Positions 1-64,000 of a stretch of DNA of 64,000 nt are shown one piece after another. A model generated the notes under the pieces. That model did not search any database, was not told the origin of the DNA, and worked only from the letters and a program-made list of their open reading frames with translations. The translations under genes were made by a program, and so were the position numbers. The DNA lies in NCBI RefSeq assembly GCF_013282725.1, contig NZ_CP054043.1:3658001-3722000 (forward strand), in the 5' to 3' direction. Positions within the stretch are counted from its first letter, which is position 1, and every line of letters starts with the position of its first letter. The DNA is from Yersinia mollaretii ATCC 43969. GTDB lineage: Bacteria > Pseudomonadota > Gammaproteobacteria > Enterobacterales > Enterobacteriaceae.

Positions 1-91
1 ACCGGGTAAACTCAATACCCAGATGCCCAACCATGCAGCCCTGACTTTGCTGGTTGAGTTGTTCCAGTGTGGCCGTTCGTTTCCAAAGCAT
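1..91 (-). CDS. ydiI: 1,4-dihydroxy-2-naphthoyl-CoA thioesterase, N-terminal part only
   Basis: Reverse-strand start codon at 91, and the frame stays open to the window edge. It gives about 30 residues beginning MLWKRTATLEQLNQQ and including MVGHLGIEF, which resembles the N-terminus of the hotdog-fold thioesterase YdiI (MenI) of menaquinone synthesis. The family enzyme hydrolyses DHNA-CoA to release DHNA. The catalytic region lies outside the window, so activity cannot be judged. It follows ydiJ on the same strand, as in E. coli, with a repeat element between the two genes. Confidence 0.8.
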   Translation of the reverse strand, partial: MLWKRTATLEQLNQQSQGCMVGHLGIEFTR

Positions 92-97
92 CCGTTT

Positions 98-196
98 CCC
101 CCTTCCTCATTGAAGTTGCAGCGGCGTTAGCTGCTTTCACTCACCCGAATCACTGACCTAAGTCAGCTCAGCGGGATTTGCTCTTTTGCTGCCCTC
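98..196 (-). repeat. Yersinia-type intergenic repeat, copy 1 (inverted orientation)
   Basis: This is a copy, in reverse orientation, of the element seen at 7900-7996 and 63749-63998. The hairpin core is at 144-175, with outer arms CCCGA/CGGG and inner arms CTGAC/GTCAG. The flanks shared with the other copies include TGAGTGAA and GCAGCTAAC. It fills the gap between the ydiJ stop and the ydiI start, so it would be transcribed within that unit. Confidence 0.75.
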
Positions 197-201
197 GCAG
201 A

Positions 202-3200
202 TTAAACCAGTTCAAGCAAAGCTTGCAACGGATGCCGCAATCCATTGCCCTCGATGCGCTTTACTTGACTGCGGCACGAGTAGCCAGTGGCTAAACAACG
301 TTTTCCGGGCAGCTTTTGCAGTGCTTGCTGCCAAGATAAGGCATAGATACCCAGCGAGTTATCGATATTCTTCGCTTCATGACCATAGGTGCCCGCCATG
401 CCACAGCAGCCAACACTGACATTTTCCAGTTTGGCACCATAGCGGGAGAATATCGATGCCCAATGTTGACTACTGGCGGGCAGTGCTGTGGTTTCAGTGC
501 AATGACCGAACAGATACCAAGATTCGCCGCTCATCTGCTGCTCTGGCTGTTCCGCCAGTGCCGCCTGCAACCACTCATGCACCAACTGGACATTAAAGTC
601 ACCTCGGGAATCGCCCAGAATCTCTTTATATTCATCGCGATAGCAGAGCACCAATGCGGGATCAACCCCGACCATTGGCATCCCCAACCGCGCGATGCGA
701 TTCAGGAAATCGGCGGTCTTGCGCGCAGTTTTGGCGAAGCGCAGCAGGAAGCCTTTAATATGTTGCGCCTTGCCATTAGGTGAGAATGGCAGCAGCACCG
801 GGTTAAAGCCCAGCTTTTCCACCAGCCGGACAAAATCGGCCACCACTTGGGCATCATAGTAGCTGGTGAAGGGATCTTGCACGATCAGCACGTGCTGACA
901 CCGTTCAGCTTCCGGCAGTTGCTCCAACTGTTCCAGCGTCATGGTACTGGCGTAGTGACCTGACAACGACTGCTTCAATGAGGGGCTGGAGAGCATCGGG
1001 AGATCCACCATGCCAATACTCTTGCGGCTTAACGCGCCGACCCACGGCTGTTTCAGGAAGAAATTAAAAATTTTCGGTGTTTTCGCCATTAACGGCGCAT
1101 AGCTCTCCACCCCTGCCACCACATAGTCGCGCAGTGGGCGGTGATAGCGGGTGTGATACAACTGGAGGAAACGCGAGCGGAAACCGGGGACGTCAATTTT
1201 TATTGGGCACTGAGTCGAGCAGGCTTTGCAGGCCAGGCACCCCGACATCGCCTCTTTAACTTCGTGGGAGAAATCATAGTCCCCCTTGCTGGCATGCCAA
1301 GTGTTGCGGGTCTTTTCAATCAGGCCACGGAGACTCAGGCGCCGGGTTGCCAGCCCTTGCTCCAGCGCTACCGGGTCAACCCCTTGCTCAGAGAGCAGCC
1401 GTAACCACTCGCGCACCAGTGTTGCGCGGCCTTTTGGCGAGTGAATACGATCTCCGGTGATTTTCATCGACGGGCACATGGGGCTACGGGCATCAAAGTT
1501 AAAGCAGAGTCCATTACCATTGCACTCCATCGCGCCACGGAATGAGGTTCTGACCGCCAGCGGAATGCGCCGATCCAGTGTGCCGCGCTTATCTGGGCTA
1601 TCCACCTTCATCATGGGGGCATCACTGCCTAACGGTGAGCAAATTTTCCCCGGATTCAAGCGGTTATCCGGGTCAAAGGCTGACTTAATCCGCCGCAATT
1701 CGGTGTACAGCGCTTCGCCGAAGAAGTCAGGACTGTACTCGGCGCGGAAGCCTTTACCATGCTCTCCCCACAACAAGCCGCCATAGCGCGCAGTCAGTTG
1801 CACCACCTGATCCGATAGCTGTTTCATCAGCATCTCTTGCTGCGGATCACACATATCCAGCGCCGGACGCACATGCAATACACCCGCATCCACGTGACCA
1901 AACATGCCGTAAGTCAGATTATGGCTATCCAGCAATTGGCGGAACTCAACAATATAATCGGCTAAGTGCTGCGGCGGCACACAGGTATCTTCCGCAAAGG
2001 GGATCGGCTTGGCCTGCCCTTTGCTGTTACCGAGCAAGCCCACGGCTTTTTTGCGCATCGCATAAATGCGCTCAATTCCCGCCAGTTCGCTGCAAATCTG
2101 ATAGCCAATCACCCCGCCCTCTCTGGCAGAGATCAGATCATCCAGCCGCTGACAAAGTGACTCCATTTGGCTGTCGATCAGCGCTTTATCATCACCCGCG
2201 AACTCAACAATATTCAGCCCCAACATCTCTTTATCGGGCACATCAGTAATCAGCTCGTTGACTGAGTGCCAGACAATATCCTCTTTTGCCAGATTGAGGA
2301 CTTTGGAATCTACGGTTTCTACCGACAGCGCCTTCGCTTCCACCATAAAAGGGGCATTGCGCAGCGCGGAATTAAAGGAGTCATACTTTACATTGACCAA
2401 GCGGCGGACTTTAGGCAGCGGCGTAATATCCAGCGTGGCTTCGGTAATAAAAGCCAACGTGCCCTCTGCGCCCGTTAAAATTCGCGTTAAATCAAATGTT
2501 TGCAGGTCATCACTGAACACGTGGCGCAAGTCATAGCCGGTCAGGAAACGGTTTAATTTGGGGAATTTTTCCAAAATGAGCGCACGCTGATCACGGCAAC
2601 GGTTTAGCACCGTCTGATAAATGCGGCCGGTGATGGAATCTTCCTGAGCAATCGTTTCCGCAAGCGCCGTCGGCATGGCGCGAGTATCCAGCATCTCACC
2701 GCCAAGCAAAATAGCCCGTAGCCCCAGAACGTGGTCGGAGGTTTTGCCGTACACCAATGACCCCTGCCCAGAGGCATCGGTGTTAATCATTCCGCCTAAG
2801 GTGGCGCGGTTGCTGGTGGATAATTCCGGCGAGAAGAAATAGCCAAAAGGCCGCAGGTACTGATTGAGCTGATCTTTAATCACACCAGCCTCAACCCGGA
2901 CCCAGCCTTGCTCTGGATTAATCTCCAAAATGCGATTCATATGGCGCGACATATCCACCACGATTCCGCTGTTCAGCGCCTGACCATTCGTACCAGTGCC
3001 GCCACCGCGTGGGGTAAAGACTAAAGATTTAAAATTCTCTTGCCCTGCCAAGCGGCCAAGCAGTGCGACATCAGCCGTCGAGCGTGGGAAAAGCACCGCA
3101 TCGGGCAGCAGTTGGTAGATGCTGTTATCCGTCGCCATGGTCAGGCGATCGGCATAATTAGTGGCAGTATCGCCAGTGAATCCGTTTTGCTTCAAAGCAT

Positions 3201-3258
3201 CCAAAAAGTCCAGCACCAACTGAACGACACCCGGTGCTTGAGAAATCTGTGGGATCAT
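202..3258 (-). CDS. ydiJ: FAD-linked oxidase with Fe-S and CCG domains (YdiJ)
   Basis: 1018 residues, the usual length for YdiJ. The N-terminal FAD-binding domain carries the loop RGGGTGTNGQAL at residues 84-95, followed by a D-lactate/glycolate-oxidase-type cap. A cysteine-rich ferredoxin-like segment includes CLACKACSTQCP near residue 670, and a CCG-type motif GCCGMAGTYGHE lies near 955. Together these predict a flavin dehydrogenase that passes electrons through Fe-S centres. Work on E. coli YdiJ, as I recall it, points to D-2-hydroxyglutarate oxidation, but substrate choice cannot be read from the sequence. The next gene downstream on the same strand is ydiI. Confidence 0.9.
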   Translation of the reverse strand: MIPQISQAPGVVQLVLDFLDALKQNGFTGDTATNYADRLTMATDNSIYQLLPDAVLFPRSTADVALLGRLAGQENFKSLVFTPRGGGTGTNGQALNSGIVVDMSRHMNRILEINPEQGWVRVEAGVIKDQLNQYLRPFGYFFSPELSTSNRATLGGMINTDASGQGSLVYGKTSDHVLGLRAILLGGEMLDTRAMPTALAETIAQEDSITGRIYQTVLNRCRDQRALILEKFPKLNRFLTGYDLRHVFSDDLQTFDLTRILTGAEGTLAFITEATLDITPLPKVRRLVNVKYDSFNSALRNAPFMVEAKALSVETVDSKVLNLAKEDIVWHSVNELITDVPDKEMLGLNIVEFAGDDKALIDSQMESLCQRLDDLISAREGGVIGYQICSELAGIERIYAMRKKAVGLLGNSKGQAKPIPFAEDTCVPPQHLADYIVEFRQLLDSHNLTYGMFGHVDAGVLHVRPALDMCDPQQEMLMKQLSDQVVQLTARYGGLLWGEHGKGFRAEYSPDFFGEALYTELRRIKSAFDPDNRLNPGKICSPLGSDAPMMKVDSPDKRGTLDRRIPLAVRTSFRGAMECNGNGLCFNFDARSPMCPSMKITGDRIHSPKGRATLVREWLRLLSEQGVDPVALEQGLATRRLSLRGLIEKTRNTWHASKGDYDFSHEVKEAMSGCLACKACSTQCPIKIDVPGFRSRFLQLYHTRYHRPLRDYVVAGVESYAPLMAKTPKIFNFFLKQPWVGALSRKSIGMVDLPMLSSPSLKQSLSGHYASTMTLEQLEQLPEAERCQHVLIVQDPFTSYYDAQVVADFVRLVEKLGFNPVLLPFSPNGKAQHIKGFLLRFAKTARKTADFLNRIARLGMPMVGVDPALVLCYRDEYKEILGDSRGDFNVQLVHEWLQAALAEQPEQQMSGESWYLFGHCTETTALPASSQHWASIFSRYGAKLENVSVGCCGMAGTYGHEAKNIDNSLGIYALSWQQALQKLPGKRCLATGYSCRSQVKRIEGNGLRHPLQALLELV

Positions 3259-3639
3259 GAGTGTGACCCTATCTATAAGTATGTGTGTTTGTTGTTTAAC
3301 TAAAAGATTATCTGTTCGCGATCATCTTTGTCGAATAATTTATGCCAATTCAGAATGATGGGAAAGTGATGAGTATCGGCCAAGGAGAAATACGGCAGAA
3401 AACCATTAAGTATCAAAATTTTATATTGCGCAAATAATAGCCACGAGCCATTAAACGCGGATTATTTCAACCCTTTTGCCACGGACAGACTTTTATGATT
3501 TCGCCGATGTTCACTGTTTTAAAATAAATCGAAACAGTAAAATCCGACGGTGTCTGTTAAAAGTTGAAGAAATACACCATGATTAGTACAGATCCTTAAT
3601 GGGCCACCTTGCCATGACTTTCGAAGTGAGAATCCACTA
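3259..3639. other. Divergent ydiJ-ydiK intergenic region
   Basis: 381 bases without a convincing gene; it must hold the promoters of both divergent genes. The only structure I see is an inverted repeat, ACTGTTT at 3513-3519 and AAACAGT at 3532-3538, separated by 12 bases. I could not identify a PurR-like operator here. Confidence 0.5.
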
Positions 3640-4743
3640 ATGAATTACCCGCAACAACGTCGTCTCGATTTACCTAAACTGATGTTTGGGGTGATATTCA
3701 TTCTGATAATGATTGTCGCCAGCTTTTGGGTAGTGCAACCTTTTATTATGGGCTTTGCCTGGGCAGGCATGGTGGTCATTGCCACTTGGCCGCTGCTGAT
3801 TCGGTTGCAAAAACTCCTCTGGGGTAAACGTTGGTTAGCGGTGTTTATCATGACCCTGCTGCTGATATTGCTGTTCGTCATTCCAATCGCGTTGCTGGTC
3901 AGTAGCTTGGTTGAAAACAGCGGCCCGCTTATCCAATGGGCATCCAGCCCGTCTAATTTACGTATGCCCGATGTGACTTGGTTGCAATCAGTCCCTATGG
4001 TGGGCGATAAACTCTACAACAGTTGGCATACGCTGATCGCCGGTGGCGGGAATGCGATTATCGCCAAAGTGCAGCCCTATGTCGGGGCGGCCGCGACCTG
4101 GCTGGTGGCGCAAGCCGCCCATGTCGGCTACTTCTTAATTCATCTGGCCCTGATGGTGCTATTTAGCGTTTTACTCTATTTCCATGGTGAACAAGTCGGC
4201 TTGGGTATTCGCCATTTTGCTGTGCGGGCAGCCGACAAACGCGGTGATGCCGTGGTGGTCATGGCGGCAAAAGCCATCCGTGCCGTTGCGCTGGGAGTGG
4301 TGGTCACCGCACTGGTACAAGCGGTGTTGGGGGGAATTGGCCTCGCCATTGCCGGGATTCAATACGCGACACTCTTTACCGTATTGATGTTTATCTGTTG
4401 TGTTGCGCAGCTCGGGCCACTGCTAATACTGGTCCCCGCCATTCTCTGGTTGTACTGGACCGGTGATACGACTTGGGGCACTGTGCTACTGGTGTGGAGT
4501 TGCGTGGTGGGCACCATGGATAACTTCCTGCGGCCCTACCTCATCCGTATGGAAGCCGATATGCCGATGATTTTAATCCTCTCCGGGGTTATTGGCGGCC
4601 TGCTGTCATTCGGCATGATTGGGCTATTTATCGGCCCAGTGGTGTTAGCTATCTCTTATCGTCTGACCGCCGCTTGGGTCAACGAAGCTCCCGAGCCAGA
4701 AGAGAGCATTAAGGAAGTCGCCAAACATTTGGAAGAACTTTAA
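3640..4743 (+). CDS. ydiK: AI-2E family membrane protein YdiK
   Basis: 367 residues of hydrophobic polytopic membrane protein, close to the E. coli YdiK length. Strong membrane segments lie at roughly residues 15-50, 65-90, 155-180, 215-270 and 305-340. Motifs typical of the AI-2E/PerM family appear in the C-terminal half (GPLLILVPAILWLYWTGD, MIGLFIGPVVLA). The family exports small molecules or ions, but the substrate of YdiK is not established. The start lies after AGTGAGAATCC. It is monocistronic here, followed by two hairpins and rprA. Confidence 0.88.
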   Translation: MNYPQQRRLDLPKLMFGVIFILIMIVASFWVVQPFIMGFAWAGMVVIATWPLLIRLQKLLWGKRWLAVFIMTLLLILLFVIPIALLVSSLVENSGPLIQWASSPSNLRMPDVTWLQSVPMVGDKLYNSWHTLIAGGGNAIIAKVQPYVGAAATWLVAQAAHVGYFLIHLALMVLFSVLLYFHGEQVGLGIRHFAVRAADKRGDAVVVMAAKAIRAVALGVVVTALVQAVLGGIGLAIAGIQYATLFTVLMFICCVAQLGPLLILVPAILWLYWTGDTTWGTVLLVWSCVVGTMDNFLRPYLIRMEADMPMILILSGVIGGLLSFGMIGLFIGPVVLAISYRLTAAWVNEAPEPEESIKEVAKHLEEL

Positions 4744-4769
4744 CAACGAATAACGGCGAGTCCACAGAG

Positions 4770-4791
4770 TGAGCCTCAAGGATGAGGCTCA
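4770..4791 (+). terminator. Hairpin after ydiK
   Basis: An eight-pair perfect stem, TGAGCCTC with GAGGCTCA and loop AAGGA-T, begins 27 bases after the ydiK stop. There is no long T-run, so it may be an RNA-stabilising 3' hairpin rather than a classic intrinsic terminator. A second hairpin, AGGGTTAT/ATAACCCT, stands at 4861-4881. Confidence 0.5.
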
Positions 4792-5110
4792 TCAATCCCG
4801 ATGAGTAGATAGCGGTGCTAACAATCCTGCACTTTAACAATCCTATATTTTCCTGTACGAAGGGTTATGCTGCATAACCCTCTAATATCCAGTGCCATCC
4901 GCTATTATAAATAAACAATAGCCATTTAAATTTCCCTATTTTTATTTTTAACCATCAATCATATCATTTATTAAATAAGGTGATTATTAATAACCATATG
5001 AAATCACTTCAACTGAAAGGATTTATTTAATTTATTTTATTCAGATGATTCTTAATGACTAAGGTGCGGAATTTACTTACTATTATTATAAGATATTGCT
5101 TTCCCCAAGG

Positions 5111-5215
5111 CGTTTAAATAAATCATTTCATAATGACTTATTTAAATATCTGTAATCGAATATACGTATTGCTGTGTGTAGTCTTTGCCTGTCACCTAAG
5201 ACGGGCTTTTTTTTT
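5111..5215 (+). ncRNA. rprA: RprA regulatory small RNA
   Basis: The 3' part, ATTGCTGTGTGTAGTCTTTG at 5168-5187, matches E. coli RprA as I remember it. It is followed by a terminator stem GCCTGTC/GACGGGC (5187-5206) and a T9 run. The 5' end forms a long AU stem-loop, TTTAAATAAATCATT with AATGACTTATTTAAA, in the position of RprA stem-loop 1. The length of about 105 nt and the place downstream of ydiK agree with E. coli. RprA is an Hfq-binding RNA, activated by RcsB, that stimulates rpoS translation. The 5' end is inferred from the stem, and I did not find a clear Rcs box. The central region, between stem 1 and the conserved block, is diverged. Confidence 0.88.
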
Positions 5216-5316
5216 GCTATTCCATTTTTAATTGCCACTCTCGCTAATGTTTATTCCTATCATATCCCTCACCCTATTATCACGACTATCCAACTCACGG
5301 CTATTTGGATGCAAAC

Positions 5317-5343
5317 AAAAAATCCGCAACCTAAGCTGCGGAT
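5317..5343 (-). terminator. Intrinsic terminator of ppsA
   Basis: Read on the minus strand, a 7-bp stem ATCCGCA/TGCGGAT with an 8-base loop is followed by a T-run. It lies about 70 bases beyond the ppsA stop. Confidence 0.8.
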
Positions 5344-5410
5344 AATTAAGTGGTGGGTTATTGGTACCAGCGATATTGAGCTGTACTGGGTATGCTAGTT
5401 GCATGGCCTC

Positions 5411-7795
5411 TTAGTGATTAGCATGTTGCGCCAAGCTCAACCACGTTTGCACCACAGTATCGGGGTTAAGGGATAGACTGTCGATCCCTTGATCCATCAG
5501 CCATAGCGCAAAGTCCTCGTGGTCAGAGGGGCCTTGACCACAGATCCCGACATATTTCCCCTGCCGTTTCGCCGCCTGAATAGCCATAGATAGTAGTGCC
5601 TTGACCGCCTCATTGCGCTCGTCGAACAACTCGGATACCACACCCGAGTCACGATCCAGCCCCAATGTAAGCTGGGTCATATCATTGGAGCCAATGGAGA
5701 AGCCATCAAAATGCGCCAAGAATTGATCAGCCAGCAGCGCATTTGATGGGATTTCGCACATCATAATCAGCTTCAAGCCATTCTCGCCACGTTTCAGCCC
5801 TTGCCGTGCCAGCTCTGCAACTACCGCCTCGGCCTGAGCTACGGTGCGGACAAATGGCACCATCACTTCGACATTGGTCAGCCCCATCACATTACGCACC
5901 CGCTTCACCGCCTCACACTCCAGTGCGAAACAGTCGCGGAAGCTATCTGCGACATAGCGCCCAGCCCCACGGAAGCCCAACATCGGGTTCTCTTCATGTG
6001 GCTCATAGGCTTCTCCGCCGACCAGATTGGCGTACTCGTTAGATTTGAAATCTGACAAACGTACAATCACCCGCTTAGGCCAGAATGCCGCACCCAGCGT
6101 AGAAATACCTTCCGTCAGACGGCCGACATAAAACTCAACTGGATCGTCGTAACCATTCATCAGCGCCTTGATTTCAGCTTGAATAGCCGGTTCCTGACGG
6201 TCAAACTCCAGCAACGCCTTGGGGTGCACGCCTATCATGCGGTTGATGATGAACTCCAGTCGCGCCAACCCGACACCTTCATTCGGCAGGCGAGCAAAGT
6301 CAAAAGCGCGGTCTGGATTCCCGACGTTCATCATGATCTTCAAGGGTAGCTCAGGGAGTTCCGTCACCTGTGAGCTTTGAATCGAGAAGTCGAGCAGTTC
6401 ATGATAAACGTAGCCTGTATCGCCCTCGGCACAGGAAACCGTGACATTCTGCCCCTCTCTCAACAGGTCAGTGGCATTGCCACAACCCACAACCGCCGGA
6501 ATCCCCAGCTCACGGGCAATAATGGCCGCATGGCAGGTTCGCCCACCCCGGTTGGTGACAATAGCGGCCGCCTTTTTCATGATCGGCTCCCAATCAGGGT
6601 CTGTCATGTCGGTAACCAGTACATCACCCGGCTGAATGCGATCCATCTCGCTGATATCGTGAATCACTTTTACCGGCCCCGCGCCAATGCGGTGCCCGAT
6701 AGCACGCCCCTCCACCAACACATTGCTTTGGTGATTCAACTGATAGCGTTCCATCACCTGTTCGTTGGAACGCACCGTCTCTGGGCGAGCCTGCACGATA
6801 AACAATTTGCCGGTATGACCATCTTTGGCCCACTCGATATCCATCGGGCGACCATAGTGCTCTTCAATCAACAACGCCTGATGTGCCAGTGCTTCCACCT
6901 CATCATCGCTAAGAGCGAAACGATTGCGCTGCACCTCTGGCACATCTTCAATTTGGACCTGTTTGCCATGCTCCTGACTTTCGGCATAGACCATGCGAAT
7001 CTTTTTCGAGCCCATATTGCGGCGCACGATCGCCGGTTTACCCTTACGCAGTGTGGGCTTATGGACATAGAACTCGTCTGGGTTCACCGCCCCCTGCACC
7101 ACCATCTCCCCTAAACCGTGGGCGGCAGTGATAAAGACCACCTGATCAAAACCTGACTCGGTATCAATGGTAAACATCACGCCGGAAGCCGCGAGATCTG
7201 AGCGCACCATGCGTTGCACGCCAGCAGAAAGCGCCACACCACGATGGTCGTAACCCTGATGCACGCGATAAGAGATGGCGCGATCGTTAAACAGTGAGGC
7301 AAATACATGCTTGATGGCAATCATCACCGCATCAATGCCCTGCACATTAAGGAAAGTTTCTTGCTGACCCGCAAAAGAGGCATCCGGCATATCTTCTGCG
7401 GTCGCCGAGGAGCGCACAGCAAAGGAGGCCGCTGGTTCGCCGTCGGCTAACTGCTGGTAGGCTTGATGAATGGATTGTTCGAACTCGGGATGGAATGGCG
7501 TCTCAATCACCCATTGACGAATCTGTGCGCCCGCCTTGGAGAGTGCCGCGATATCATCAACATCGGTTTGATCCAGCAATTGATAGATACGTTGGTTAAC
7601 GCCGCTCTGCTCCAGAAAGTCGTTAAACGCCTGAGCAGTTGTGGCAAAACCATTGGGCACCGAAACACCCAGTTCGGAAAGATTGGTTATCATTTCACCC
7701 AGGGAGGCATTCTTGCCGCCAACCCGATCAACATCGTGCATGCCAAGCTGGTTGTACCAAAGCACATTACACAGGTTTAGGCCATTGTTGGACAT
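5411..7795 (-). CDS. ppsA: Phosphoenolpyruvate synthase
   Basis: 794 residues, full length for PpsA. It converts pyruvate, ATP and water to PEP, AMP and phosphate in gluconeogenesis. The N-terminal ATP-grasp domain has [10 protein letters not shown] near residue 27. The swivelling phosphohistidine domain has [20 protein letters not shown], with the phospho-accepting His near 421. The C-terminal TIM-barrel domain ends with the substrate-binding [10 protein letters not shown] motif. It is divergent from ppsR, whose product regulates this enzyme by phosphorylating and dephosphorylating a Thr next to the catalytic His; that Thr is present (GGRTCH). Confidence 0.97.
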
Positions 7796-8196
7796 CGAAA
7801 CAATCCTTTTTACATTGTTTATAAGTTACGAACAGTCTGTAGGGGACACATCGTGATTACTGCCGCTGATACATCAGCAATTCCCAACATCATTACCGCC
7901 GCAGCCAGCGAACGAATCCCGATGAGCTTACTTTAGTAAGTGATTCGGGTGAGTGAACGCAGCTAACACCCCTGCGGCTTCAAGAACGAAGGGTATATTT
8001 CAGACTAGCATAATGATCCATACCCCATGGACAGGTGAATCGATCAAGCCAACAAGAAAAGTTATTTTCGGGTGATTCTGACAGTAAACACTTTACCGAG
8101 AGGCCGAATAAGGCACACTGATTGCGCTAAAGTTGCAGCAACCGGCCTTATTAACGAATGCCATTAATCCGATCAGCAAAATAGTCAGGAGTTAGC
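7796..8196. other. Divergent ppsA-ppsR intergenic region
   Basis: 401 bases carrying the promoters for ppsA and ppsR and, in the middle, a full copy of the intergenic repeat (7900-7996). I see no further gene. Confidence 0.6.
7900..7996 (+). repeat. Yersinia-type intergenic repeat, copy 2
   Basis: The hairpin core is at 7918-7949, with outer arms CCCGA/TCGGG and inner arms CTTAC/GTAAG around loop TTTA. Downstream is the conserved tail TGAGTGAACGCAGCTAAC, then CCCCTGCGGCTTCAAG and GAAGGGTAT. The inner arms differ from the other copies at one base pair on both sides, so the pairing is retained. Confidence 0.8.
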
Positions 8197-9018
8197 GTGG
8201 AAAGAAGTGTTTTTTATATTTCTGATGGTACGGCAATTACTGCGGAAGTGCTGGGTCATGCCGTCCTATCGCAATTTCCGGTTAAAGCCACCACCTTTAC
8301 ACTGCCATTTGTTGAAAGTGCCGCGCGGGCGCAAGAAGTTTGCCAAAAGATTAATCAAATCTATCAGGAGACTGGGGTCAGGCCGCTGGTGTTTTATTCG
8401 ATCATCAGCCCCGAAGTGCGGGAACTGATTCAGCACAGTGAAGGGTTCTGCCAAGATATTGTCCAAGCGCTGGTTGCGCCACTTCAGGGTGAACTTGGGG
8501 TGTCACCGCAACCGGTACTCAATCGCACCCACGGCTTAACCGAAAGTAATCTGGGCAAATACGATGCGCGTATTGCCGCCATCGATTATGCGCTGGCCCA
8601 TGATGACGGTATTTCACTGCGTAATCTGGATCAGGCACAGGTGATTTTATTGGGCGTTTCCCGCTGTGGTAAAACCCCCACCAGCCTCTATTTAGCTATG
8701 CAGTTTGGCATTCGAGCCGCCAATTACCCCTTTATCGCCGATGATATGGATAATTTGCAGCTTCCCGCGGCGCTGAAACCCTTTCAGCACAAACTTTTTG
8801 GCTTGACCATTAACCCTGAGCGACTGGCCGCCATTCGTGAAGAGCGGCGAGAGAATAGCCGCTATGCTTCACTGCGCCAATGCCGGATGGAGGTAGGCGA
8901 AGTGGAGGCACTATTTCGCAAAAATCAGATTCGCTATCTGAACTCCACCAACTACTCCGTTGAGGAGATCTCCACCAAAATTCTGGATATTTTGGGCATG
9001 AGTCGCCGGATGTTCTAA
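8197..9018 (+). CDS. ppsR: PEP synthase regulatory kinase/phosphorylase
   Basis: 273 residues, DUF299 family. It is a bifunctional enzyme: ADP-dependent phosphorylation inactivates PEP synthase, and Pi-dependent phosphorolysis of the same Thr restores it. The N-terminal signature [12 protein letters not shown] starts near residue 6, and a P-loop [11 protein letters not shown] lies at about 152-162. The C-terminal stretch [15 protein letters not shown] is family-typical. The start is GTG at 8197 with AGGAG five bases upstream; I see no earlier in-frame alternative with a better ribosome site. It is divergent from its target ppsA. Confidence 0.96.
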
Positions 9019-9113
9019 TCAGACCCTTGCCAGACTTATCGTTTGCAATTTATTTAATCAAAATTTGTATAAATCACGGCGATGGCGGTTGAATTCATTT
9101 AGTTTTGGTTTAT

Positions 9114-9129
9114 TGTGATCGCCATCACT
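9114..9129. promoter_or_regulatory. CRP-like operator upstream of aroH
   Basis: TGTGATCGCCATCACT matches TGTGA-N6-TCACA at nine of ten half-site positions and is a near-perfect palindrome. It lies 46 bases before the aroH start. Its function is inferred from the match only. No TrpR operator (ACTAGT-type palindrome) is visible in this gap. Confidence 0.45.
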
Positions 9130-9174
9130 CCCCGGTATTCCTGCCGCAGAGAAGAACGGATTTAGAGAATTTCC

Positions 9175-10221
9175 ATGCATAAAACAGATGAACTGCGGAC
9201 TGCGCGCATCGACAGCTTAATCACGCCACAACAACTGGCGGAGAAGTTGCCGATTTCAGAGGCCATTGCCGATAACGTGACAGCGTCACGTAAACGGATT
9301 GAGAAGATACTCACCGGTGAAGACCCGCGTCTACTGGTGGTGGTCGGCCCCTGTTCAATTCATGACCTTGATGCCGCGATTGATTACGCCACTCGCCTTA
9401 ATGTATTGCGAGCGCGCTATCAAGACCGCCTCGAAATCGTCATGCGCACTTATTTCGAAAAGCCGCGCACTGTCGTCGGCTGGAAGGGGCTGATCTCCGA
9501 TCCCGCTCTTGATGGCTCCTGTCAGGTCAATCTGGGCATTGAGATGGCGCGCAGATTGCTGTTGTCAGTCAATGAGTTAGGGCTACCGACCGCCACTGAA
9601 TTCCTTGATATGGTGACCGGCCAGTATATTGCCGACCTGATCAGTTGGGGCGCGATTGGCGCACGAACCACCGAAAGCCAGATTCATCGCGAAATGGCCT
9701 CAGCCCTCTCTTGCCCGGTCGGGTTCAAAAATGGCACTGATGGCAATACCCGCATTGCCATTGATGCGATTCGTGCCGCACAAGCCAGCCATATGTTTCT
9801 ATCGCCAGATAAGCATGGCCAGATGACGATTTACCAGACCAGCGGTAACCCACACGGCCACATCATCATGCGCGGCGGGAAAACACCTAACTATGGCGCG
9901 GCCGACATCGCCGCAGCCTGTGACAGCCTGCGTGAGTTTGATCTCCCCGAACATCTGGTGGTGGATTTCAGCCACGGCAATTGCCAAAAAATGCATCGCC
10001 GCCAGCTTGAAGTGGCCGCCGATATTGGTCAGCAGATCCGCGCTGGCTCGACCGCTATTGTCGGTGTGATGGCGGAAAGCTTCCTGATTGAAGGGACACA
10101 GAAAATTGTTGCGGGTCAACCTCTGACTTATGGGCAATCCATTACTGACCCTTGTCTAAATTGGGCCGACACTGAGCAATTATTAAGCTTATTGGCCGAT
10201 GCGGTCAGTAGCCGCTTTTAA
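9175..10221 (+). CDS. aroH: 3-deoxy-7-phosphoheptulonate synthase (class I, Trp-sensitive type)
   Basis: 348 residues, the size of AroH. It condenses PEP and erythrose-4-phosphate to DAHP, the first step of the shikimate pathway. Class I DAHP synthase motifs are visible: VVGPCSIHD near residue 57, RTYFEKPRTVVGWKG near 92, GARTTESQ near 162, GFKNGTDG near 182 and the metal-binding DFSHGNCQK near 264. The position after ppsR and before hemP matches E. coli aroH, which is Trp-regulated. The Trp sensitivity itself is inferred from synteny, since no TrpR box was found upstream. Confidence 0.93.
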   Translation: MHKTDELRTARIDSLITPQQLAEKLPISEAIADNVTASRKRIEKILTGEDPRLLVVVGPCSIHDLDAAIDYATRLNVLRARYQDRLEIVMRTYFEKPRTVVGWKGLISDPALDGSCQVNLGIEMARRLLLSVNELGLPTATEFLDMVTGQYIADLISWGAIGARTTESQIHREMASALSCPVGFKNGTDGNTRIAIDAIRAAQASHMFLSPDKHGQMTIYQTSGNPHGHIIMRGGKTPNYGAADIAAACDSLREFDLPEHLVVDFSHGNCQKMHRRQLEVAADIGQQIRAGSTAIVGVMAESFLIEGTQKIVAGQPLTYGQSITDPCLNWADTEQLLSLLADAVSSRF

Positions 10222-10266
10222 TTAGCACTGTGGCGTTAAATAGCATACTGAACTTTAAGTGGCATA

Positions 10267-10326
10267 GTGATAGAGCAGAATTCAGCTTCGCAGGCAAATC
10301 CCCTCAAGTTGATTCTGTTCTATCAC
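10267..10326. repeat. 15-bp inverted repeat with 30-base loop
   Basis: The arms GTGATAGAGCAGAAT (10267-10281) and ATTCTGTTCTATCAC (10312-10326) pair along all 15 positions with a single G-T wobble. No T-run follows, so it is not a standard terminator. It lies between the aroH stop and the Fur box of hemP. Confidence 0.75.
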
Positions 10327-10458
10327 TGAATTCTATGATCAACAGCCCGCCATTCAGCATAACCCTACCTGCACGTATCAATCACTCATGCACTATTAAC
10401 AGACTGAATTAATTAATAAAAAATAAGGTCATGTCATACCAATTAATCACTCTTGTTA

Positions 10459-10495
10459 TTGAACTCAGTCCTCAATGAGGATGATAATCACCACC
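10459..10495 (+). promoter_or_regulatory. hemP promoter with overlapping Fur box
   Basis: A candidate -35 TTGAAC (10459-10464) and -10 GATAAT (10483-10488) are spaced by 18 bases. A 19-bp Fur-box match at 10477-10495, containing ATGATAATCA, agrees with the consensus GATAATGATAATCATTATC at 14 of 19 positions and covers the -10. Iron-loaded Fur bound here would block transcription of hemP and the receptor gene. Confidence 0.7.
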
Positions 10496-10530
10496 AAATT
10501 GATGTACAGCTAACTTTAAGAACACTTTCC

Positions 10531-10719
10531 ATGTCCAATGCCATCTATCCTTTCCAAGCGACCAACAGCACCACAGATGATCCCTCTGCGCTTTTACCTC
10601 TCTCATGCATCAACAGCGAACAGCTACTCGGTCAGCATGATGTGGTGACCATCAATCATCAAGGACAGCTCTACTATTTACGCCAAACCAAAGCAGGAAA
10701 ACTGATACTGACTAAATAA
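10531..10719 (+). CDS. hemP: Hemin uptake protein HemP
   Basis: 62 residues when started at ATG 10531. A longer frame from TTG 10453 would run through the promoter and is unlikely. The C-terminus LYYLRQTKAGKLILTK is the HemP/HmuP signature and closely resembles E. coli YdiE, which sits at the same place between aroH and selO. HemP proteins are small cytoplasmic factors needed for haem use, and in some species they activate the receptor gene. Here the haem-type receptor gene follows after 117 bases. Confidence 0.88.
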   Translation: MSNAIYPFQATNSTTDDPSALLPLSCINSEQLLGQHDVVTINHQGQLYYLRQTKAGKLILTK

Positions 10720-10836
10720 TTTTGAGTCGTCAGAATCCTATTTCCACCCATGACCACTATGCCAGCCACCGAATAGTTAACACTGAGGCAGCCAGCAATC
10801 CTTTGATTATGTTTAATAACATAGGGAGAGTTGCTT

Positions 10837-12834
10837 ATGTCTCGTTTCTTTCGTTTGTCTTCATCCAGTCTAGCAATCACTTTGGCGTTATCGCCCCTCG
10901 CCACTGCCCGTCCGGCTGCCGAGAGTCAAAACGACACTCTTGTCGTGACGACTCAGCGCCCTGCAACAGACAGTTTTAGTACCCCCGGAACCCTCACCGT
11001 CATTGATGCATCATTACCCCAAAAACAAACTGCGACCACTGCCGCAGAGATGCTGCAAAGTCTCCCCGGTGTCAACGTAACGGGTGCTGGCCGCACCAAC
11101 GGGCAGAATGTCAACATCCGAGGTTATGACCAATATGGTGTGCTGGTATTAATGGATGGTATCCGTCAGGGAATTAGTGGCACCAATATCAACGGGACTT
11201 TCATTGATCCGGCATTAGTTAAACAGGTCAGCGTCATTCGCAGCCCATCAACCTCACTGTTCGGTAGCGGTGCCATGGGAGGTGTGATTGCTTTCCAAAC
11301 AGTGGATGCGGCCGATTTGTTAGCTGAAGATCAAGATCTGGGTTTCCGTATCAGCAACTATAGTGCTAGCGCATATCAGAGTCAGGGGGCCGCTGTGTCT
11401 GTTTTTGGCCGAACCGATAATCTGGACGGCCTTATTGCCCTGAGTAAACGTAAGGTCGGAGATATACGCCAAAGTAATGGTTATGATGCACCCAATGATG
11501 AGGATGTGAATAACCTGCTGCTCAAAGGCACTGCCTACCTTGCTGAGGGTCAGTCAGTCACCACGGGCCTGCGCTATTACAACAACCGCGCGCAGCAACC
11601 TAAAATGGCTAATCAGAGTCAACCCAATCCACGAATGAACCCCATGATGGAGCGGTTAACACGGCAACGCGATGCCGATCTGACCTACCGACTGCAACCG
11701 CAACACCTCGATTGGCTGGATTTCACCACCAAAGTCTACTATTCCGAGATAAATATCAGCGATCACGTGAGTGCTCGAGATTATGGCAACCGCAAGCAAG
11801 CCACGGCGGGGATAAAACTGGAGAACCGAAGCGCGCTATTTACCGACAGTCCAGCAGCGCATTTACTCACTTACGGAGCAGAGAGCTACCACCAGCAACA
11901 GGCCCCACAGGGCTTAGTGGGTAGCTTCCCGCCAGCCAAAGTCGGGTTTGCATCCGGTTGGTTGCAAGATGAAATCACCTTGCGCCACCTGCCGGTGACC
12001 CTACTGGCGGGAACCCGTTTCGACCGTTATAACAACAGCCGAGTGGGATTTGCTGATCGAGAGGCAAAAAAATGGTCAACGCGGGGAGCGGTGACCGTTA
12101 ATCCGACAGATTGGTTCTTGCTGTTTGGGGCCTACAGTCAGGCATTCCGTACCCCCACGTTAGCGGAGTTTTATAACAATTCAAATCACTTTTGGACAAA
12201 CTACTGGACCCCCAATCCCGCATTAACCCCCGAAAGTAATATCACCCGTGAAGCGGGCTTTGGCTTACATTTTGATTCTCTGCTGACGGATAAGGATTCA
12301 GTTAAATTCAAAACCAGCTATTTTGCGATTGATGCTGAAAACCGCATTACCAGTGATGTTAGTCGCACGATTTCTCAGTATATTAATATCCCGCGTAGCA
12401 AAAGCTGGGGATGGGATGCCTCATTGGATTATCAAAACCCGTGGTTTGACTGGACACTGGCCTATAACCGCACCCGAGGTATCAATCTCGAAACCCGCAA
12501 ATATATTAACAGCATCAATCCAGATACGGTCACCAGCCGCCTGAATATCCCTATCGCCCAGACAGGTCTAAGCGCGGGCTGGGTCGCGACGATGGTCGCC
12601 AACACCCACTTTATGAAAAACAATGATGCTCAGCAGATGTCAGGAGAACCCTATAAGTCGCAAAACGGCTATACCCTACATGATTTTTATCTGAGTTATG
12701 GTGGGCAAGGTGCCTTTAAAGGCGTCACCACTTCAGCCGTACTGAGTAATGCTTTCAACAAAGAACACTACTCACCACAAGAACTCCCCCAAGATGGGCG
12801 CAATGCTAAACTACTGATGAGCTACCAGTGGTGA
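10837..12834 (+). CDS. TonB-dependent haem/haemoprotein outer-membrane receptor
   Basis: 665 residues from ATG 10837, which has AGGGAGAG seven bases upstream. A signal peptide (about residues 1-25) precedes a TonB box DTLVV near residue 36, a plug domain with GRTNGQNVNIRGYDQYG, and a beta-barrel ending in the aromatic W typical of outer-membrane strands. The HemR/HmuR fingerprint is present in variant form: FRTP near 437 (canonical FRAP), a His in NNSNHFW near 450 and NPAL near 459 (canonical NPNL). It therefore looks like a haem receptor. No hemSTUV transport genes follow, so periplasmic and inner-membrane steps must be encoded elsewhere. It shares the hemP Fur promoter. Confidence 0.85.
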   Translation: MSRFFRLSSSSLAITLALSPLATARPAAESQNDTLVVTTQRPATDSFSTPGTLTVIDASLPQKQTATTAAEMLQSLPGVNVTGAGRTNGQNVNIRGYDQYGVLVLMDGIRQGISGTNINGTFIDPALVKQVSVIRSPSTSLFGSGAMGGVIAFQTVDAADLLAEDQDLGFRISNYSASAYQSQGAAVSVFGRTDNLDGLIALSKRKVGDIRQSNGYDAPNDEDVNNLLLKGTAYLAEGQSVTTGLRYYNNRAQQPKMANQSQPNPRMNPMMERLTRQRDADLTYRLQPQHLDWLDFTTKVYYSEINISDHVSARDYGNRKQATAGIKLENRSALFTDSPAAHLLTYGAESYHQQQAPQGLVGSFPPAKVGFASGWLQDEITLRHLPVTLLAGTRFDRYNNSRVGFADREAKKWSTRGAVTVNPTDWFLLFGAYSQAFRTPTLAEFYNNSNHFWTNYWTPNPALTPESNITREAGFGLHFDSLLTDKDSVKFKTSYFAIDAENRITSDVSRTISQYINIPRSKSWGWDASLDYQNPWFDWTLAYNRTRGINLETRKYINSINPDTVTSRLNIPIAQTGLSAGWVATMVANTHFMKNNDAQQMSGEPYKSQNGYTLHDFYLSYGGQGAFKGVTTSAVLSNAFNKEHYSPQELPQDGRNAKLLMSYQW

Positions 12835-12876
12835 TCAAGGGGATGTTACATCTCACCTTAAATAGTATCTGAACAA

Positions 12877-12910
12877 GCATAAGGTGGCAGATACCCCCGC
12901 CACCTTATGC
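12877..12910. terminator. Bidirectional hairpin between receptor gene and selO
   Basis: A 12-bp perfect stem, GCATAAGGTGGC (12877-12888) with GCCACCTTATGC (12899-12910) and a 10-base loop, stands between two converging genes. The T-runs are short on both sides, but the stem strength and place suggest termination for both. Confidence 0.7.
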
Positions 12911-12912
12911 AA

Positions 12913-14388
12913 TTAACTGGAGCAGGAAATTTCCAGATGTTTGCCCCAATCGGGCGGTAACGCCGCCAGATCATCAAACTCAGGTTGATCGGCAAAAGGG
13001 TGCTGCAATGCCTGATGCAAACGCTGTAACGGCTGAATATCGTCCTTTTCAGCATGATCAATCGCCAACTGTGCCAAATAATTTCGCAGTATATATTTAG
13101 GATTAACCGCTTTCATTGCGTGCTGGCGCTGTGCATCGTCAACCGACTCTTGTTGCAAACGGGCGCGATAGCGGCTGTACCAACTGTCAAAACCGGCTCT
13201 GTCGACAAAATCATCCCGCAATGGCGATTGTGCCGAGTGGATTTCAACCTCACTCAACAGACGGAATGTGCGGGTATAATCTCGCCCCTCTCTGATCATC
13301 AAACTCAATAACTCCGTCAGCAGGTCGTTATCCTGATCGCCGCTGTCGAAGAGACCTAATTTGGCGCGCATCTGCTGACCATAAGCCGCCATAAGCTCTG
13401 GCTCATAAGCATTCAGCGCTAGCTGCAATTGTTCCACCGACATTAACCCAGAGAGCGCTTGCCCTAGCCGGTGCAGGTTCCACAGTGCGACCGCTGGTTG
13501 ATTATCAAAAGCATAACGCCCTTGGTGATCGGAGTGATTGCAGATATATCCGGGGACATAATCATCAAGGAAACCAAATGGGCCATAGTCCATGGTGATG
13601 CCAAGAATCGACATATTATCGGTATTCATCACCCCATGGGCAAAACCCACCGTTTGCCAATGCGCCATTAAGCGTGCAGTGCGTTTTACCACATCGGTAA
13701 ACCAGAGTAGGTACTGTTCCGTATGACCGACAAACTGCGGCCAGTGGCGTGCAATAACATAGTCGGCCAGTTGCTTGACTTGCTCTGGCTGCTGCCGATA
13801 GTAGAAGTGCTCAAAATGACCGAAGCGCACATGGCTCTCAGCCACCCGCAGCAACATCGCCCCGCGATCCGGTTGCTCGCGATAAACCGGGTGGTGACTG
13901 GTCACGATGGTCAAGGCACGGCTGGTAGGTATCCCCAGATGGTGCAAGGCTTCGGAAGCCAAAAACTCTCTGACCACCGAGCGCAATACGGCGCGCCCAT
14001 CCCCCATACGCGAATAGGGTGTTAAGCCCGCCCCTTTCAAGTGCCAATCCATACTGCGACCGTCACTCAACTGTTGTTCTCCCAGCAAAATACCGCGGCC
14101 ATCACCAAGCTGCCCCGCCCACACACCAAACTGGTGACCGCTGTAGACCTGTGCCAGCGGCTCCATGCCCGGTAACAGTGTCTCACCCGCCCATACCGCC
14201 GCTTTCGGGCCGCTAAACCAACTGGCATCCAGCCCCAGTTCTTGCGCCAATGGCTCACTGTGATAGAGCAGATGCGCCCCTTTTAATGGCGTTGGCTGCA
14301 AATGCGTATAGAAGCCGCTCAGCTGTTGACCATAGCTATTTTTAAATTGCGGGGCGTTATCCGCGCCAGTCGCGTCATCAGGTAACAT
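12913..14388 (-). CDS. selO: Protein adenylyltransferase SelO
   Basis: 491 residues, slightly longer than the E. coli YdiU I recall. It is a pseudokinase-fold enzyme that transfers AMP from ATP to Ser, Thr or Tyr of target proteins in redox stress. Family motifs include [19 protein letters not shown] near residue 127, [11 protein letters not shown] near 250 and the metal-binding [12 protein letters not shown] near 265. The C-terminus ends CSS, with Cys at the place where eukaryotic SelO has selenocysteine. The start ATG shares its A with the stop of lplA (TAATG), suggesting coupled translation. Confidence 0.95.
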
Positions 14389-15404
14389 TAGCGTAATACC
14401 TCCGCCAGCCAGTGGCGAACTTGCAGCAAATCAGCTTGTGACTCAGGGAAATCATCACTCAATTGCTGGCAGACGGCATTGATGGCTACAGGGCGATAAG
14501 TCGCGCCCTGTAGCCGCTCGGCTAGCGCCTCCAGCGGTGCTGGATTCAAGCTGTCGGTGAATATTTGACAGCGATCAATAGCCCCATGTACTACATCAAA
14601 ATGTAGATCAATCCCGCCCCAAACAAAGCGAGTATCGACTAAATGGCTAAAGGCCGGAGCTTGACCAAAGTTCCATTCCCAAGTGCTCTGTTTGGCAAAT
14701 TGCTCGGTGAAACCGGGAAGGTCCGGCAATGCTTGTGGGGAGATGATCTCTGCGGCGACCTTTTCATCGTAATAATCGAAAAATGCCTGCTCAATAGCGG
14801 CACAAATCTGCGGGTGGTCAATGCCCGGCAACAACTCCACCAGATTGGTGACTCGGGAACGCACTGAGGTAATCCCTTTGGCCTGTAATTTTTTCGGATC
14901 GGGATTAAGGTAATCCGCCAGACGATTCAGATCAGCACTCAGCAATAGTGTGCCGTGATGAAAGCCACGATCTTTGGTCTCTTTGTAAGCGGAGCCCGAG
15001 ACTTTGCGCTCGCCATCCTCCTTAACCACCACCAAGTCATTGCGGCCAGAGGCGGTAGCCTGAATCCCCAGCGAAGCCAGAGCATTGAGAATAATTTGAG
15101 TTGATAGAGTTTTATCATATTCTGGCTTACCGGCCATAAAGGTGAAGCAGGTATTGCCCAAGTCATGGAATACCGCCCCGCCGCCACTGCTGCGCCGTGC
15201 CAGTTTCACGCCATCTTGTTCCATGCGCCGTGTATTACACTCTTTCCATGGATTCTGAGCACGACCGATGACCACGGTATTGGCGTTTCGCCATAAAAAC
15301 AGCACCCGTTGATCCGGGGACATTTGACGAAAAATGCACTCTTCTACGGCCAGATTAAACCAAGGATCATAAGAATCAGAAATGAGTAAGCGAAGGGATG
15401 ACAT
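14388..15404 (-). CDS. lplA: Lipoate-protein ligase A
   Basis: 338 residues, equal to E. coli LplA. It activates free lipoate with ATP and transfers it to lipoyl domains of 2-oxoacid dehydrogenases and GcvH. The N-terminal catalytic domain has [12 protein letters not shown] at residues 70-81 (the lipoate-binding loop) and [14 protein letters not shown] near 133 with the catalytic Lys. A C-terminal accessory domain covers about 250-338. GGAG precedes the start by eight bases. It is coupled to selO by a one-base overlap; in E. coli lplA lies elsewhere, so this pairing is a local arrangement. Confidence 0.94.
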
Positions 15405-15495
15405 AAACGCGGCTCCGAACCAGAATAATCAGCCACTAAGATAACATAACCTACCGTGATATCTTCAGGTTCAGCCTATCGATTCAATACCCTAT

Positions 15496-15960
15496 TTAGA
15501 TACGGCGCGCTTGCCAGTAGACACGTTTCCAGTACACATTTTCCAGTGATGAGCGGATAACGCCTTTGCTTGTTGAGGCATGGATAAATTCGTCATTGGT
15601 ATCGTAAATACCCACATGTAGCCCATTCTGACCACTGCCGGTTTTGAAGAACACTAAGTCACCGGGCATCAGATCATCACGGGAGACTTTCGTGCCTAAT
15701 GAGGTTTGTGCTGCTGTCGTGCGAGGTAATTGCATATCAAAACGATCGCGGAAGGTGCGGTAAACAAATCCAGAACAATCAACGCCACTTTGATCCAACC
15801 CGCCATTTCGGTACGGCGTGCCTTCCCATTGACGTAATTGCTCATTCAGTTTGGCAACCACCACAATAGAATCAGACAAGTGACCACTTGGTGCCGGTGC
15901 ATGACTGCTACAGCCAGCAAGAATCATGCTGATCAGAAAGATCCAGAAACGCATCCGCAT
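15496..15960 (-). CDS. nlpC: NlpC/P60 family lipoprotein NlpC
   Basis: 154 residues from the ATG at 15960, which has AGGTGGA six bases upstream; a longer frame to 15996 lacks such a site. A lipoprotein signal peptide with lipobox LAGC places the lipidated Cys at residue 17. The NlpC/P60 cysteine-peptidase core shows VDCSGF (catalytic Cys62), GLHVGIYDT and FIHAST. It is probably a murein endopeptidase or amidase attached to an envelope membrane. It lies just downstream of arnF, where E. coli has btuD instead. Confidence 0.95.
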   Translation of the reverse strand: MRMRFWIFLISMILAGCSSHAPAPSGHLSDSIVVVAKLNEQLRQWEGTPYRNGGLDQSGVDCSGFVYRTFRDRFDMQLPRTTAAQTSLGTKVSRDDLMPGDLVFFKTGSGQNGLHVGIYDTNDEFIHASTSKGVIRSSLENVYWKRVYWQARRI

Positions 15961-16103
15961 CGATATTCCACCTAGGGTAAGGCTTAGCCAATTCACCGGA
16001 CAGCGAGCTATTCGGCGCTATATCTGGCTAGCAAGAGGCACCAGTAGGGTTAATTTAGCTATCGAGGTTGGAAAAAACAAGCTATATGAATGAGATAATA
16101 GAT

Positions 16104-16490
16104 TTAAGCGCCTTTTATTGGCTTTGTACTGATCAGCCAGATACCCAGCAGAATAAACCCCGCCCCCACGGTTTTTAGCAAGGTAGCGGATTCATTAAAC
16201 CAAGGCAGTAATACGGCGGCCAAATAAACCAGCGCATAACTGAGGCTCAGTAATGGGTAAGCGCGATTAAGCGGCAAATATCTTAACGCGAAAAACCAGC
16301 ACAACATGGATAAGGCATACCCTGCCAGCCCGCAGATGACGGCCATTAATTGGGTTAGGTGCTGGGCTAAAAACACGCCATTAATGTCAGCCAATGACAT
16401 TAATGGCGTATGCATCATGCCCCATTTCAGCATTAATTGGGCAATAGTCACCAATACGACACTGCCGACTCCCCACAGATACCCTTTCAT
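16104..16490 (-). CDS. arnF: Undecaprenyl phosphate-aminoarabinose flippase subunit ArnF
   Basis: 128 residues, small-multidrug-resistance-like membrane protein with about four helices. With ArnE it is thought to flip undecaprenyl-phosphate-L-Ara4N to the periplasmic face. I start at MKGYLWG (16490), whose ATG overlaps the arnE TGA as TGATG; a frame three codons longer exists but lacks this coupling. The motif [19 protein letters not shown] resembles ArnF of other Yersinia. It is the last gene of the arn operon. Confidence 0.92.
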
Positions 16491-16831
16491 CAGCGCCAAC
16501 TTATTAACAGGATGCCAAACATAATGGCGGCAATCCCCAACCAGTGACGGGAGGTTGCCTTTTCGCCATAAAATAGCTGTGCGGCCAAAGTAACCAGCAC
16601 GAAATTAAAGCTGAGTAACGGATAGGCCACACTCAGTGGTAGATGTTGCAATAAACGTAACCACAGCAACATCCCCAACCCAAGCAGCATGACTGCGACG
16701 GCAAGCCAGCGCAGTGTCGGGGCCAACCGCGCTTCATGCGGCCGATCCCAACATTGCGCTGCTTGTTTCTGACACAATTGGCCCGCACAGGTCAATAAAC
16801 TGACCATAACCAATAGCAGGTAACTGGTCAT
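16490..16831 (-). CDS. arnE: Undecaprenyl phosphate-aminoarabinose flippase subunit ArnE
   Basis: 113 residues with four predicted membrane helices. The sequence [14 protein letters not shown] near residue 14 and [14 protein letters not shown] near 70 are typical of ArnE. The chosen start at 16831 overlaps the arnT stop as ATGA; a start six codons upstream would lie inside arnT without a clear ribosome site. It works as a heterodimer with ArnF. Confidence 0.92.
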
Positions 16832-18492
16832 TGCGTTTTTTTGTACCACAAAAGTGCTAGGCGATTCATCAGGTTAACCTTATCTGCTGCCGGTAAATAG
16901 GCCGGAATGGCTTCATCTTGGGATAATTGCACCACCAAAGAGACATCACCCTGCTGCCTTGCATTCGCCAGCCATTGGCTAAAATCTGCACCACCGACGA
17001 ACTGGTTTTTACTGTCGGCATAGTTCAGCCCGTAAGTCAGCTCGCCCTTCTCACTGAGCATCAGTATATCGCTACGTTTCAGCTCCCATGCTAATCCCGC
17101 AGCGACACCGACACTGTCGGTAAGCACATAGCGACTGCTATTGAGTTCGCTAAAGTTATTCTGGATAAAGTTTTGGGGCTGTTTGGAGTCAATCACCTGC
17201 TGCGGGATCAAATAGCCCACCAGCAGAATAAACAGTAATGGACATGCCGCCGCCCAGCGCCAATGACGTGCGTTATTACACCTGGTCGCCAAGCCCACCA
17301 AGCTCCATCCCGCAAAGGCGATGGTCGCAAGGGCCACTTTCAGATGTTCTTGTGGCCCGTAAGCTACCAGACCACTCACCCACCCCATGCCAATAATGAG
17401 CACTGCCGCAGCACAGATCAGCCCAAAAGCAATATTTATCACCCCATTAATCTTGAGCGCCCGCATTCGCAAGTTGCTAGCACAATCTGTTGCATAAGCA
17501 GCCATTAGCAAGGATAGCGGAGCCATACACGGCAGGATATAGGTCGGTAACTTTCCTTTTGCCACACTGAAAAATAGAAACGGCATCACGACCCAACTAA
17601 GCAAAAAGAATAGCTCAGGTCTTGCCACCCGCTCACGCCAACCTTTGAGTAACGCGCCGGGTAATAACCCGACCCACGGCAAGACACCGAGGAACAGGAG
17701 AGGTAGGTAATACCAGATAGGGGCTTTATGTTGCGCATCCTTCTCGGCGAATCGTTGGATGTGCTCGACCCAGAAGAAGTAATGCCAGAAATCAGGTTCG
17801 CGTTGTGCAATGGCTAATGCCCACGGCAAACTCAATATCACCGCACTCACTATCGCTATAGGGCCAAAAATGAGGAGTTCTTTTACCCGTTTTTGCTGTA
17901 TCACGATGGGCAGCACAGAGATCACGGGGATCGCCAAAGCCAAAAAGCCTTTGGTCATAAAACCCATCCCACAGGCGAGGCCGAGCAGCAGATATGCCCC
18001 TACCTTCTGCGCCGACGTTTCCGCCCGCAGCGTGAGATAAAAACAGACCATCGATGCGGTTAACCACAATGAGATCATCGGGTCCAGTACCGCATAGGTG
18101 CCGATACTAAACACCAGCAACATGGAGAGATAAATGAGTGTCGCCAGCACCGAGGTAGAACGATTTCGCCACAATAGCGTCGCCAACCAATAGACTAATA
18201 TGGCACTCAGGGCGGTGCTAAAAATTGAACCAAATCGGACAGCGAAATTAGTGTCACCGAATATCCACTGGCTAATATTATTAAACCAATATCCAGCAAT
18301 GGGCTTTTCAAAATAACGGATGCCCAGTAAATGCGGCACAATCCAGTCGCCCCGTTGCAACATTTCCCGGCTAATTTCAGCATAGCGAGTTTCATCTGGT
18401 TGCCACAACAAGCGGCTATTGACCGGCAATATATAAACTAGAGCAAAAAATAACGACAGCAGTACAGCTCCACTTCCTTTTAACAGTCTCAT
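16828..18492 (-). CDS. arnT: 4-amino-4-deoxy-L-arabinose transferase ArnT
   Basis: 554 residues, full length for ArnT. It is an inner-membrane GT-C/PMT-fold enzyme that moves L-Ara4N from undecaprenyl phosphate to lipid A phosphates on the periplasmic side. The first periplasmic loop shows [15 protein letters not shown] near residue 31, carrying the acidic residue expected for catalysis, and [14 protein letters not shown] near 59. About 12 membrane helices are followed by a soluble C-terminal domain. It overlaps arnD and arnE by four bases each. Confidence 0.96.
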
Positions 18493-19394
18493 CCTGCACC
18501 TTTAATATCTGTCTGGCATCCTAACCATCCCTCTCGGCCAGGAAAGGCTGCGCGCACAATTTTACCCACAGGTAATAAATCCAAATTCTCAGGTAATAAT
18601 TCGCTGAGAGGACAAAACTGGATGTTTTGTTTTTTCGCCCGAATCAATAACTGTTCAAACATGTGTGCCTGAGACATCCCTTCAACCTCGGCATGGATGG
18701 TATAAACTGAGATACCTTGGTCACGTTGAATGGCCTCAATAATAAAATCATTGAAATTTTCAGCGCGCACCTCACTCCCCACGACTTCATCATAAGTCGG
18801 TAAAGTGACCGGAATTTGAACACTGCCTAAGCTGCCATCCGGCAGTTCCGGCCGGAAGGGGTGCGTACCTCGGCAATCACTGTTATAGCGGAAAGCAAAT
18901 GGCTGTTTTACCGCTAAAACTCGGTCATCGGCACGCCAACCCGCAGCGGCAGAGCAAGTAATTGGCTGCTGAATGCTATGTTCTAATGCATCAACCCCCA
19001 GTTGCACCTGCTCAGTCAGTTGCTGTATTGACCACGACGCAACTTTAGCCTGCCAGCCTTGGTGATCCCATGCGTGTAAACCCACTTCATGCCCCGTCTG
19101 TAAGGTGGTTTTCATCAGTGGGCCAAGGTCTTTCGCGATCTTTTTACCCGGCCAAGCCGTACCTGCCAGCAAAATATCCCAGCCATAAAGTGAAGCGGCA
19201 TGAGATCGCAGCATCTTCCACAGGAAACGCGGGCGGAAAAGACGCCATAAATGACGCCCCATGTTATCCGGCCCAACACTGAAGAAAAAGCTGGCGCTGA
19301 CATCATGCTTTTCCAACACGGCAAGCAGTGAGGGTACGCCTTCCTTGGTGCCACGGTAGGTATCAACATCAATCCTCAGGCCAACTTGCTTCAT
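18489..19394 (-). CDS. arnD: Undecaprenyl phosphate-L-Ara4FN deformylase ArnD
   Basis: 301 residues with a polysaccharide-deacetylase-type NodB fold. It removes the formyl group from undecaprenyl-phosphate-Ara4FN, making the transfer pathway irreversible. The metal-binding motifs [11 protein letters not shown] near residue 5 and [15 protein letters not shown] near 103 are visible. The order arnA-arnD-arnT with four-base overlaps indicates coupled translation. Confidence 0.95.
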
Positions 19395-21394
19395 ACGTGA
19401 TAGTCGTCCGTTGAGGTTTCACCCAGTTCAAGTACCGCGCCACGCAAGAAGAAATCCAATGTTTCTGTGACGGTTTGCTGCAAAGCGACCTCAGGTTGCC
19501 AATGTAAAATGCGGCGCGCATTACGAATACTTGGCGTGCGGTACTCTACGTCCTGATAGCCCTTCCCGTAATATGCACTGCTTTCAATATCTTTAAAGCC
19601 AGCAAAAGGTGGGAAATGGTCGCGCAATTCATGTTTTTCGAAACTGCTCAGCAGCATTTCAGCTAACTCGCGAATACTGGCTTCATTGGTTGGGTTACCA
19701 ATATTGATGATTTGCCCATCACAGCAGCCATCACGGTTCTCAATAATGCGGAATAAGGCTTCGATACCGTCATGAATATCCGTAAAGCAGCGTTTTTGTG
19801 CGCCGCCATCAACCAATTTAATCGGGGAACCTTCGACCAGATTTAAAATAAGCTGAGTAATGGCACGGGAGCTGCCAATACGCGCCGCATCAAGATTATC
19901 TAACCGTGGCCCCATCCAGTTGAAAGGACGGAACAGAGTGAATCTGAGATTTTCTTTTGCGCCATAAGCCCAAATTACGCGGTCCAGTAATTGCTTGGAT
20001 ACCGAATAGATCCAACGCTGCTTATTAATTGGCCCAACAATCAGTCGCGAACTGTCTTCATCAAACTCTTTGTCATCACACATACCATAAACTTCAGACG
20101 TGGACGGGAAGACAATACGCTTATTGTATTTAACGCAATCACGCACGATCTTTAGATTCTCTTCAAAATCTAATTCGAATACTCGCAGCGGGTTGCGGGT
20201 ATATTCAATCGGCGTAGCAATAGCCACCAAGGGCAAAATAACATCACATTTTTTAATGTGGTACTCAATCCATTCAGAGTGAATACTGATATCCCCCTCC
20301 ACGAAATGGAAATAAGGGTTATCCAAGAAGCGGCTGATGGCATCAGAGCCAATATCCAAACCATAGACTTCGTAACGATCATCGCGTAATAAGCGCTCGG
20401 TTAAGTGATTCCCAATAAAGCCATTCACCCCGAGAATTAACACTCGAGTCCGTCTTTTTAGGGTTTTGCTGGGTTTTTTCGCTAAGCGCACGTCGGTCAC
20501 AATGCCCATCTCGAGCGCCAGACGGTTGCCCTGAACATATAAACCACTTTCACCTTGGCCAGTGATAATCTCCAATGCCCCTTCACCACAGGCCACAACC
20601 AGAGGTGAGGTCGACAGCACAGTGCCGGGTAGCTTTCCGTGTACCACATTCAGTGGACGTGAACGCCAAATGATCAGCTTTCGCTGTCCAAGATAGCTGA
20701 AAGCACCGGGATAAGGTTCTGTCACCGCGCGCACCAGATTATTGATGGTGGATGCTGAGTTATGCCAATGAATCTCGCCATCAGCGGCGGTGCGACGACC
20801 AAAATAGCTGGCTTCAGCTTCATTTTGCGGAGTCAGATGCAGTGGTGCGCCTTTCATTTTAGGCAATAAATCACGCAGCAACTCTCGGGAGGCTTCGTGC
20901 ATTTTCCCATGCAATGTTAATGCAGTGTCTGTATCACTAATCGTGACTTTATGTTGACCCACAATCGGGCCTGCATCGGCTTTTTTTACCATTTGGTGCA
21001 GGGTCACACCGGTTTCAGTTTCCCCGTTCACCAGCGCCCAATTAATTGGCGCACGGCCACGGTATTTAGGTAACAGGGAGCCATGTAAATTAAATGCACC
21101 ACGTGGCGCTGATGATAAAATATCGTCACACAGCATATTGCGATAATAGAAAGAGAATATGATATCAGGCTGTAATTGCTGAATACGCTCAATCCATAGT
21201 GGATGGTTAACCTCTTCCGGCGCAAATACAGGTAAATCTAAGTCAGCGGCGACACGTGCCACTGAAGAGAAAAAGCGATTTTCATTAGGATCATCAGTAT
21301 GGGTAAATACCGCCTGAATATCGTAACCCGCATCAACCAGTGCTCTCAGACCTACACAGCCAATATCATGATAGGCAAATACAATCGCTTTCAT
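19391..21394 (-). CDS. arnA: Bifunctional UDP-Ara4N formyltransferase / UDP-GlcA decarboxylase ArnA
   Basis: 667 residues with two fused domains. Residues 1-300 are a 10-formyl-THF transferase with [16 protein letters not shown] near 100. Residues about 315-667 are an NAD-dependent UDP-glucuronate decarboxylase with the Rossmann motif [19 protein letters not shown] near 432 and the catalytic YSVSK near 463. The enzyme makes UDP-Ara4O, which ArnB aminates, and then formylates the product. All expected catalytic motifs are retained. Four-base overlaps link it with arnC and arnD. Confidence 0.97.
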
Positions 21395-22374
21395 TTTTCT
21401 ATTTCCTGATTATTTTCGGTCTGCTCACCGCCGACCACTTTCTGTATGAAATAACGTGGGCGTGCACGTACATCGTTATAAATACGGCCGATATATTCAC
21501 CGAGTAGCCCCATCCCCACAAATTGGGCACCGATGAACATGAACAGCACGGCAAATAGCGTAAAGACACCACCGCCGGCCCATTCGGGGCCAAAAACTAA
21601 ACGTAAAACCACTAACAGCACGGCGAGTGTGAAGCCGGAAAGTGCGATCACACTGCCGACCAAACTGAGCAAACGCAGTGGCGTCGTTGTCAGGCAGGTA
21701 ATCAAGTCATACATCAGATTGATAAGCTTCATCAGACTGTATTTTGAGTCACCAAATTCGCGTTCGGCATGATGAACCGTAATTTCAGTGGTGCGGCGAG
21801 CGAAGGTATTCGCCAGAATAGGAATGAAGGTACTACGTTCGTGACAGTGTAACATTGCTTCGACGATATGGCGGCGATAGGCGCGTAACATGCAGCCATA
21901 ATCCCCCATCGATTTCCCCGTCGCGCGTTGAATCATCATGTTGATCATGCGGGAGGCTGTTTTGCGAAACAGTGAGTCCTGACGGTTTGCACGCACGGTG
22001 CCGACGACGTCATACCCCTCTTCCGCTACGGCGACCAGACGAGGGATCTCTTCTGGTGGATTTTGCAAATCAGCATCAAGTGTAATGACTAAATCGCCGC
22101 TAACCTGATTGAATCCCGCCATAATGGCCGAGTGCTGACCATAATTACGGTTGAGCAAAACGGCAATAATGCCGCTATCAGGCTCATTAGCCGCCGCAGT
22201 CAAAATATCAGCGGAGTTATCACTGCTACCATCATCAACCAAAATAATTTCATAAGGCTGAGTCAGTAATTTACAGGCTGCCGATGTTCTCTCTATTAAT
22301 GCCGGCAAACTCTCTTGCTCGTTATAAACAGGGATAACAACGGAGACTTTTTTGATTTTTTCATTTTGTGACAC
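21391..22374 (-). CDS. arnC: Undecaprenyl-phosphate 4-deoxy-4-formamido-L-arabinose transferase ArnC
   Basis: 327 residues, GT2 glycosyltransferase. It transfers Ara4FN from the UDP-sugar to undecaprenyl phosphate at the cytoplasmic face. The motifs [15 protein letters not shown] near 13, VDDGSSDNS near 46 and [12 protein letters not shown] near 98 form the nucleotide-sugar site. Two C-terminal membrane helices lie at about 235-260 and 270-295. It overlaps arnB by 14 bases and arnA by four. Confidence 0.96.
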
Positions 22375-23515
22375 GGTGCGACCCTATAATCGTTGTCAGT
22401 GCATCAACCACCCGATCAACATCGCTATCCAGCATGTCGGGAAAAAGGGGCAATGTGCATAATCTGGCCGAATTCCATTCGGTATTGGGTAAACTCAGTT
22501 GCGGGAAACGTTCGCGATAATATTTTTGGGTATGCGCCGCGCGAAAATGTAAGCCAGTACCAATCCCTAACTCTTTTAGCTGCGCCATCAATAAATCACG
22601 GCTAATACCACAACTGTCCTCATCGACACGGACCATAAATAGATGCCATGCATGTTGATGGGGATAATAAGGAACAGCCAGTGGTTGCAAGGGCGAATCC
22701 GCTAATGCCGCATGATAACGAGCGACTAATGCTTGGCGGCGGGCGTTGATTTCAGGTAAGCGCCGCAGTTGAACAACAGCAATAGCGGCGTGAATATCAG
22801 ATAAATTGTACTTATAGCCTGGTTCGACAACCTCAGCTTGCGGGCTACGCCCCTGAATCTGGCGATCAAAGGCATCCACACCCAAGCCATGAAACTTGAG
22901 CCGACGAACTTTTGCCGCTAACTCATCATCGTCAGTAGCAATTAAACCGCCCTCAGCACAGGTCATATTTTTGATAGCATGGAAAGAGAAAATCGCCGTG
23001 CCTTTTTCACCAACCCATTGATTCCCATAGCGAGTACCGGCAGCATGGGCCGCGTCTTCAATCAGTGGAATCCCCCGTTTCAGGGCAATAGCTCGCAAGG
23101 CATCAAGATCACAAGGTGCACCCGCGTAATGCACGGGAATAATAGCTTTGGTTTTCGGTGTTATCGCCGCTTCAACATCAGCGGCACTGACCATTAATGT
23201 GTCGCGATCAACATCCACCATGACTGGCTCCGCGCCCAGTAACACAATCATGTTGAGTGTTGAAACCCACGTTTGCGACGGCGTAATCACTTCATCGCCC
23301 GGACCAATCCCCAAAGCCATCAGGGTGATATGCATCCCCGCAGTCGCTGAGCAGACAGCAACCGCATGTTTGCATCCAAATGCAGCGCAAAAATCAGTCT
23401 CTAACTGCTGATTTTGTGGCCCGGTGGTGATCCAACCCGAGCCGAGGACATTGACGACCGCATTAATTTCATCTGTACCAATCGCGGGGCGTGAAAAAGG
23501 CAAAAAACTCTGCAT
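22361..23515 (-). CDS. arnB: UDP-4-amino-4-deoxy-L-arabinose aminotransferase ArnB
   Basis: 384 residues, a DegT/DnrJ/EryC1-type PLP enzyme that aminates UDP-Ara4O using glutamate. The PLP-binding region shows [12 protein letters not shown] near 157 and [14 protein letters not shown] near 182 with the internal-aldimine Lys. It is the first gene of the seven-gene operon arnBCADTEF. TAGGGA precedes the start. Expression is likely PmrA-dependent because of the operator at 23631-23650. Confidence 0.96.
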
Positions 23516-23885
23516 TAATAAATCCCTAGAATACTTTGAGCTACCGGCAACTATAGGCCCGAATAAGTTAACGGAAACTAAACGCTGCTCAGATAGACTC
23601 GTGGCTTACTATGGGAAACTCTAGTTTATTAACCTTAGGCAAACCTTAAGAAAGCGGTATTTTTTCGATATAGTGTGAATAATTAACGCAGATCGGTAAT
23701 TATTAATTTAACCATAAAAACCAATGCGTTATAAATATTTTACTGCAATAACACCGGAAGCTCATAATTAAGTGAGTCATTAAAGGAATAACAAAGGGAA
23801 AACTATAATGATTATAGTTAGAAATTATAAATTTGGGATTTTGTTTATGTGCTGTTGATAGTGCAGAATAAGCTAACCTATAAGG
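23516..23885. other. btuD-arnB intergenic region
   Basis: 370 AT-rich bases, with the arn promoter and PmrA box in the part nearest arnB. The remainder up to the btuD stop shows only a short TAACCT/AGGTTA hairpin at about 23875-23889 and no credible gene. Confidence 0.6.
23631..23650 (-). promoter_or_regulatory. PmrA box of the arn operon
   Basis: Read on the minus strand, the site consists of CTTAAGGTT, two spacer bases and CCTAAGGTT. It matches the direct-repeat PmrA consensus CTTAAGGTTNNCTTAAGGTT at all but one position. It lies about 115 bases upstream of arnB and points toward it. PmrAB responds to low Mg2+, iron, acid and polymyxin-type stress. Confidence 0.9.
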
Positions 23886-24647
23886 TTAAACTTTTTTTGT
23901 AATAATCCAATTCTGTTGATTAAAATTGTGTATTTGAAAGTCCACTTCAAATACTTCCGATAAGGTATCGGTTTGCATGACCTGCTGAGTCTCCCCTTGT
24001 GCCAACACCTTTCCACGCATCATTAACCACACGTGATCAGCCTGCTGCAAAGTATGGTTAAGGTCATGGGCACTGATTATTGCGCTACGGCCTGTCGCAC
24101 AAAACTCACGCAATAAAGCATCTAACGCCACTTTCTGCGCCACATCCAACCCAGTGTAAGGCTCATCAAGCAGCAATAATTTACTGTCAGGATTGATATC
24201 TGGCCAAACTTGCAAAAGTACCGCCGCCAAACGAACGCGCTGCCACTCCCCCCCGGAGAGTTGTGACAGTATTCGAGGTAATTTGTCTGTTAATCGTAAT
24301 TGGTTGCAGAGATAACCAATTGTCGCTGCAACAGCATCTGGGTCAGCGCCCGCAGGCTGATAAAGTGAGAGATATTGGAAAACCGGCATCATGGTCAGTG
24401 CCGATTGCTGTTGGCTCAAATAGGCCCGCAATCGGGCCAATTCATGTCCTGAATAGAGAGGTAGTAACTTCCCCACAAGCGAAATGTCTCCGCCCGTAGG
24501 TAATAACCCTGCTAACGCCGCTAGTAGGGTACTTTTCCCAGCCCCATTCGGGCCAATCAGATGGATTTGCAGCCCAGCCGTCACCTGAGTAGAAAAAGGC
24601 GCAAGGCGAGTATCTACATTGAGATTGCTGAGTTGCAATAGCTTCAA
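23886..24647 (-). CDS. btuD: Vitamin B12 ABC transporter ATP-binding protein BtuD
   Basis: 253 residues. The Walker A motif [12 protein letters not shown] lies near residue 33, the signature LSGGEWQRVRL near 128 and the Walker B LLLLDEPYTGLD near 157. It powers cobalamin import with BtuC and the periplasmic BtuF. It is preceded by btuE and btuC on the same strand with short gaps, so the three are probably one transcript. In E. coli nlpC follows; here the arn operon intervenes. Confidence 0.93.
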   Translation of the reverse strand: MKLLQLSNLNVDTRLAPFSTQVTAGLQIHLIGPNGAGKSTLLAALAGLLPTGGDISLVGKLLPLYSGHELARLRAYLSQQQSALTMMPVFQYLSLYQPAGADPDAVAATIGYLCNQLRLTDKLPRILSQLSGGEWQRVRLAAVLLQVWPDINPDSKLLLLDEPYTGLDVAQKVALDALLREFCATGRSAIISAHDLNHTLQQADHVWLMMRGKVLAQGETQQVMQTDTLSEVFEVDFQIHNFNQQNWIITKKV

Positions 24648-24668
24648 AATGACTTTTCCATCCGTGAA

Positions 24669-25223
24669 TCAGTGACGGCCCAAGGCTTGCGTAATGGCGG
24701 CAACCAATATCGGATCTTCTGGCGTCATATCAGGAGCAAAGCGTTCAAGCACAACACCATCGCGGCCAATCAGGAATTTTTCAAAATTCCACAAAATATC
24801 ACCCGGCTGCTTTGGCTCACGCCCTTTACTCGCTAACCGCTGATAAAACTCGCTCCCTTCAGGTTTTACCGCAACCGATTTGGCGGCGATCAATTGCTGA
24901 TATAGGGGGTGCCGCTGCGGGCCATTGACCTCGATTTTACTGAACATCGGGAATTCAACACCAAAGGTCCCACGACAAAAAGCCTGAATCTCCTCATCAC
25001 TGCCCGGTTCTTGTCCAGCAAACTCATTGCTCGGGAAGCCTAAGACTTCGAAACCTTGCTCACGATAGGTTTTATAAAGATTTTCCAGCCCTTCATACTG
25101 CTGAGTCAGGCCACACTGAGAGGCCACATTAACCACTAACAGAACCGAGCCTTTATACTTTTCCAGTTGAACGGATTGATGATCAATGGTGTTTACTGGG
25201 ATGGAATAGATGGGATTACTCAT
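24669..25223 (-). CDS. btuE: Glutathione peroxidase family protein BtuE
   Basis: 184 residues. It is a thiol peroxidase of the glutathione peroxidase family. The peroxidatic residue is Cys in VNVASQCGLTQQYEGL near 37; no selenocysteine codon is involved. The partner residues are in ILWNFEKFLIGRDG near 143. Despite its place between btuC and btuD, it is not known to be needed for B12 import, and E. coli BtuE reduces peroxides with thioredoxin or glutathione. Confidence 0.93.
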   Translation of the reverse strand: MSNPIYSIPVNTIDHQSVQLEKYKGSVLLVVNVASQCGLTQQYEGLENLYKTYREQGFEVLGFPSNEFAGQEPGSDEEIQAFCRGTFGVEFPMFSKIEVNGPQRHPLYQQLIAAKSVAVKPEGSEFYQRLASKGREPKQPGDILWNFEKFLIGRDGVVLERFAPDMTPEDPILVAAITQALGRH

Positions 25224-25291
25224 CAGGAAGGACCCTTATTCAGCGATGAAAAACAGATGAGCTGACAATAGCGTGCAAGGTGACAGGCAGA

Positions 25292-26299
25292 TCACTTTAC
25301 ACTTTTCACCCGTGTCAGCAACCAGATAAATAGAGGTGAGCCTAAAGTTGCAGTCACCACACCAATTGGCAATTCTGCCGAAAATAGTGCGATGCGTGCG
25401 ATAACATCAGCCAATAGCAGCACCCCACCCCCAGCCAAAGCACACCCTACTAATAGACGCCGTTGATCGGTTAAGCCGGTCAATCGCAAGATATGGGGGA
25501 TAACCAGACCAATAAAGCTAATAACCCCTGCCAACGCCACACTGATACCGACCAACAAACCAATCGCCAATACTAATAAATTTCGCCATAAATGAAGGGG
25601 AATCCCCAGTTGTCTGGCTTGCTGTTCACCCAGAGACATAAAATTGAGTACCCGCCCTTGGCAGCAAAGCCAGATAACAATCGGCAGCAGTGCGAAAACC
25701 AACCCCTGCTGCCGCCAGTCAATGCCGCTGAAGCCGCCCATCATCCAATACATCAACTGACGCAGATCCAAACTGGTACTGAAATAGACCGCCCATGTCA
25801 TAATCGCGCTGCAAACGATCCCCAAAGCAACCCCAACCAACAGCAGGCGGGCGTTGGTCAGCCGACGGCGGCGGGCAAAACCGAGCAAAAGCATCGTCAT
25901 AAATAAGGCCCCGACAATAGCGCAGGCACTTAAAAACCAGATGGGCAGTAACCCATGGCCCAGTAACACCGCCATCACCAGTGCAACACCCGCACCATTA
26001 GCCACCCCTAATAAGCCCGGCTCAGCTAAGGGATTTTCAAACAGGGCCTGCATCACGGCACCGGATACGGCAAGGCTGGCACCCACCATCATCACAGCGA
26101 GTGCTCGTGGCAAACGCAACTGCCAGACAAATAACTGCCCACTTTCGCTGAACCACTGTGTGGGCAAGATCCAAATATCACCGGCACACAAACTGACGAC
26201 CAGCGCCAATAACAGCATGACCACCAAGCCACTGAGATAGCGTTGATCACGTTGTTGTTGCCGCTGTTGAAGTGCGCTAAATAACTGGCTGGTCTGCAT
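25292..26299 (-). CDS. btuC: Vitamin B12 ABC transporter permease BtuC
   Basis: 335 residues from the ATG at 26299, which has GAGGA six bases upstream. A 22-codon longer frame to 26365 runs into the fadR terminator and is unlikely. It is an FecCD/BtuC-type permease with about ten membrane helices and the motifs [16 protein letters not shown] near 86, [14 protein letters not shown] near 190 and [15 protein letters not shown] near 260. It imports cobalamin with BtuD. In E. coli ihfA lies immediately upstream; here fadR does. Confidence 0.94.
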
Positions 26300-26365
26300 T
26301 ATATCCTCGGCTATTGCCTCAGGATTTACCTGAAAATGTCTGATATTCATGATTAGGCATAGCAT

Positions 26366-26398
26366 GAAAAAGGAGCACTAATGCCCCTTTGTTTTTCT
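26366..26398. terminator. Terminator downstream of fadR
   Basis: An eight-pair stem, AAAGGAGC with GCCCCTTT and loop ACTAAT (26369-26390), is flanked by A5 on the left and T5 on the right, so it reads as an intrinsic terminator on both strands. On the minus strand it separates fadR from btuC. Confidence 0.75.
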
Positions 26399-26416
26399 GT
26401 TTTAGCGCGGTTACAT

Positions 26417-27136
26417 CTAGCGGCGAGCATCAGCCAAATCACTTGGCATCGTGCCCTGCATGCTGTGCCAAATAGCCCCGCTCTCTTTACCGTAAGTGCG
26501 CAGACAGTCCAGCACCTGATCAGCGGCTTTCTCATCACAGAGCGCCGACAGCTTGCTGTAGAAGGTCAGTGCCAGCTTGCGCGCCTCAGGATTTGAGAAG
26601 TAGTAGCGCCCAACACGGGTATATAGCCCTTTCATGCCATTCAGGATCAAACCATAAATCGGATTACCTGAAGCGAAAGCCAACCCACGGAAAATACCAT
26701 AATCCAGAGCAGTAAAAGCTTCTGAGCTGTCATCAACCGTCAGGGCTTGTGCCAGAATTTCCTGCGCTTGTTCTGGATGATTACGGATTGCTGTCCGGAC
26801 AAAAATAGTGGCGATATTGGTTCGAACAGCCAGTAAGTTATCTATCAATTGTGGGACGCTGTCGTGGTCAAGCCGCGCAAGTGTTTCCAATATATTGAGA
26901 CCGGATGTCTCCCAAAAATTGTTTACTTTCGTCGGTTTACCATGCTGAATAGTGAGCCAGCCGTCGCGGGCTAACCGTTGCAACACTTCACGCAATGTGG
27001 TGCGGGTAACTCCAATTAGCTCTGAAAGTTCACGCTCTGCGGGCAAAATAGTGCCTGGGGGGAAGCGGTTATTCCAAATACTTTCAATAATATACTCTTC
27101 CGCGAAACCGGCAGGACTTTGCGCCTTTATAACCAT
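26417..27136 (-). CDS. fadR: Fatty acid metabolism regulator FadR
   Basis: 239 residues, GntR family. The winged helix shows [20 protein letters not shown] near residue 30, followed by the all-helical acyl-CoA-binding domain with [11 protein letters not shown] near 75. FadR represses beta-oxidation genes and activates fabA/fabB, and long-chain acyl-CoA releases it. A FadR-like box is present upstream of fadD in this window. It is divergent from nhaB, as in E. coli. Confidence 0.96.
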
Positions 27137-27380
27137 ATTTTTGACGTTCCGTAGCGATACATATCAGCGATTTAATGCGCTCATCATACCAGACGACTCT
27201 ACTCTGATATAGCGCCAGAACCGCACAAACGCTGAAAGTCGGCATAAAGTTGCAAAAATTGTGTAGATGTAATGATGGGCAGACAATACGCATTGCTTTT
27301 AGATGAATGACGTAAAGTAAAATGTAACTTTGAACACGAATAGCACCATAATAATTCATTTAAGGAGACCGTAACTCACA

Positions 27381-28955
27381 ATGGATATGACAATTAGGCA
27401 AGCTGTACTCAAGAATTTTCTTGGTAACTCACCAGATTGGTACAAACTGGCAATTGTGGGCTTTCTCATTATTAACCCACTGGTATTCTTTTTTGTCAGT
27501 CCCTTTGTCGCAGGCTGGATGCTGGTGATTGAATTTATCTTTACGTTAGCGATGGCGTTGAAATGCTATCCCCTGCAACCCGGCGGATTACTCGCTATTC
27601 AGGCCATTGCCATCGGTATGACCCGTCCACACCAAGTCGCAGAAGAGATTGCCAATAATTTGGAAGTGCTGCTACTGCTGGTCTTTATGGTGGCGGGCAT
27701 CTACTTTATGAAGCAGTTGCTACTGTTTGTATTTACTAAACTTCTGCTCAATATCCGCTCAAAAATCACTCTCTCTTTAGCTTTCTGTGTCGCCTCCGCA
27801 TTTCTTTCTGCCTTCTTGGATGCCTTAACCGTTATTGCGGTCGTCATTAGTGTATCCGTTGGTTTTTATACTATTTATCATCATGTTGCCTCGAATCATA
27901 CCGATAAAGACATTACCGATGACAGTTGGATCGATAATCAGGAGAATCGTAAAACACTGGAGCAATTCCTAGCATTTTTACGTAGTCTGATGATGCATGC
28001 TGGCGTGGGAACAGCGCTGGGTGGCGTGATGACCATGGTTGGCGAACCGCAGAATCTGATTATCGCCAAAAGTGCAGGCTGGAATTTTGCTGAGTTCTTC
28101 TTACGCATGTTGCCCGTCACACTGCCCGTATTGTGTTGCGGATTACTGGTCTGTCTGTTGGTCGAACGTTTCAAACTGTTTGGTTATGGTGCCGAGCTAC
28201 CCGAGCGTGTTCGTCAGGTGCTGACAGATTATGACAAGCAAGCCAGTGCAAAAAGAAGCCAACAGGAGAAAGTTAAACTTCTGACTCAAGCACTGATTGG
28301 CGTCTGGTTGGTACTGGCGTTGGCATTGCATATCGCCGAAGTGGGTTTGGTCGGATTATCGGTCATTATTCTCGCCACCTCCCTCTGCGGAATCACTAAT
28401 GAACATGCACTGGGGAAAGCGTTTCAGGAGGCGTTGCCGTTTGCCGCCTTGCTCACCGTCTTTTTCGCAGTAGTCGCAGTAATCATTGAGCAAAGCCTAT
28501 TCAGCCCCATAATACAATTTGTGTTGCAAGCTTCGCCATCTGCACAACTATCGCTATTTTATCTGTTTAACGGCCTACTCTCCTCGGTCTCGGACAATGT
28601 TTTTGTCGGCACCGTTTATATCAATGAGGCCCGAACGGCATTTGAACATGGCGTGATTTCGTTAAAACAGTTTGAGTTTTTGGCTGTCGCCATTAATACC
28701 GGGACTAACCTCCCTTCAGTCGCCACGCCGAATGGGCAGGCAGCGTTCCTGTTCTTGCTGACCTCTGCACTGGCACCACTCATTCGCCTTTCGTATGGCC
28801 GAATGGTGTACATGGCTCTGCCTTATACTATCGTGATGACAGTGGTCGGCCTGTTGGGTGTTGAATATTTATTAGTCCCAGTAACGGAATGGATGACACA
28901 AAGTGGCTGGATAAGTTTGCCTCATATCGTAGCAGGGGTTAGCATCACACACTGA
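27381..28955 (+). CDS. nhaB: Na+/H+ antiporter NhaB
   Basis: 524 residues, about 12 membrane helices. It exchanges protons for cytoplasmic Na+ in the inner membrane. Family-typical stretches include [18 protein letters not shown] near 137, [14 protein letters not shown] near 222 and [18 protein letters not shown] near 395. The start follows AAGGAGACC. The divergent promoter region with fadR is 27137-27380. Confidence 0.96.
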
Positions 28956-29202
28956 TTACTTGCATAATAGTCTCTGCCAGTTCTACACTTTTCCTCGCCA
29001 TGAAGGGCGTTGATTAACTTCGGGGATGATGAGCTGGCAAAACAAACCAATATCTCACCCAAAGTAAAATTTATGCCTGTGATAGGTTGTCACGCGCGAG
29101 AAATAGCTGATTTTTGGCTAATTTTATCTTTGGGTAGCTGGCAGCAAAGATGATTTGGTTTACACTGCCGGTACAATTGCTTACTGCATGGAAAATAAAG
29201 AT

Positions 29203-29733
29203 ATGTTGCAATTCCTTAACCGCTGCTCTAAAGGGCGCGGTGCTTGGCTATTAATGGCCCTAACTGCACTTGCACTAGAATTGATCGCGCTCTATTTTCA
29301 ACACGTGATGTTGTTACAGCCTTGCGTAATGTGTATTTACGAACGTGCCGCGTTATTCGGTATTCTCGGTGCATCGTTGTTGGGTGCCATTGCGCCTAAA
29401 TCACCGCTGCGCTACTTGGCTATTTTTATCTGGATCTACAGTGCATGGCGAGGCGTCCAGCTCGCTTGGGTGCACACTATGCTGCAACTCCATCCTTCAC
29501 CTTTCACCACCTGTGATTTCTTTGTCAGCTTCCCATCTTGGCTACCATTGGATAAATGGCTGCCTGCTGTATTTGTCGCTAATGGCGATTGTTCAGTAAA
29601 ACAGTGGGAGTTTTTGTCATTGGAGATGCCGCAATGGTTGGTCGGGATCTTTGCTGCATACTTATTGATTGGCATACTCGTTCTGATCAGTCAGTTTGTT
29701 AAGCCAAAAAGACGCGATCTGTTTGGCCGATAA
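29203..29733 (+). CDS. dsbB: Disulfide bond formation protein B
   Basis: 176 residues from ATG 29203, aligning with E. coli DsbB; a 16-codon longer frame is less likely. It is an inner-membrane quinone reductase that reoxidises DsbA. The periplasmic cysteine pairs are present: C41 and C44 in QPCVMC, C104 in TTCDFF and C130 in NGDCSV. Four membrane helices are visible. A terminator follows at 29755. Confidence 0.95.
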
Positions 29734-29754
29734 TTTTTAGACATATCTTTATCT

Positions 29755-29785
29755 CCCCATGACACCACTTGGTGCCATGGGGTTT
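29755..29785 (+). terminator. Terminator of dsbB
   Basis: The stem CCCCATG/CATGGGG (29755-29761, 29776-29782), extended by CACCA/TGGTG, is followed by a short T-run, 22 bases after the dsbB stop. Confidence 0.7.
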
Positions 29786-29809
29786 GATTGATACTCGCCC
29801 CACGATTAA

Positions 29810-30598
29810 TTAACGAATAATGCCCCTTGCTGAGCGGGAAAAGAAAGGCTTATAAGCGTGCAAAATTTGCCACTCTTTCGCGAGAAGCTCAATTTCAATA
29901 TTGACGTCTGCCACCTGCTTACCGGCATGATAAATAAGCTGATACGCGTTTTTAACCGCTAGCCCATCGCGGCTTTCCAGCCAATCAAGCCCAATGGCTA
30001 AATCCCTGACTCCCACCGGCGCAGCACGATTACCTTCAGCAATAACATAAGGAGGGATGTCTTGCACAACACAGGAACCCGTGTTGACTAGTGCATGAGT
30101 ACCAATGACACAAAACTGATGTACAGCACTTGCTGCGCCAATAATGGCGGAATCATCGACTTCAACGTGCCCTGCTAGCCCCACATTCGACTCTAATAAG
30201 CAATTATTACCAATTACGCAGTCATGACCAATATGCACATGACTCATCAGATTATTATCATCACCAATACGTGTAATACCGATCCCTTGTACTGTACCGC
30301 GATGAATGGTGACATTTTGCTGAATCAAATTGCGATCACCAATAATAACCCGAGTCTGTTCACCCTGATATTTAAGATCCTGATTAACCTCACCAATGGA
30401 GGAAAACTGCCCAATATTATTGTCACACCCAAGATCGGTAATACCATTAATGACAATATGTGATTTAAGTACCGTGCCAGAACCAATAGTGACTTGAGCG
30501 CCAATGTGACAAAAGTGACCAATTTGTACATTCGCACCAATCACCGCTCCCTTCTCAATAATTGCAGAAGCAGAAATTATCGCGGTGTTATCAATCAA
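29810..30598 (-). CDS. LpxA-family acyltransferase paralogue with altered substrate residues
   Basis: 262 residues from a TTG start at 30598, which aligns LIDN with MIDK of E. coli LpxA and gives the same length; a GTG at 30628 would add ten residues. The left-handed beta-helix hexapeptide repeats, the IGEVNQDLKYQGE signature, VTIHRGTVQG and the catalytic His125 in HIGHDC are kept. From my recollection of E. coli LpxA, the ruler position Gly173 is Thr here. The sugar-contact motif GVNIEGLKRRGF is replaced by GVRDLAIGLDWL. It stands alone, away from lpxD-fabZ-lpxA-lpxB. It is therefore an acyl-ACP acyltransferase relative with likely changed acyl length or sugar; the precise reaction is unknown. 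Confidence 0.85.
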   Translation of the reverse strand: MIDNTAIISASAIIEKGAVIGANVQIGHFCHIGAQVTIGSGTVLKSHIVINGITDLGCDNNIGQFSSIGEVNQDLKYQGEQTRVIIGDRNLIQQNVTIHRGTVQGIGITRIGDDNNLMSHVHIGHDCVIGNNCLLESNVGLAGHVEVDDSAIIGAASAVHQFCVIGTHALVNTGSCVVQDIPPYVIAEGNRAAPVGVRDLAIGLDWLESRDGLAVKNAYQLIYHAGKQVADVNIEIELLAKEWQILHAYKPFFSRSARGIIR

Positions 30599-30719
30599 GC
30601 TATTTAACTCTCTAGATAGAGGACTCACTTTACAACTTTGTGGGTAACTTTAGCGTCAACTAGGGACTAATCCATCCGTTGGTTTAATCAGATTTGCAGA
30701 TAAAAAAGATCACACAACT

Positions 30720-30745
30720 AAAAAAGGCCACCCTATAGGCAGCCT
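30720..30745 (-). terminator. Terminator of the small secreted protein gene
   Basis: On the minus strand the arms AGGCTGCC and GGTGGCCT pair with two wobbles across a TATAG loop and are followed by T6. It is 25 bases beyond the stop at 30770. Confidence 0.7.
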
Positions 30746-30769
30746 CATCTCAATCTGATGATAAGCGGA

Positions 30770-31126
30770 TTAAGCTTTGGTATGCGTACAAATGTACTGG
30801 TTAGCCTGCTCACCATCGACAACAGCCAGACGAATAGGCAATGCTGAGATATTAAGGGACGCAATGACTTGATCCTGACTATTGGCTTTCTGGAAAATTA
30901 ATGACTCACCCTGACCTTCCGGATTTACCTTCACGAACTGAAACACAGACTTATCAATGGTCAATTGTTGATTCGGGCCATCCAACACGGCGGAAAGATG
31001 GCTACCCTCTTTCAATTGACAATCAAGGTTAATTAATGACGTCCCATCTGCCAGAGCCTGCTGCGAAACGCTACCTAAAGTAGCGGAGATGCCGATGATG
31101 ACAGCGGCTAACGTTGAATATTTCAT
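30770..31126 (-). CDS. Small secreted protein of unknown function
   Basis: 118 residues, not recognised as a named family. A Sec signal peptide covers about residues 1-26 with a likely cut after ALA. The mature part has two cysteines, in NLDCQL and QYICTHT, which could form a disulfide in the periplasm. The rest is beta-rich, polar sequence. It has its own terminator and lies between ycgN and the LpxA paralogue, all on the same strand but with gaps that argue against one operon. A periplasmic location is inferred from the signal peptide only. Confidence 0.8.
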   Translation of the reverse strand: MKYSTLAAVIIGISATLGSVSQQALADGTSLINLDCQLKEGSHLSAVLDGPNQQLTIDKSVFQFVKVNPEGQGESLIFQKANSQDQVIASLNISALPIRLAVVDGEQANQYICTHTKA

Positions 31127-31192
31127 TTTATTTAGTTTCTTGGTTAAATTTCGGCGTTAGTATGCCATATCTGGCCTATCAACAGGTACGTG

Positions 31193-31639
31193 TTATCTGG
31201 CCCACTGAGGCTTATTCAGAATATGGTCTTGCCAGTCGATCACTTCACTTTCGTGAACCGCAATATGGCGCACTGAGATCCGTTCGCCATGCATAGCGGA
31301 TTTTGACTTCGTTAATAGCGGATGCCATTGGGGTAAGCCACGGCCTTCGCCAATGAGTCGGTAGGCGCAAGTAGGCGGCAACCAATCAAAAGTGACCAGA
31401 TTTTCGCGGGTTAACTTGATGCAATCCTCTTCCAATTCAAAGCGGTGCTCATAGTTACGACACTGGCAGGTTTTAATGTTGAGCTGATCGCAGGCCACAT
31501 TGGTGAAGTAGATTTCATCAGTGTCCTCATCAATCAGTTTGTTCAAACAGCATTGGCCGCAACCGTCGCACAGTGATTCCCATTCACTATCTGACATCTC
31601 AGCGAGTGTTTTTTGTTGCCAAAAAGGAAGTTGTGACAT
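31193..31639 (-). CDS. ycgN: UPF0260 cysteine-cluster protein YcgN
   Basis: 148 residues from MSQLPFW (31639). It carries the conserved cluster CDGCGQCC near residue 24, then [15 protein letters not shown] near 50, the pattern of a probable zinc or Fe-S binding protein (YkgJ-like). The C-terminal [12 protein letters not shown] and [10 protein letters not shown] match E. coli YcgN. The biochemical role is unknown. It forms a conserved run with ycgM and ycgL next to min. Confidence 0.92.
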
Positions 31640-31701
31640 ATGGGTATCCGGTGTGAACAAATGAGCGGGTCGTTATAGACGTTTTAGCGGCCAGATGCAA
31701 G

Positions 31702-31736
31702 CCCTGCCGCCCAGTCCAAAGGCATAAGCGGCAGGG
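31702..31736. repeat. Hairpin between ycgM and ycgN
   Basis: The nine-base arms CCCTGCCGC and GCGGCAGGG enclose a 17-base loop. On the plus strand a T-rich tract follows, but the genes run on the minus strand, so its terminator role is uncertain. Confidence 0.55.
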
Positions 31737-31742
31737 ATTTTC

Positions 31743-32399
31743 TTAGATTATGCGGGTGTTCAATGTCTTGCCATTGAGCATTATTTTAAGCATGTCACCC
31801 GACTTCATCGGCCCCACCCCTTGTGGGGTACCCGTCAGAATAATATCGCCAGCCCGTAAGGTAAAGAAGCGGCTGATATAACTTATCAGCGGAATAATAG
31901 GGGTAATCATATCGCGTGTATTACCCTGCTGACGAATTTCATCATTAATTGTCAGGGATAAATCGGCCTGTTGCGCATCGCCAAACTCAGCTACCGGTAT
32001 AAAACCGGAGATCGGGCAAGAGCCATCAAAGGCTTTGGATTTCTCCCACGGCTGCCCCGCCTTCTTCAGACCCGCTTGCAGTTCACGCAGTGTTAAATCT
32101 AACGCCACACCATAACCTGCAATTGCACGGGCCACTCTATCTTCACTGGCTTGTTTTAACGGCGTACCGATCAAAACAGCCAATTCTACTTCGTGGTGCA
32201 CAGCACCGAAATCTTTGGGGATCGACACCGGTTGGCGAATATCACATAACGCCGTTTCAGGTTTGATAAACAGAACCGGTTCAACTGGGGCTGCACTCCC
32301 CATCTCTTTAATATGTTCGGCATAGTTACTGCCTACGCAAACCACTTTATTCACTGGAAAATCCAGCAAAGCCCCTTGCCAGTCTCTATGTTGATACAT
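31743..32399 (-). CDS. ycgM: Fumarylacetoacetate hydrolase family protein YcgM
   Basis: 218 residues from the ATG at 32399, which is preceded by AGGAGAGG; longer frames have no such site. It shows an FAH-family fold with metal-ligand motifs VHHEVELAVLIG near 67 and a C-terminal ILTGTPQGVGPMKSGD. Relatives hydrolyse acylpyruvates or decarboxylate oxaloacetate. The exact substrate is not determinable here. Confidence 0.92.
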   Translation of the reverse strand: MYQHRDWQGALLDFPVNKVVCVGSNYAEHIKEMGSAAPVEPVLFIKPETALCDIRQPVSIPKDFGAVHHEVELAVLIGTPLKQASEDRVARAIAGYGVALDLTLRELQAGLKKAGQPWEKSKAFDGSCPISGFIPVAEFGDAQQADLSLTINDEIRQQGNTRDMITPIIPLISYISRFFTLRAGDIILTGTPQGVGPMKSGDMLKIMLNGKTLNTRII

Positions 32400-32592
32400 A
32401 CTGCCTCTCCTGAATTTACATCCTGATAGACTCGACACCGCAGTCAAACGACTATGGCATAGAGAGACTATCACGCCAACTCAATATTGAAGTCTGCCCG
32501 CAATTTCGCTTATGGCCTCATCCCACACCACGCCCCCTCCTCAACAGAGGGATAACCCACTGACGAGGAAGGTGAAAGTCTTAATCCTGAGA

Positions 32593-32865
32593 TTATATTT
32601 TAGTTTCGCCTAAATGCATTTTCAGCAAACTCTCTGGCGGCGGCGGGACTTGCAGATAAAAACCCTGATCAACAAGTGCACTTTTCACTTTATCGATATC
32701 GGCGGTCGCTAAGGTTTTACGGCTGTTTAATGCCAGTTGCATAGCGAATTGAGGTTTGCCAAAGCTAGCAAGCAGCTCAGCAGGCACTCGCGAAAAATCA
32801 TCTTTCTTTTCAATATAGAGGTAGGTCTGATCCCGTTTCGGGCTTCTATAAATAGCACAAAGCAT
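32593..32865 (-). CDS. ycgL: YcgL domain protein
   Basis: 90 residues from [18 protein letters not shown] (32865). The conserved KKDDFSRVP and [11 protein letters not shown] segments define the YcgL family, whose function is unknown. It is divergent from minC, as in E. coli. Confidence 0.9.
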
Positions 32866-33394
32866 GTTCTGGACTCTATTGATCGAATTCGATAGTAAAA
32901 ATGTATGGTAGCCGAAAATTATAACATGCCAAGCATGTATCACACTCTCGCGATATCAGGATGTACAGATGGCTAAGTGAGACTTCTCCGAAATAACAGC
33001 GGGAGTATTTCACGGAACCGATAATAATGATGAGCTATTACTGTATTTTATAAAAAAACAGGTCACATGATAAAAAAATCACCACATTTGATAAAAATAA
33101 CGAATTTTACAGACGCAGTAAAATCCGTGCTAAGTGAATTTAATTGTTGAAAAAATACACAAATCAAGAATGGCAGTGATATCAGCCAAATATAGGCCGC
33201 TCAGGGCTAGCGAATAAGCAGAAGTTATGCTGTAATTTCTTGTCTGATTGGTGTCATTGTGACCTTAAGATTTCAATATATTGATACGGATAGATTTATT
33301 TTTATATTACCTATAACATGCTTGGGAACATCAGAATATTGTACCCCGAATGATATTCTGGGGATTAAACGTAGCTGAAACTGAGTCAGGATAG
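32866..33394. other. Divergent ycgL-minC intergenic region
   Basis: 529 AT-rich bases without a convincing gene. A candidate min promoter is at 33281-33308. A perfect eight-base inverted repeat, CAGAATAT (33332-33339) and ATATTCTG (33353-33360), lies just before minC in the probable leader. Confidence 0.6.
33281..33308 (+). promoter_or_regulatory. Candidate minCDE promoter
   Basis: A -35-like TTGATA (33281-33286) and a -10-like TATATT (33303-33308) are spaced by 16 bases. They are 87 bases upstream of minC. Assigned by consensus match only. Confidence 0.45.
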
Positions 33395-34081
33395 ATGTCA
33401 CAATCGCCAATTGAGTTAAAAGGCAGTAGTTTTACCCTTTCGGTCATTCATTTACATGATTCACGACCGGAGGTAATCCGTCAGGCATTACAGGAAAAAG
33501 TGGATCAAGCTCCCGCTTTCCTGAAAAACGCCCCTGTTGTGATTAACGTTGCAACGTTACCTAACGGTGCTAACTGGAAAGATCTCCAACAGGCTGTCAC
33601 CTCAGCGGGTCTGCGTATTGTTGGCATCAGTGGTTGTCAGGATGAGCGTCAAAAACGGGCGATAGCACGAGCAGGCTTACCGTTACTGAGTGAGGGAAAA
33701 GGCCAGAAAATGGCACCCGAACCGGTGATCAGCCCGCCAGAAAACGTTCCGACTAAGACTCGAATCATCAACGCGCCTGTCCGTTCTGGCCAACAGATTT
33801 ATGCTCGTAATTGCGATTTGATTGTTATCAGCAGCGTCAGTGCCGGTGCTGAATTAATTGCCGACGGCAATATTCATATCTATGGAATGATGCGAGGCCG
33901 TGCGCTAGCAGGTGCATCCGGTGATGCCCAATGCCAGATTTTTTGCACGCATCTGGGTGCTGAACTAGTCTCTATCGCAGGGCAGTACTGGTTGAGTGAT
34001 CAGATTCCGCCTGACTATTTTGGTCAGGCCGCACGTCTGCATCTGCTGGATAACGCACTAACTATACAACCTTTAAATTAA
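33395..34081 (+). CDS. minC: Septum site-determining protein MinC
   Basis: 228 residues. It inhibits FtsZ ring assembly away from midcell, brought to the membrane by MinD. The N-terminal FtsZ-antagonist domain covers about 1-105. A variable linker rich in Pro precedes the C-terminal beta-helix with [17 protein letters not shown] near 130 and [10 protein letters not shown] near 168, the MinD-binding region. AGGA precedes the start. It is the first gene of minCDE. Confidence 0.97.
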
Positions 34082-34106
34082 GCCCTTTTGACAAGGAATC
34101 CATTTC

Positions 34107-34919
34107 ATGGCACGCATTATTGTTGTTACATCGGGTAAAGGGGGCGTTGGCAAGACCACATCAAGCGCGGCTATTGCAACCGGCTTGGCCCAAAAAGGTA
34201 AAAAAACCGTGGTTATCGATTTCGATATCGGCCTACGGAACCTAGATTTGATTATGGGATGTGAGCGCCGGGTCGTTTATGATTTTGTTAATGTGATTCA
34301 AGGTGATGCCACTTTGAACCAAGCACTAATAAAAGATAAGCGCACAGATAATCTGTATATCCTGCCCGCCTCTCAGACCCGAGACAAAGACGCCCTGACC
34401 AAAGAGGGTGTTGAAAAGATTTTGAACGATCTTGGCGAAATGAATTTCGAGTTCGTGGTGTGTGACTCCCCTGCTGGCATCGAAAGCGGCGCTTTGATGG
34501 CACTCTATTTTGCCGACGAAGCCGTCATCACCACAAACCCTGAAGTCTCTTCAGTTCGTGACTCAGACCGTATCCTCGGGATTCTGTCATCCAAGTCACG
34601 TCGTGCCGAGAATGGTCAAGATCCGATTAAAGAACATCTGCTGTTGACCCGCTACAACCCAGGGCGAGTTAATCGCGGCGATATGCTTAGCATGGAAGAT
34701 GTCCTCGACATTCTGAGGATCCCATTGGTTGGCGTTATACCAGAAGACCAGTCTGTATTGCGTGCCTCGAACCAAGGCGAGCCTGTGATTCTGGACAAAG
34801 AGTCAGATGCTGGTAAAGCTTATGACGATACCGTTGACCGTTTGCTAGGAGAAGAACGCCCCTTCCGCTTCATCGAAGAAGAGAAGAAGGGCTTCCTGAA
34901 ACGCCTTTTTGGGGGATAA
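34107..34919 (+). CDS. minD: Septum site-determining ATPase MinD
   Basis: 270 residues. The deviant Walker A SGKGGVGKTTSS begins near residue 9, switch I DFDIGLRNLDL near 38, and the CDSPAGIESGA Walker B-type motif near 118. The C-terminal amphipathic helix EEKKGFLKRLFGG targets the membrane. ATP-bound MinD recruits MinC, and MinE stimulates hydrolysis to make the pole-to-pole oscillation. Confidence 0.98.
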   Translation: MARIIVVTSGKGGVGKTTSSAAIATGLAQKGKKTVVIDFDIGLRNLDLIMGCERRVVYDFVNVIQGDATLNQALIKDKRTDNLYILPASQTRDKDALTKEGVEKILNDLGEMNFEFVVCDSPAGIESGALMALYFADEAVITTNPEVSSVRDSDRILGILSSKSRRAENGQDPIKEHLLLTRYNPGRVNRGDMLSMEDVLDILRIPLVGVIPEDQSVLRASNQGEPVILDKESDAGKAYDDTVDRLLGEERPFRFIEEEKKGFLKRLFGG

Positions 34920-34922
34920 ACC

Positions 34923-35192
34923 ATGGCTTTGTTAGACTTTTTTCTGTCCCGCAAAAAACCGACAGCCAATATAGCCAAGGAACGGCTGCAAATTATCGTC
35001 GCTGAACGTCGTCGTGGGGACAGTGCGCCCCATTATTTGCCTGACTTAAAACGCGATATTTTGGCGGTTATTTGTAAATATATCCAGATCGAACCTGAAA
35101 TGCTGCATGTGCAATTTGAGCAAAAAGGGGATGATATTTCGGTGCTTGAACTTAACGTGACATTACCGGAAACGGAAGAAACGCCTAAATGA
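34923..35192 (+). CDS. minE: Cell division topological specificity factor MinE
   Basis: 89 residues, starting three bases after the minD stop. The N-terminal membrane-targeting segment [11 protein letters not shown] and the MinD-contact helix [16 protein letters not shown] are intact, and the C-terminal dimerisation domain follows. It triggers MinD ATPase activity and sets the division site. Confidence 0.97.
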
Positions 35193-35209
35193 TTTCTTCG
35201 CAATAACTA

Positions 35210-35240
35210 ACCCCTGTATTCATTTACAGGGGTGTTTATT
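35210..35240 (+). terminator. Terminator of minCDE
   Basis: The stem ACCCCTGTA/TACAGGGGT (35210-35233) is followed by GTTTATTT, 17 bases after the minE stop. Confidence 0.8.
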
Positions 35241-35426
35241 TACAGTGTTATTTATTGTGGAAAGTTACCTCCACTCACTGTGTATATAGCCAGCTTTATT
35301 ACCGTAGTTAAATAGACACATCCGCTAAAACAAGAAAATTCCTAGTTTCTATTTCGGTTATTCATAAAATCCTGATGAATTAAAACTGAAATAGCCAGAG
35401 TGAAGTCTCCCCACTCTGAATATCGA

Positions 35427-36548
35427 TTAATACTGCTGTAAAATCTCGGTCAATTCCGCAGATAACAAATCACCACGCCAACCACTTAATAATTCAGGCT
35501 GAGTATCAGATAATTTCAATTTCCAGTGCCAACTGAGTAATTGGTTTATTTGACGACGTGAGGCCAGTAATTCGCTGCTAAGTCCAGAGCGCTCACTGAC
35601 GGACAAAATGAGCGCTTTAATGTCTTTAAACACTTTCTTGTAGCCGGGCTGGTCAATTAAGTTAGCGACTGGTGCTGGGATTTGGTCTTCAGGTACAGCA
35701 TTACCCTCAGCAACCAGTGCCAGCAAGGTTCGGCCATGATAGCGAATCTCCTGTCCACTCAGCCCCAAGGAGTCCAGCTCACCTAGCGAAGTTGGCTGAT
35801 AACGGGCAACTTGCCAGAGGTTCTCTTCCCGCACCACGAAATTCACCGCCAGATCACGCTCACGCGCTTGACGCAAGCGCCATGCTGCCAGCTTCTGTAA
35901 ACATGCCAACTGACGCCCGCGTAACTGCCAGGCGTTGGTGATTTCGCGATATGCCAGCTCTGGGTCCAGTGTCTCACTACGACGACGGCACAACAGCTCG
36001 CATTCATCTTTAGCCGCATCCATACGCCCTGCGGCTTCTGTGGCTTCAACTAATTTAGTCGCTAAAGGCAACAGGTAAAACACATCGGCAGCCGCGTAAT
36101 CACACTGTTTTTCACTTAATGGGCGGGCTATCCAATCAGTACGAGATTCGCTTTTATCTAACTCAACCCCTTCAAACTCATTAACCAGCATGGCAAAGCC
36201 ACAAGACAACGATCGTCCTGAAAAGGCGGCCAGTACCTGAGTATCAATCATCGGCGTTGGCATTCTGTCGAAGGCATTTAAGAACACTTCAAGATCTTCG
36301 CTTCCCGCATGCAGATACTTCACCACATTCAAATCTTGCAATAACTCGCGGAAAGGTTGCCACTCGGTGATAGGTAAAGGATCAATCAGTGAGAGTTGTT
36401 CACCGTCATACAGTTGAATCAGGCCCAACTGCGGATAGTAAGTGCGTGTTCTGACAAACTCTGTATCCAGCGCGACATGAGCATGTTTCCGGGCTTGTTC
36501 GCAGACCTGCTGCAATCCATCATTGGTGGTGATCAACTGATAATTCAA
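35427..36548 (-). CDS. rnd: Ribonuclease D
   Basis: 373 residues from a TTG codon at 36548 (TTG AAT TAT CAG), preceded by AAGAGA. The same rare UUG start is known for E. coli rnd, where it limits expression; a 22-codon longer ATG frame would pass through the fadD terminator hairpin. It is a 3'-5' exonuclease of tRNA maturation. The DEDDy residues lie in ALDTEFVRT near 24, HAGSEDLEVF near 79 and CDYAAADVFYLL near 150, followed by HRDC-type helical domains. Confidence 0.94.
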   Translation of the reverse strand: MNYQLITTNDGLQQVCEQARKHAHVALDTEFVRTRTYYPQLGLIQLYDGEQLSLIDPLPITEWQPFRELLQDLNVVKYLHAGSEDLEVFLNAFDRMPTPMIDTQVLAAFSGRSLSCGFAMLVNEFEGVELDKSESRTDWIARPLSEKQCDYAAADVFYLLPLATKLVEATEAAGRMDAAKDECELLCRRRSETLDPELAYREITNAWQLRGRQLACLQKLAAWRLRQARERDLAVNFVVREENLWQVARYQPTSLGELDSLGLSGQEIRYHGRTLLALVAEGNAVPEDQIPAPVANLIDQPGYKKVFKDIKALILSVSERSGLSSELLASRRQINQLLSWHWKLKLSDTQPELLSGWRGDLLSAELTEILQQY

Positions 36549-36614
36549 AACGTCATTCTCTTGGTCATTATACCCGCCCTCTTTCAAGGGACGGATATCG
36601 TCTATGGCAAACAC

Positions 36615-36642
36615 AACAACGCCGGTGATGACCGGCGTTGTT
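36615..36642 (-). terminator. Terminator of fadD
   Basis: A 12-bp perfect stem, AACAACGCCGGT with ACCGGCGTTGTT and a GATG loop, is followed on the minus strand by TGTGTTTG. It lies 27 bases past the fadD stop and between fadD and rnd. Confidence 0.7.
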
Positions 36643-36668
36643 GATAATGATTGGGTGATGCCGTTACG

Positions 36669-38363
36669 TTAAGCCGCGTCTTGATCGCCAGCCTTATTCA
36701 TAACAAGCTCATCACGCAATTCCCTACGTAAAATTTTGCCGACATTCGATTTCGGCAGTTCGTCACGGAACTCTACTATTTTCGGTACTTTATACCCTGT
36801 CAGGTAGCGGCGGCAATGGGTTAGCAGCTCTTCTTGTGTCAGGGTGGTATCTTTTTTCACAACGAACAGTTTCACCGCCTCGCCAGCAACCCCATTAGGT
36901 ACCCCGATGACAGCAGACTCGAGTACTTTTGGATGTAACGCGACCACATCTTCAATCTCATTGGGGTAGACGTTAAAACCTGAAACCAGAATCATGTCCT
37001 TCTTGCGATCAACGATGCGCAAAAAGCCTTGTTCATCGAGAGTGGCGACATCGCCTGTTGCTAGCCAGCCCTCTTTCAGTACTTCATCAGTGGCTTCTGG
37101 CCGCTGCCAATAGCCTAACATAACTTGTGGGCCACGCACCCATAGTTCACCCGGTTCGCCAAATCCAACATCCCGACCCTCATCATCAACCAGCCGCACA
37201 TCCGTTGAAGGCACAGGTAGACCAATGCTGCCACTGTAATGTTTCAAGTCATAAGGGTTACCCGTCACTAACGGCGAACACTCGGTCAGTCCATAACCTT
37301 CCAGCAAGTGCTTGCCGGTGAGTTTTTCCCACCGTTCAGCCACGGCCTTCTGCACCGGCATCCCGCCGCCGACGGACAGGCGCAGCGTAGAGAAATCCAA
37401 CTTGGTAAACTCTTCGTTATTTAACAAGGCGTTAAATAAGGTATTCACCCCTGTCATTGCCGTGAATGGATAATGACTTAGCTCTTTCACCATTCCCGGA
37501 ATATCGCGTGGATTAGTGATCAATAAGCTACGTCCACCCAGCTCAATAAACAGCAGGCAGTTCATAGTTAAAGCAAAGATGTGATAAAGCGGCAGCGCCG
37601 TCACCACCAATTCATGACCGGGTTGCAACAGTGGCGCATAGGCGGCTTTCGCCTGTTCTAAGTTCGACTGCATATTACGGTGGGTCAACATCGCCCCTTT
37701 CGCTACCCCCGTCGTGCCGCCGGTGTACTGTAAAAAGGCCATATCGGTATTGATCACGTCCGGTTTAACATATTGCAGACGGCGACCTTTTTGCAGCGCA
37801 GTACGAAATGAAATGGCGTCAGGCAAATAGTATTTCGGCACCAATCTCTTGATGTATTTCACCACGAAATTCACCAGCGTCCCTTTTGCCGTCGATAACT
37901 GATCGCCCATGCGGGTTAAAATGACGTGCTTGACCTGAGTTTTAAAAACAACTTTTTCCAATGTATGGGCAAAGTTGGAGACAATAACGATTGCCGCAGC
38001 CCCACTATCGTTGAGTTGATGCTCCAACTCTCTGGGGGTATAGAGTGGGTTAACATTCACCACAACCATACCTGCGCGTAAAATGCCAAACAAAGCAATA
38101 GGATATTGCAGCAGATTTGGCATCATTAGCGCAACACGGTCGCCTTTTTGCAACCCCAAACCTTGCTGTAAATAGGCGGCGAAAGCACGGCTGCGCTCTT
38201 CCAACTTACGGAAAGTCATCACCTCGCCCATATTGATAAACGCGGGTTGGTCCGCATAACGCAATGCCGCATTCTCAAACATTTCCACCAAAGAAGAGTA
38301 GCGATCCGGGTCTATCTCTGCGGGGACATCTGCCGGATAACGTTTTAGCCATACTTTTTCCAA
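36669..38363 (-). CDS. fadD: Long-chain-fatty-acid-CoA ligase FadD
   Basis: 564 residues from TTG 38363 ([14 protein letters not shown]), which has AGGAG seven bases upstream; a 15-codon longer ATG frame lacks one. It activates imported fatty acids to acyl-CoA at the inner membrane. The AMP-binding P-loop [14 protein letters not shown] lies near 214, [10 protein letters not shown] near 360, the FACS signature GWLATGDVA near 434 and the terminal [12 protein letters not shown] FadR-type operator is 74 bases upstream. Confidence 0.95.
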
Positions 38364-38436
38364 GGTAGTACTCCTGAAATTGTTATTGGTCACTAAGATA
38401 AGACGCAAATTTACACCAGAACTTTAACAATATTTT

Positions 38437-38453
38437 AACTCAGCGTACCAGTT
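38437..38453. promoter_or_regulatory. FadR operator upstream of fadD
   Basis: On the minus strand the site reads AACTGGTACGCTGAGTT, which agrees with the E. coli fadD O1 site, as I recall it, at 14 of 17 positions. It also keeps the consensus halves AACTGGT and AGTT. FadR bound here would repress fadD until acyl-CoA accumulates. Confidence 0.65.
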
Positions 38454-38647
38454 TGCTTTTAAACAATTTTAAGGTTGAGAGATACATCACTATTTTCTGG
38501 TACCGAGATCCCGAAAATAGCCAAGGCAGCCAATGCTATTCAACAAAACACAACAAAATCAAATTGTTATAAATTACCCATCATGTTAAATATGATAACT
38601 ATTTGATTATATAATCTTTTGCCGCTTAATCGCTGTAAAACAGAGAT

Positions 38648-38674
38648 AAAAAAAGGCGCTAAATTCAGCGCCTT
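38648..38674 (-). terminator. Terminator of yeaY
   Basis: The minus-strand stem AAGGCGCT/AGCGCCTT with a six-base loop is followed by T7, 35 bases after the yeaY stop. Confidence 0.88.
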
Positions 38675-38708
38675 CTCCTAATGATGTTACTGCTAACACA
38701 ACAACAAG

Positions 38709-39311
38709 TTACTCAGTGACAATGGTTTGTACCGGTGCGGGTCCAGGGCCATACCAACCCCAGCCCGGCCCCCACATTTCAGGGTGCCGATACCCCCACG
38801 GCCCCATCGTTGGTGGCAGCATCACTTGCTGTTCAAGATGCCATCGTTTGTAGCCAGTGGCATTCATCACCACAAAGGTATACGGCGTCATGCCAATTTT
38901 ACCGGCTTCAACGCCAGTAATTGGCCCGACGACGGTGACAAGATGCCCTCGGAAATCAACTGGCTCGAGGAAACCATTCACGTAGGCAATCACCCGCCCC
39001 TGTGAGGGTTCGCCCAATATCGGTCTAGCACCCGAATCTAATGGGACGCTGGCAATCTCAAGGCGGGTGCGGTGCGGTTCGTTGGTCACATTAATCACTG
39101 TGCCGCCGAAACGCGCCTCCTGACCGATAAATACCTGTGGTGAGGTTCTGACAAGATTAAGATTTTGTTGCGGCGTCGCGGTGGTGCCCTGAATCGCAGG
39201 GGGGATCGTCACGCAACCGGAAAGTAACAAAACCCCCAAACTCAGCCAACCCAACATCCATTTACGGTTTTTATGATTTGTCGATTGAGCTATTGACGTT
39301 TTAATCGCCAT
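38709..39311 (-). CDS. yeaY: Slp-family outer-membrane lipoprotein YeaY
   Basis: 200 residues. An N-terminal lipoprotein signal has the lipobox LLSGC near residue 33, with an 18-residue polar extension before it; a start at the internal Met19 is an alternative. The Slp/YeaY domain follows, with [17 protein letters not shown] near 60. The C-terminus is rich in Gly, Pro and Trp ([14 protein letters not shown]), a feature of some Slp proteins. Its function in the outer membrane is unknown. It has its own strong terminator. Confidence 0.9.
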
Positions 39312-39386
39312 CGTCTGTTACCCCTTATTATCTCTTTCGTTGTCCTGATATTTTAGACTCTAATTTCAATAACAAGTTGCTAAGTG

Positions 39387-40085
39387 CTAGCGGCCCGGCA
39401 GTTTTTTCCAAGTGACTTCATTACGCAGATAGACTGGCTCCGCATTTTCCACACTGACAGCGTGTCCGTTCGCCCATAATGATAACGCCAAAGGCAGCAT
39501 ATCTTCGGCTTGCGGTAAGCACATTTGTCCGTCAGCCAGCAGCACATTACTGCCGCTAATCAGATCAGGGTAAGTTTGCCAGCCCGTGCCTACGGTGGCC
39601 CAATCACCACTTAACGATTGAGCGCGTACCCCCGTTTGTTCAGGAGTCATCACCGCTTCCGTCGATTCACCGAGCCAAACGCCTTCGGCCTCTCGCTCAA
39701 ACTCACCCCAATAGACTTCACCCATCCGGGCATCTATCGCGGCCAATACTCGAGACGCGCCCGTCAGCCTAAATGCACCCTGCGCCATGGTTTGCAAGGT
39801 GGAGACACCAATCATTGGCAAGTCAGCACCTAATGCCAACCCTTGACCAATGCCGATACCAATGCGCACACCGGTAAAACTCCCCGGCCCCCGGCCAAAG
39901 GCCAACGCATCAAGTTGCCCTAGTGATAGGCCCGACTCAGCCAAAATTTGCTGCACCATCGGTAAAATTCGTTGGGTGTGTTCCCGTGGGCAAAGCTCAA
40001 ACAAAGCCTGTACTTCGCCGTTATTCCAGAGTGCGACAGAACAAGCTTCTGTTGCGGTATCGATCGCTAAAATTCGCGTGGACAT
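39387..40085 (-). CDS. tsaB: tRNA threonylcarbamoyladenosine biosynthesis protein TsaB
   Basis: 232 residues from the ATG at 40085, preceded by CCGAGG. It shows an ASKHA-type fold with [15 protein letters not shown] at the N-terminus and [20 protein letters not shown] near 67. TsaB is the scaffold that pairs with TsaD and TsaE to make t6A at position 37 of ANN-decoding tRNAs. It follows yoaA on the same strand. Confidence 0.95.
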
Positions 40086-40159
40086 GCCAACCTCGGCAGG
40101 AAAAGAGTATGAATTCAACACAGGGCGCGCATGATAGCACACCCCTCCTCGCTTTGCCT

Positions 40160-42064
40160 TTAATCGCGCTGCTTGAGAAAAGCGATGGCTTTCGCCAGTG
40201 AGCGGGTTCGTGGGGTCGGTGGCAAGCTATTGAGGAACATCGCGCCATAAGGGCGCATCACCAATCGATTATCACAGATAACCAGTACACCACGATCATC
40301 AATGTCGCGAATCAATCGCCCCACGCCCTGTTTCAGGGTGATAACTGCATCGGGCAATTGCACATCATTAAAGGGGTCCCCGCCGCGCAGACGGCAATCT
40401 TCAATCCGAGCTTTCAGCAACGGATCGTCCGGTGAGGTGAATGGCAGCTTGTCGATGATAACGCAAGATAATGCATCGCCACGGACATCCACCCCCTCCC
40501 AAAAACTGCTGGTCGCAACTAACAGGGCATTCCCCGCCGCCACAAACTGCGCCAGTAACTGCCCTTTACTGGTTTCGCCTTGCACCAACACGGGTAGTGT
40601 CATGCTGGCGCGAAACTCCTCCGCCAATCCGCGCATCATCTGGTGCGAAGTGCAGAGGAAGAAACAGCGCCCTTTATTGGCGTCAATTAAGGGTTTGAGC
40701 ATCACGGCCAGTTTCCGTGCCGCCCCCGGCTCATTGGCGGAGGGCAGATTGCGCGGCACGCAGAGCAAGGCTTGATTGGCATAATCAAACGGGCTGGGCA
40801 ACAGCAAGGTCTTGGCGTTCGTCAGCCCCAGACGTGTGGTGAAGTGGGAGAGTTGGTCGTTAACCGAGAGTGTGGCGGAGGTGAAAATCCAGGTTCCCGG
40901 CTTCTCTTCGATCAATTCACGGAAGCGATCGGAGACCGAAAGTGGCGTCAGCGCCAGAATAAAATGGCGTGAGTTGCACTCATACCAATAGCTGTAGCCC
41001 GGCGTGGTGACCTCTTTTAGGCGCTTGAGGCGGTTACGATAGACCGTGGCGCGCTCAAAGGCGGCATCCAGCATGGCGGAACGCCCTAGCGACAACTTCA
41101 TCACGTCGTAACATAGCTCTAACGCATCATCGAGCAATAACAGCGCCCGCTGAATCGCAGGCTGCTCCATCACGTCGCGTAAATTGCCGCGATAACCGGG
41201 GTCTCCCAGTACCAAGCGGAAATCTTGGGTGCTTTGCGACAGGCGATCGGCACTTTTCTGTAATTGCGCGGAGTCCCGCACTTCGGTGCGATAAGCAATA
41301 ATGATGTCTTTTGCCAGATCCATCAGTTGCCTGCTGGTGAGCTGCTGGCCGAAGTATTGGCTGGCAATATCCGGAATCTGATGAGCTTCATCGAAAATCA
41401 TCACATCTGCGGTGGGGATTAATTCGGCAAAACCGCTCTCTTTGACCACCATGTCAGCCAAAAACAGATGATGGTTCACCACCACAACATCCGCATCCAT
41501 CGCCTTGCGGCGGGCTTTCACCACAAAACACTCTTTATACAGCGGGCAATCACTGCCCAGACAGTTATCATTGGTGCTGGTAACCAATGGCCAGACAAAG
41601 CTGTCTTCCGCCACCTCTCCACAAGTGCTGATATCGCCGTCAACGGTTTCCGCTGACCACCCGCGCAGGCGAACCAAATCGACGAGGGTTTCACCCGCCA
41701 ACTCGCCCCCCGCCAATGATTGCTGCTCAAGGCGCTCCAGACAAAGGTAGTTTGAGCGCCCTTTCAATAGGGCCAATTTCCCTTTGTATTTTAAGGCGGT
41801 CGCGACGGTGGGCAGATCACGGGAATAGAGCTGATCCTGCAATGCCTTAGAGCCAGTGGAGATGATCACTTTGCAATCAGCCCGCAGTGCGGGGGCCAAA
41901 TAGGCAAATGTTTTGCCCGTGCCTGTGCCCGCCTCGACCACCAGTTGCTGTTTGCCATCAATAGATTCAGTGATGGCCGCAGCCATCTGGCGCTGGGATT
42001 CTCGGGGATTAAAACCTGTAATGGCCTGCGCTAGTGCGCCATCTGTTGCAAAATCGTCTATCAC
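40160..42064 (-). CDS. yoaA: XPD/DinG-type ATP-dependent DNA helicase YoaA
   Basis: 634 residues, GTG start at 42064. The Walker [17 protein letters not shown] lies near 44. Four cysteines of an Fe-S domain are visible between about 116 and 178, in [21 protein letters not shown]. The DEAH box is [10 protein letters not shown] near 225 and motif VI is QGVGRLIRD near 585. YoaA works with the HolC subunit of polymerase III in repair of stalled forks. I did not find a LexA box upstream. Confidence 0.94.
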
Positions 42065-42193
42065 ACTGTCTCTTCCGGGCGAAATCAGCGCTGATTATGC
42101 CAAGCCTATCGCCCCGCGACTACACATTCTCGCCATAAGCTATGCTACCCTTATGCCAATAACTGACATTGGCATTCACATAAGGAATTGAAA

Positions 42194-42538
42194 ATGAGTA
42201 TCGAGCGAATTAATCCAGAAAAACGTTGGTCCGATGCAGTGGTTCACAACGACACCATTTATTACACCAGCGTGCCGGAAAATCTGGATGCCGACGCGAC
42301 CGCACAGACCGCCAACACGTTGGCGGCGATTGATATGATGCTGAATCAGCTCGGCTCAGATAAAAGCCGCATTCTGGATGCCACGATCTTTTTGGTCGAT
42401 AAAGCGGATTTTGCAGCGATGAATGCCGCGTGGGATGCCTGGGTTGTCGATGGCAATGCGCCCGTGCGCTGCACCGTCGAAGCCAAGCTGATGAATCCGA
42501 AGTATAAAGTTGAAATCAAAATTATTGCGGCAATCTGA
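42194..42538 (+). CDS. yoaB: RidA/YjgF-family protein YoaB
   Basis: 114 residues from ATG 42194, with AAGGA seven bases upstream. It belongs to the Rid family trimeric proteins, which often deaminate reactive enamines or imines. The C-terminal PVRCTVEAKLMNPKYKVEI contains the Arg and Glu expected around the active site. It is divergent from yoaA, as in E. coli. The substrate is unknown. Confidence 0.92.
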   Translation: MSIERINPEKRWSDAVVHNDTIYYTSVPENLDADATAQTANTLAAIDMMLNQLGSDKSRILDATIFLVDKADFAAMNAAWDAWVVDGNAPVRCTVEAKLMNPKYKVEIKIIAAI

Positions 42539-42550
42539 TTAGCGAGAAAA

Positions 42551-42601
42551 TGTACCGAATGGGTCGTAGCAGCCTAAGCCGGTGGAGCGCCCATCGGTAC
42601 A
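42551..42601. repeat. Hairpin between yoaB and mdtI
   Basis: The arms TGTACCGAATGGG (42551-42563) and CCCATCGGTACA (42590-42601) pair with a one-base bulge around a 26-base loop. It stands between converging genes and may act as a weak bidirectional terminator; no T-run is present. Confidence 0.55.
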
Positions 42602-42622
42602 GTCGCCCCGCCGGACTCTGGG

Positions 42623-42952
42623 TTATGACAATTTAATCATCACCATTCCCGCCAGCAGCAAAATCAGGCCAATCCAACCTTTATAGTTCAAACGCTGATT
42701 AAACAAAATCCAGCCCGCCGCCACAGTCGCGGCAATACCAAATCCGCCCCATAAAGCATAAGCCACGGATAACTCAATGCCTTTCACGGCTTGCGCCAAG
42801 GCGCTGAATGCCCCTAATACCGACAGCAATGATAAGATGCCCAACCATACACGGCGAAAACCATCTGACATTTTCAGCAAGATATTGGCGATAATCTCCA
42901 AAATGACCGCCAGAATCAGAAAAGCAATATGATAAAACTCAAGCTGTTGCAT
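42623..42952 (-). CDS. mdtI: Spermidine export protein MdtI
   Basis: 109 residues from MQQLEFYH (42952). It is an SMR-family protein with four membrane helices, and the Glu in [17 protein letters not shown] near 19 is the family's essential acidic residue. [15 protein letters not shown] near 64 is typical. It acts as a heterodimer with MdtJ and overlaps mdtJ by 14 bases. Confidence 0.94.
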
Positions 42953-43316
42953 GATGCTCACCTGCATTTCGGTTCTGGCTGCTCGGCTTCTTCGGTTTAC
43001 GAGTACCTGATTTCACTAGCATGATCCCAGCCACCAAGGTCGCTAGGCCCGCTATCTTCAGCGCGGATAAACTTTCATCAAACCACAGCACACTGAAAAG
43101 GGTAATAATCAGGATGCCAATCCCTTCCCATAAAGCATACGCCACACCCAGCGCTACTTTTTTAACCGCCAGAGCCAGCAAAATATAAGAACCGGTTATC
43201 ATAAAATACATCACGATATGCCCGGCCATCTCACCGCTAACACTGGCGTATTTCATTGATAAGGTGCCAATAATTTCAGCGACAATCGCTAAACCTAAAA
43301 ATATCCAATAAATCAT
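42939..43316 (-). CDS. mdtJ: Spermidine export protein MdtJ
   Basis: 125 residues from [18 protein letters not shown] (43316), with AGGAG upstream. It is an SMR-family protein with four helices, a conserved membrane Glu at about residue 13 and [15 protein letters not shown] near 57. A basic hydrophilic C-terminal tail follows the last helix. With MdtI it exports spermidine. Confidence 0.94.
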
Positions 43317-44149
43317 CTTTCTTCTCCTAACACGCATAAACGCACGCTAAGGTCTATTTATTACGGTTATCCTGATTCACCGTGCCATTCACAAGGCATA
43401 GCGGTGGGGAGGCCGTAAGAAATAGAAACTCACTTGGCGTATAATTTTTTTGTAAATTGACTTAAGACGGAGAGAGAAAGACGCTACAGCTCGCTGCACC
43501 AGTGATGCTCACTGGCCAGAATGGCAGACAGGAAGAGTTGGCAGGTAGAAGGTTTGAAAGTAATTCCATTAGTTTTCATCATAATATATCTCTTTTTTTT
43601 AGCCACACCTACTTTAGCCACGTACTTGTTAGCCAAACATAGTGTGATACGCCTAAAACCCTCATAAAATTGGAATAATTAACTAACCTATTTTTACCAC
43701 AGTCAATTTTATAAAGCAAACCATCAATTTGACAAATGGTTTAAAAAAAGAGATTTAAAAATAATAAGTTAGTGATTTCAAAAAACAAAATTCCGCCATA
43801 GTGAGCAGTTCCCGCTATTGAGCCTGTTAGGATCTGTCTATTCCCTCCACTGCTGGTTTTTGCCCTTAATTGCCCCTTATTTTTTGATTCCGATATTTTA
43901 AGCACACTCAGTGACTGCTCTTGCCGAAGAAATAAGGCGCTGGGAAAGAGATCCCCTCCTTAATCGCCATTAATCATCCTTAACATCCATAAGTTACTGT
44001 GACTTTTTTCGACTTCTCTGGCTTTAGCCTTAACCCAAGAGTTACGTTAAGAATTAATAACTTAGAATGCCGCCTCACAAATCATTTCTTAACTAATTCA
44101 ATCTTCATCGACAGGTGATTGGAGTTGAATGCTATTCGGAGATAGCGTT
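43317..44149. other. Large intergenic region before the M60 peptidase gene
   Basis: 833 bases, AT-rich, no credible gene on either strand. It carries the mdtJI promoter at one end and that of the peptidase at the other. Visible structures are a perfect 7-bp hairpin CCAGTGA/TCACTGG at 43499-43515 and three phased direct repeats of TAGCCA at 43600-43636. This is the emptiest stretch of the window. Confidence 0.6.
43600..43636 (+). repeat. Three 15-bp-phased direct repeats
   Basis: TAGCCAC at 43600-43606, TAGCCAC at 43615-43621 and TAGCCAA at 43630-43636 recur exactly every 15 bases. ACTT is also shared in the spacers of the first two units. Such phasing could bind a protein array; this is unproven. 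Confidence 0.5.
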
Positions 44150-46555
44150 ATGTTACATCCCAAATTACGTACTACACCTATTGCCCTGAGTCTGTTGCTG
44201 GCTCTGGGCTTCTCCTCAACATTATCCGCGACCGTTGCAAAAGTTCCGTCCAACCAGTCAATTCAGCAAGCAAAAGATGCGAATAATAGTGCTGAAGTAA
44301 CGCGGCAAATTCATGTGGTTCAGAATGGCTCTCCCGTTTATTTTACTGGGCAACATAAGCGCAATCGCTTTACCCATCCGACTCAATCCAGCGGGTTCTG
44401 GGCGAACAAAGGAGAGATCCTGCATATTGAGTATCAGCATAAGGGGGAAGCCATTGATGAATTGCCTGAACTCTGGATTGTGCCAGTCAAGAAAGGCAAA
44501 GAAGCGAACTTTGAGCGGCAGGTGGTTAAGCTGCAAGAAGGCATCAATGAAATTGAGGTTGCAAATACTGGCCCTCTTTATTTCGCCGCCACCAATCAGC
44601 CGGGTAGCAGTGAAATGACGGTTAACCTGCTGAAGGGCGGGAAGCCTATGCCGCGCTTTATTCTAGGTGAAAATACCGCAGAAGAGTGGCCGCAGCAGTT
44701 AGCGCAATTTAGTGATGCGCCCTTTGCCGAGCTAGTCGGTAAGCGCATGATTCTCACCATGCCAATTAAAAATATGCGCAAGCAGGCCACCGATCCTGAG
44801 GGAATTTTACTCTTATGGGACCGCATTGTTGACCTCGCGGAAGAGCAATTCGGGCTCAGCGCAGAGAGAGCTTTCCCCCATCGCGCGACCCCTTTCCAAT
44901 ATCAGTTTGTCAGTAAGCCCGATAGCACTGGGGGTACACTGTCGGCAGGGGATTACTGGTTAGGGAGTAATAGCGAATACATTCCTGAGGTGATCACCAC
45001 TGAATTGTTACAGAAAGCCTGGGGGCCTTGGCATGAGTTAGGTCACCACTATCAAATGCCAGCGTGGACTTTTGATAACGATACTGAAACTACCGTCAAT
45101 CTGACCTCTTTGTACGTTCAGCGGGCGCTGGGGGAAACCTCCCGCCTTGAGGCAGAATCACGTTGGGATCTTGTTGATGCTTTTATGAAGACCAGTGGCC
45201 ATAACTATGAAGAGGTAAGCCCATCTATCCGATTTGCGATGTTTTGGCAGTTGGATCTTGCCTTTGGTCAAGACTTCTACCAGCGCCTTGGTGATCGTTA
45301 CCGAACACTCACTCAAGCAGAGCAACCCAAAAATAATGATGAGAAGAAACAGAGATTCCTTCTAGAAACGAGTCGGGTTGCAGGCGTTAACCTAGAATCG
45401 TTTTTCCATCGTTGGGGACTCAAACCGACTCAAGAGACAAGCGCTCAATTACAAACGATGAATTTGCCTCAGTTAACAAAACCGATTTGGCTGAATACTG
45501 ACAGTAATATTGCTCACAGTTACCTGCTAACACAGCAAAATATCACCGGCGATGTCCGTGTTCCTGAGACGGTCAATGCAGGGGATGTATTCAGCGTCTC
45601 TGTCGATGTCACTAACCGAGAGAGATCCGAGTTAGATTACCAATGGGATATTCCCGCAGGCGTTGAGGTTATCGCTGACAAGGGTCACGAAATTACCCTG
45701 CGAGCGCCACATAACGTATTACAAAATGCCATGTTGTCCATTCCAGTCACGGTTACGGATAGCAATCATATGGCAATGCGGTTGGCCAGCTCGACTCAGT
45801 TGAAAACTGGAGGTGAAAATATCTCGGCACGGGAAGCTTACAATGAGCTAATCAAACAACGTTACCAAATAGAGGGGGAGTTTAATTTCTGGGATAGTAC
45901 CGCAACAAAAAATATCCCAGGTACATTCTATCTATACGATAACCCTTACACCCATACCCGTGATTATTTCCGCTTAAAAACGAGCTCATATTCATATTTT
46001 CCAACTAACCAAACCAGTGATACCTATTGGGAGTATTTGGAGAGCTACGATGGTCGCCAATATCTGAATGGTGAGGTTATTGAGGCAGTCACCCCGGTCA
46101 ACCCAGTAGAAAAACCAGTACAATGCAGCGTGCCAGCGTGGGAACAGAAAGTCTATGAAGTGCCGACATCGATCAGTAAAGACGGGCACATTTATACCAA
46201 CAAATGGTGGGTATCCGCGACAATGGTTCCGGGTGATACTGCGGTGACTGATACCACGGGTAACGGTACGGGCTGGAGTCAACCTTGGGAAGATAAAGGC
46301 GTATGTGACTCGACGGTTAAAGGCGAGCAGCCAACCGTCATTGAACCAAAACCTGTCGTACCACAACAGTGCAGTGCGCCATCGTGGGAACAGAAAGTCT
46401 ATGAAGTGCCAACGACAATCAGTAAAGATGGCAGGGTATATAGCAATAAGTGGTGGGTTTCTGCCGAAAACAAACCGGGTGATAGCGCGGTAACCGACAC
46501 CAGCGGTAACGGCACAGACTGGGGTAAGGTCTGGGAGGATAAAGGCGGCTGTTAA
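44150..46555 (+). CDS. Secreted M60-family (enhancin-like) metallopeptidase
   Basis: 801 residues from ATG 44150 (GGAGA eight bases upstream); an ATG at 44129 is an alternative. A signal peptide covers about 1-28. The zinc site HELGHH is at residues 295-300, with a second Glu at 313 followed by Asn317, the M60 pattern HExxH...ExxxN. Such enzymes cleave mucin-type glycoproteins or host peritrophic matrix. Two 61-residue repeats bounded by Cys lie at 659-719 and 741-801, 45 of 61 positions identical, with KWW and PGD motifs resembling chitin-binding modules. Its own promoter is implied by the large gap upstream. The peptidase class is clear, but substrate and secretion beyond the inner membrane are inferred. 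Confidence 0.86.
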   Translation: MLHPKLRTTPIALSLLLALGFSSTLSATVAKVPSNQSIQQAKDANNSAEVTRQIHVVQNGSPVYFTGQHKRNRFTHPTQSSGFWANKGEILHIEYQHKGEAIDELPELWIVPVKKGKEANFERQVVKLQEGINEIEVANTGPLYFAATNQPGSSEMTVNLLKGGKPMPRFILGENTAEEWPQQLAQFSDAPFAELVGKRMILTMPIKNMRKQATDPEGILLLWDRIVDLAEEQFGLSAERAFPHRATPFQYQFVSKPDSTGGTLSAGDYWLGSNSEYIPEVITTELLQKAWGPWHELGHHYQMPAWTFDNDTETTVNLTSLYVQRALGETSRLEAESRWDLVDAFMKTSGHNYEEVSPSIRFAMFWQLDLAFGQDFYQRLGDRYRTLTQAEQPKNNDEKKQRFLLETSRVAGVNLESFFHRWGLKPTQETSAQLQTMNLPQLTKPIWLNTDSNIAHSYLLTQQNITGDVRVPETVNAGDVFSVSVDVTNRERSELDYQWDIPAGVEVIADKGHEITLRAPHNVLQNAMLSIPVTVTDSNHMAMRLASSTQLKTGGENISAREAYNELIKQRYQIEGEFNFWDSTATKNIPGTFYLYDNPYTHTRDYFRLKTSSYSYFPTNQTSDTYWEYLESYDGRQYLNGEVIEAVTPVNPVEKPVQCSVPAWEQKVYEVPTSISKDGHIYTNKWWVSATMVPGDTAVTDTTGNGTGWSQPWEDKGVCDSTVKGEQPTVIEPKPVVPQQCSAPSWEQKVYEVPTTISKDGRVYSNKWWVSAENKPGDSAVTDTSGNGTDWGKVWEDKGGC

Positions 46556-46568
46556 GGCATAATGAATA

Positions 46569-46590
46569 AAGGCAGGGGAAACCCTGCCTT
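46569..46590 (+). terminator. Hairpin after the M60 peptidase gene
   Basis: The stem AAGGCAGGG/CCCTGCCTT with a GAAA-type tetraloop lies 14 bases after the stop. A second hairpin, CAAACTCC/GGAGTTTG, is at 46601-46630 and serves the converging eda side. T-runs are weak in both. Confidence 0.65.
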
Positions 46591-46645
46591 AGATAACCGA
46601 CAAACTCCTGACCAGCTGGCCGGGAGTTTGATTTGTTAGAACAGC

Positions 46646-47287
46646 TTAGGCAGTGGCACCCGCAACCGCTTGTTTCGCTAATTCAGTAATGCGAGCATAG
46701 TCACCTTTTTCCAGCGCATCCGCCGGAACCAACCATGAACCGCCAATACACAATACACTTTTCAGCGCCAGATAATCGCGGTAGTTGTTTGGTGTAATCC
46801 CACCTGTAGGGCAGAAACGCACTTGTGAGAATGGGCCGCCGATGGCTTGCAAGGCTTTAACACCGCCGTTGGCTTCCGCTGGGAAGAATTTAAACTCACG
46901 CAGACCATAGCTCATGCCCAGCATCAGCTCTGAAACAGTACTGATCCCTGGAATCAACGGGATATCGCCTTCAGTGGCAGCTTTAAGTAGTTCATCCGTC
47001 AGCCCAGGGCTGATGGCAAACTGTGCACCCGCCTCAACCACCTCAGCCAACTGCTGCGGATTCAGCACAGTGCCTGCACCGACAATCGCTTCAGGCACTT
47101 CTTTGGCAATAGCGCGAATAGCCTCAACAGCACAAGGGGTGCGCAACGTCACTTCCAGTACCCGAACGCCGCCTGCGACCAGCGCTTTTGCTAAGGGTAC
47201 AGCTTGCTCGAGCTTAGTAATCACAATCACCGGGACAACAGGGCCTGCGGTCATGATCTGTTCTGCGCTCGTTTTCCAGCTTTTCAT
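46646..47287 (-). CDS. eda: KHG/KDPG aldolase
   Basis: 213 residues, class I aldolase. It splits 2-keto-3-deoxy-6-phosphogluconate to pyruvate and glyceraldehyde-3-phosphate, and also acts on KHG. The Glu of [13 protein letters not shown] near 45 and the Schiff-base Lys in [11 protein letters not shown] near 133 are present. It lies downstream of zwf on the same strand. The dehydratase gene edd, which sits between them in E. coli, is absent here. Confidence 0.96.
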
Positions 47288-47476
47288 CAGTTGTTATCTC
47301 CACTTATGCCGATTGGCATGTACTCACCCTAAGGTGCCAGTTGAAATATGGCAGGCAGAAGATCTACAGATGTTTTCCGCCTGTCATAAAGAATCAGAAT
47401 GCGAGCCAGCTAACGGCTCTTTATTATTGCGCGGGCTTCCTGCCCCTAGCGGCCCGCCCTGCTTCCCTGACGGCGA

Positions 47477-47506
47477 CACACCATCAAAATCACCTCTGAT
47501 GGTGTG
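47477..47506. repeat. Hairpin between zwf and eda
   Basis: The ten-base arms CACACCATCA and TGATGGTGTG enclose a ten-base loop, about 30 bases after the zwf stop. No T-run follows on the minus strand, so partial read-through to eda is plausible. Confidence 0.6.
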
Positions 47507-47535
47507 CAGGGTCATCAACTTATTCTAACGACAAC

Positions 47536-49020
47536 TTACTCGAACTCGTTCCATGAACGGCCATCGCGGGTGATCATAGCGACAGAGGCCACCGGCCCCC
47601 ATGTCCCAGACTGATATGGCTTAGGCGCTTCGTTATCCGCAGCCCATGCATCCATGATGGAGTCCACCCACTTCCATGCTTCCTCAACCTCATCACGGCG
47701 CACAAACAGAGCCTGAATGCCACGCATGGTCTCCAGAAGCAGACGCTCGTAAGCATCAGCAAGATGCTGTTCGTTAAACGTCTTAGAGAAACTGAGGTCA
47801 AGTTTGGTGGTTTGCAGGCGGTGCTTATGCTCCAGACCCGGCACTTTATTCAGCACTTCAATTTCGATGCCTTCATCCGGTTGCAAGCGGATAGTCAGCT
47901 TGTTCTGCGGCAATTGTTGATAGGACTCGCGGAATAGGTTCAGCGCAGGGTTTTTGAAGTAAACCACCACCTCTGAACATTTGCTTGGCAGGCGCTTACC
48001 GGTTCTCAGATAGAACGGCACCCCAGCCCAACGCCAGTCATCAATGTCAACCCGGATAGAGACGAACGTTTCAGTGTTACTGCTCTTGTTCGCGCCCTCT
48101 TCTTCCAGATAGCCCGGCACTTTATTACCCTGCACAAACCCAGCCGTGTACTGACCGCGCACGGTCGTTTCCCGCACATTGGTGTGATCGATACGGCGCA
48201 GCGATCGCAGTACTTTCACTTTCTCATCACGGATACGGTCAGTGCTCAGGTCGGCGGGCGGTGACATTGCAATCATGGTCAGGATTTGCAGCAGGTGGTT
48301 TTGGATCATGTCGCGCATCTGTCCGGCCTGATCAAAATAGCCCCAGCGCCCTTCAATACCCACCTCTTCTGCTACCGTGATCTGCACGTGATCAATGGTG
48401 CGGTTATCCCAGTTGGAGGCAAACAATGAGTTGGCAAACCGCAGTGCTAACAGGTTCAACACCGTCTCTTTGCCCAAATAGTGGTCAATACGGTAGACTT
48501 GGCACTCGTTAAAGTATTCAGCCACCTGATCATTAATCACCCGAGAGGAGGCCAAATCCGTCCCCAGCGGTTTCTCCATCACCACCCGGCTTGGCTCTTT
48601 ATTCAGCCCCGCTTCACCCAATCCTTTGCAAACCGCGCCAAAAGTGCTCGGTGGCATCGCGAAGTAGTTAATGGTTGTGCGATTTTTTTGATCCAGCATT
48701 TTGCCCAATTTGGTGAAATGCTTGCTGTCATTGACATCTAAATTACAAAAATCGAGACGCGAACTGAGCTTTTGCCACAATTCATCGTCCAATGTCTCTT
48801 TCATAAAGGTATCGAGGGCTTCCTTTACCACGGCTGTGTACGCGTCTTTATCCCAATCGGCACGGCCTACGCCGATAATCCGAGTATCAGGGTGGATGTG
48901 ACCCGCTTTCTCTAATTGGTAAAGGGAAGGCAGCAGTTTCCGGCGAGCCAAGTCTCCCTTAGCGCCGAAAATCACCAGATCACACGCCTGGGCTGCTTGG
49001 CCTGTATTAGTTACCGCCAT
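47536..49020 (-). CDS. zwf: Glucose-6-phosphate 1-dehydrogenase
   Basis: 494 residues. It oxidises glucose-6-phosphate to 6-phosphogluconolactone, producing NADPH. The dinucleotide motif FGAKGDLARRKLLPSLY begins near residue 18, the active-site RIDHYLGKE near 178 and EKPLG near 149. It is divergent from hexR, and a HexR operator lies 25 bases upstream of the start. Confidence 0.97.
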   Translation of the reverse strand: MAVTNTGQAAQACDLVIFGAKGDLARRKLLPSLYQLEKAGHIHPDTRIIGVGRADWDKDAYTAVVKEALDTFMKETLDDELWQKLSSRLDFCNLDVNDSKHFTKLGKMLDQKNRTTINYFAMPPSTFGAVCKGLGEAGLNKEPSRVVMEKPLGTDLASSRVINDQVAEYFNECQVYRIDHYLGKETVLNLLALRFANSLFASNWDNRTIDHVQITVAEEVGIEGRWGYFDQAGQMRDMIQNHLLQILTMIAMSPPADLSTDRIRDEKVKVLRSLRRIDHTNVRETTVRGQYTAGFVQGNKVPGYLEEEGANKSSNTETFVSIRVDIDDWRWAGVPFYLRTGKRLPSKCSEVVVYFKNPALNLFRESYQQLPQNKLTIRLQPDEGIEIEVLNKVPGLEHKHRLQTTKLDLSFSKTFNEQHLADAYERLLLETMRGIQALFVRRDEVEEAWKWVDSIMDAWAADNEAPKPYQSGTWGPVASVAMITRDGRSWNEFE

Positions 49021-49372
49021 GTTATTCTCCTCGTTGCAGGATATTTGTAATTTTCTTACATTACTAATGTACTCTCTTTGGCTATAGCCAGTAAACCCAG
49101 ATAAAAGTGCATCAAAAAAGGTTAAAAAACATCCATTCAGGCGGCAAGCCGCGTCAAATCAGGCCGCGCAACTTAAAAATGTAATTTTATGACGATTTTG
49201 ACAACCATTTACCATTATGAAAATTAGACACAGGTCATATTCTGGTGAAAAAGCCTCACTTCCAACCAGATGCCACTGCCAACGGGTCCCAGCTCGTAGT
49301 ATATTTTCATTAAACCGACATAGATTTCTCCTTTAAATGAAATCGGTAAAACCCATGGGTGACTCTCGTTAT
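49021..49372. other. Divergent zwf-hexR intergenic region
   Basis: 352 bases with promoters for both genes. It holds the HexR box at 49046-49060 and a half-matching TGTAATTTTATGACG at 49180-49194. Confidence 0.6.
49046..49060. promoter_or_regulatory. HexR operator at zwf
   Basis: TGTAATTTTCTTACA is a perfect inverted repeat TGTAA-N5-TTACA matching the HexR consensus TGTARTNNNNNTTACA. Located 25 bases upstream of zwf, downstream of where its promoter should be, it fits a repressor roadblock. KDPG releases HexR in studied species. Confidence 0.8.
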
Positions 49373-50242
49373 ATGAATACGCTGGAAAATATCCAAAATA
49401 ATCTGGACCTCCTGAGCAAATCTGAAAGGAAAGTCGCCGAGGTGATCCTGGCCTCCCCACAAACAGCTATCCATTCAAGTATCGCCACACTCGCCAAAAT
49501 GGCGAACGTCAGCGAACCCACGGTAAACCGTTTTTGCCGCCGACTGGATACCAAAGGTTTCCCTGATTTTAAACTTCATTTGGCACAAAGTCTGGCTAAT
49601 GGCACACCTTATGTGAACCGAAATGTTGAAGAAGATGATAGTGTAGCCGCTTACACGGGTAAAATTTTCGAATCGACCATGGCTAGTCTGGATATGGCGA
49701 AAAATAATTTAGACATTGCTGCCATCAATCGGGCTGTGGATTTATTGACACAGGCAAAGAAGATTTCGTTCTTTGGCCTTGGCGCATCAGCGGCTGTCGC
49801 CCATGACGCGATGAATAAATTTTTCCGCTTCAATATTCCGGTAATTTATTTTGATGATATCGTGATGCAACGTATGAGTTGCATGAATTCCAGTGAAGGC
49901 GACGTGGTGGTATTAATATCCCATACTGGCCGCACAAAAAGTCTGGTTGAGTTAGCTCACTTAGCCCGTGAAAACGATGCCACGGTGATTGCTATTACCT
50001 CGCGCGATACACCATTGGCAAACGAAGCTACGTTACCGCTGCTGTTGGATGTGCCGGAAGACACTGATATGTATATGCCGATGGTGTCCCGTATTGCTCA
50101 ACTGACATTAATTGATGTCTTGGCGACCGGATTTACTCTGCGTCGAGGGGCAAAATTCAGAGATAACCTGAAACGGGTTAAAGATGCACTGAAAGAGTCA
50201 CGATTCGATAAAGGTTTACCGCATATCAACAGCGGTGAATAA
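49373..50242 (+). CDS. hexR: Transcriptional regulator HexR
   Basis: 289 residues from MNTLENIQNNLDLLSKSE (49373), aligned with the E. coli start; an ATG 12 codons upstream is less likely. It is an RpiR-family regulator with an N-terminal HTH including VSEPTVNRFCRRLD near 46 and a C-terminal SIS phosphosugar domain (FFGLGASAAVAHDAMNK near 135). It senses KDPG and controls central carbon genes. Two of its operators are visible, at zwf and pykA. Confidence 0.95.
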   Translation: MNTLENIQNNLDLLSKSERKVAEVILASPQTAIHSSIATLAKMANVSEPTVNRFCRRLDTKGFPDFKLHLAQSLANGTPYVNRNVEEDDSVAAYTGKIFESTMASLDMAKNNLDIAAINRAVDLLTQAKKISFFGLGASAAVAHDAMNKFFRFNIPVIYFDDIVMQRMSCMNSSEGDVVVLISHTGRTKSLVELAHLARENDATVIAITSRDTPLANEATLPLLLDVPEDTDMYMPMVSRIAQLTLIDVLATGFTLRRGAKFRDNLKRVKDALKESRFDKGLPHINSGE

Positions 50243-50587
50243 AGGTAAAAGCGCGGAAGTCGTGTCAGGCGCGGAAATCGCCTTGTTTGGCACCGGTCCT
50301 GAAAATTGTGTTAGCGCATCTTCTGTCGTCACGATTTGACGTATTATTAAAAAATAGACGTCACCTTGGCTCAGGTAATTATGGCCCGAGCCGATATGTT
50401 GAGAAAGAGCTCGCTTTGTAATGCGATCGTTTTTACATCCGCAAGCGGATAACATGCATGACATGATTTCGTCGTAAAACATGAAAAAGTTTCGTCGTAA
50501 AATTTGTAGCTTAGTTACATTTTACTCTCGGATTTATTATCCGCTGTTTTAACAACACCATGCTTCATCAAGTCAACGGAGTAAGAG
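50243..50587. other. hexR-pykA intergenic region
   Basis: 345 bases with the pykA promoter. It contains a HexR box (50505-50519) and two direct copies of TTTCGTCGTAAAA at 50467-50479 and 50490-50502 (23 bases apart). No gene is supported. Confidence 0.6.
50505..50519. promoter_or_regulatory. HexR operator at pykA
   Basis: TGTAGCTTAGTTACA fits TGTAR-N5-TTACA with one mismatch from perfect symmetry. It is 68 bases upstream of pykA. Confidence 0.75.
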
Positions 50588-52030
50588 ATGTCCAGACGGC
50601 TCAGAAGGACCAAGATTGTTACTACACTGGGGCCGGCTACTGACCGCGACAATAATCTGGAAAAGATTATTGCTGCTGGTGCTAACGTAGTCCGCCTGAA
50701 TTTTTCCCATGGTAGCGCCGAAGATCATGAGTTGCGGGCGAATAAAGTCCGTGAAATCGCCGCCCGGCTGGGGCGTCATGTTGCTATTCTTGGCGATTTA
50801 CAAGGTCCTAAAATCCGGGTATCTACTTTTAAGGAAGGCAAAGTTTTCCTTAATGTGCACGATAAATTTCTGCTTGATGCCAACATGGCAAAAGGCGAAG
50901 GCGATAAAGATAAAGTCGGTATCGATTATAAGGGCCTGCCTGCTGATGTGGTCCCTGGTGATATCCTGCTGCTGGATGATGGCCGGGTACAGCTAAAAGT
51001 GATTGAAGTACAGGGTATGAAAGTCTTCACCGAAGTGACTGTCGGTGGCCCGCTCTCCAACAATAAAGGCATCAATAAACTCGGTGGCGGCCTGTCCGCA
51101 GAAGCCCTGACTGAAAAAGATAAGGCCGACATTGTTACCGCCGCTAAAATTGGTGTGGATTTCTTGGCCGTCTCCTTCCCACGTACTGGCGAAGATCTGC
51201 ATTATGCCCGCCGTCTGGCGCGTGATGCGGGTTGCAACGCACAAATCGTAGCAAAAGTTGAACGTGCTGAAGCCGTGGCAACAGATGAAGCCATGGATGA
51301 CATCATCCTCGCCTCTGATGTGGTGATGGTCGCTCGCGGTGACTTGGGTGTAGAAATTGGTGACCCTGAGTTAGTCGGTATCCAGAAAAAACTGATTCGC
51401 CGCGCGCGTCAGCTTAACCGCGCCGTGATCACCGCGACTCAGATGATGGAGTCGATGATTACCAACCCCATGCCAACCCGAGCAGAAGTGATGGACGTGG
51501 CTAACGCCGTACTGGATGGCACCGATGCCGTGATGTTGTCGGCTGAAACCGCCGCCGGTCAGTATCCAGCAGAAACTGTGGCTGCTATGGCGCGAGTTTG
51601 TCTGGGTGCAGAAAAAATCCCAAGCATTAATGTGTCCAAGCACCGCCTTGATGTGCAATTCGATAATGTCGAAGAAGCTATCGCGATGTCGACCATGTAT
51701 GCAGCAAACCACCTGAAAGGTATTACGGCAATTATCGCCATGACCGAATCAGGTCGCACTGCGCTGATGATGTCCCGTATCAGCTCCGGTTTACCGATCT
51801 TTGCGATGTCTCGTCATGACCATACTTTAAACCTGACGGCGATCTATCGTGGAGTCACTCCGGTCTATTGTGATACCCACACTGATGGCATCCTTGCCGC
51901 CACTGAAGCGGTTAACCGTCTAAAAGATAAAGGCTTCTTGGTTTCGGGTGATCTGGTGATCGTGACTCAAGGTGATGTCATGGGGACCATTGGGACCACC
52001 AATACTAGCCGGATTATTCGCGTTGAATAA
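50588..52030 (+). CDS. pykA: Pyruvate kinase II (PykA)
   Basis: 480 residues, matching PykA in length. It transfers phosphate from PEP to ADP. The N-terminal [14 protein letters not shown], the metal/PEP motif VEIGDPEL near 256, the [18 protein letters not shown] stretch near 282 and [17 protein letters not shown] near 309 are all present. GGAG lies ten bases before the ATG. A HexR operator precedes it and a strong terminator follows. Confidence 0.97.
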
Positions 52031-52052
52031 TCTGTCTTAAGCCAGCAAAAGC

Positions 52053-52088
52053 AAAAAGCCCGCTAATGAATAAAATAGCGGGCTTTTT
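52053..52088. terminator. Bidirectional terminator between pykA and lpxM
   Basis: The stem AAAAAGCCCGCTA/TAGCGGGCTTTTT with a ten-base loop and T-run lies 23 bases after pykA. The flanking A- and T-runs make it effective on both strands for the converging genes. Confidence 0.9.
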
Positions 52089-52133
52089 TATTGATGTTCA
52101 ACGGTTATTGATATTCAAAGACAATGACTGCCG

Positions 52134-53096
52134 TTAAAGATCCTTGCGAACATAAGGCTCGATCTCGCCCTCTTTGCGGGTCTTCAGCAGCTTAAGAATC
52201 CAGGTGTACTGCTCTGGATTAGGTTTAACCAGCAACTCAACCTCTTCATTCATCCGACGAGCAATATAAGCGTCGTCAGCATCTGCCAAGTCATCCATCG
52301 GTGGGCGGATATAGATATCAAGACGATGTTCACGATAATTATAGACTGGGAACATCGGCACAATCGCAGCGCGACAGACTTTCATCAAGCGCCCGACCGC
52401 TGGCAATGTGGCTTTATAGGTGGCAAAAAAGTCAACGAATTCACTTTGCTCAGGGCCATAGTCTTCATCGGGCAGATAGTAGCCCCAAAATCCCTGACGG
52501 ACGGAACTGATAAACGGCTTAATGCCGCTTTCGCGTGCATGGATACGCCCACCAAACCGCAAGCGTGCGCTATTCCATAAATAATCTATCAGCGGATTGC
52601 GCTGATGATGGAACATCCCCGCCACCGGTTTACCCTGCTCCGCTAATAACATGGCTGGAATATCAATCGACCAAGCATGTGGCACCAACAGAATGACATT
52701 ACGCTCTTGACGTTGCAGTTCGTCCAAGATATCTAACCCGTGCCAGTGAACACGGGATAGCACTTTTTTGGGATCGCGAAAACAGAGTTCTGCCATCATC
52801 ATCAACGGCTGTGCTGCCGTGGCAAACATCTGGTCGATGATATGCTCGCGCTCTGCTTCGGGCAGTTCAGGCATGCAATAGAGAAGATTAATACGGGCGC
52901 GGCGGCGGCCACTTTTGGCGAACTTCCCTGCAAGGCGGCCAATGCTTGCCAACAAGGGATCACGGAATTTGGGCGGGACATAGGCCATCGCTGCCATTGC
53001 TCCGACTCCCAACCAGACACCCCAAAAACGAGGGTGTAGGAAAGATTTTTTAAATACCGGAATAAAGCCAGCGGCGTCATTTTTATCTTTATGCAT
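52134..53096 (-). CDS. lpxM: Lipid A myristoyl/lauroyl acyltransferase LpxM
   Basis: 320 residues, LpxL/LpxM/LpxP family. It adds the secondary acyl chain to the hydroxyacyl group on the distal glucosamine of Kdo2-lipid A. An N-terminal membrane anchor lies near 22-42. The catalytic HX4D motif is PHAWSID near 138, and further conserved segments are MFHHQRNPLIDYLWNSAR near 165 and GYYLPDEDYGPEQSEFVDFF near 210. It follows mepM, as in E. coli. The acyl preference cannot be read out. Confidence 0.93.
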   Translation of the reverse strand: MHKDKNDAAGFIPVFKKSFLHPRFWGVWLGVGAMAAMAYVPPKFRDPLLASIGRLAGKFAKSGRRRARINLLYCMPELPEAEREHIIDQMFATAAQPLMMMAELCFRDPKKVLSRVHWHGLDILDELQRQERNVILLVPHAWSIDIPAMLLAEQGKPVAGMFHHQRNPLIDYLWNSARLRFGGRIHARESGIKPFISSVRQGFWGYYLPDEDYGPEQSEFVDFFATYKATLPAVGRLMKVCRAAIVPMFPVYNYREHRLDIYIRPPMDDLADADDAYIARRMNEEVELLVKPNPEQYTWILKLLKTRKEGEIEPYVRKDL

Positions 53097-53206
53097 GGAG
53101 AAACTCTTGGGGTTGGCAGTGGGCTAATAATAACATACCCGTGATCCTTGAAGTTGCTGGGGCTTGAAGTTGCAGAGGATTAGCAACGCTCGTAACTCGA
53201 TCGACT

Positions 53207-53245
53207 CATGGGCCTTGCAGCAGCTAGCCCGCGGCAAGGCCCATG
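53207..53245. repeat. 12-bp perfect inverted repeat between mepM and lpxM
   Basis: The arms CATGGGCCTTGC (53207-53218) and GCAAGGCCCATG (53234-53245) surround a 15-base loop. There is no T-run on the minus strand. To its left, 53148-53200 has two short GCTTGAAGTTGC-like copies that resemble the tail of the intergenic repeat family, so it may be a degenerate or hybrid element. Confidence 0.7.
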
Positions 53246-53292
53246 ATTTTAGATCTATCGCTCTCTGGCAGAGTGCGGCTACCGGAGAACCG

Positions 53293-54609
53293 TTAGTCTA
53301 ATTGCAGCTGTGGAATCACCTGTTTGGCGATAGCCAGATATTCACTGCGGTCTTTACCACTTAAGCCTTCTGAACGCGGTAATTTGGCGGTTAATGGATT
53401 AACCGCTTGCTGGTTCATCCAGAATTCATAGTGCAGATGCGGGCCAGTAGAGCGGCCAGTGTTACCTGACAATGCGATACGGTCGCCACGCTTCACTTTC
53501 TGCCCCGGCTTAACCAGCAATTTCTTCAAATGCATGTAGCGGGTGGTGTACTGGCGGCCATGGCGAATAGCCACATAGTTACCGGCTGCCCCACTGCGTT
53601 TAGCAATCACCACTTCGCCATCACCGACAGCAAGCACGGGTGTTCCCACTGGCATGGCGAAATCTACACCTTTATGTGGTGCGACACGCCCAGTCACAGG
53701 ATTAAGGCGGCGAGGATTGAAGTTAGATGAGATTCGGAACTGTTTCATGGTCGGGAAACGCATAAAACCACGAGCCAGACCAGAGCCTTGGCGATCGTAG
53801 AATTTACCGTCATCGGCACGAATCGCGTAGTAATCCTTGCCGCCAGAGCGCATACGAACCCCGACTAACTGGCTTTGCTCACTACGGCCATCAAGAATTT
53901 CACGAGACATCAAGACCGAGAATTGATCACCTTTGCGCAGTTTCGCGAAATCCAACTGCCACTGTAGTGCTTTGGTGACCGCACGAATTTCAGAATTAGT
54001 TAAACCGGCCTTCTTAGCGCTAGTCACAAAGCTACCATCAAGGCTACCAGTCAGAACTTTGTTGCTCCACTCGCCCTTTTGTAGCTCTTTCGTCTCTTTA
54101 AAAGCGTTACCGACACGGTCATAAGTGCGCGTTTCACGGCGAGACATCTCCCATGTCAGACGCTGCAAATCACCCGTATCATTGACGGTCCAAGAGATTT
54201 GCTGCCCGATCTTCAGATTACGAAGGTCGCGATTTGAGTTCGCAAGCAGAGAAACATCTGAAATATCAATGCCATACTGGGTAAGAATGCTGCTCAGGGT
54301 ATCCCCCGTAGAGACAACATACTCATGGACGCCCGTTTCACTGGCATCCTTGGCATCTAACTCGTCTTGCGGAATTTCATCATCAGGCGTGGGCTGATCA
54401 ATGGGTTCACTGGCTTCAGGCAATAAAATACGGGGTTGGCTGGTATCTAATACCACGCTCTTGGCAATAGGGTCATGCTCAGGGTGATAAACAAAAGGCC
54501 GCCAAACAGCTACGGCCAGTGTCATTACAGTCAACGACCCCAACATAATACGGTGGGGTCGAGGGAGATTGTTATACGCCAGGGTGATAGTTCTGACTAT
54601 CTGCTGCAC
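53293..54609 (-). CDS. mepM: Murein DD-endopeptidase MepM
   Basis: 438 residues with a GTG start at 54609 and AAGGAT eight bases before. An N-terminal membrane anchor lies near 20-38. A LysM domain covers about 95-140 (YVVSTGDTLSSILTQYG). The LytM/M23 catalytic domain is at 300-415 with HKGVDFA and HLHYEFW zinc ligands. It cuts D-Ala-mDAP cross-links to allow murein growth. It starts 20 bases after znuA, so the two may be co-transcribed. Confidence 0.94.
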   Translation of the reverse strand: MQQIVRTITLAYNNLPRPHRIMLGSLTVMTLAVAVWRPFVYHPEHDPIAKSVVLDTSQPRILLPEASEPIDQPTPDDEIPQDELDAKDASETGVHEYVVSTGDTLSSILTQYGIDISDVSLLANSNRDLRNLKIGQQISWTVNDTGDLQRLTWEMSRRETRTYDRVGNAFKETKELQKGEWSNKVLTGSLDGSFVTSAKKAGLTNSEIRAVTKALQWQLDFAKLRKGDQFSVLMSREILDGRSEQSQLVGVRMRSGGKDYYAIRADDGKFYDRQGSGLARGFMRFPTMKQFRISSNFNPRRLNPVTGRVAPHKGVDFAMPVGTPVLAVGDGEVVIAKRSGAAGNYVAIRHGRQYTTRYMHLKKLLVKPGQKVKRGDRIALSGNTGRSTGPHLHYEFWMNQQAVNPLTAKLPRSEGLSGKDRSEYLAIAKQVIPQLQLD

Positions 54610-54629
54610 TTATGAGTATCCTTTTAATC

Positions 54630-55586
54630 TTACTTCAGGCAGCTCACGTATTGGTTCGACAACTGAGACAAAAAGTTCACATAGCTGTCCTTGCCTAATA
54701 CTATGCCGCTGCCCAAGGGATCCAGCGTACCTGAACGGACGTCTGTTCCTTTGGCAACGGCATTAATGACGGCCGGCCTGAATTGTGGCTCAGCAAAAAC
54801 GCATAACGCTTTGTGCTCAACCAACTGTGTTCGAATTTGATGTAAACGCTGCGCACCAGGTTGTATTTCGGGATTGACTGTAAAATGCCCTAATGGGCTC
54901 AAGCCAAAGTGTTTTTCAAAGTAGCCATAGGCATCATGAAAAACAAAGTATCCCTTACCTTGGGCAGGCATTAGCATAGTAGCAATATTTTTTTCATTTT
55001 GCGCTAGTTGATCCTCGAACCGGCGCAGGTTTGCATCTAATTTGTCCTTATTTTGCGGCATAAGTTCCAATAATCTGTCATGAATCGCGATTGCAGATTG
55101 TTTCGCTATGGTCGGCGACAACCAAATATGCATGTTGTATTCGCCATGGTGATGCTCGCCGCCACTATTATCTTTAGCATGATCATGGTCATGCCCCGCA
55201 TCTTCCCCTTCATGCTCATCATGTTCCTCACCTTTCATTAACAAAGGCATAACGGAAGGTAACTGAGCTAATGCAATTTGTTTCTTATCAGCAACTTGTG
55301 AGAGAGGTTTTGATAGAAAGGCTTCCATTTCCGGTCCGACCCAAATAACCAGCTCAGCACTGCGTAACCGCTGGACATCCGATGGACGAAGCGCATAATC
55401 GTGCGGCGAAGCGCCATCGGGCAATAATACTTCAGTCGGTAACACGCCATCTGCAATAGCGGAGGCGATAAAACCTAATGGCCGAACAGATGTCACGATG
55501 GCAGCGGAGGCCATATTAAAGGGATTAGCAATGAAAATTGCACTGGCGAGCATGGCCCGCTTCAGCCACTTATTTTTATGTAACAT
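54630..55586 (-). CDS. znuA: Zinc ABC transporter substrate-binding protein ZnuA
   Basis: 318 residues. A signal peptide (1-28) is followed by a cluster A-I substrate-binding protein. The zinc-site histidines lie in [13 protein letters not shown] near 60 and NMHIWLSP near 150. A His/Asp/Glu-rich loop ([18 protein letters not shown]) covers about 118-146. It captures periplasmic Zn2+ and delivers it to ZnuB. It is divergent from znuCB around a shared Zur box. Confidence 0.96.
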
Positions 55587-55618
55587 AATACGAATTCTCG
55601 ACGTTTGGTTGAGTAAAG

Positions 55619-55638
55619 CGTAATATTATAACATTCAC
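55619..55638. promoter_or_regulatory. Zur box between znuA and znuC
   Basis: The minus strand reads GAATGTTATAATATTAC, matching the core of the Zur consensus GAAATGTTATANTATAACATTTC. It is 32 bases from the znuA start and 23 bases from the znuC start, so one zinc-bound Zur dimer can repress both directions. Confidence 0.82.
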
Positions 55639-55661
55639 TCGGTTCTGCAAACGTAATCATA

Positions 55662-56420
55662 ATGTCCACATTGGTCACTCTAAATAAGATATCTGTCACT
55701 TTTGGTAATCGGCGGGTACTAAATGATATTTCCCTTTCTCTGCGCCCGGGAAGAATTCTGACCCTGCTCGGGCCAAATGGCGCGGGTAAATCGACACTGG
55801 TTCGCGTGGTGCTTGGATTGGTTGCCCCCACCAGCGGCACACTAATTCGCGAGCCGGGTCTGCGCATTGGTTATGTTCCGCAAAAGCTCCATCTGGATGC
55901 CACATTGCCGCTCACAGTCAGTCGTTTTATGCGACTGAAACCCGGCGTCAAAAAGGCCGATATCTTGCCCGCACTGAAACGTGTACATGCTGCACATCTG
56001 TTGGATCAACCCATGCAAAAACTCTCCGGCGGTGAAAACCAGCGGGTGCTGCTTGCGCGCGCGCTGCTAAATCGCCCACAGCTATTAGTGTTAGATGAGC
56101 CGACGCAAGGTGTTGATGTTAATGGACAACTGGCCCTTTATGACTTGATCGAGCAATTGCGCAAGGAGCTGGGCTGCGCCGTGTTAATGGTCTCCCATGA
56201 CTTGCATTTGGTGATGGCAAAGACCGATGAAGTTTTGTGCCTTAACCAACATATCTGCTGCTCTGGCGCGCCGGAAGTGGTTTCAACGCATCCTGAGTTT
56301 ATCGCCATGTTTGGCAATCGCGGTGCCGAACAGTTAGCCGTTTATCGTCATCACCATAATCATCGCCACGATCTGCACGGAAAGATTATTTTGAAAAACA
56401 GTGGGAGTCGTGACGCATGA
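55662..56420 (+). CDS. znuC: Zinc ABC transporter ATP-binding protein ZnuC
   Basis: 252 residues. The Walker [13 protein letters not shown] lies near 37, the signature [17 protein letters not shown] near 119 and the Walker [14 protein letters not shown] near 145. The C-terminal tail [14 protein letters not shown] is His-rich, as in other ZnuC. Overlaps znuB by ATGA. Confidence 0.96.
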
Positions 56421-57202
56421 TTGAATTATTACTGCCAGGCTGGTTAGCCGGTATTTTGTTGGCGACAGCGGCTGGCCCACTGGGATCTTTTGTTGTCTGG
56501 CGACGCATGTCCTATTTTGGTGATACTTTGGCCCATGCCTCTTTATTGGGGGTGGCATTCGGTTTGCTGCTGAATATCAATCCATTTTATGCCGTCATTG
56601 CCATGACCATGCTGCTAGCGCTGATTTTGGTGTGGCTGGAACGTCGACCACAGCTCGCAGTCGATACCCTACTAGGGATCATGGCTCATAGCGCATTATC
56701 TCTGGGTCTGGTGGTGGTTAGCCTGATGCATAATGTACGGGTCGATTTGATGGCCTATCTGTTTGGTGATCTCCTTTCCGTGACACTGAGTGATATCTGG
56801 CTGATTGCGGCTGGGGTTATTGTGGTGTTGGGGGTGTTGTGCTGGCAGTGGCGTGCATTGTTATCCATGACCGTCAGCCCAGAGCTAGCTCATGTGGACG
56901 GCGTTAATCTGGAGCGAGTTCGGATGTTGCTGATGTTAGTCACCGCACTGACAATAGGGTTGTCGATGAAGTTTGTCGGCGCTCTGATTATCACTTCACT
57001 GTTGATAATCCCAGCGGCGGCGGCACGTCGTTTTGCCCGCACGCCGGAACAGATGGCGGGAATTGCCGTCGGTATTGGTATGATTGCCGTGACGGGCGGC
57101 TTAACTTTCTCCGCGTTGTATGACACGCCGGCCGGGCCTTCCGTCGTGCTTTGCGCCGCCGTGATGTTTGTACTGAGCCTGTCACAAAAAGCGCGTGGAT
57201 AA
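56417..57202 (+). CDS. znuB: Zinc ABC transporter permease ZnuB
   Basis: 261 residues with about eight membrane helices, ABC-3 family. The stretches [20 protein letters not shown] near 20 and [20 protein letters not shown] near 182 are typical. It forms the channel of the ZnuABC importer. Confidence 0.96.
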
Positions 57203-57213
57203 TCATTTGACTG

Positions 57214-57241
57214 AATGGGGTTTATCTTTATAAGCCCCATT
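57214..57241 (+). terminator. Hairpin after znuB
   Basis: A 12-bp stem, AATGGGGTTTAT with ATAAGCCCCATT (one wobble) and loop CTTT, lies 12 bases after znuB. There is no strong T-run. It stands between converging znuB and ruvB. Confidence 0.65.
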
Positions 57242-57301
57242 GGTTATGGTCACACTTTCCGGTTAAAGCCGTTAACTCTCTGCCTCTCCCCTCACGTTAG
57301 A

Positions 57302-58306
57302 TTACTCTTCGCGGGTAATACCGAAATGTTTGTAAGCATGGTTAGTCGCAATGCGCCCACGGGGAGTGCGCTGAATAAAACCTTGTTGAATGAGATAGGG
57401 TTCCAATACGTCTTCAATGGTCTCCCGCTCTTCGCCAATGGCTGCCGCCAGATTATCTAGCCCCACCGGGCCACCCATAAATTTATCAATCACGGCCAAC
57501 AAAAGTTTACGGTCCATAAAGTCGAACCCTTCGGCATCGACATTCAGCATATCCAGTGCTTTCATCGCCACATCACCATTGATAGCACCATCCGCGCGTA
57601 CCTCCGCGAAATCCCGCACGCGACGCAATAGGCGGTTGGTGATGCGCGGCGTGCCTCGTGAGCGACGTGCCAATTGGTGCGCTCCTTCGGCGGTTAACTC
57701 CAGCCCCAAACACTTGGCACTACGCGCAACAATGTGCTCTAAATCGGCCACCTGATAAAACTCAAGGCGCTGCACAATACCAAATCGATCACGTAACGGA
57801 GAGGTCAACGACCCCGCGCGCGTGGTGGCACCAATCAGGGTAAAGGGGGGCAAATCAAGTTTGATTGAGCGCGCGGCGGGACCTTCACCAATCATGATAT
57901 CCAACTGATAATCTTCCATCGCGGGATACAGAATCTCTTCGACGACCGGTGACAGGCGGTGGATTTCATCAATAAACAGCACATCGTGCGGTTCTAGATT
58001 GGTCAACATCGCAGCTAAATCACCCGCTTTTTCCAGCACGGGGCCAGAGGTAGTGCGCAGATTCACCCCCATCTCATTAGCGACAATATTCGCCAAAGTG
58101 GTTTTACCCAAACCGGGTGGGCCGAAGATCAGCACATGGTCGAGTGCATCGCCGCGCTGTTTAGCGGCTTGAATGAAGATTTCCATCTGCTCACGGACAT
58201 GGGGTTGCCCGACATATTCAGCCAACAGTTTCGGGCGGATAGCCCGATCAATGCTCTCTTCATCACTGATCACACCCGCTGAGATCAAGCGGTCTGCTTC
58301 AATCAT
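57302..58306 (-). CDS. ruvB: Holliday junction branch-migration ATPase RuvB
   Basis: 334 residues when started at the second of two adjacent ATGs (GAGG is six bases upstream). It is an AAA+ ATPase with Walker [10 protein letters not shown] near 60, Walker [10 protein letters not shown] near 108 and sensor 1 GATTRAG near 157, then a winged helix at the C-terminus. It drives branch migration with RuvA. A degenerate repeat separates it from ruvA. Confidence 0.97.
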
Positions 58307-58320
58307 CATCTACCTCTTTA

Positions 58321-58384
58321 TATCCTTGGTACTTGAAGCCGCAGGGGGATAGTTGCCCGCAACGCCAATCACATTGGCTATATA
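58321..58384 (-). repeat. Degenerate intergenic repeat between ruvA and ruvB
   Basis: It contains TATCCTTGGTACTTGAAGCC, then GCAGGGGG, and ends in AATCACATTGGCTATA. This follows the tail pattern of the repeat at 7960-7996 and 59036-59095. It lacks the CCCGA hairpin core. Confidence 0.6.
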
Positions 58385-58394
58385 AAATGATTTT

Positions 58395-59012
58395 CTATAA
58401 TGCGGCCCGCAGAGCATCACGGATCAGGGTTTCACAATCTGCACCCGGTTTAGCGATTTTGCTCACCAAACGGCTCGCTTCCTGCGGTTTATAACCTAAA
58501 GCCACCAGCGCGGAAGCCGCTTCGGCTTCAATATCCGCATCAGAGATTTGTGACGAAGTGGACGCAGGTAAGGTGATATCACCCGTATTGTTGAACAGGT
58601 CGCCATTCAGCCCCTTGAAGCGATCTTTCATTTCGACCACCAAACGTTCAGCGGTTTTCTTGCCGACACCCGGCAACTTCACCAGCGTAGTAATGTCTTC
58701 GCGCTCAACCGCTGCCACAAACTGCTGTGCTGACATACCGGAGAGAATAGCGAGCGCCAATTTTGGCCCGACGCCGTTCACTTTGATCAGCTCACGAAAC
58801 AGCGCCCGCTCCTGCTTATCATTAAAGCCGTATAGCAGTTGGGCATCTTCACGCACCACAAATTGGGTAAAGATAATGGCTTCCTGCCCTAGATCAGGCA
58901 GCTCATAAAAACAGGTCATTGGCAGTTGGACTTCATAGCCAACACCGTTTGTTTCCAACAGCACCAGTGGGGGCTGTTTTTCCAAAATGATACCTCTGAG
59001 GCGGCCTATCAC
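58395..59012 (-). CDS. ruvA: Holliday junction binding protein RuvA
   Basis: 205 residues. The N-terminal OB fold starts [12 protein letters not shown]. Two helix-hairpin-helix motifs follow ([18 protein letters not shown] near 72, [18 protein letters not shown] near 106), and the C-terminal RuvB-contact domain covers about 155-205. It recognises four-way junctions. A LexA box upstream suggests SOS control of ruvAB. Confidence 0.97.
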
Positions 59013-59035
59013 GTGAATCTCTCCTTACCCATGAT

Positions 59036-59095
59036 CCCCTTCGTATGTGAAGCTACAGGGGTGTTCACTGCAACTTCAATCACTTTGGGTATAAA
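59036..59095 (+). repeat. Intergenic repeat tail element upstream of ruvA
   Basis: The sequence begins CCCCTTCGTATGTGAAGC, has CAGGGGTGTTCACTGCAAC and ends TTTGGGTATA. It matches the tail of the copy at 7960-7996 and the element at 58321. It lies between the LexA box and the ruvA start. Confidence 0.65.
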
Positions 59096-59117
59096 CATAA
59101 TGGGCTGTTTATAGCAT

Positions 59118-59143
59118 AAAAAAGGCTGGATGGATATCCAGCC
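59118..59143 (-). terminator. Terminator of ruvC, overlapping the LexA box
   Basis: On the minus strand, GGCTGGAT and ATCCAGCC pair around an ATCC loop and are followed by T6. It lies 38 bases beyond the ruvC stop. The stem is the same palindrome as the LexA operator. Confidence 0.82.
59126..59141. promoter_or_regulatory. LexA operator of ruvAB
   Basis: The minus strand reads CTGGATATCCATCCAG. It differs from the E. coli ruvA SOS box, as I recall it, at one base. It is 114 bases upstream of ruvA. Confidence 0.78.
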
Positions 59144-59180
59144 CGTCATAACAGTTAACCTGCTCGCATTAAAATGCGGC

Positions 59181-59702
59181 TCAACGAATTCTGCCGCGCG
59201 CCAATGTCATCTGATTATTACCCAATCGAAGGGTGTTTTGGCTTAGATGGCAGTGCGTAATGGCAATGGCTAAGGCATCGGCAGCATCGGCCTGAGGGTT
59301 CGCGGGCAGCTTCAACAGGGAGCGCACCATGTGCTGGACCTGACTTTTTTCAGCCGCTCCGGTTCCCACTACGGTTTGCTTCACCTGACGAGCGGCGTAT
59401 TCGGAAACTGGTAAATCCAGATTTACCGCAGCGACAATCGCCGCCCCACGTGCTTGCCCCAGCTTTAAGGCTGAATCGGGGTTTTTCGCCATAAACACTT
59501 GTTCGATAGCAAAAAAATCGGGTTGGAACTGAGTGATGATTTCGGTCACACCGGCATAAATCAACTTCAGCCGAGTGGGCATATCGTCAACGACAGTACG
59601 GATACAGCCGCTACCCAGATAAGTGAGTTGGCGACCTTCTTGGCGGATGACGCCATAACCGGTGACACGAGAACCGGGGTCGATACCTAATATGATCGCC
59701 AT
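59181..59702 (-). CDS. ruvC: Holliday junction resolvase RuvC
   Basis: 173 residues. The four acidic catalytic residues are visible: Asp7 in [13 protein letters not shown], Glu66 in FAIEQVF, and two Asp in [14 protein letters not shown] near 138-141. It cuts four-way junctions symmetrically. It has its own terminator ahead of ruvAB. Confidence 0.97.
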
Positions 59703-59804
59703 ACCAATTTATTTACCTTGTTCGCCGCGTGGCTTCTCAACGAGATGACTTTAGTGATACCGAGGGATAAAAGCACCACATTCATGAAGCCTCTGCGGCA
59801 CTGC

Positions 59805-59834
59805 AAAAACGCTGGCCACAGAGTGTGACCAGCG
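59805..59834 (-). terminator. Terminator of aspS-nudB-yebC
   Basis: On the minus strand, CGCTGGTCACA pairs with TGTGGCCAGCG over 11 positions with one wobble, with a CTC loop and a following T5. It lies 45 bases after the yebC stop. Confidence 0.9.
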
Positions 59835-59878
59835 ATGATGACAGATATTGCTAATGTGTAGAGTAAGACAATGCTGCT

Positions 59879-60622
59879 TTACAGTGTGGCCGCAACTTCA
59901 TCAGAGATTTCACCGTTATGGTAAACCTCTTGTACATCATCAGAATCTTCAAGCATGTCGATCAAACGCAGCAATTTAGGTGCTGTTTCAGCATCCAGAT
60001 CGGCTTTGGTTGATGGGATCAATGAGACTTCCGCGCCTTCGGCAACTAAACCCGTCGCATCCAGAGCATCTTTCACCGCACCCAGCGATTCCCAAGGGGT
60101 GAACACGTCGATAGCACCATCGTCATAGACCACGATATCATCTGCACCCGCTTCCAGAGCCGCATCCATCACTGCATCTTCTTCCAAACCCGGCGCATAA
60201 GAGATGACGCCTTTTTTGGTGAACAGATAAGAAACAGAGCCATCAGTTCCCAGATTGCCACCGGTTTTGGTGAAGGCGTGGCGGACTTCAGATACGGTAC
60301 GGTTACGGTTATCACTCAGGCATTCAACCATCACGGCAGTGCCGCCTGGGCCATAGCCTTCGTAAATGATGGTTTCCATGTTGTTATCTTCGTCACCACC
60401 CACACCACGAGCAATGGCGCGGTTCAGGGTGTCGCGTGTCATGTTATTCGACAGTGCTTTATCGATGGCCGCACGTAAACGCGGGTTTGCACCGGGATCT
60501 CCACCACCCAGACGTGCTGCCGTCACCAGCTCACGGATAATTTTAGTAAAAATCTTACCGCGTTTGGCATCCTGCGCCGCTTTGCGGTGTTTTGTGTTGG
60601 CCCATTTACTATGACCTGCCAT
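59879..60622 (-). CDS. yebC: YebC/PmpR family DNA-binding protein
   Basis: 247 residues from [18 protein letters not shown] (60622), preceded by GGAG; a four-codon longer frame is unlikely. It shows the three-domain TACO1/YebC fold, with [20 protein letters not shown] near 88. E. coli-type YebC has been treated as a regulator, and recent work links the family to translation of proline-rich stretches. The role here is inferred from family. Confidence 0.95.
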
Positions 60623-60640
60623 AAATATCTCCAAAATAGC

Positions 60641-61075
60641 CTAAAAGACGTACTCTTCAATCGCTTGCTGGTTGCTCCAGGACTTGGTCAATGCAGCGGC
60701 ATCCGCCGCATTGAGCCACTGGTAAGCGAGATGTTCGCTGATCACCACATCTCGCTCTTCGGGTAACGCCAGACAGAACCAATGCTCTTTATTCCGCGTG
60801 ACACCCGGTGCATAGCGACGGCGCAAATGCGCAAAGAGTTCAAATTCCACACAGCGCTGGCAGTCGAACAGCTCCAGATTTTCACCCAGTATATCAATGC
60901 CGACCTCTTCCTTTACTTCGCGCTGCGCGGTTTGCAACGGGGTCTCCCCCTCTTCCAGACTGCCGGTGACCGACTGCCAGAAATCGGGGTCATCCCGCCG
61001 TTGCAGCATCAGCACCCGACCGCTGGATCTGGCGTAGATAACCGCCAGAATCGATTCGGGGCGTTTATAATTCAT
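60641..61075 (-). CDS. nudB: Dihydroneopterin triphosphate diphosphatase NudB
   Basis: 144 residues. The Nudix box GSLEEGETPLQTAQREVKEE begins near residue 38, with EEVGI completing it. It removes pyrophosphate from dihydroneopterin triphosphate in folate synthesis. Its ATG shares the A with the aspS TAA, so translation is probably coupled. The operon is aspS-nudB-yebC. Confidence 0.93.
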   Translation of the reverse strand: MNYKRPESILAVIYARSSGRVLMLQRRDDPDFWQSVTGSLEEGETPLQTAQREVKEEVGIDILGENLELFDCQRCVEFELFAHLRRRYAPGVTRNKEHWFCLALPEERDVVISEHLAYQWLNAADAAALTKSWSNQQAIEEYVF

Positions 61076-62871
61076 TACTGATTCTCTTCTTCCGCTGCAT
61101 CTGTTGCCCCTTTCTTCGCCACGACGCTGATAGACAGCTCTTGCAGTGAAGCAGGATTAGCAAAGCTTGGTGCGTCAGTCATCAGACAAGCCGCCGCAGT
61201 GGTTTTCGGGAAGGCGATCACATCACGGATGTTATCCGTACCGGTCAGCAGCATCACTAAGCGATCCAGACCAAAGGCCAAGCCCGCATGAGGAGGGGTG
61301 CCGTATTTCAACGCATCCAGCAGGAAGCCAAACTTCTCACGCTGTTCATGTTCATTGATGCCCAGAATGCCGAACACTTGCTGCTGCATTTCAGTACGGT
61401 GAATACGCACAGAACCGCCGCCCACTTCATAACCGTTGATCACCATATCGTACGCATTGGCGATCGCGGTGGTCGGTGCTGCTGCCAGCTCTGCCGGACT
61501 CATCTCTTTCGGCGCGGTGAACGGATGGTGCATCGCCGTCAGGCCGCCTTCGCTGTCATCTTCAAACATCGGGAAGTCAACAACCCACAGGGGTGCCCAT
61601 GTCCCCAACTGAGTCAGTTGCAGATCACGGCCCACTTTCAGGCGCAATGCGCCCATAGCATCAGTCACGATCTTGTTGCTATCGGCACCGAAGAACAGGA
61701 TATCGCCGCTTTCAGCCTGAGTACGAGTCAGAATCGCTTCCAGAACCTCAGCACTGAGGAACTTGGCGATCGGGCTTTGCACCCCTTCCATACCGGCAGC
61801 GCGATTATTAACTTTCAACCATGCCAAACCTTTAGCGCCGTAAATGCCAACAAACTGGCCGTACTCGTCAATTTGCTTACGAGTCACCTGTGCACCACCG
61901 GGAACACGCAGTGCCGCAACACGGCCTTTGGCGTCATTCGCCGGGCCGGAGAAGACTTTAAATTCGACCTCTTTGACCAGATCCGCGACATCCACCAGTT
62001 CCAGTGGGTTACGGAGATCCGGTTTGTCAGAGCCGTAACGGCGCATGGCTTCAGCAAAGGTCATGACCGGGAAATCGCCCAGATCGACACCTTTGGTTTC
62101 CTGCCACAGTTCCCGCACCAGTTTCTCCATCACTTCGCGCACTTGATCGGCGGTCATGAAAGAGGTTTCAACATCGATCTGGGTAAATTCTGGCTGGCGA
62201 TCAGCACGCAAGTCTTCATCACGGAAGCATTTTACGATTTGATAGTAGCGGTCGAAACCCGACATCATCAGCAACTGCTTAAACAGTTGTGGTGATTGCG
62301 GCAAAGCATAGAATTTGCCTTTATGTACGCGGCTTGGCACCAGATAGTCACGTGCGCCTTCCGGTGTCGCTTTGGTCAGCATCGGAGTTTCAATATCAAG
62401 GAAGCCGTGGCTGTCCATGAAACGACGAACAAAACTGGTAATCTTGGCGCGAGTTTTCAGGCGATCAGCCATTTCTGGGCGACGCAAATCCAGATAGCGG
62501 TACTTCAGGCGCTGTTCTTCGCTGTTGATCTGATTAGAGTCCAGTGGCAACGGCTCAGAGCGGTTGATGATATTCAGCGCGTTGGCAAAGATTTCCACTT
62601 CACCGGTAGACATATCTTTATTGATTTGGCTATCAGGACGCGCTCGTACAGTACCGGTAATCTGGATGCAGAACTCGTTACGCAGCTCTGAAGCTTGCTC
62701 ATAAGCGGCTTTATGATCCGGGTCGAAGAATACCTGAACGATGCCTTCACGATCACGCATATCAATAAAAATTAGGCCACCCAAGTCACGGCGACGATTA
62801 ACCCAACCACACAGTGTCACTTCTTGGCCCACATGGGACAGATTCAACTGCCCGCAATACTCAGTACGCAT
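61075..62871 (-). CDS. aspS: Aspartyl-tRNA synthetase
   Basis: 598 residues. It is a class II synthetase with an N-terminal anticodon-binding OB fold (1-105), the catalytic core and the bacterial GAD insertion (about 290-420). Motif 2 is [18 protein letters not shown] near 215, and motif 3 is [13 protein letters not shown] near 530. It charges tRNA-Asp. First gene of the operon with nudB. Confidence 0.98.
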
Positions 62872-63169
62872 ACAATATCCTTTTACTCAGCCGATGCCGC
62901 ACGCATATTCATTATTCATATATAGGCATGGGTATTTTGGATTAGAGAGTGTTGAAAAAAGGGAGTCATTATAAAGGAAATTCGAGGCATAGATAAGAGC
63001 GAACGCACAGCTCCAGCACGACAAAATTCCTTTCATTGATGTTTTAACACATCATTTAACAAATTTCCCCCCTCACAAGGTGTGCCCGATAACATATGCT
63101 GGCCTAACTTGGTCAGCATATTGATCCAACCCTCCCTATTCTCACGTCATGATCTTGAGGCCCGAAACA

Positions 63170-63742
63170 ATGAAACTTGATGCAAAAACCACCGCACTAG
63201 TACTGATTGATCTGCAACAGGGAATCTTGCCCTACGCCAAAGGCCCTTACAGTGCCGAGCAGGTTATTGCGACTAATGCGCGTCTAGCCGATAAATTCCG
63301 TCAGCTCGGTGCTCCGGTGGTCTTCGTGCGCGTGGGGTGGTCTGACACATTCGCCGATGCGTTAAAACAGCCGGTCGATCAGCCAAGCCCTGCCCCTGAG
63401 GGCGGTTTGCCCCAGTCATGGTGGACCTTCCCTGAACAGTTGGCGGTGACGGATCAGGATATTAAAGTGACCAAGCACCAGTGGGGGGCGTTTTATGGCA
63501 CTGATTTAGATTTGCAGTTGCGCCGCCGGGGTATCAAAACCGTGGTACTGGCGGGGATTGCCACCAATATAGGGGTAGAATCAACCGCCCGTACCGCTTG
63601 GGAATTGGGTTATGAGTTAGTGATCGCCGAAGATGGTTGCAGCACGGCCAGCGCCGAGATGCAGCAATTTGCGGTTAATAACATCTTCCCCCGGATTTCG
63701 CGAGTCCGCAGCAGCAGTGAAATTCTTGCCGCACTGAGCTAA
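63170..63742 (+). CDS. yecD: Isochorismatase-family hydrolase YecD
   Basis: 190 residues from ATG 63170, with TTGAGG nine bases upstream; a longer frame from 63149 is weaker. Cysteine-hydrolase fold with the Asp in LVLIDLQQG near 14 and Lys in [12 protein letters not shown] near 104. The usual nucleophile Cys is replaced: the site reads [14 protein letters not shown]. coli YecD shares this lack, as I remember it. Its catalytic activity is therefore doubtful or different. Confidence 0.92.
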
Positions 63743-63748
63743 AATCAG

Positions 63749-63873
63749 CGCCGCTAACAACGCGGCAACGTCAAGGAGCCATGCGGAATATCCAAACTCA
63801 TTGGCGTTGCGGCTAGGCAGCAAGTGAGTAAATCCCGATGAGCTGACATCAGTCAGTGATTCGGGTGAGTGAA
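63749..63873 (+). repeat. 125-bp tandem repeat, unit 1
   Basis: It begins CGCCGCTAACAACGCGGCAA and ends TGAGTGAA. It contains a hairpin core at 63834-63865 with outer arms CCCGA/TCGGG and inner arms CTGAC/GTCAG. It differs from unit 2 at only two positions, near 63827 and 63830. Confidence 0.9.
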
Positions 63874-64000
63874 CGCCGCTAACAACGCGGCAACGTCAAG
63901 GAGCCATGCGGAATATCCAAACTCATTGGCGTTGCGGCTAGGCAGCAAGTGAGCAAGTCCCGATGAGCTGACATCAGTCAGTGATTCGGGTGAGTGAACG
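63874..64000 (+). repeat. 125-bp tandem repeat, unit 2 and start of a possible third
   Basis: The second unit runs 63874-63998, with hairpin core 63959-63990. The last two bases of the window match the start of a further unit, so the array may continue beyond the edge. Confidence 0.85.

Follow-up and report, generated by a model that had tools for sequence, protein, structure and literature searches.

LpxA, the acyl-ACP--UDP-GlcNAc O-acyltransferase, starts the synthesis of lipid A (endotoxin), and the locus analysed here raises the question of what a second, stand-alone copy of such an enzyme may do when part of its active site has been replaced. The window, that is, the whole stretch of Yersinia mollaretii DNA under analysis, spans 64,000 nucleotides of a genome of 4.60 Mb in one contig. 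A sequence-only reading had described in it a stand-alone LpxA paralogue outside the lpx operon, with the LpxA signatures, the catalytic His125, Thr at position 173 and a stretch from which Asn198, Glu200 and Arg204 were lost; it interpreted the gene as a second acyltransferase that may use a shorter chain or another sugar nucleotide, possibly for a conditional modification of lipid A or a surface glycan. That observation is confirmed, and the interpretation is partly supported. The gene, lpxA2 (table), is an intact open reading frame, and its product is 56.5% identical to the housekeeping LpxA of the same genome over 262 aligned residues. It exceeds the cut-offs of both NCBIfam LpxA models (TIGR01852 and NF003657; 261.9 against 231.05 and 288.7 against 226). 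The housekeeping gene has an LpxD-like match about 0.9 kb away (C1:74988-75515); lpxA2 lies outside the lpx operon and adjoins dsbB. Its best named relatives are Yersinia proteins, with Y. bercovieri at the top (91%). The G+C content of lpxA2 is 43.7%, against 49.2% for the whole window; a foreign base composition was considered and rejected, the other 13 loci showing no single direction of G+C difference.

An alternative in-frame GTG at 30628 would add 10 residues N-terminal to the TTG. The TTG is most likely the start, to judge from the aligned upstream regions, because genome G012 has a TGA inside the GTG-TTG extension of its lpxA2 and because a purine-rich, Shine-Dalgarno-like stretch precedes the TTG. 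The alignment of LpxA2 with E. coli LpxA (1lxa) is gap-free, and residue numbers counted from the TTG therefore equal the E. coli numbers; codon places were computed as 30598 - 3(n-1). No canonical residue is thus hidden by a misplaced gap, the changed residues stand, and an ordinary LpxA disguised by alignment error is ruled out.

Table. Features of the lpxA2 locus and the housekeeping lpxA of the same genome (codon numbers as in E. coli LpxA)
Feature	Position	Strand	Remark
lpxA2 coding sequence, 262 aa	29810..30598	-	TTG start at 30598, stop 29810-29812
Codons 74-76, Asp-Leu-Lys, catalytic/GlcNAc face	30371..30379	-	Kept; invariant in 76/76 aligned rows
Codon 125, catalytic His	30224..30226	-	Kept (alignment)
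Codons 143-144, Gly and His	30167..30172	-	Kept (alignment)
Codons 160-161, His and Gln	30116..30121	-	Kept (alignment)
Codon 173, acyl-ruler position	30080..30082	-	Gly to Thr (alignment)
Codon 191, ruler His in E. coli	30026..30028	-	Arg here and in 14/14 Yersinia; ruler role from passages of PMC7072397
Codons 198-205, former UDP clamp	29984..30007	-	Asn198, Glu200, Arg204 and Arg205 all lost (alignment)
Upstream dyad ATTAAACC-N7-GGATTAGTC	30665..30688	-	Lies 67-90 bases upstream of the TTG; putative operator or RNA hairpin
Housekeeping lpxA	G000:C1:73357-74115		Same genome

The LpxA trimer holds three active sites, each between two subunits, one of which gives the A face and the next the B face. 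In the passages of PMC7072397 on ligand contacts, the UDP pocket belongs to the A face, together with part of the acyl tunnel; the GlcNAc pocket and the catalytic base belong to the B face. For the P. aeruginosa complexes these passages have the Asn/Glu/Arg/Arg group (here the UDP clamp) contacting uracil and phosphate, and a GlcNAc pocket formed (E. coli numbers, +4) by Asp74, Leu75, His125, His144, His160 and Gln161, with Lys76 on the 6-OH. The paper adds that the uridine is placed differently in E. coli LpxA, for which its Table 1 nevertheless lists Asn198, Arg204 and Arg205 as residues of the UDP pocket. Residues 196-207 of the window LpxA2 read GVRDLAIGLDWL, against GVNIEGLKRRGF in E. coli LpxA, so that with Arg198, Leu200, Leu204 and Asp205 none of the four clamp residues is left. 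The E. coli-type acyl ruler (Gly173/His191) is also absent, the positions being Thr173 and Arg191. Conversely, Asp74, Lys76, His122, His125, Gly143, His144, His160 and Gln161 are all present, and all eight are invariant in the 76 aligned rows. Two elements of the sequence-only reading need revision here. Positions 198-205, taken there as sugar-binding, belong by the cited contacts to uracil and phosphate; and since the whole GlcNAc pocket is kept while these contacts are lost, the residues suggest an absent grip on UDP and not another sugar.

To express this contrast in numbers, face sets were taken from the E. coli Table 1 of PMC7072397 (A: 116, 118, 134, 152, 170, 198, 201, 204, 205; B: 73-76, 125, 143, 144, 161, 162), and were extended by the acyl and ribose contacts of the P. 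aeruginosa enzyme, renumbered by +4 (A: 136, 137, 155, 156, 173, 200, the last from Glu196; B: 122, 140, 142, 158, 160). For E. coli, Table 1 gives a Glu at 201, but the sequence places Glu at 200 and Gly at 201, and the A set includes 200 as well as 201. Compared with the LpxA of its own genome, the window LpxA2 keeps 2/15 A-face residues and 12/14 B-face residues. The same holds across 28 paralogues, 14 from Yersinia and 14 from other genera: of the Table 1 sites, those of the B set are retained throughout (mean 1.00) and those of the A set in 20%, and with the full sets the values are 86% for B and 18% for A. Restricting the count to positions with a conservation of 95% or more across the 48 housekeeping rows leaves 168 sites, at which the paralogues keep the LpxA residue in 66% of cases; the value is 20% for the 13 A sites among them and 92% for the 13 B sites. 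Of 20000 random site sets, none fell as low as A and 43 rose as high as B. The one-sided loss is independent of the 198-205 loop, because the nine A sites before residue 190 are 21% kept, against 72% for the region (2 of 20000 draws as low). Site rates agree. They are 1.75 for A, 0.15 for B and 0.98 for the rest in the 28 paralogues, and 1.90 for A and 0.22 for B in the Yersinia paralogues alone; housekeeping LpxA evolves slowly on either face (A 0.22, B 0.32, rest 1.14). Adding 75 database proteins to the 14 non-Yersinia second copies, with the short P0133 and P0198 dropped, made a set of 89 sequences, whose quick tree gave A 1.83, B 0.10 and rest 0.88. The most rapidly changing run of 12 residues in the paralogues is 199-210. 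Across the 28 paralogues, then, the A face (UDP and acyl ruler) has decayed and the B face (catalysis and GlcNAc) is nearly intact.

The clamp is lost at all four positions in 14/14 Yersinia LpxA2. Over the 28 paralogues Arg205 is lost in 28, Arg204 in 27 and Glu200 in 27, with Asn198 retained in 12/14 non-Yersinia copies. The B face has an exception in Thr140, changed in 28/28 paralogues (to Gly in 26), and position 142 is Ala in 27/28, the housekeeping rows having Gly in 36 and Ala in 12. In the C-terminal domain, Lys220 and Arg224, each with a conservation of 95% or more in LpxA, are missing from no fewer than 27/28 paralogues, the latter position being His in 24/28; this loss might bear on ACP docking, and if these are docking residues, donor use could differ. 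The predicted structure of LpxA2 has a mean pLDDT of 80.8 with E. coli LpxA as top Foldseek hit, at TM 0.40 and rmsd 12.8, and for that reason the global shape of the model is not trusted and no conclusion here depends on it. The one-sided loss, the loss of Arg205, the change of His191 to Arg and the existence of the family outside Yersinia all go beyond what the sequence-only reading had noticed.

The branching pattern and the distribution of second copies indicate how far this family extends. Among 392 genomes of the same family, 317 of them with any match, at least 33 from at least 12 genus codes had two or more matches at E <= 1e-40; at least four of the 33 were Yersinia, among six Yersinia drawn. 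Re-searching 12 of the 29 non-Yersinia double-match genomes recovered a second copy in 12/12 (14 copies, 11 genera), and all 14 were aligned. Outside the family, an order-wide search of 394 genomes gave at least three two-copy genomes, all of one genus code. The LpxA pairs of these three (L203-L208; family f8, genus g230) are tandem and were considered as LpxA2 but rejected, both members keeping Asn198, Arg204 and Arg205; in every pair, position 76 of one protein is Lys or Ser and its position 200 is Val, Lys or Arg, and these adjacent genes represent an unrelated duplication. A 57-row tree of LpxA and its non-operon homologues places the 14 Yersinia and 14 other second copies in one clade (100/99) against 29 housekeeping rows, with the Yersinia and non-Yersinia subsets each on one side of a branch (100/100 and 86/61), although some rows have long branches and a degree of attraction is possible. 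A common origin is further indicated by the derived residues Gly63 (26/28), Gly124 (27/28) and Gly140 (26/28), which occur in 0/48 housekeeping rows. A recent duplication of Yersinia LpxA is not favoured, the paralogues branching outside Yersinia LpxA and joining the second copies of other genera. The gene is present twice in each of two genomes, G071 (L188, L189) and G202 (L193, L194); L189 branches off before all other non-Yersinia copies, and its identity to the window LpxA2 is 55.7%.

A collection of 224 proteins likewise splits without intermediates into 87 with at most 2/6 clamp and ruler residues, the window protein included, and 137 with at least 5/6; all seven catalytic residues tested are kept in 87/87 of the clamp-less group. 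Most of the 87 are unnamed. Source names among the rest include Scandinavium, Buttiauxella, Serratia, Lelliottia, Budvicia, Rahnella, Ewingella, Hafnia and Rouxiella, and the named proteins carry LpxA-type (UDP-GlcNAc acyltransferase) names. One lpxA2-type protein (P0183) is filed under Campylobacter jejuni, a likely mislabelled or contaminated assembly. For alignment, A2 comprised 40 of the 224 proteins, picked by hand, and P0003, a 411-aa chimera of repeated E. coli-like LpxA segments, was dropped from A1 and A2.

Within Yersinia, lpxA2 is found in 14 of 25 species-representative genomes (72-100% identity) and is absent from 11. A full-length housekeeping LpxA match is present in 24/25, as is DsbB, and lpxA2 adjoins dsbB in 14/14 carriers. 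The exception for LpxA is the draft genome G020, whose housekeeping lpxA (L149, G020:C128:18103-18911) has a frame broken in two and was left out, so that 24/25 housekeeping sequences were used. Since lpxA should be an essential gene, this break is probably a sequencing error; the collected proteins include an intact LpxA of Y. rohdei (P0108). In the 10 non-carriers with a dsbB locus, tblastn of that locus with a 1500-base flank found no lpxA2 remnant. On an nhaB-dsbB tree of 24 genomes the presence of lpxA2 needs five gains or losses, a number that shuffled labels matched or undercut in 15 of 500 trials. The nhaB-dsbB tree reproduces the paralogue groups G000/G005, G008/G012, G003/G010, G013/G019/G023 and G007/G018, the last of which there encloses the non-carrier G004, and this recurrence fits vertical descent with repeated loss. 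The five changes are most simply read as repeated losses, so that any effect of LpxA2 is dispensable. Presence also seems to vary within Y. enterocolitica, as lpxA2 (YE2286) stands in a table in PMC3079665 of genes absent from strain W22703, an entry that gives no function.

The gene is nevertheless under constraint. The frame is open in 14/14 Yersinia copies, and the 14 other second copies contain no stops. Median pairwise omega (Nei-Gojobori) is 0.120 for lpxA2 (14 paralogues, 91 pairs), against 0.033 for housekeeping lpxA in 13 of the same 14 genomes (78 pairs). By region, lpxA2 gives 0.095 for residues 2-190, 0.216 for residues 191-213 (43 usable pairs) and 0.163 after residue 213; LpxA2 is therefore constrained, and least so in the former UDP loop. 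Open frames and omega together rule out a pseudogene, and the stop in G012 sits in the optional N-terminal extension. A tblastn search gave no sign of plasmid or phage carriage: all matches, among the best 15 of 59 plasmid records and 11 phage records, were below 60% identity, and the listed rows with named features were lpxA, with lpxD in two phage records.

The genomic surroundings offer no constant companion. No partner family occurs in more than 3/14 loci (13 non-Yersinia loci and the window; the contig of G397, too short, was left out), and by eye no sugar or acyl pathway lies near them. Three non-Yersinia loci share a site adjoining a divergent membrane-protein gene, which by eye we take to be phosphoethanolamine transferase-like; another three share what is presumably the argS-flhE region. 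The other seven and the window have no neighbours in common. In the window, genes that by eye we take to be arnC- and arnB-like (aminoarabinose modification of lipid A) lie at 21391-23515, 6 kb from lpxA2, with presumed btu-, fadR-, nhaB- and dsbB-like genes in between.

Upstream of the gene, an inverted ATTAAnCC-N6/7-GGnTTAAT pattern (at most two mismatches) begins about 80-96 bases before the aligned start in 13/14 Yersinia and 4/13 other loci, and is not seen in the remaining 10. For each of these 17 loci the dyad score was matched in 0 or 1 of 200 dinucleotide shuffles, statistics that are flattered because the pattern was devised after the sequences had been viewed; with a stricter pattern the genome contains one match, the window dyad itself (G000:C1:3688665-3688688). 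The dyad could serve as an operator or as a leader hairpin that travels with lpxA2. By eye, several non-Yersinia copies (L187, L191, L196, L197, L198 and others, mostly at different chromosomal sites) also share, 100-250 bases upstream, an A/T-rich stretch like GTTCAnAAAATAAATAAAATATA followed by a TATGCT-like element, and outside Yersinia the gene looks as if it travels with its own promoter. Another conserved upstream stretch, GCTGTGTAAyGT..GGAGTGTACGAyG.., occurs in G001, G003, G007, G010, G013, G018, G019, G020 and G023 and is absent from the window; in G001 and G020 a 118-aa gene is still present beyond it.

How could selection hold one face of a shared site and release the other? The A face drifts while the B face stays fixed, and for this reason we read the site as half used. 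Our tentative proposal, based on sequence comparison and given a probability of about 0.42, is that LpxA2 is a half-site subunit that would enter mixed trimers with LpxA, likely tuning the amount or the acyl pattern of UDP-acyl-GlcNAc. Because a site needs the A face of one subunit and the B face of the next, a homotrimer of LpxA2 would be without any complete site. LpxA2 would instead lend its catalytic B face to the substrate-gripping A face of a neighbouring LpxA, and a trimer of two LpxA and one LpxA2 would hold one normal site, one hybrid site (A from LpxA, B from LpxA2) and one crippled site. A mixed trimer would explain why the face turned towards the partner subunit stays fixed while the other face of LpxA2 decays. 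From the observed residues, family, one-sided rates, purifying selection and stand-alone loci we infer trimer mixing, an active hybrid site and an effect on lipid A. The probability is held at this level because the A face outside Yersinia has partly settled on new residues. The changes at 140 and 142 of the B face, the loss of Lys220 and Arg224 and the dispensability seen in the repeated losses within Yersinia also weigh against the proposal.

In the main rival scenario, somewhat less probable than the mixed trimer, LpxA2 would form homotrimers with an altered acyl pocket and act as an acyltransferase, or as an acyl-ACP hydrolase, on a nucleotide-free GlcNAc-like acceptor held by the B face alone. 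The partly settled A face is its strongest point: among the 89 non-Yersinia sequences Gly136 (82/89), Phe204 (75/89), Asp137 (62/89) and Asp173 (58/89) are new and near-constant, and Met156 (71/89) and Asn198 (67/89) are retained, as would suit a reshaped face. A catalytic set invariant in 87/87 and a stand-alone gene without a widely shared partner are equally in its favour. Within Yersinia the picture is the opposite. Position 173 is T in 7, I in 3, E in 2, M in 1 and L in 1 of the 14 copies, position 200 has five different residues or a gap, residues 199-210 are again the fastest 12-residue stretch, and 199-203 are deleted (five residues) in 3/14. A homotrimer with a new substrate should have fixed new A-face residues, so the unfixed A face speaks against such a substrate there, as far as sequences allow. 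The neighbourhoods, with families common to at most 3/14 loci and no sugar or acyl pathway seen by eye, likewise provide no nameable acceptor.

The main idea of the sequence-only reading, an ordinary second LpxA that acts on UDP-GlcNAc with a shorter hydroxyacyl chain, we consider unlikely. It draws support from the change at 173, a position that limits chain length in P. aeruginosa (Met, C10) according to passages of PMC7072397, and from Arg191 in all Yersinia copies. The altered ruler position thus stands, but no new ruler has settled, given five residues at 173 within Yersinia and a predominance of Asp elsewhere, and such variability within the family argues against the idea. So do the near-universal losses of Arg205, Arg204 and Glu200, yet Asn198 is mostly kept outside Yersinia. 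For Y. enterocolitica O:8, the lipid A passages of PMC3486919 describe a hexa-acyl form carrying four 3-OH-C14 chains at both 21 and 37 degrees C; LpxR deacylation additionally yields, at 37 degrees C, a tetra-acyl form that retains three of them. Because C14 chains are the only 3-hydroxy chains these passages name, LpxA2 is unlikely to be a dominant second chain-length enzyme in that strain, if expressed. About as improbable is a dominant-negative protein that poisons LpxA trimers and lowers lipid A synthesis, or an inert relict, for although the gene is missing from 11/25 Yersinia genomes with five changes on the tree and its omega exceeds that of the housekeeping copy, seven catalytic residues that neither a relict nor a pure poison needs are kept in 87/87, and the frames are open in 14/14 Yersinia copies and free of stops in the 14 others.

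If the mixed-trimer reading is true, LpxA2, with one face kept and the other lost, would offer a natural example of an obligate partner subunit, and LpxA activity, inhibitor response and annotation would have to be read differently in genera that carry lpxA2. Even if it fails, annotation needs care, as the named clamp-less proteins are labelled UDP-GlcNAc acyltransferases. In the open-access literature, which was the scope of our search (subscription papers lying outside it), no functional study of lpxA2 was found; in papers on the Y. enterocolitica cold response and on Y. pseudotuberculosis IscR, the passages that mention lpxA do not specify the copy.

Among known systems LpxA itself (TIGR01852, NF003657) is the closest, and LpxA2 resembles it in full length, gap-free alignment at 56.5% identity, catalytic and GlcNAc-pocket residues and model scores. 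It differs in that LpxA has the UDP clamp, the acyl ruler and a place in the lpx operon, and LpxA2 forms a separate clade. LpxA2 belongs to a sister family, likely a partner of LpxA, and, because the UDP clamp is lacking, is not filed here as an LpxA enzyme. YE2286 of Y. enterocolitica has the same kind of product name, and a Y. enterocolitica protein (P0006) is 83% identical to the window LpxA2; YE2286 is very likely the ortholog of the window gene. The proposed pairing has a parallel in trypanosome deoxyhypusine synthase and its inactive paralogue, neither of which is complete alone and which build the active site together; fold and pathway are unrelated. Nearer in pathway is LabP of Cronobacter sakazakii, compared here by its published description. 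According to passages of PMC5770445 it binds LpxA, giving no signal alone and roughly doubling the LpxA assay signal when mixed, and a 2025 review (PMC12444477) calls it LpxA-like (26.7%) in a passage allowing that a heterooligomer may exist. With 26.7% identity to LpxA, against 56.5% for LpxA2, LabP may by analogy be a possible precedent for a partner protein of LpxA.
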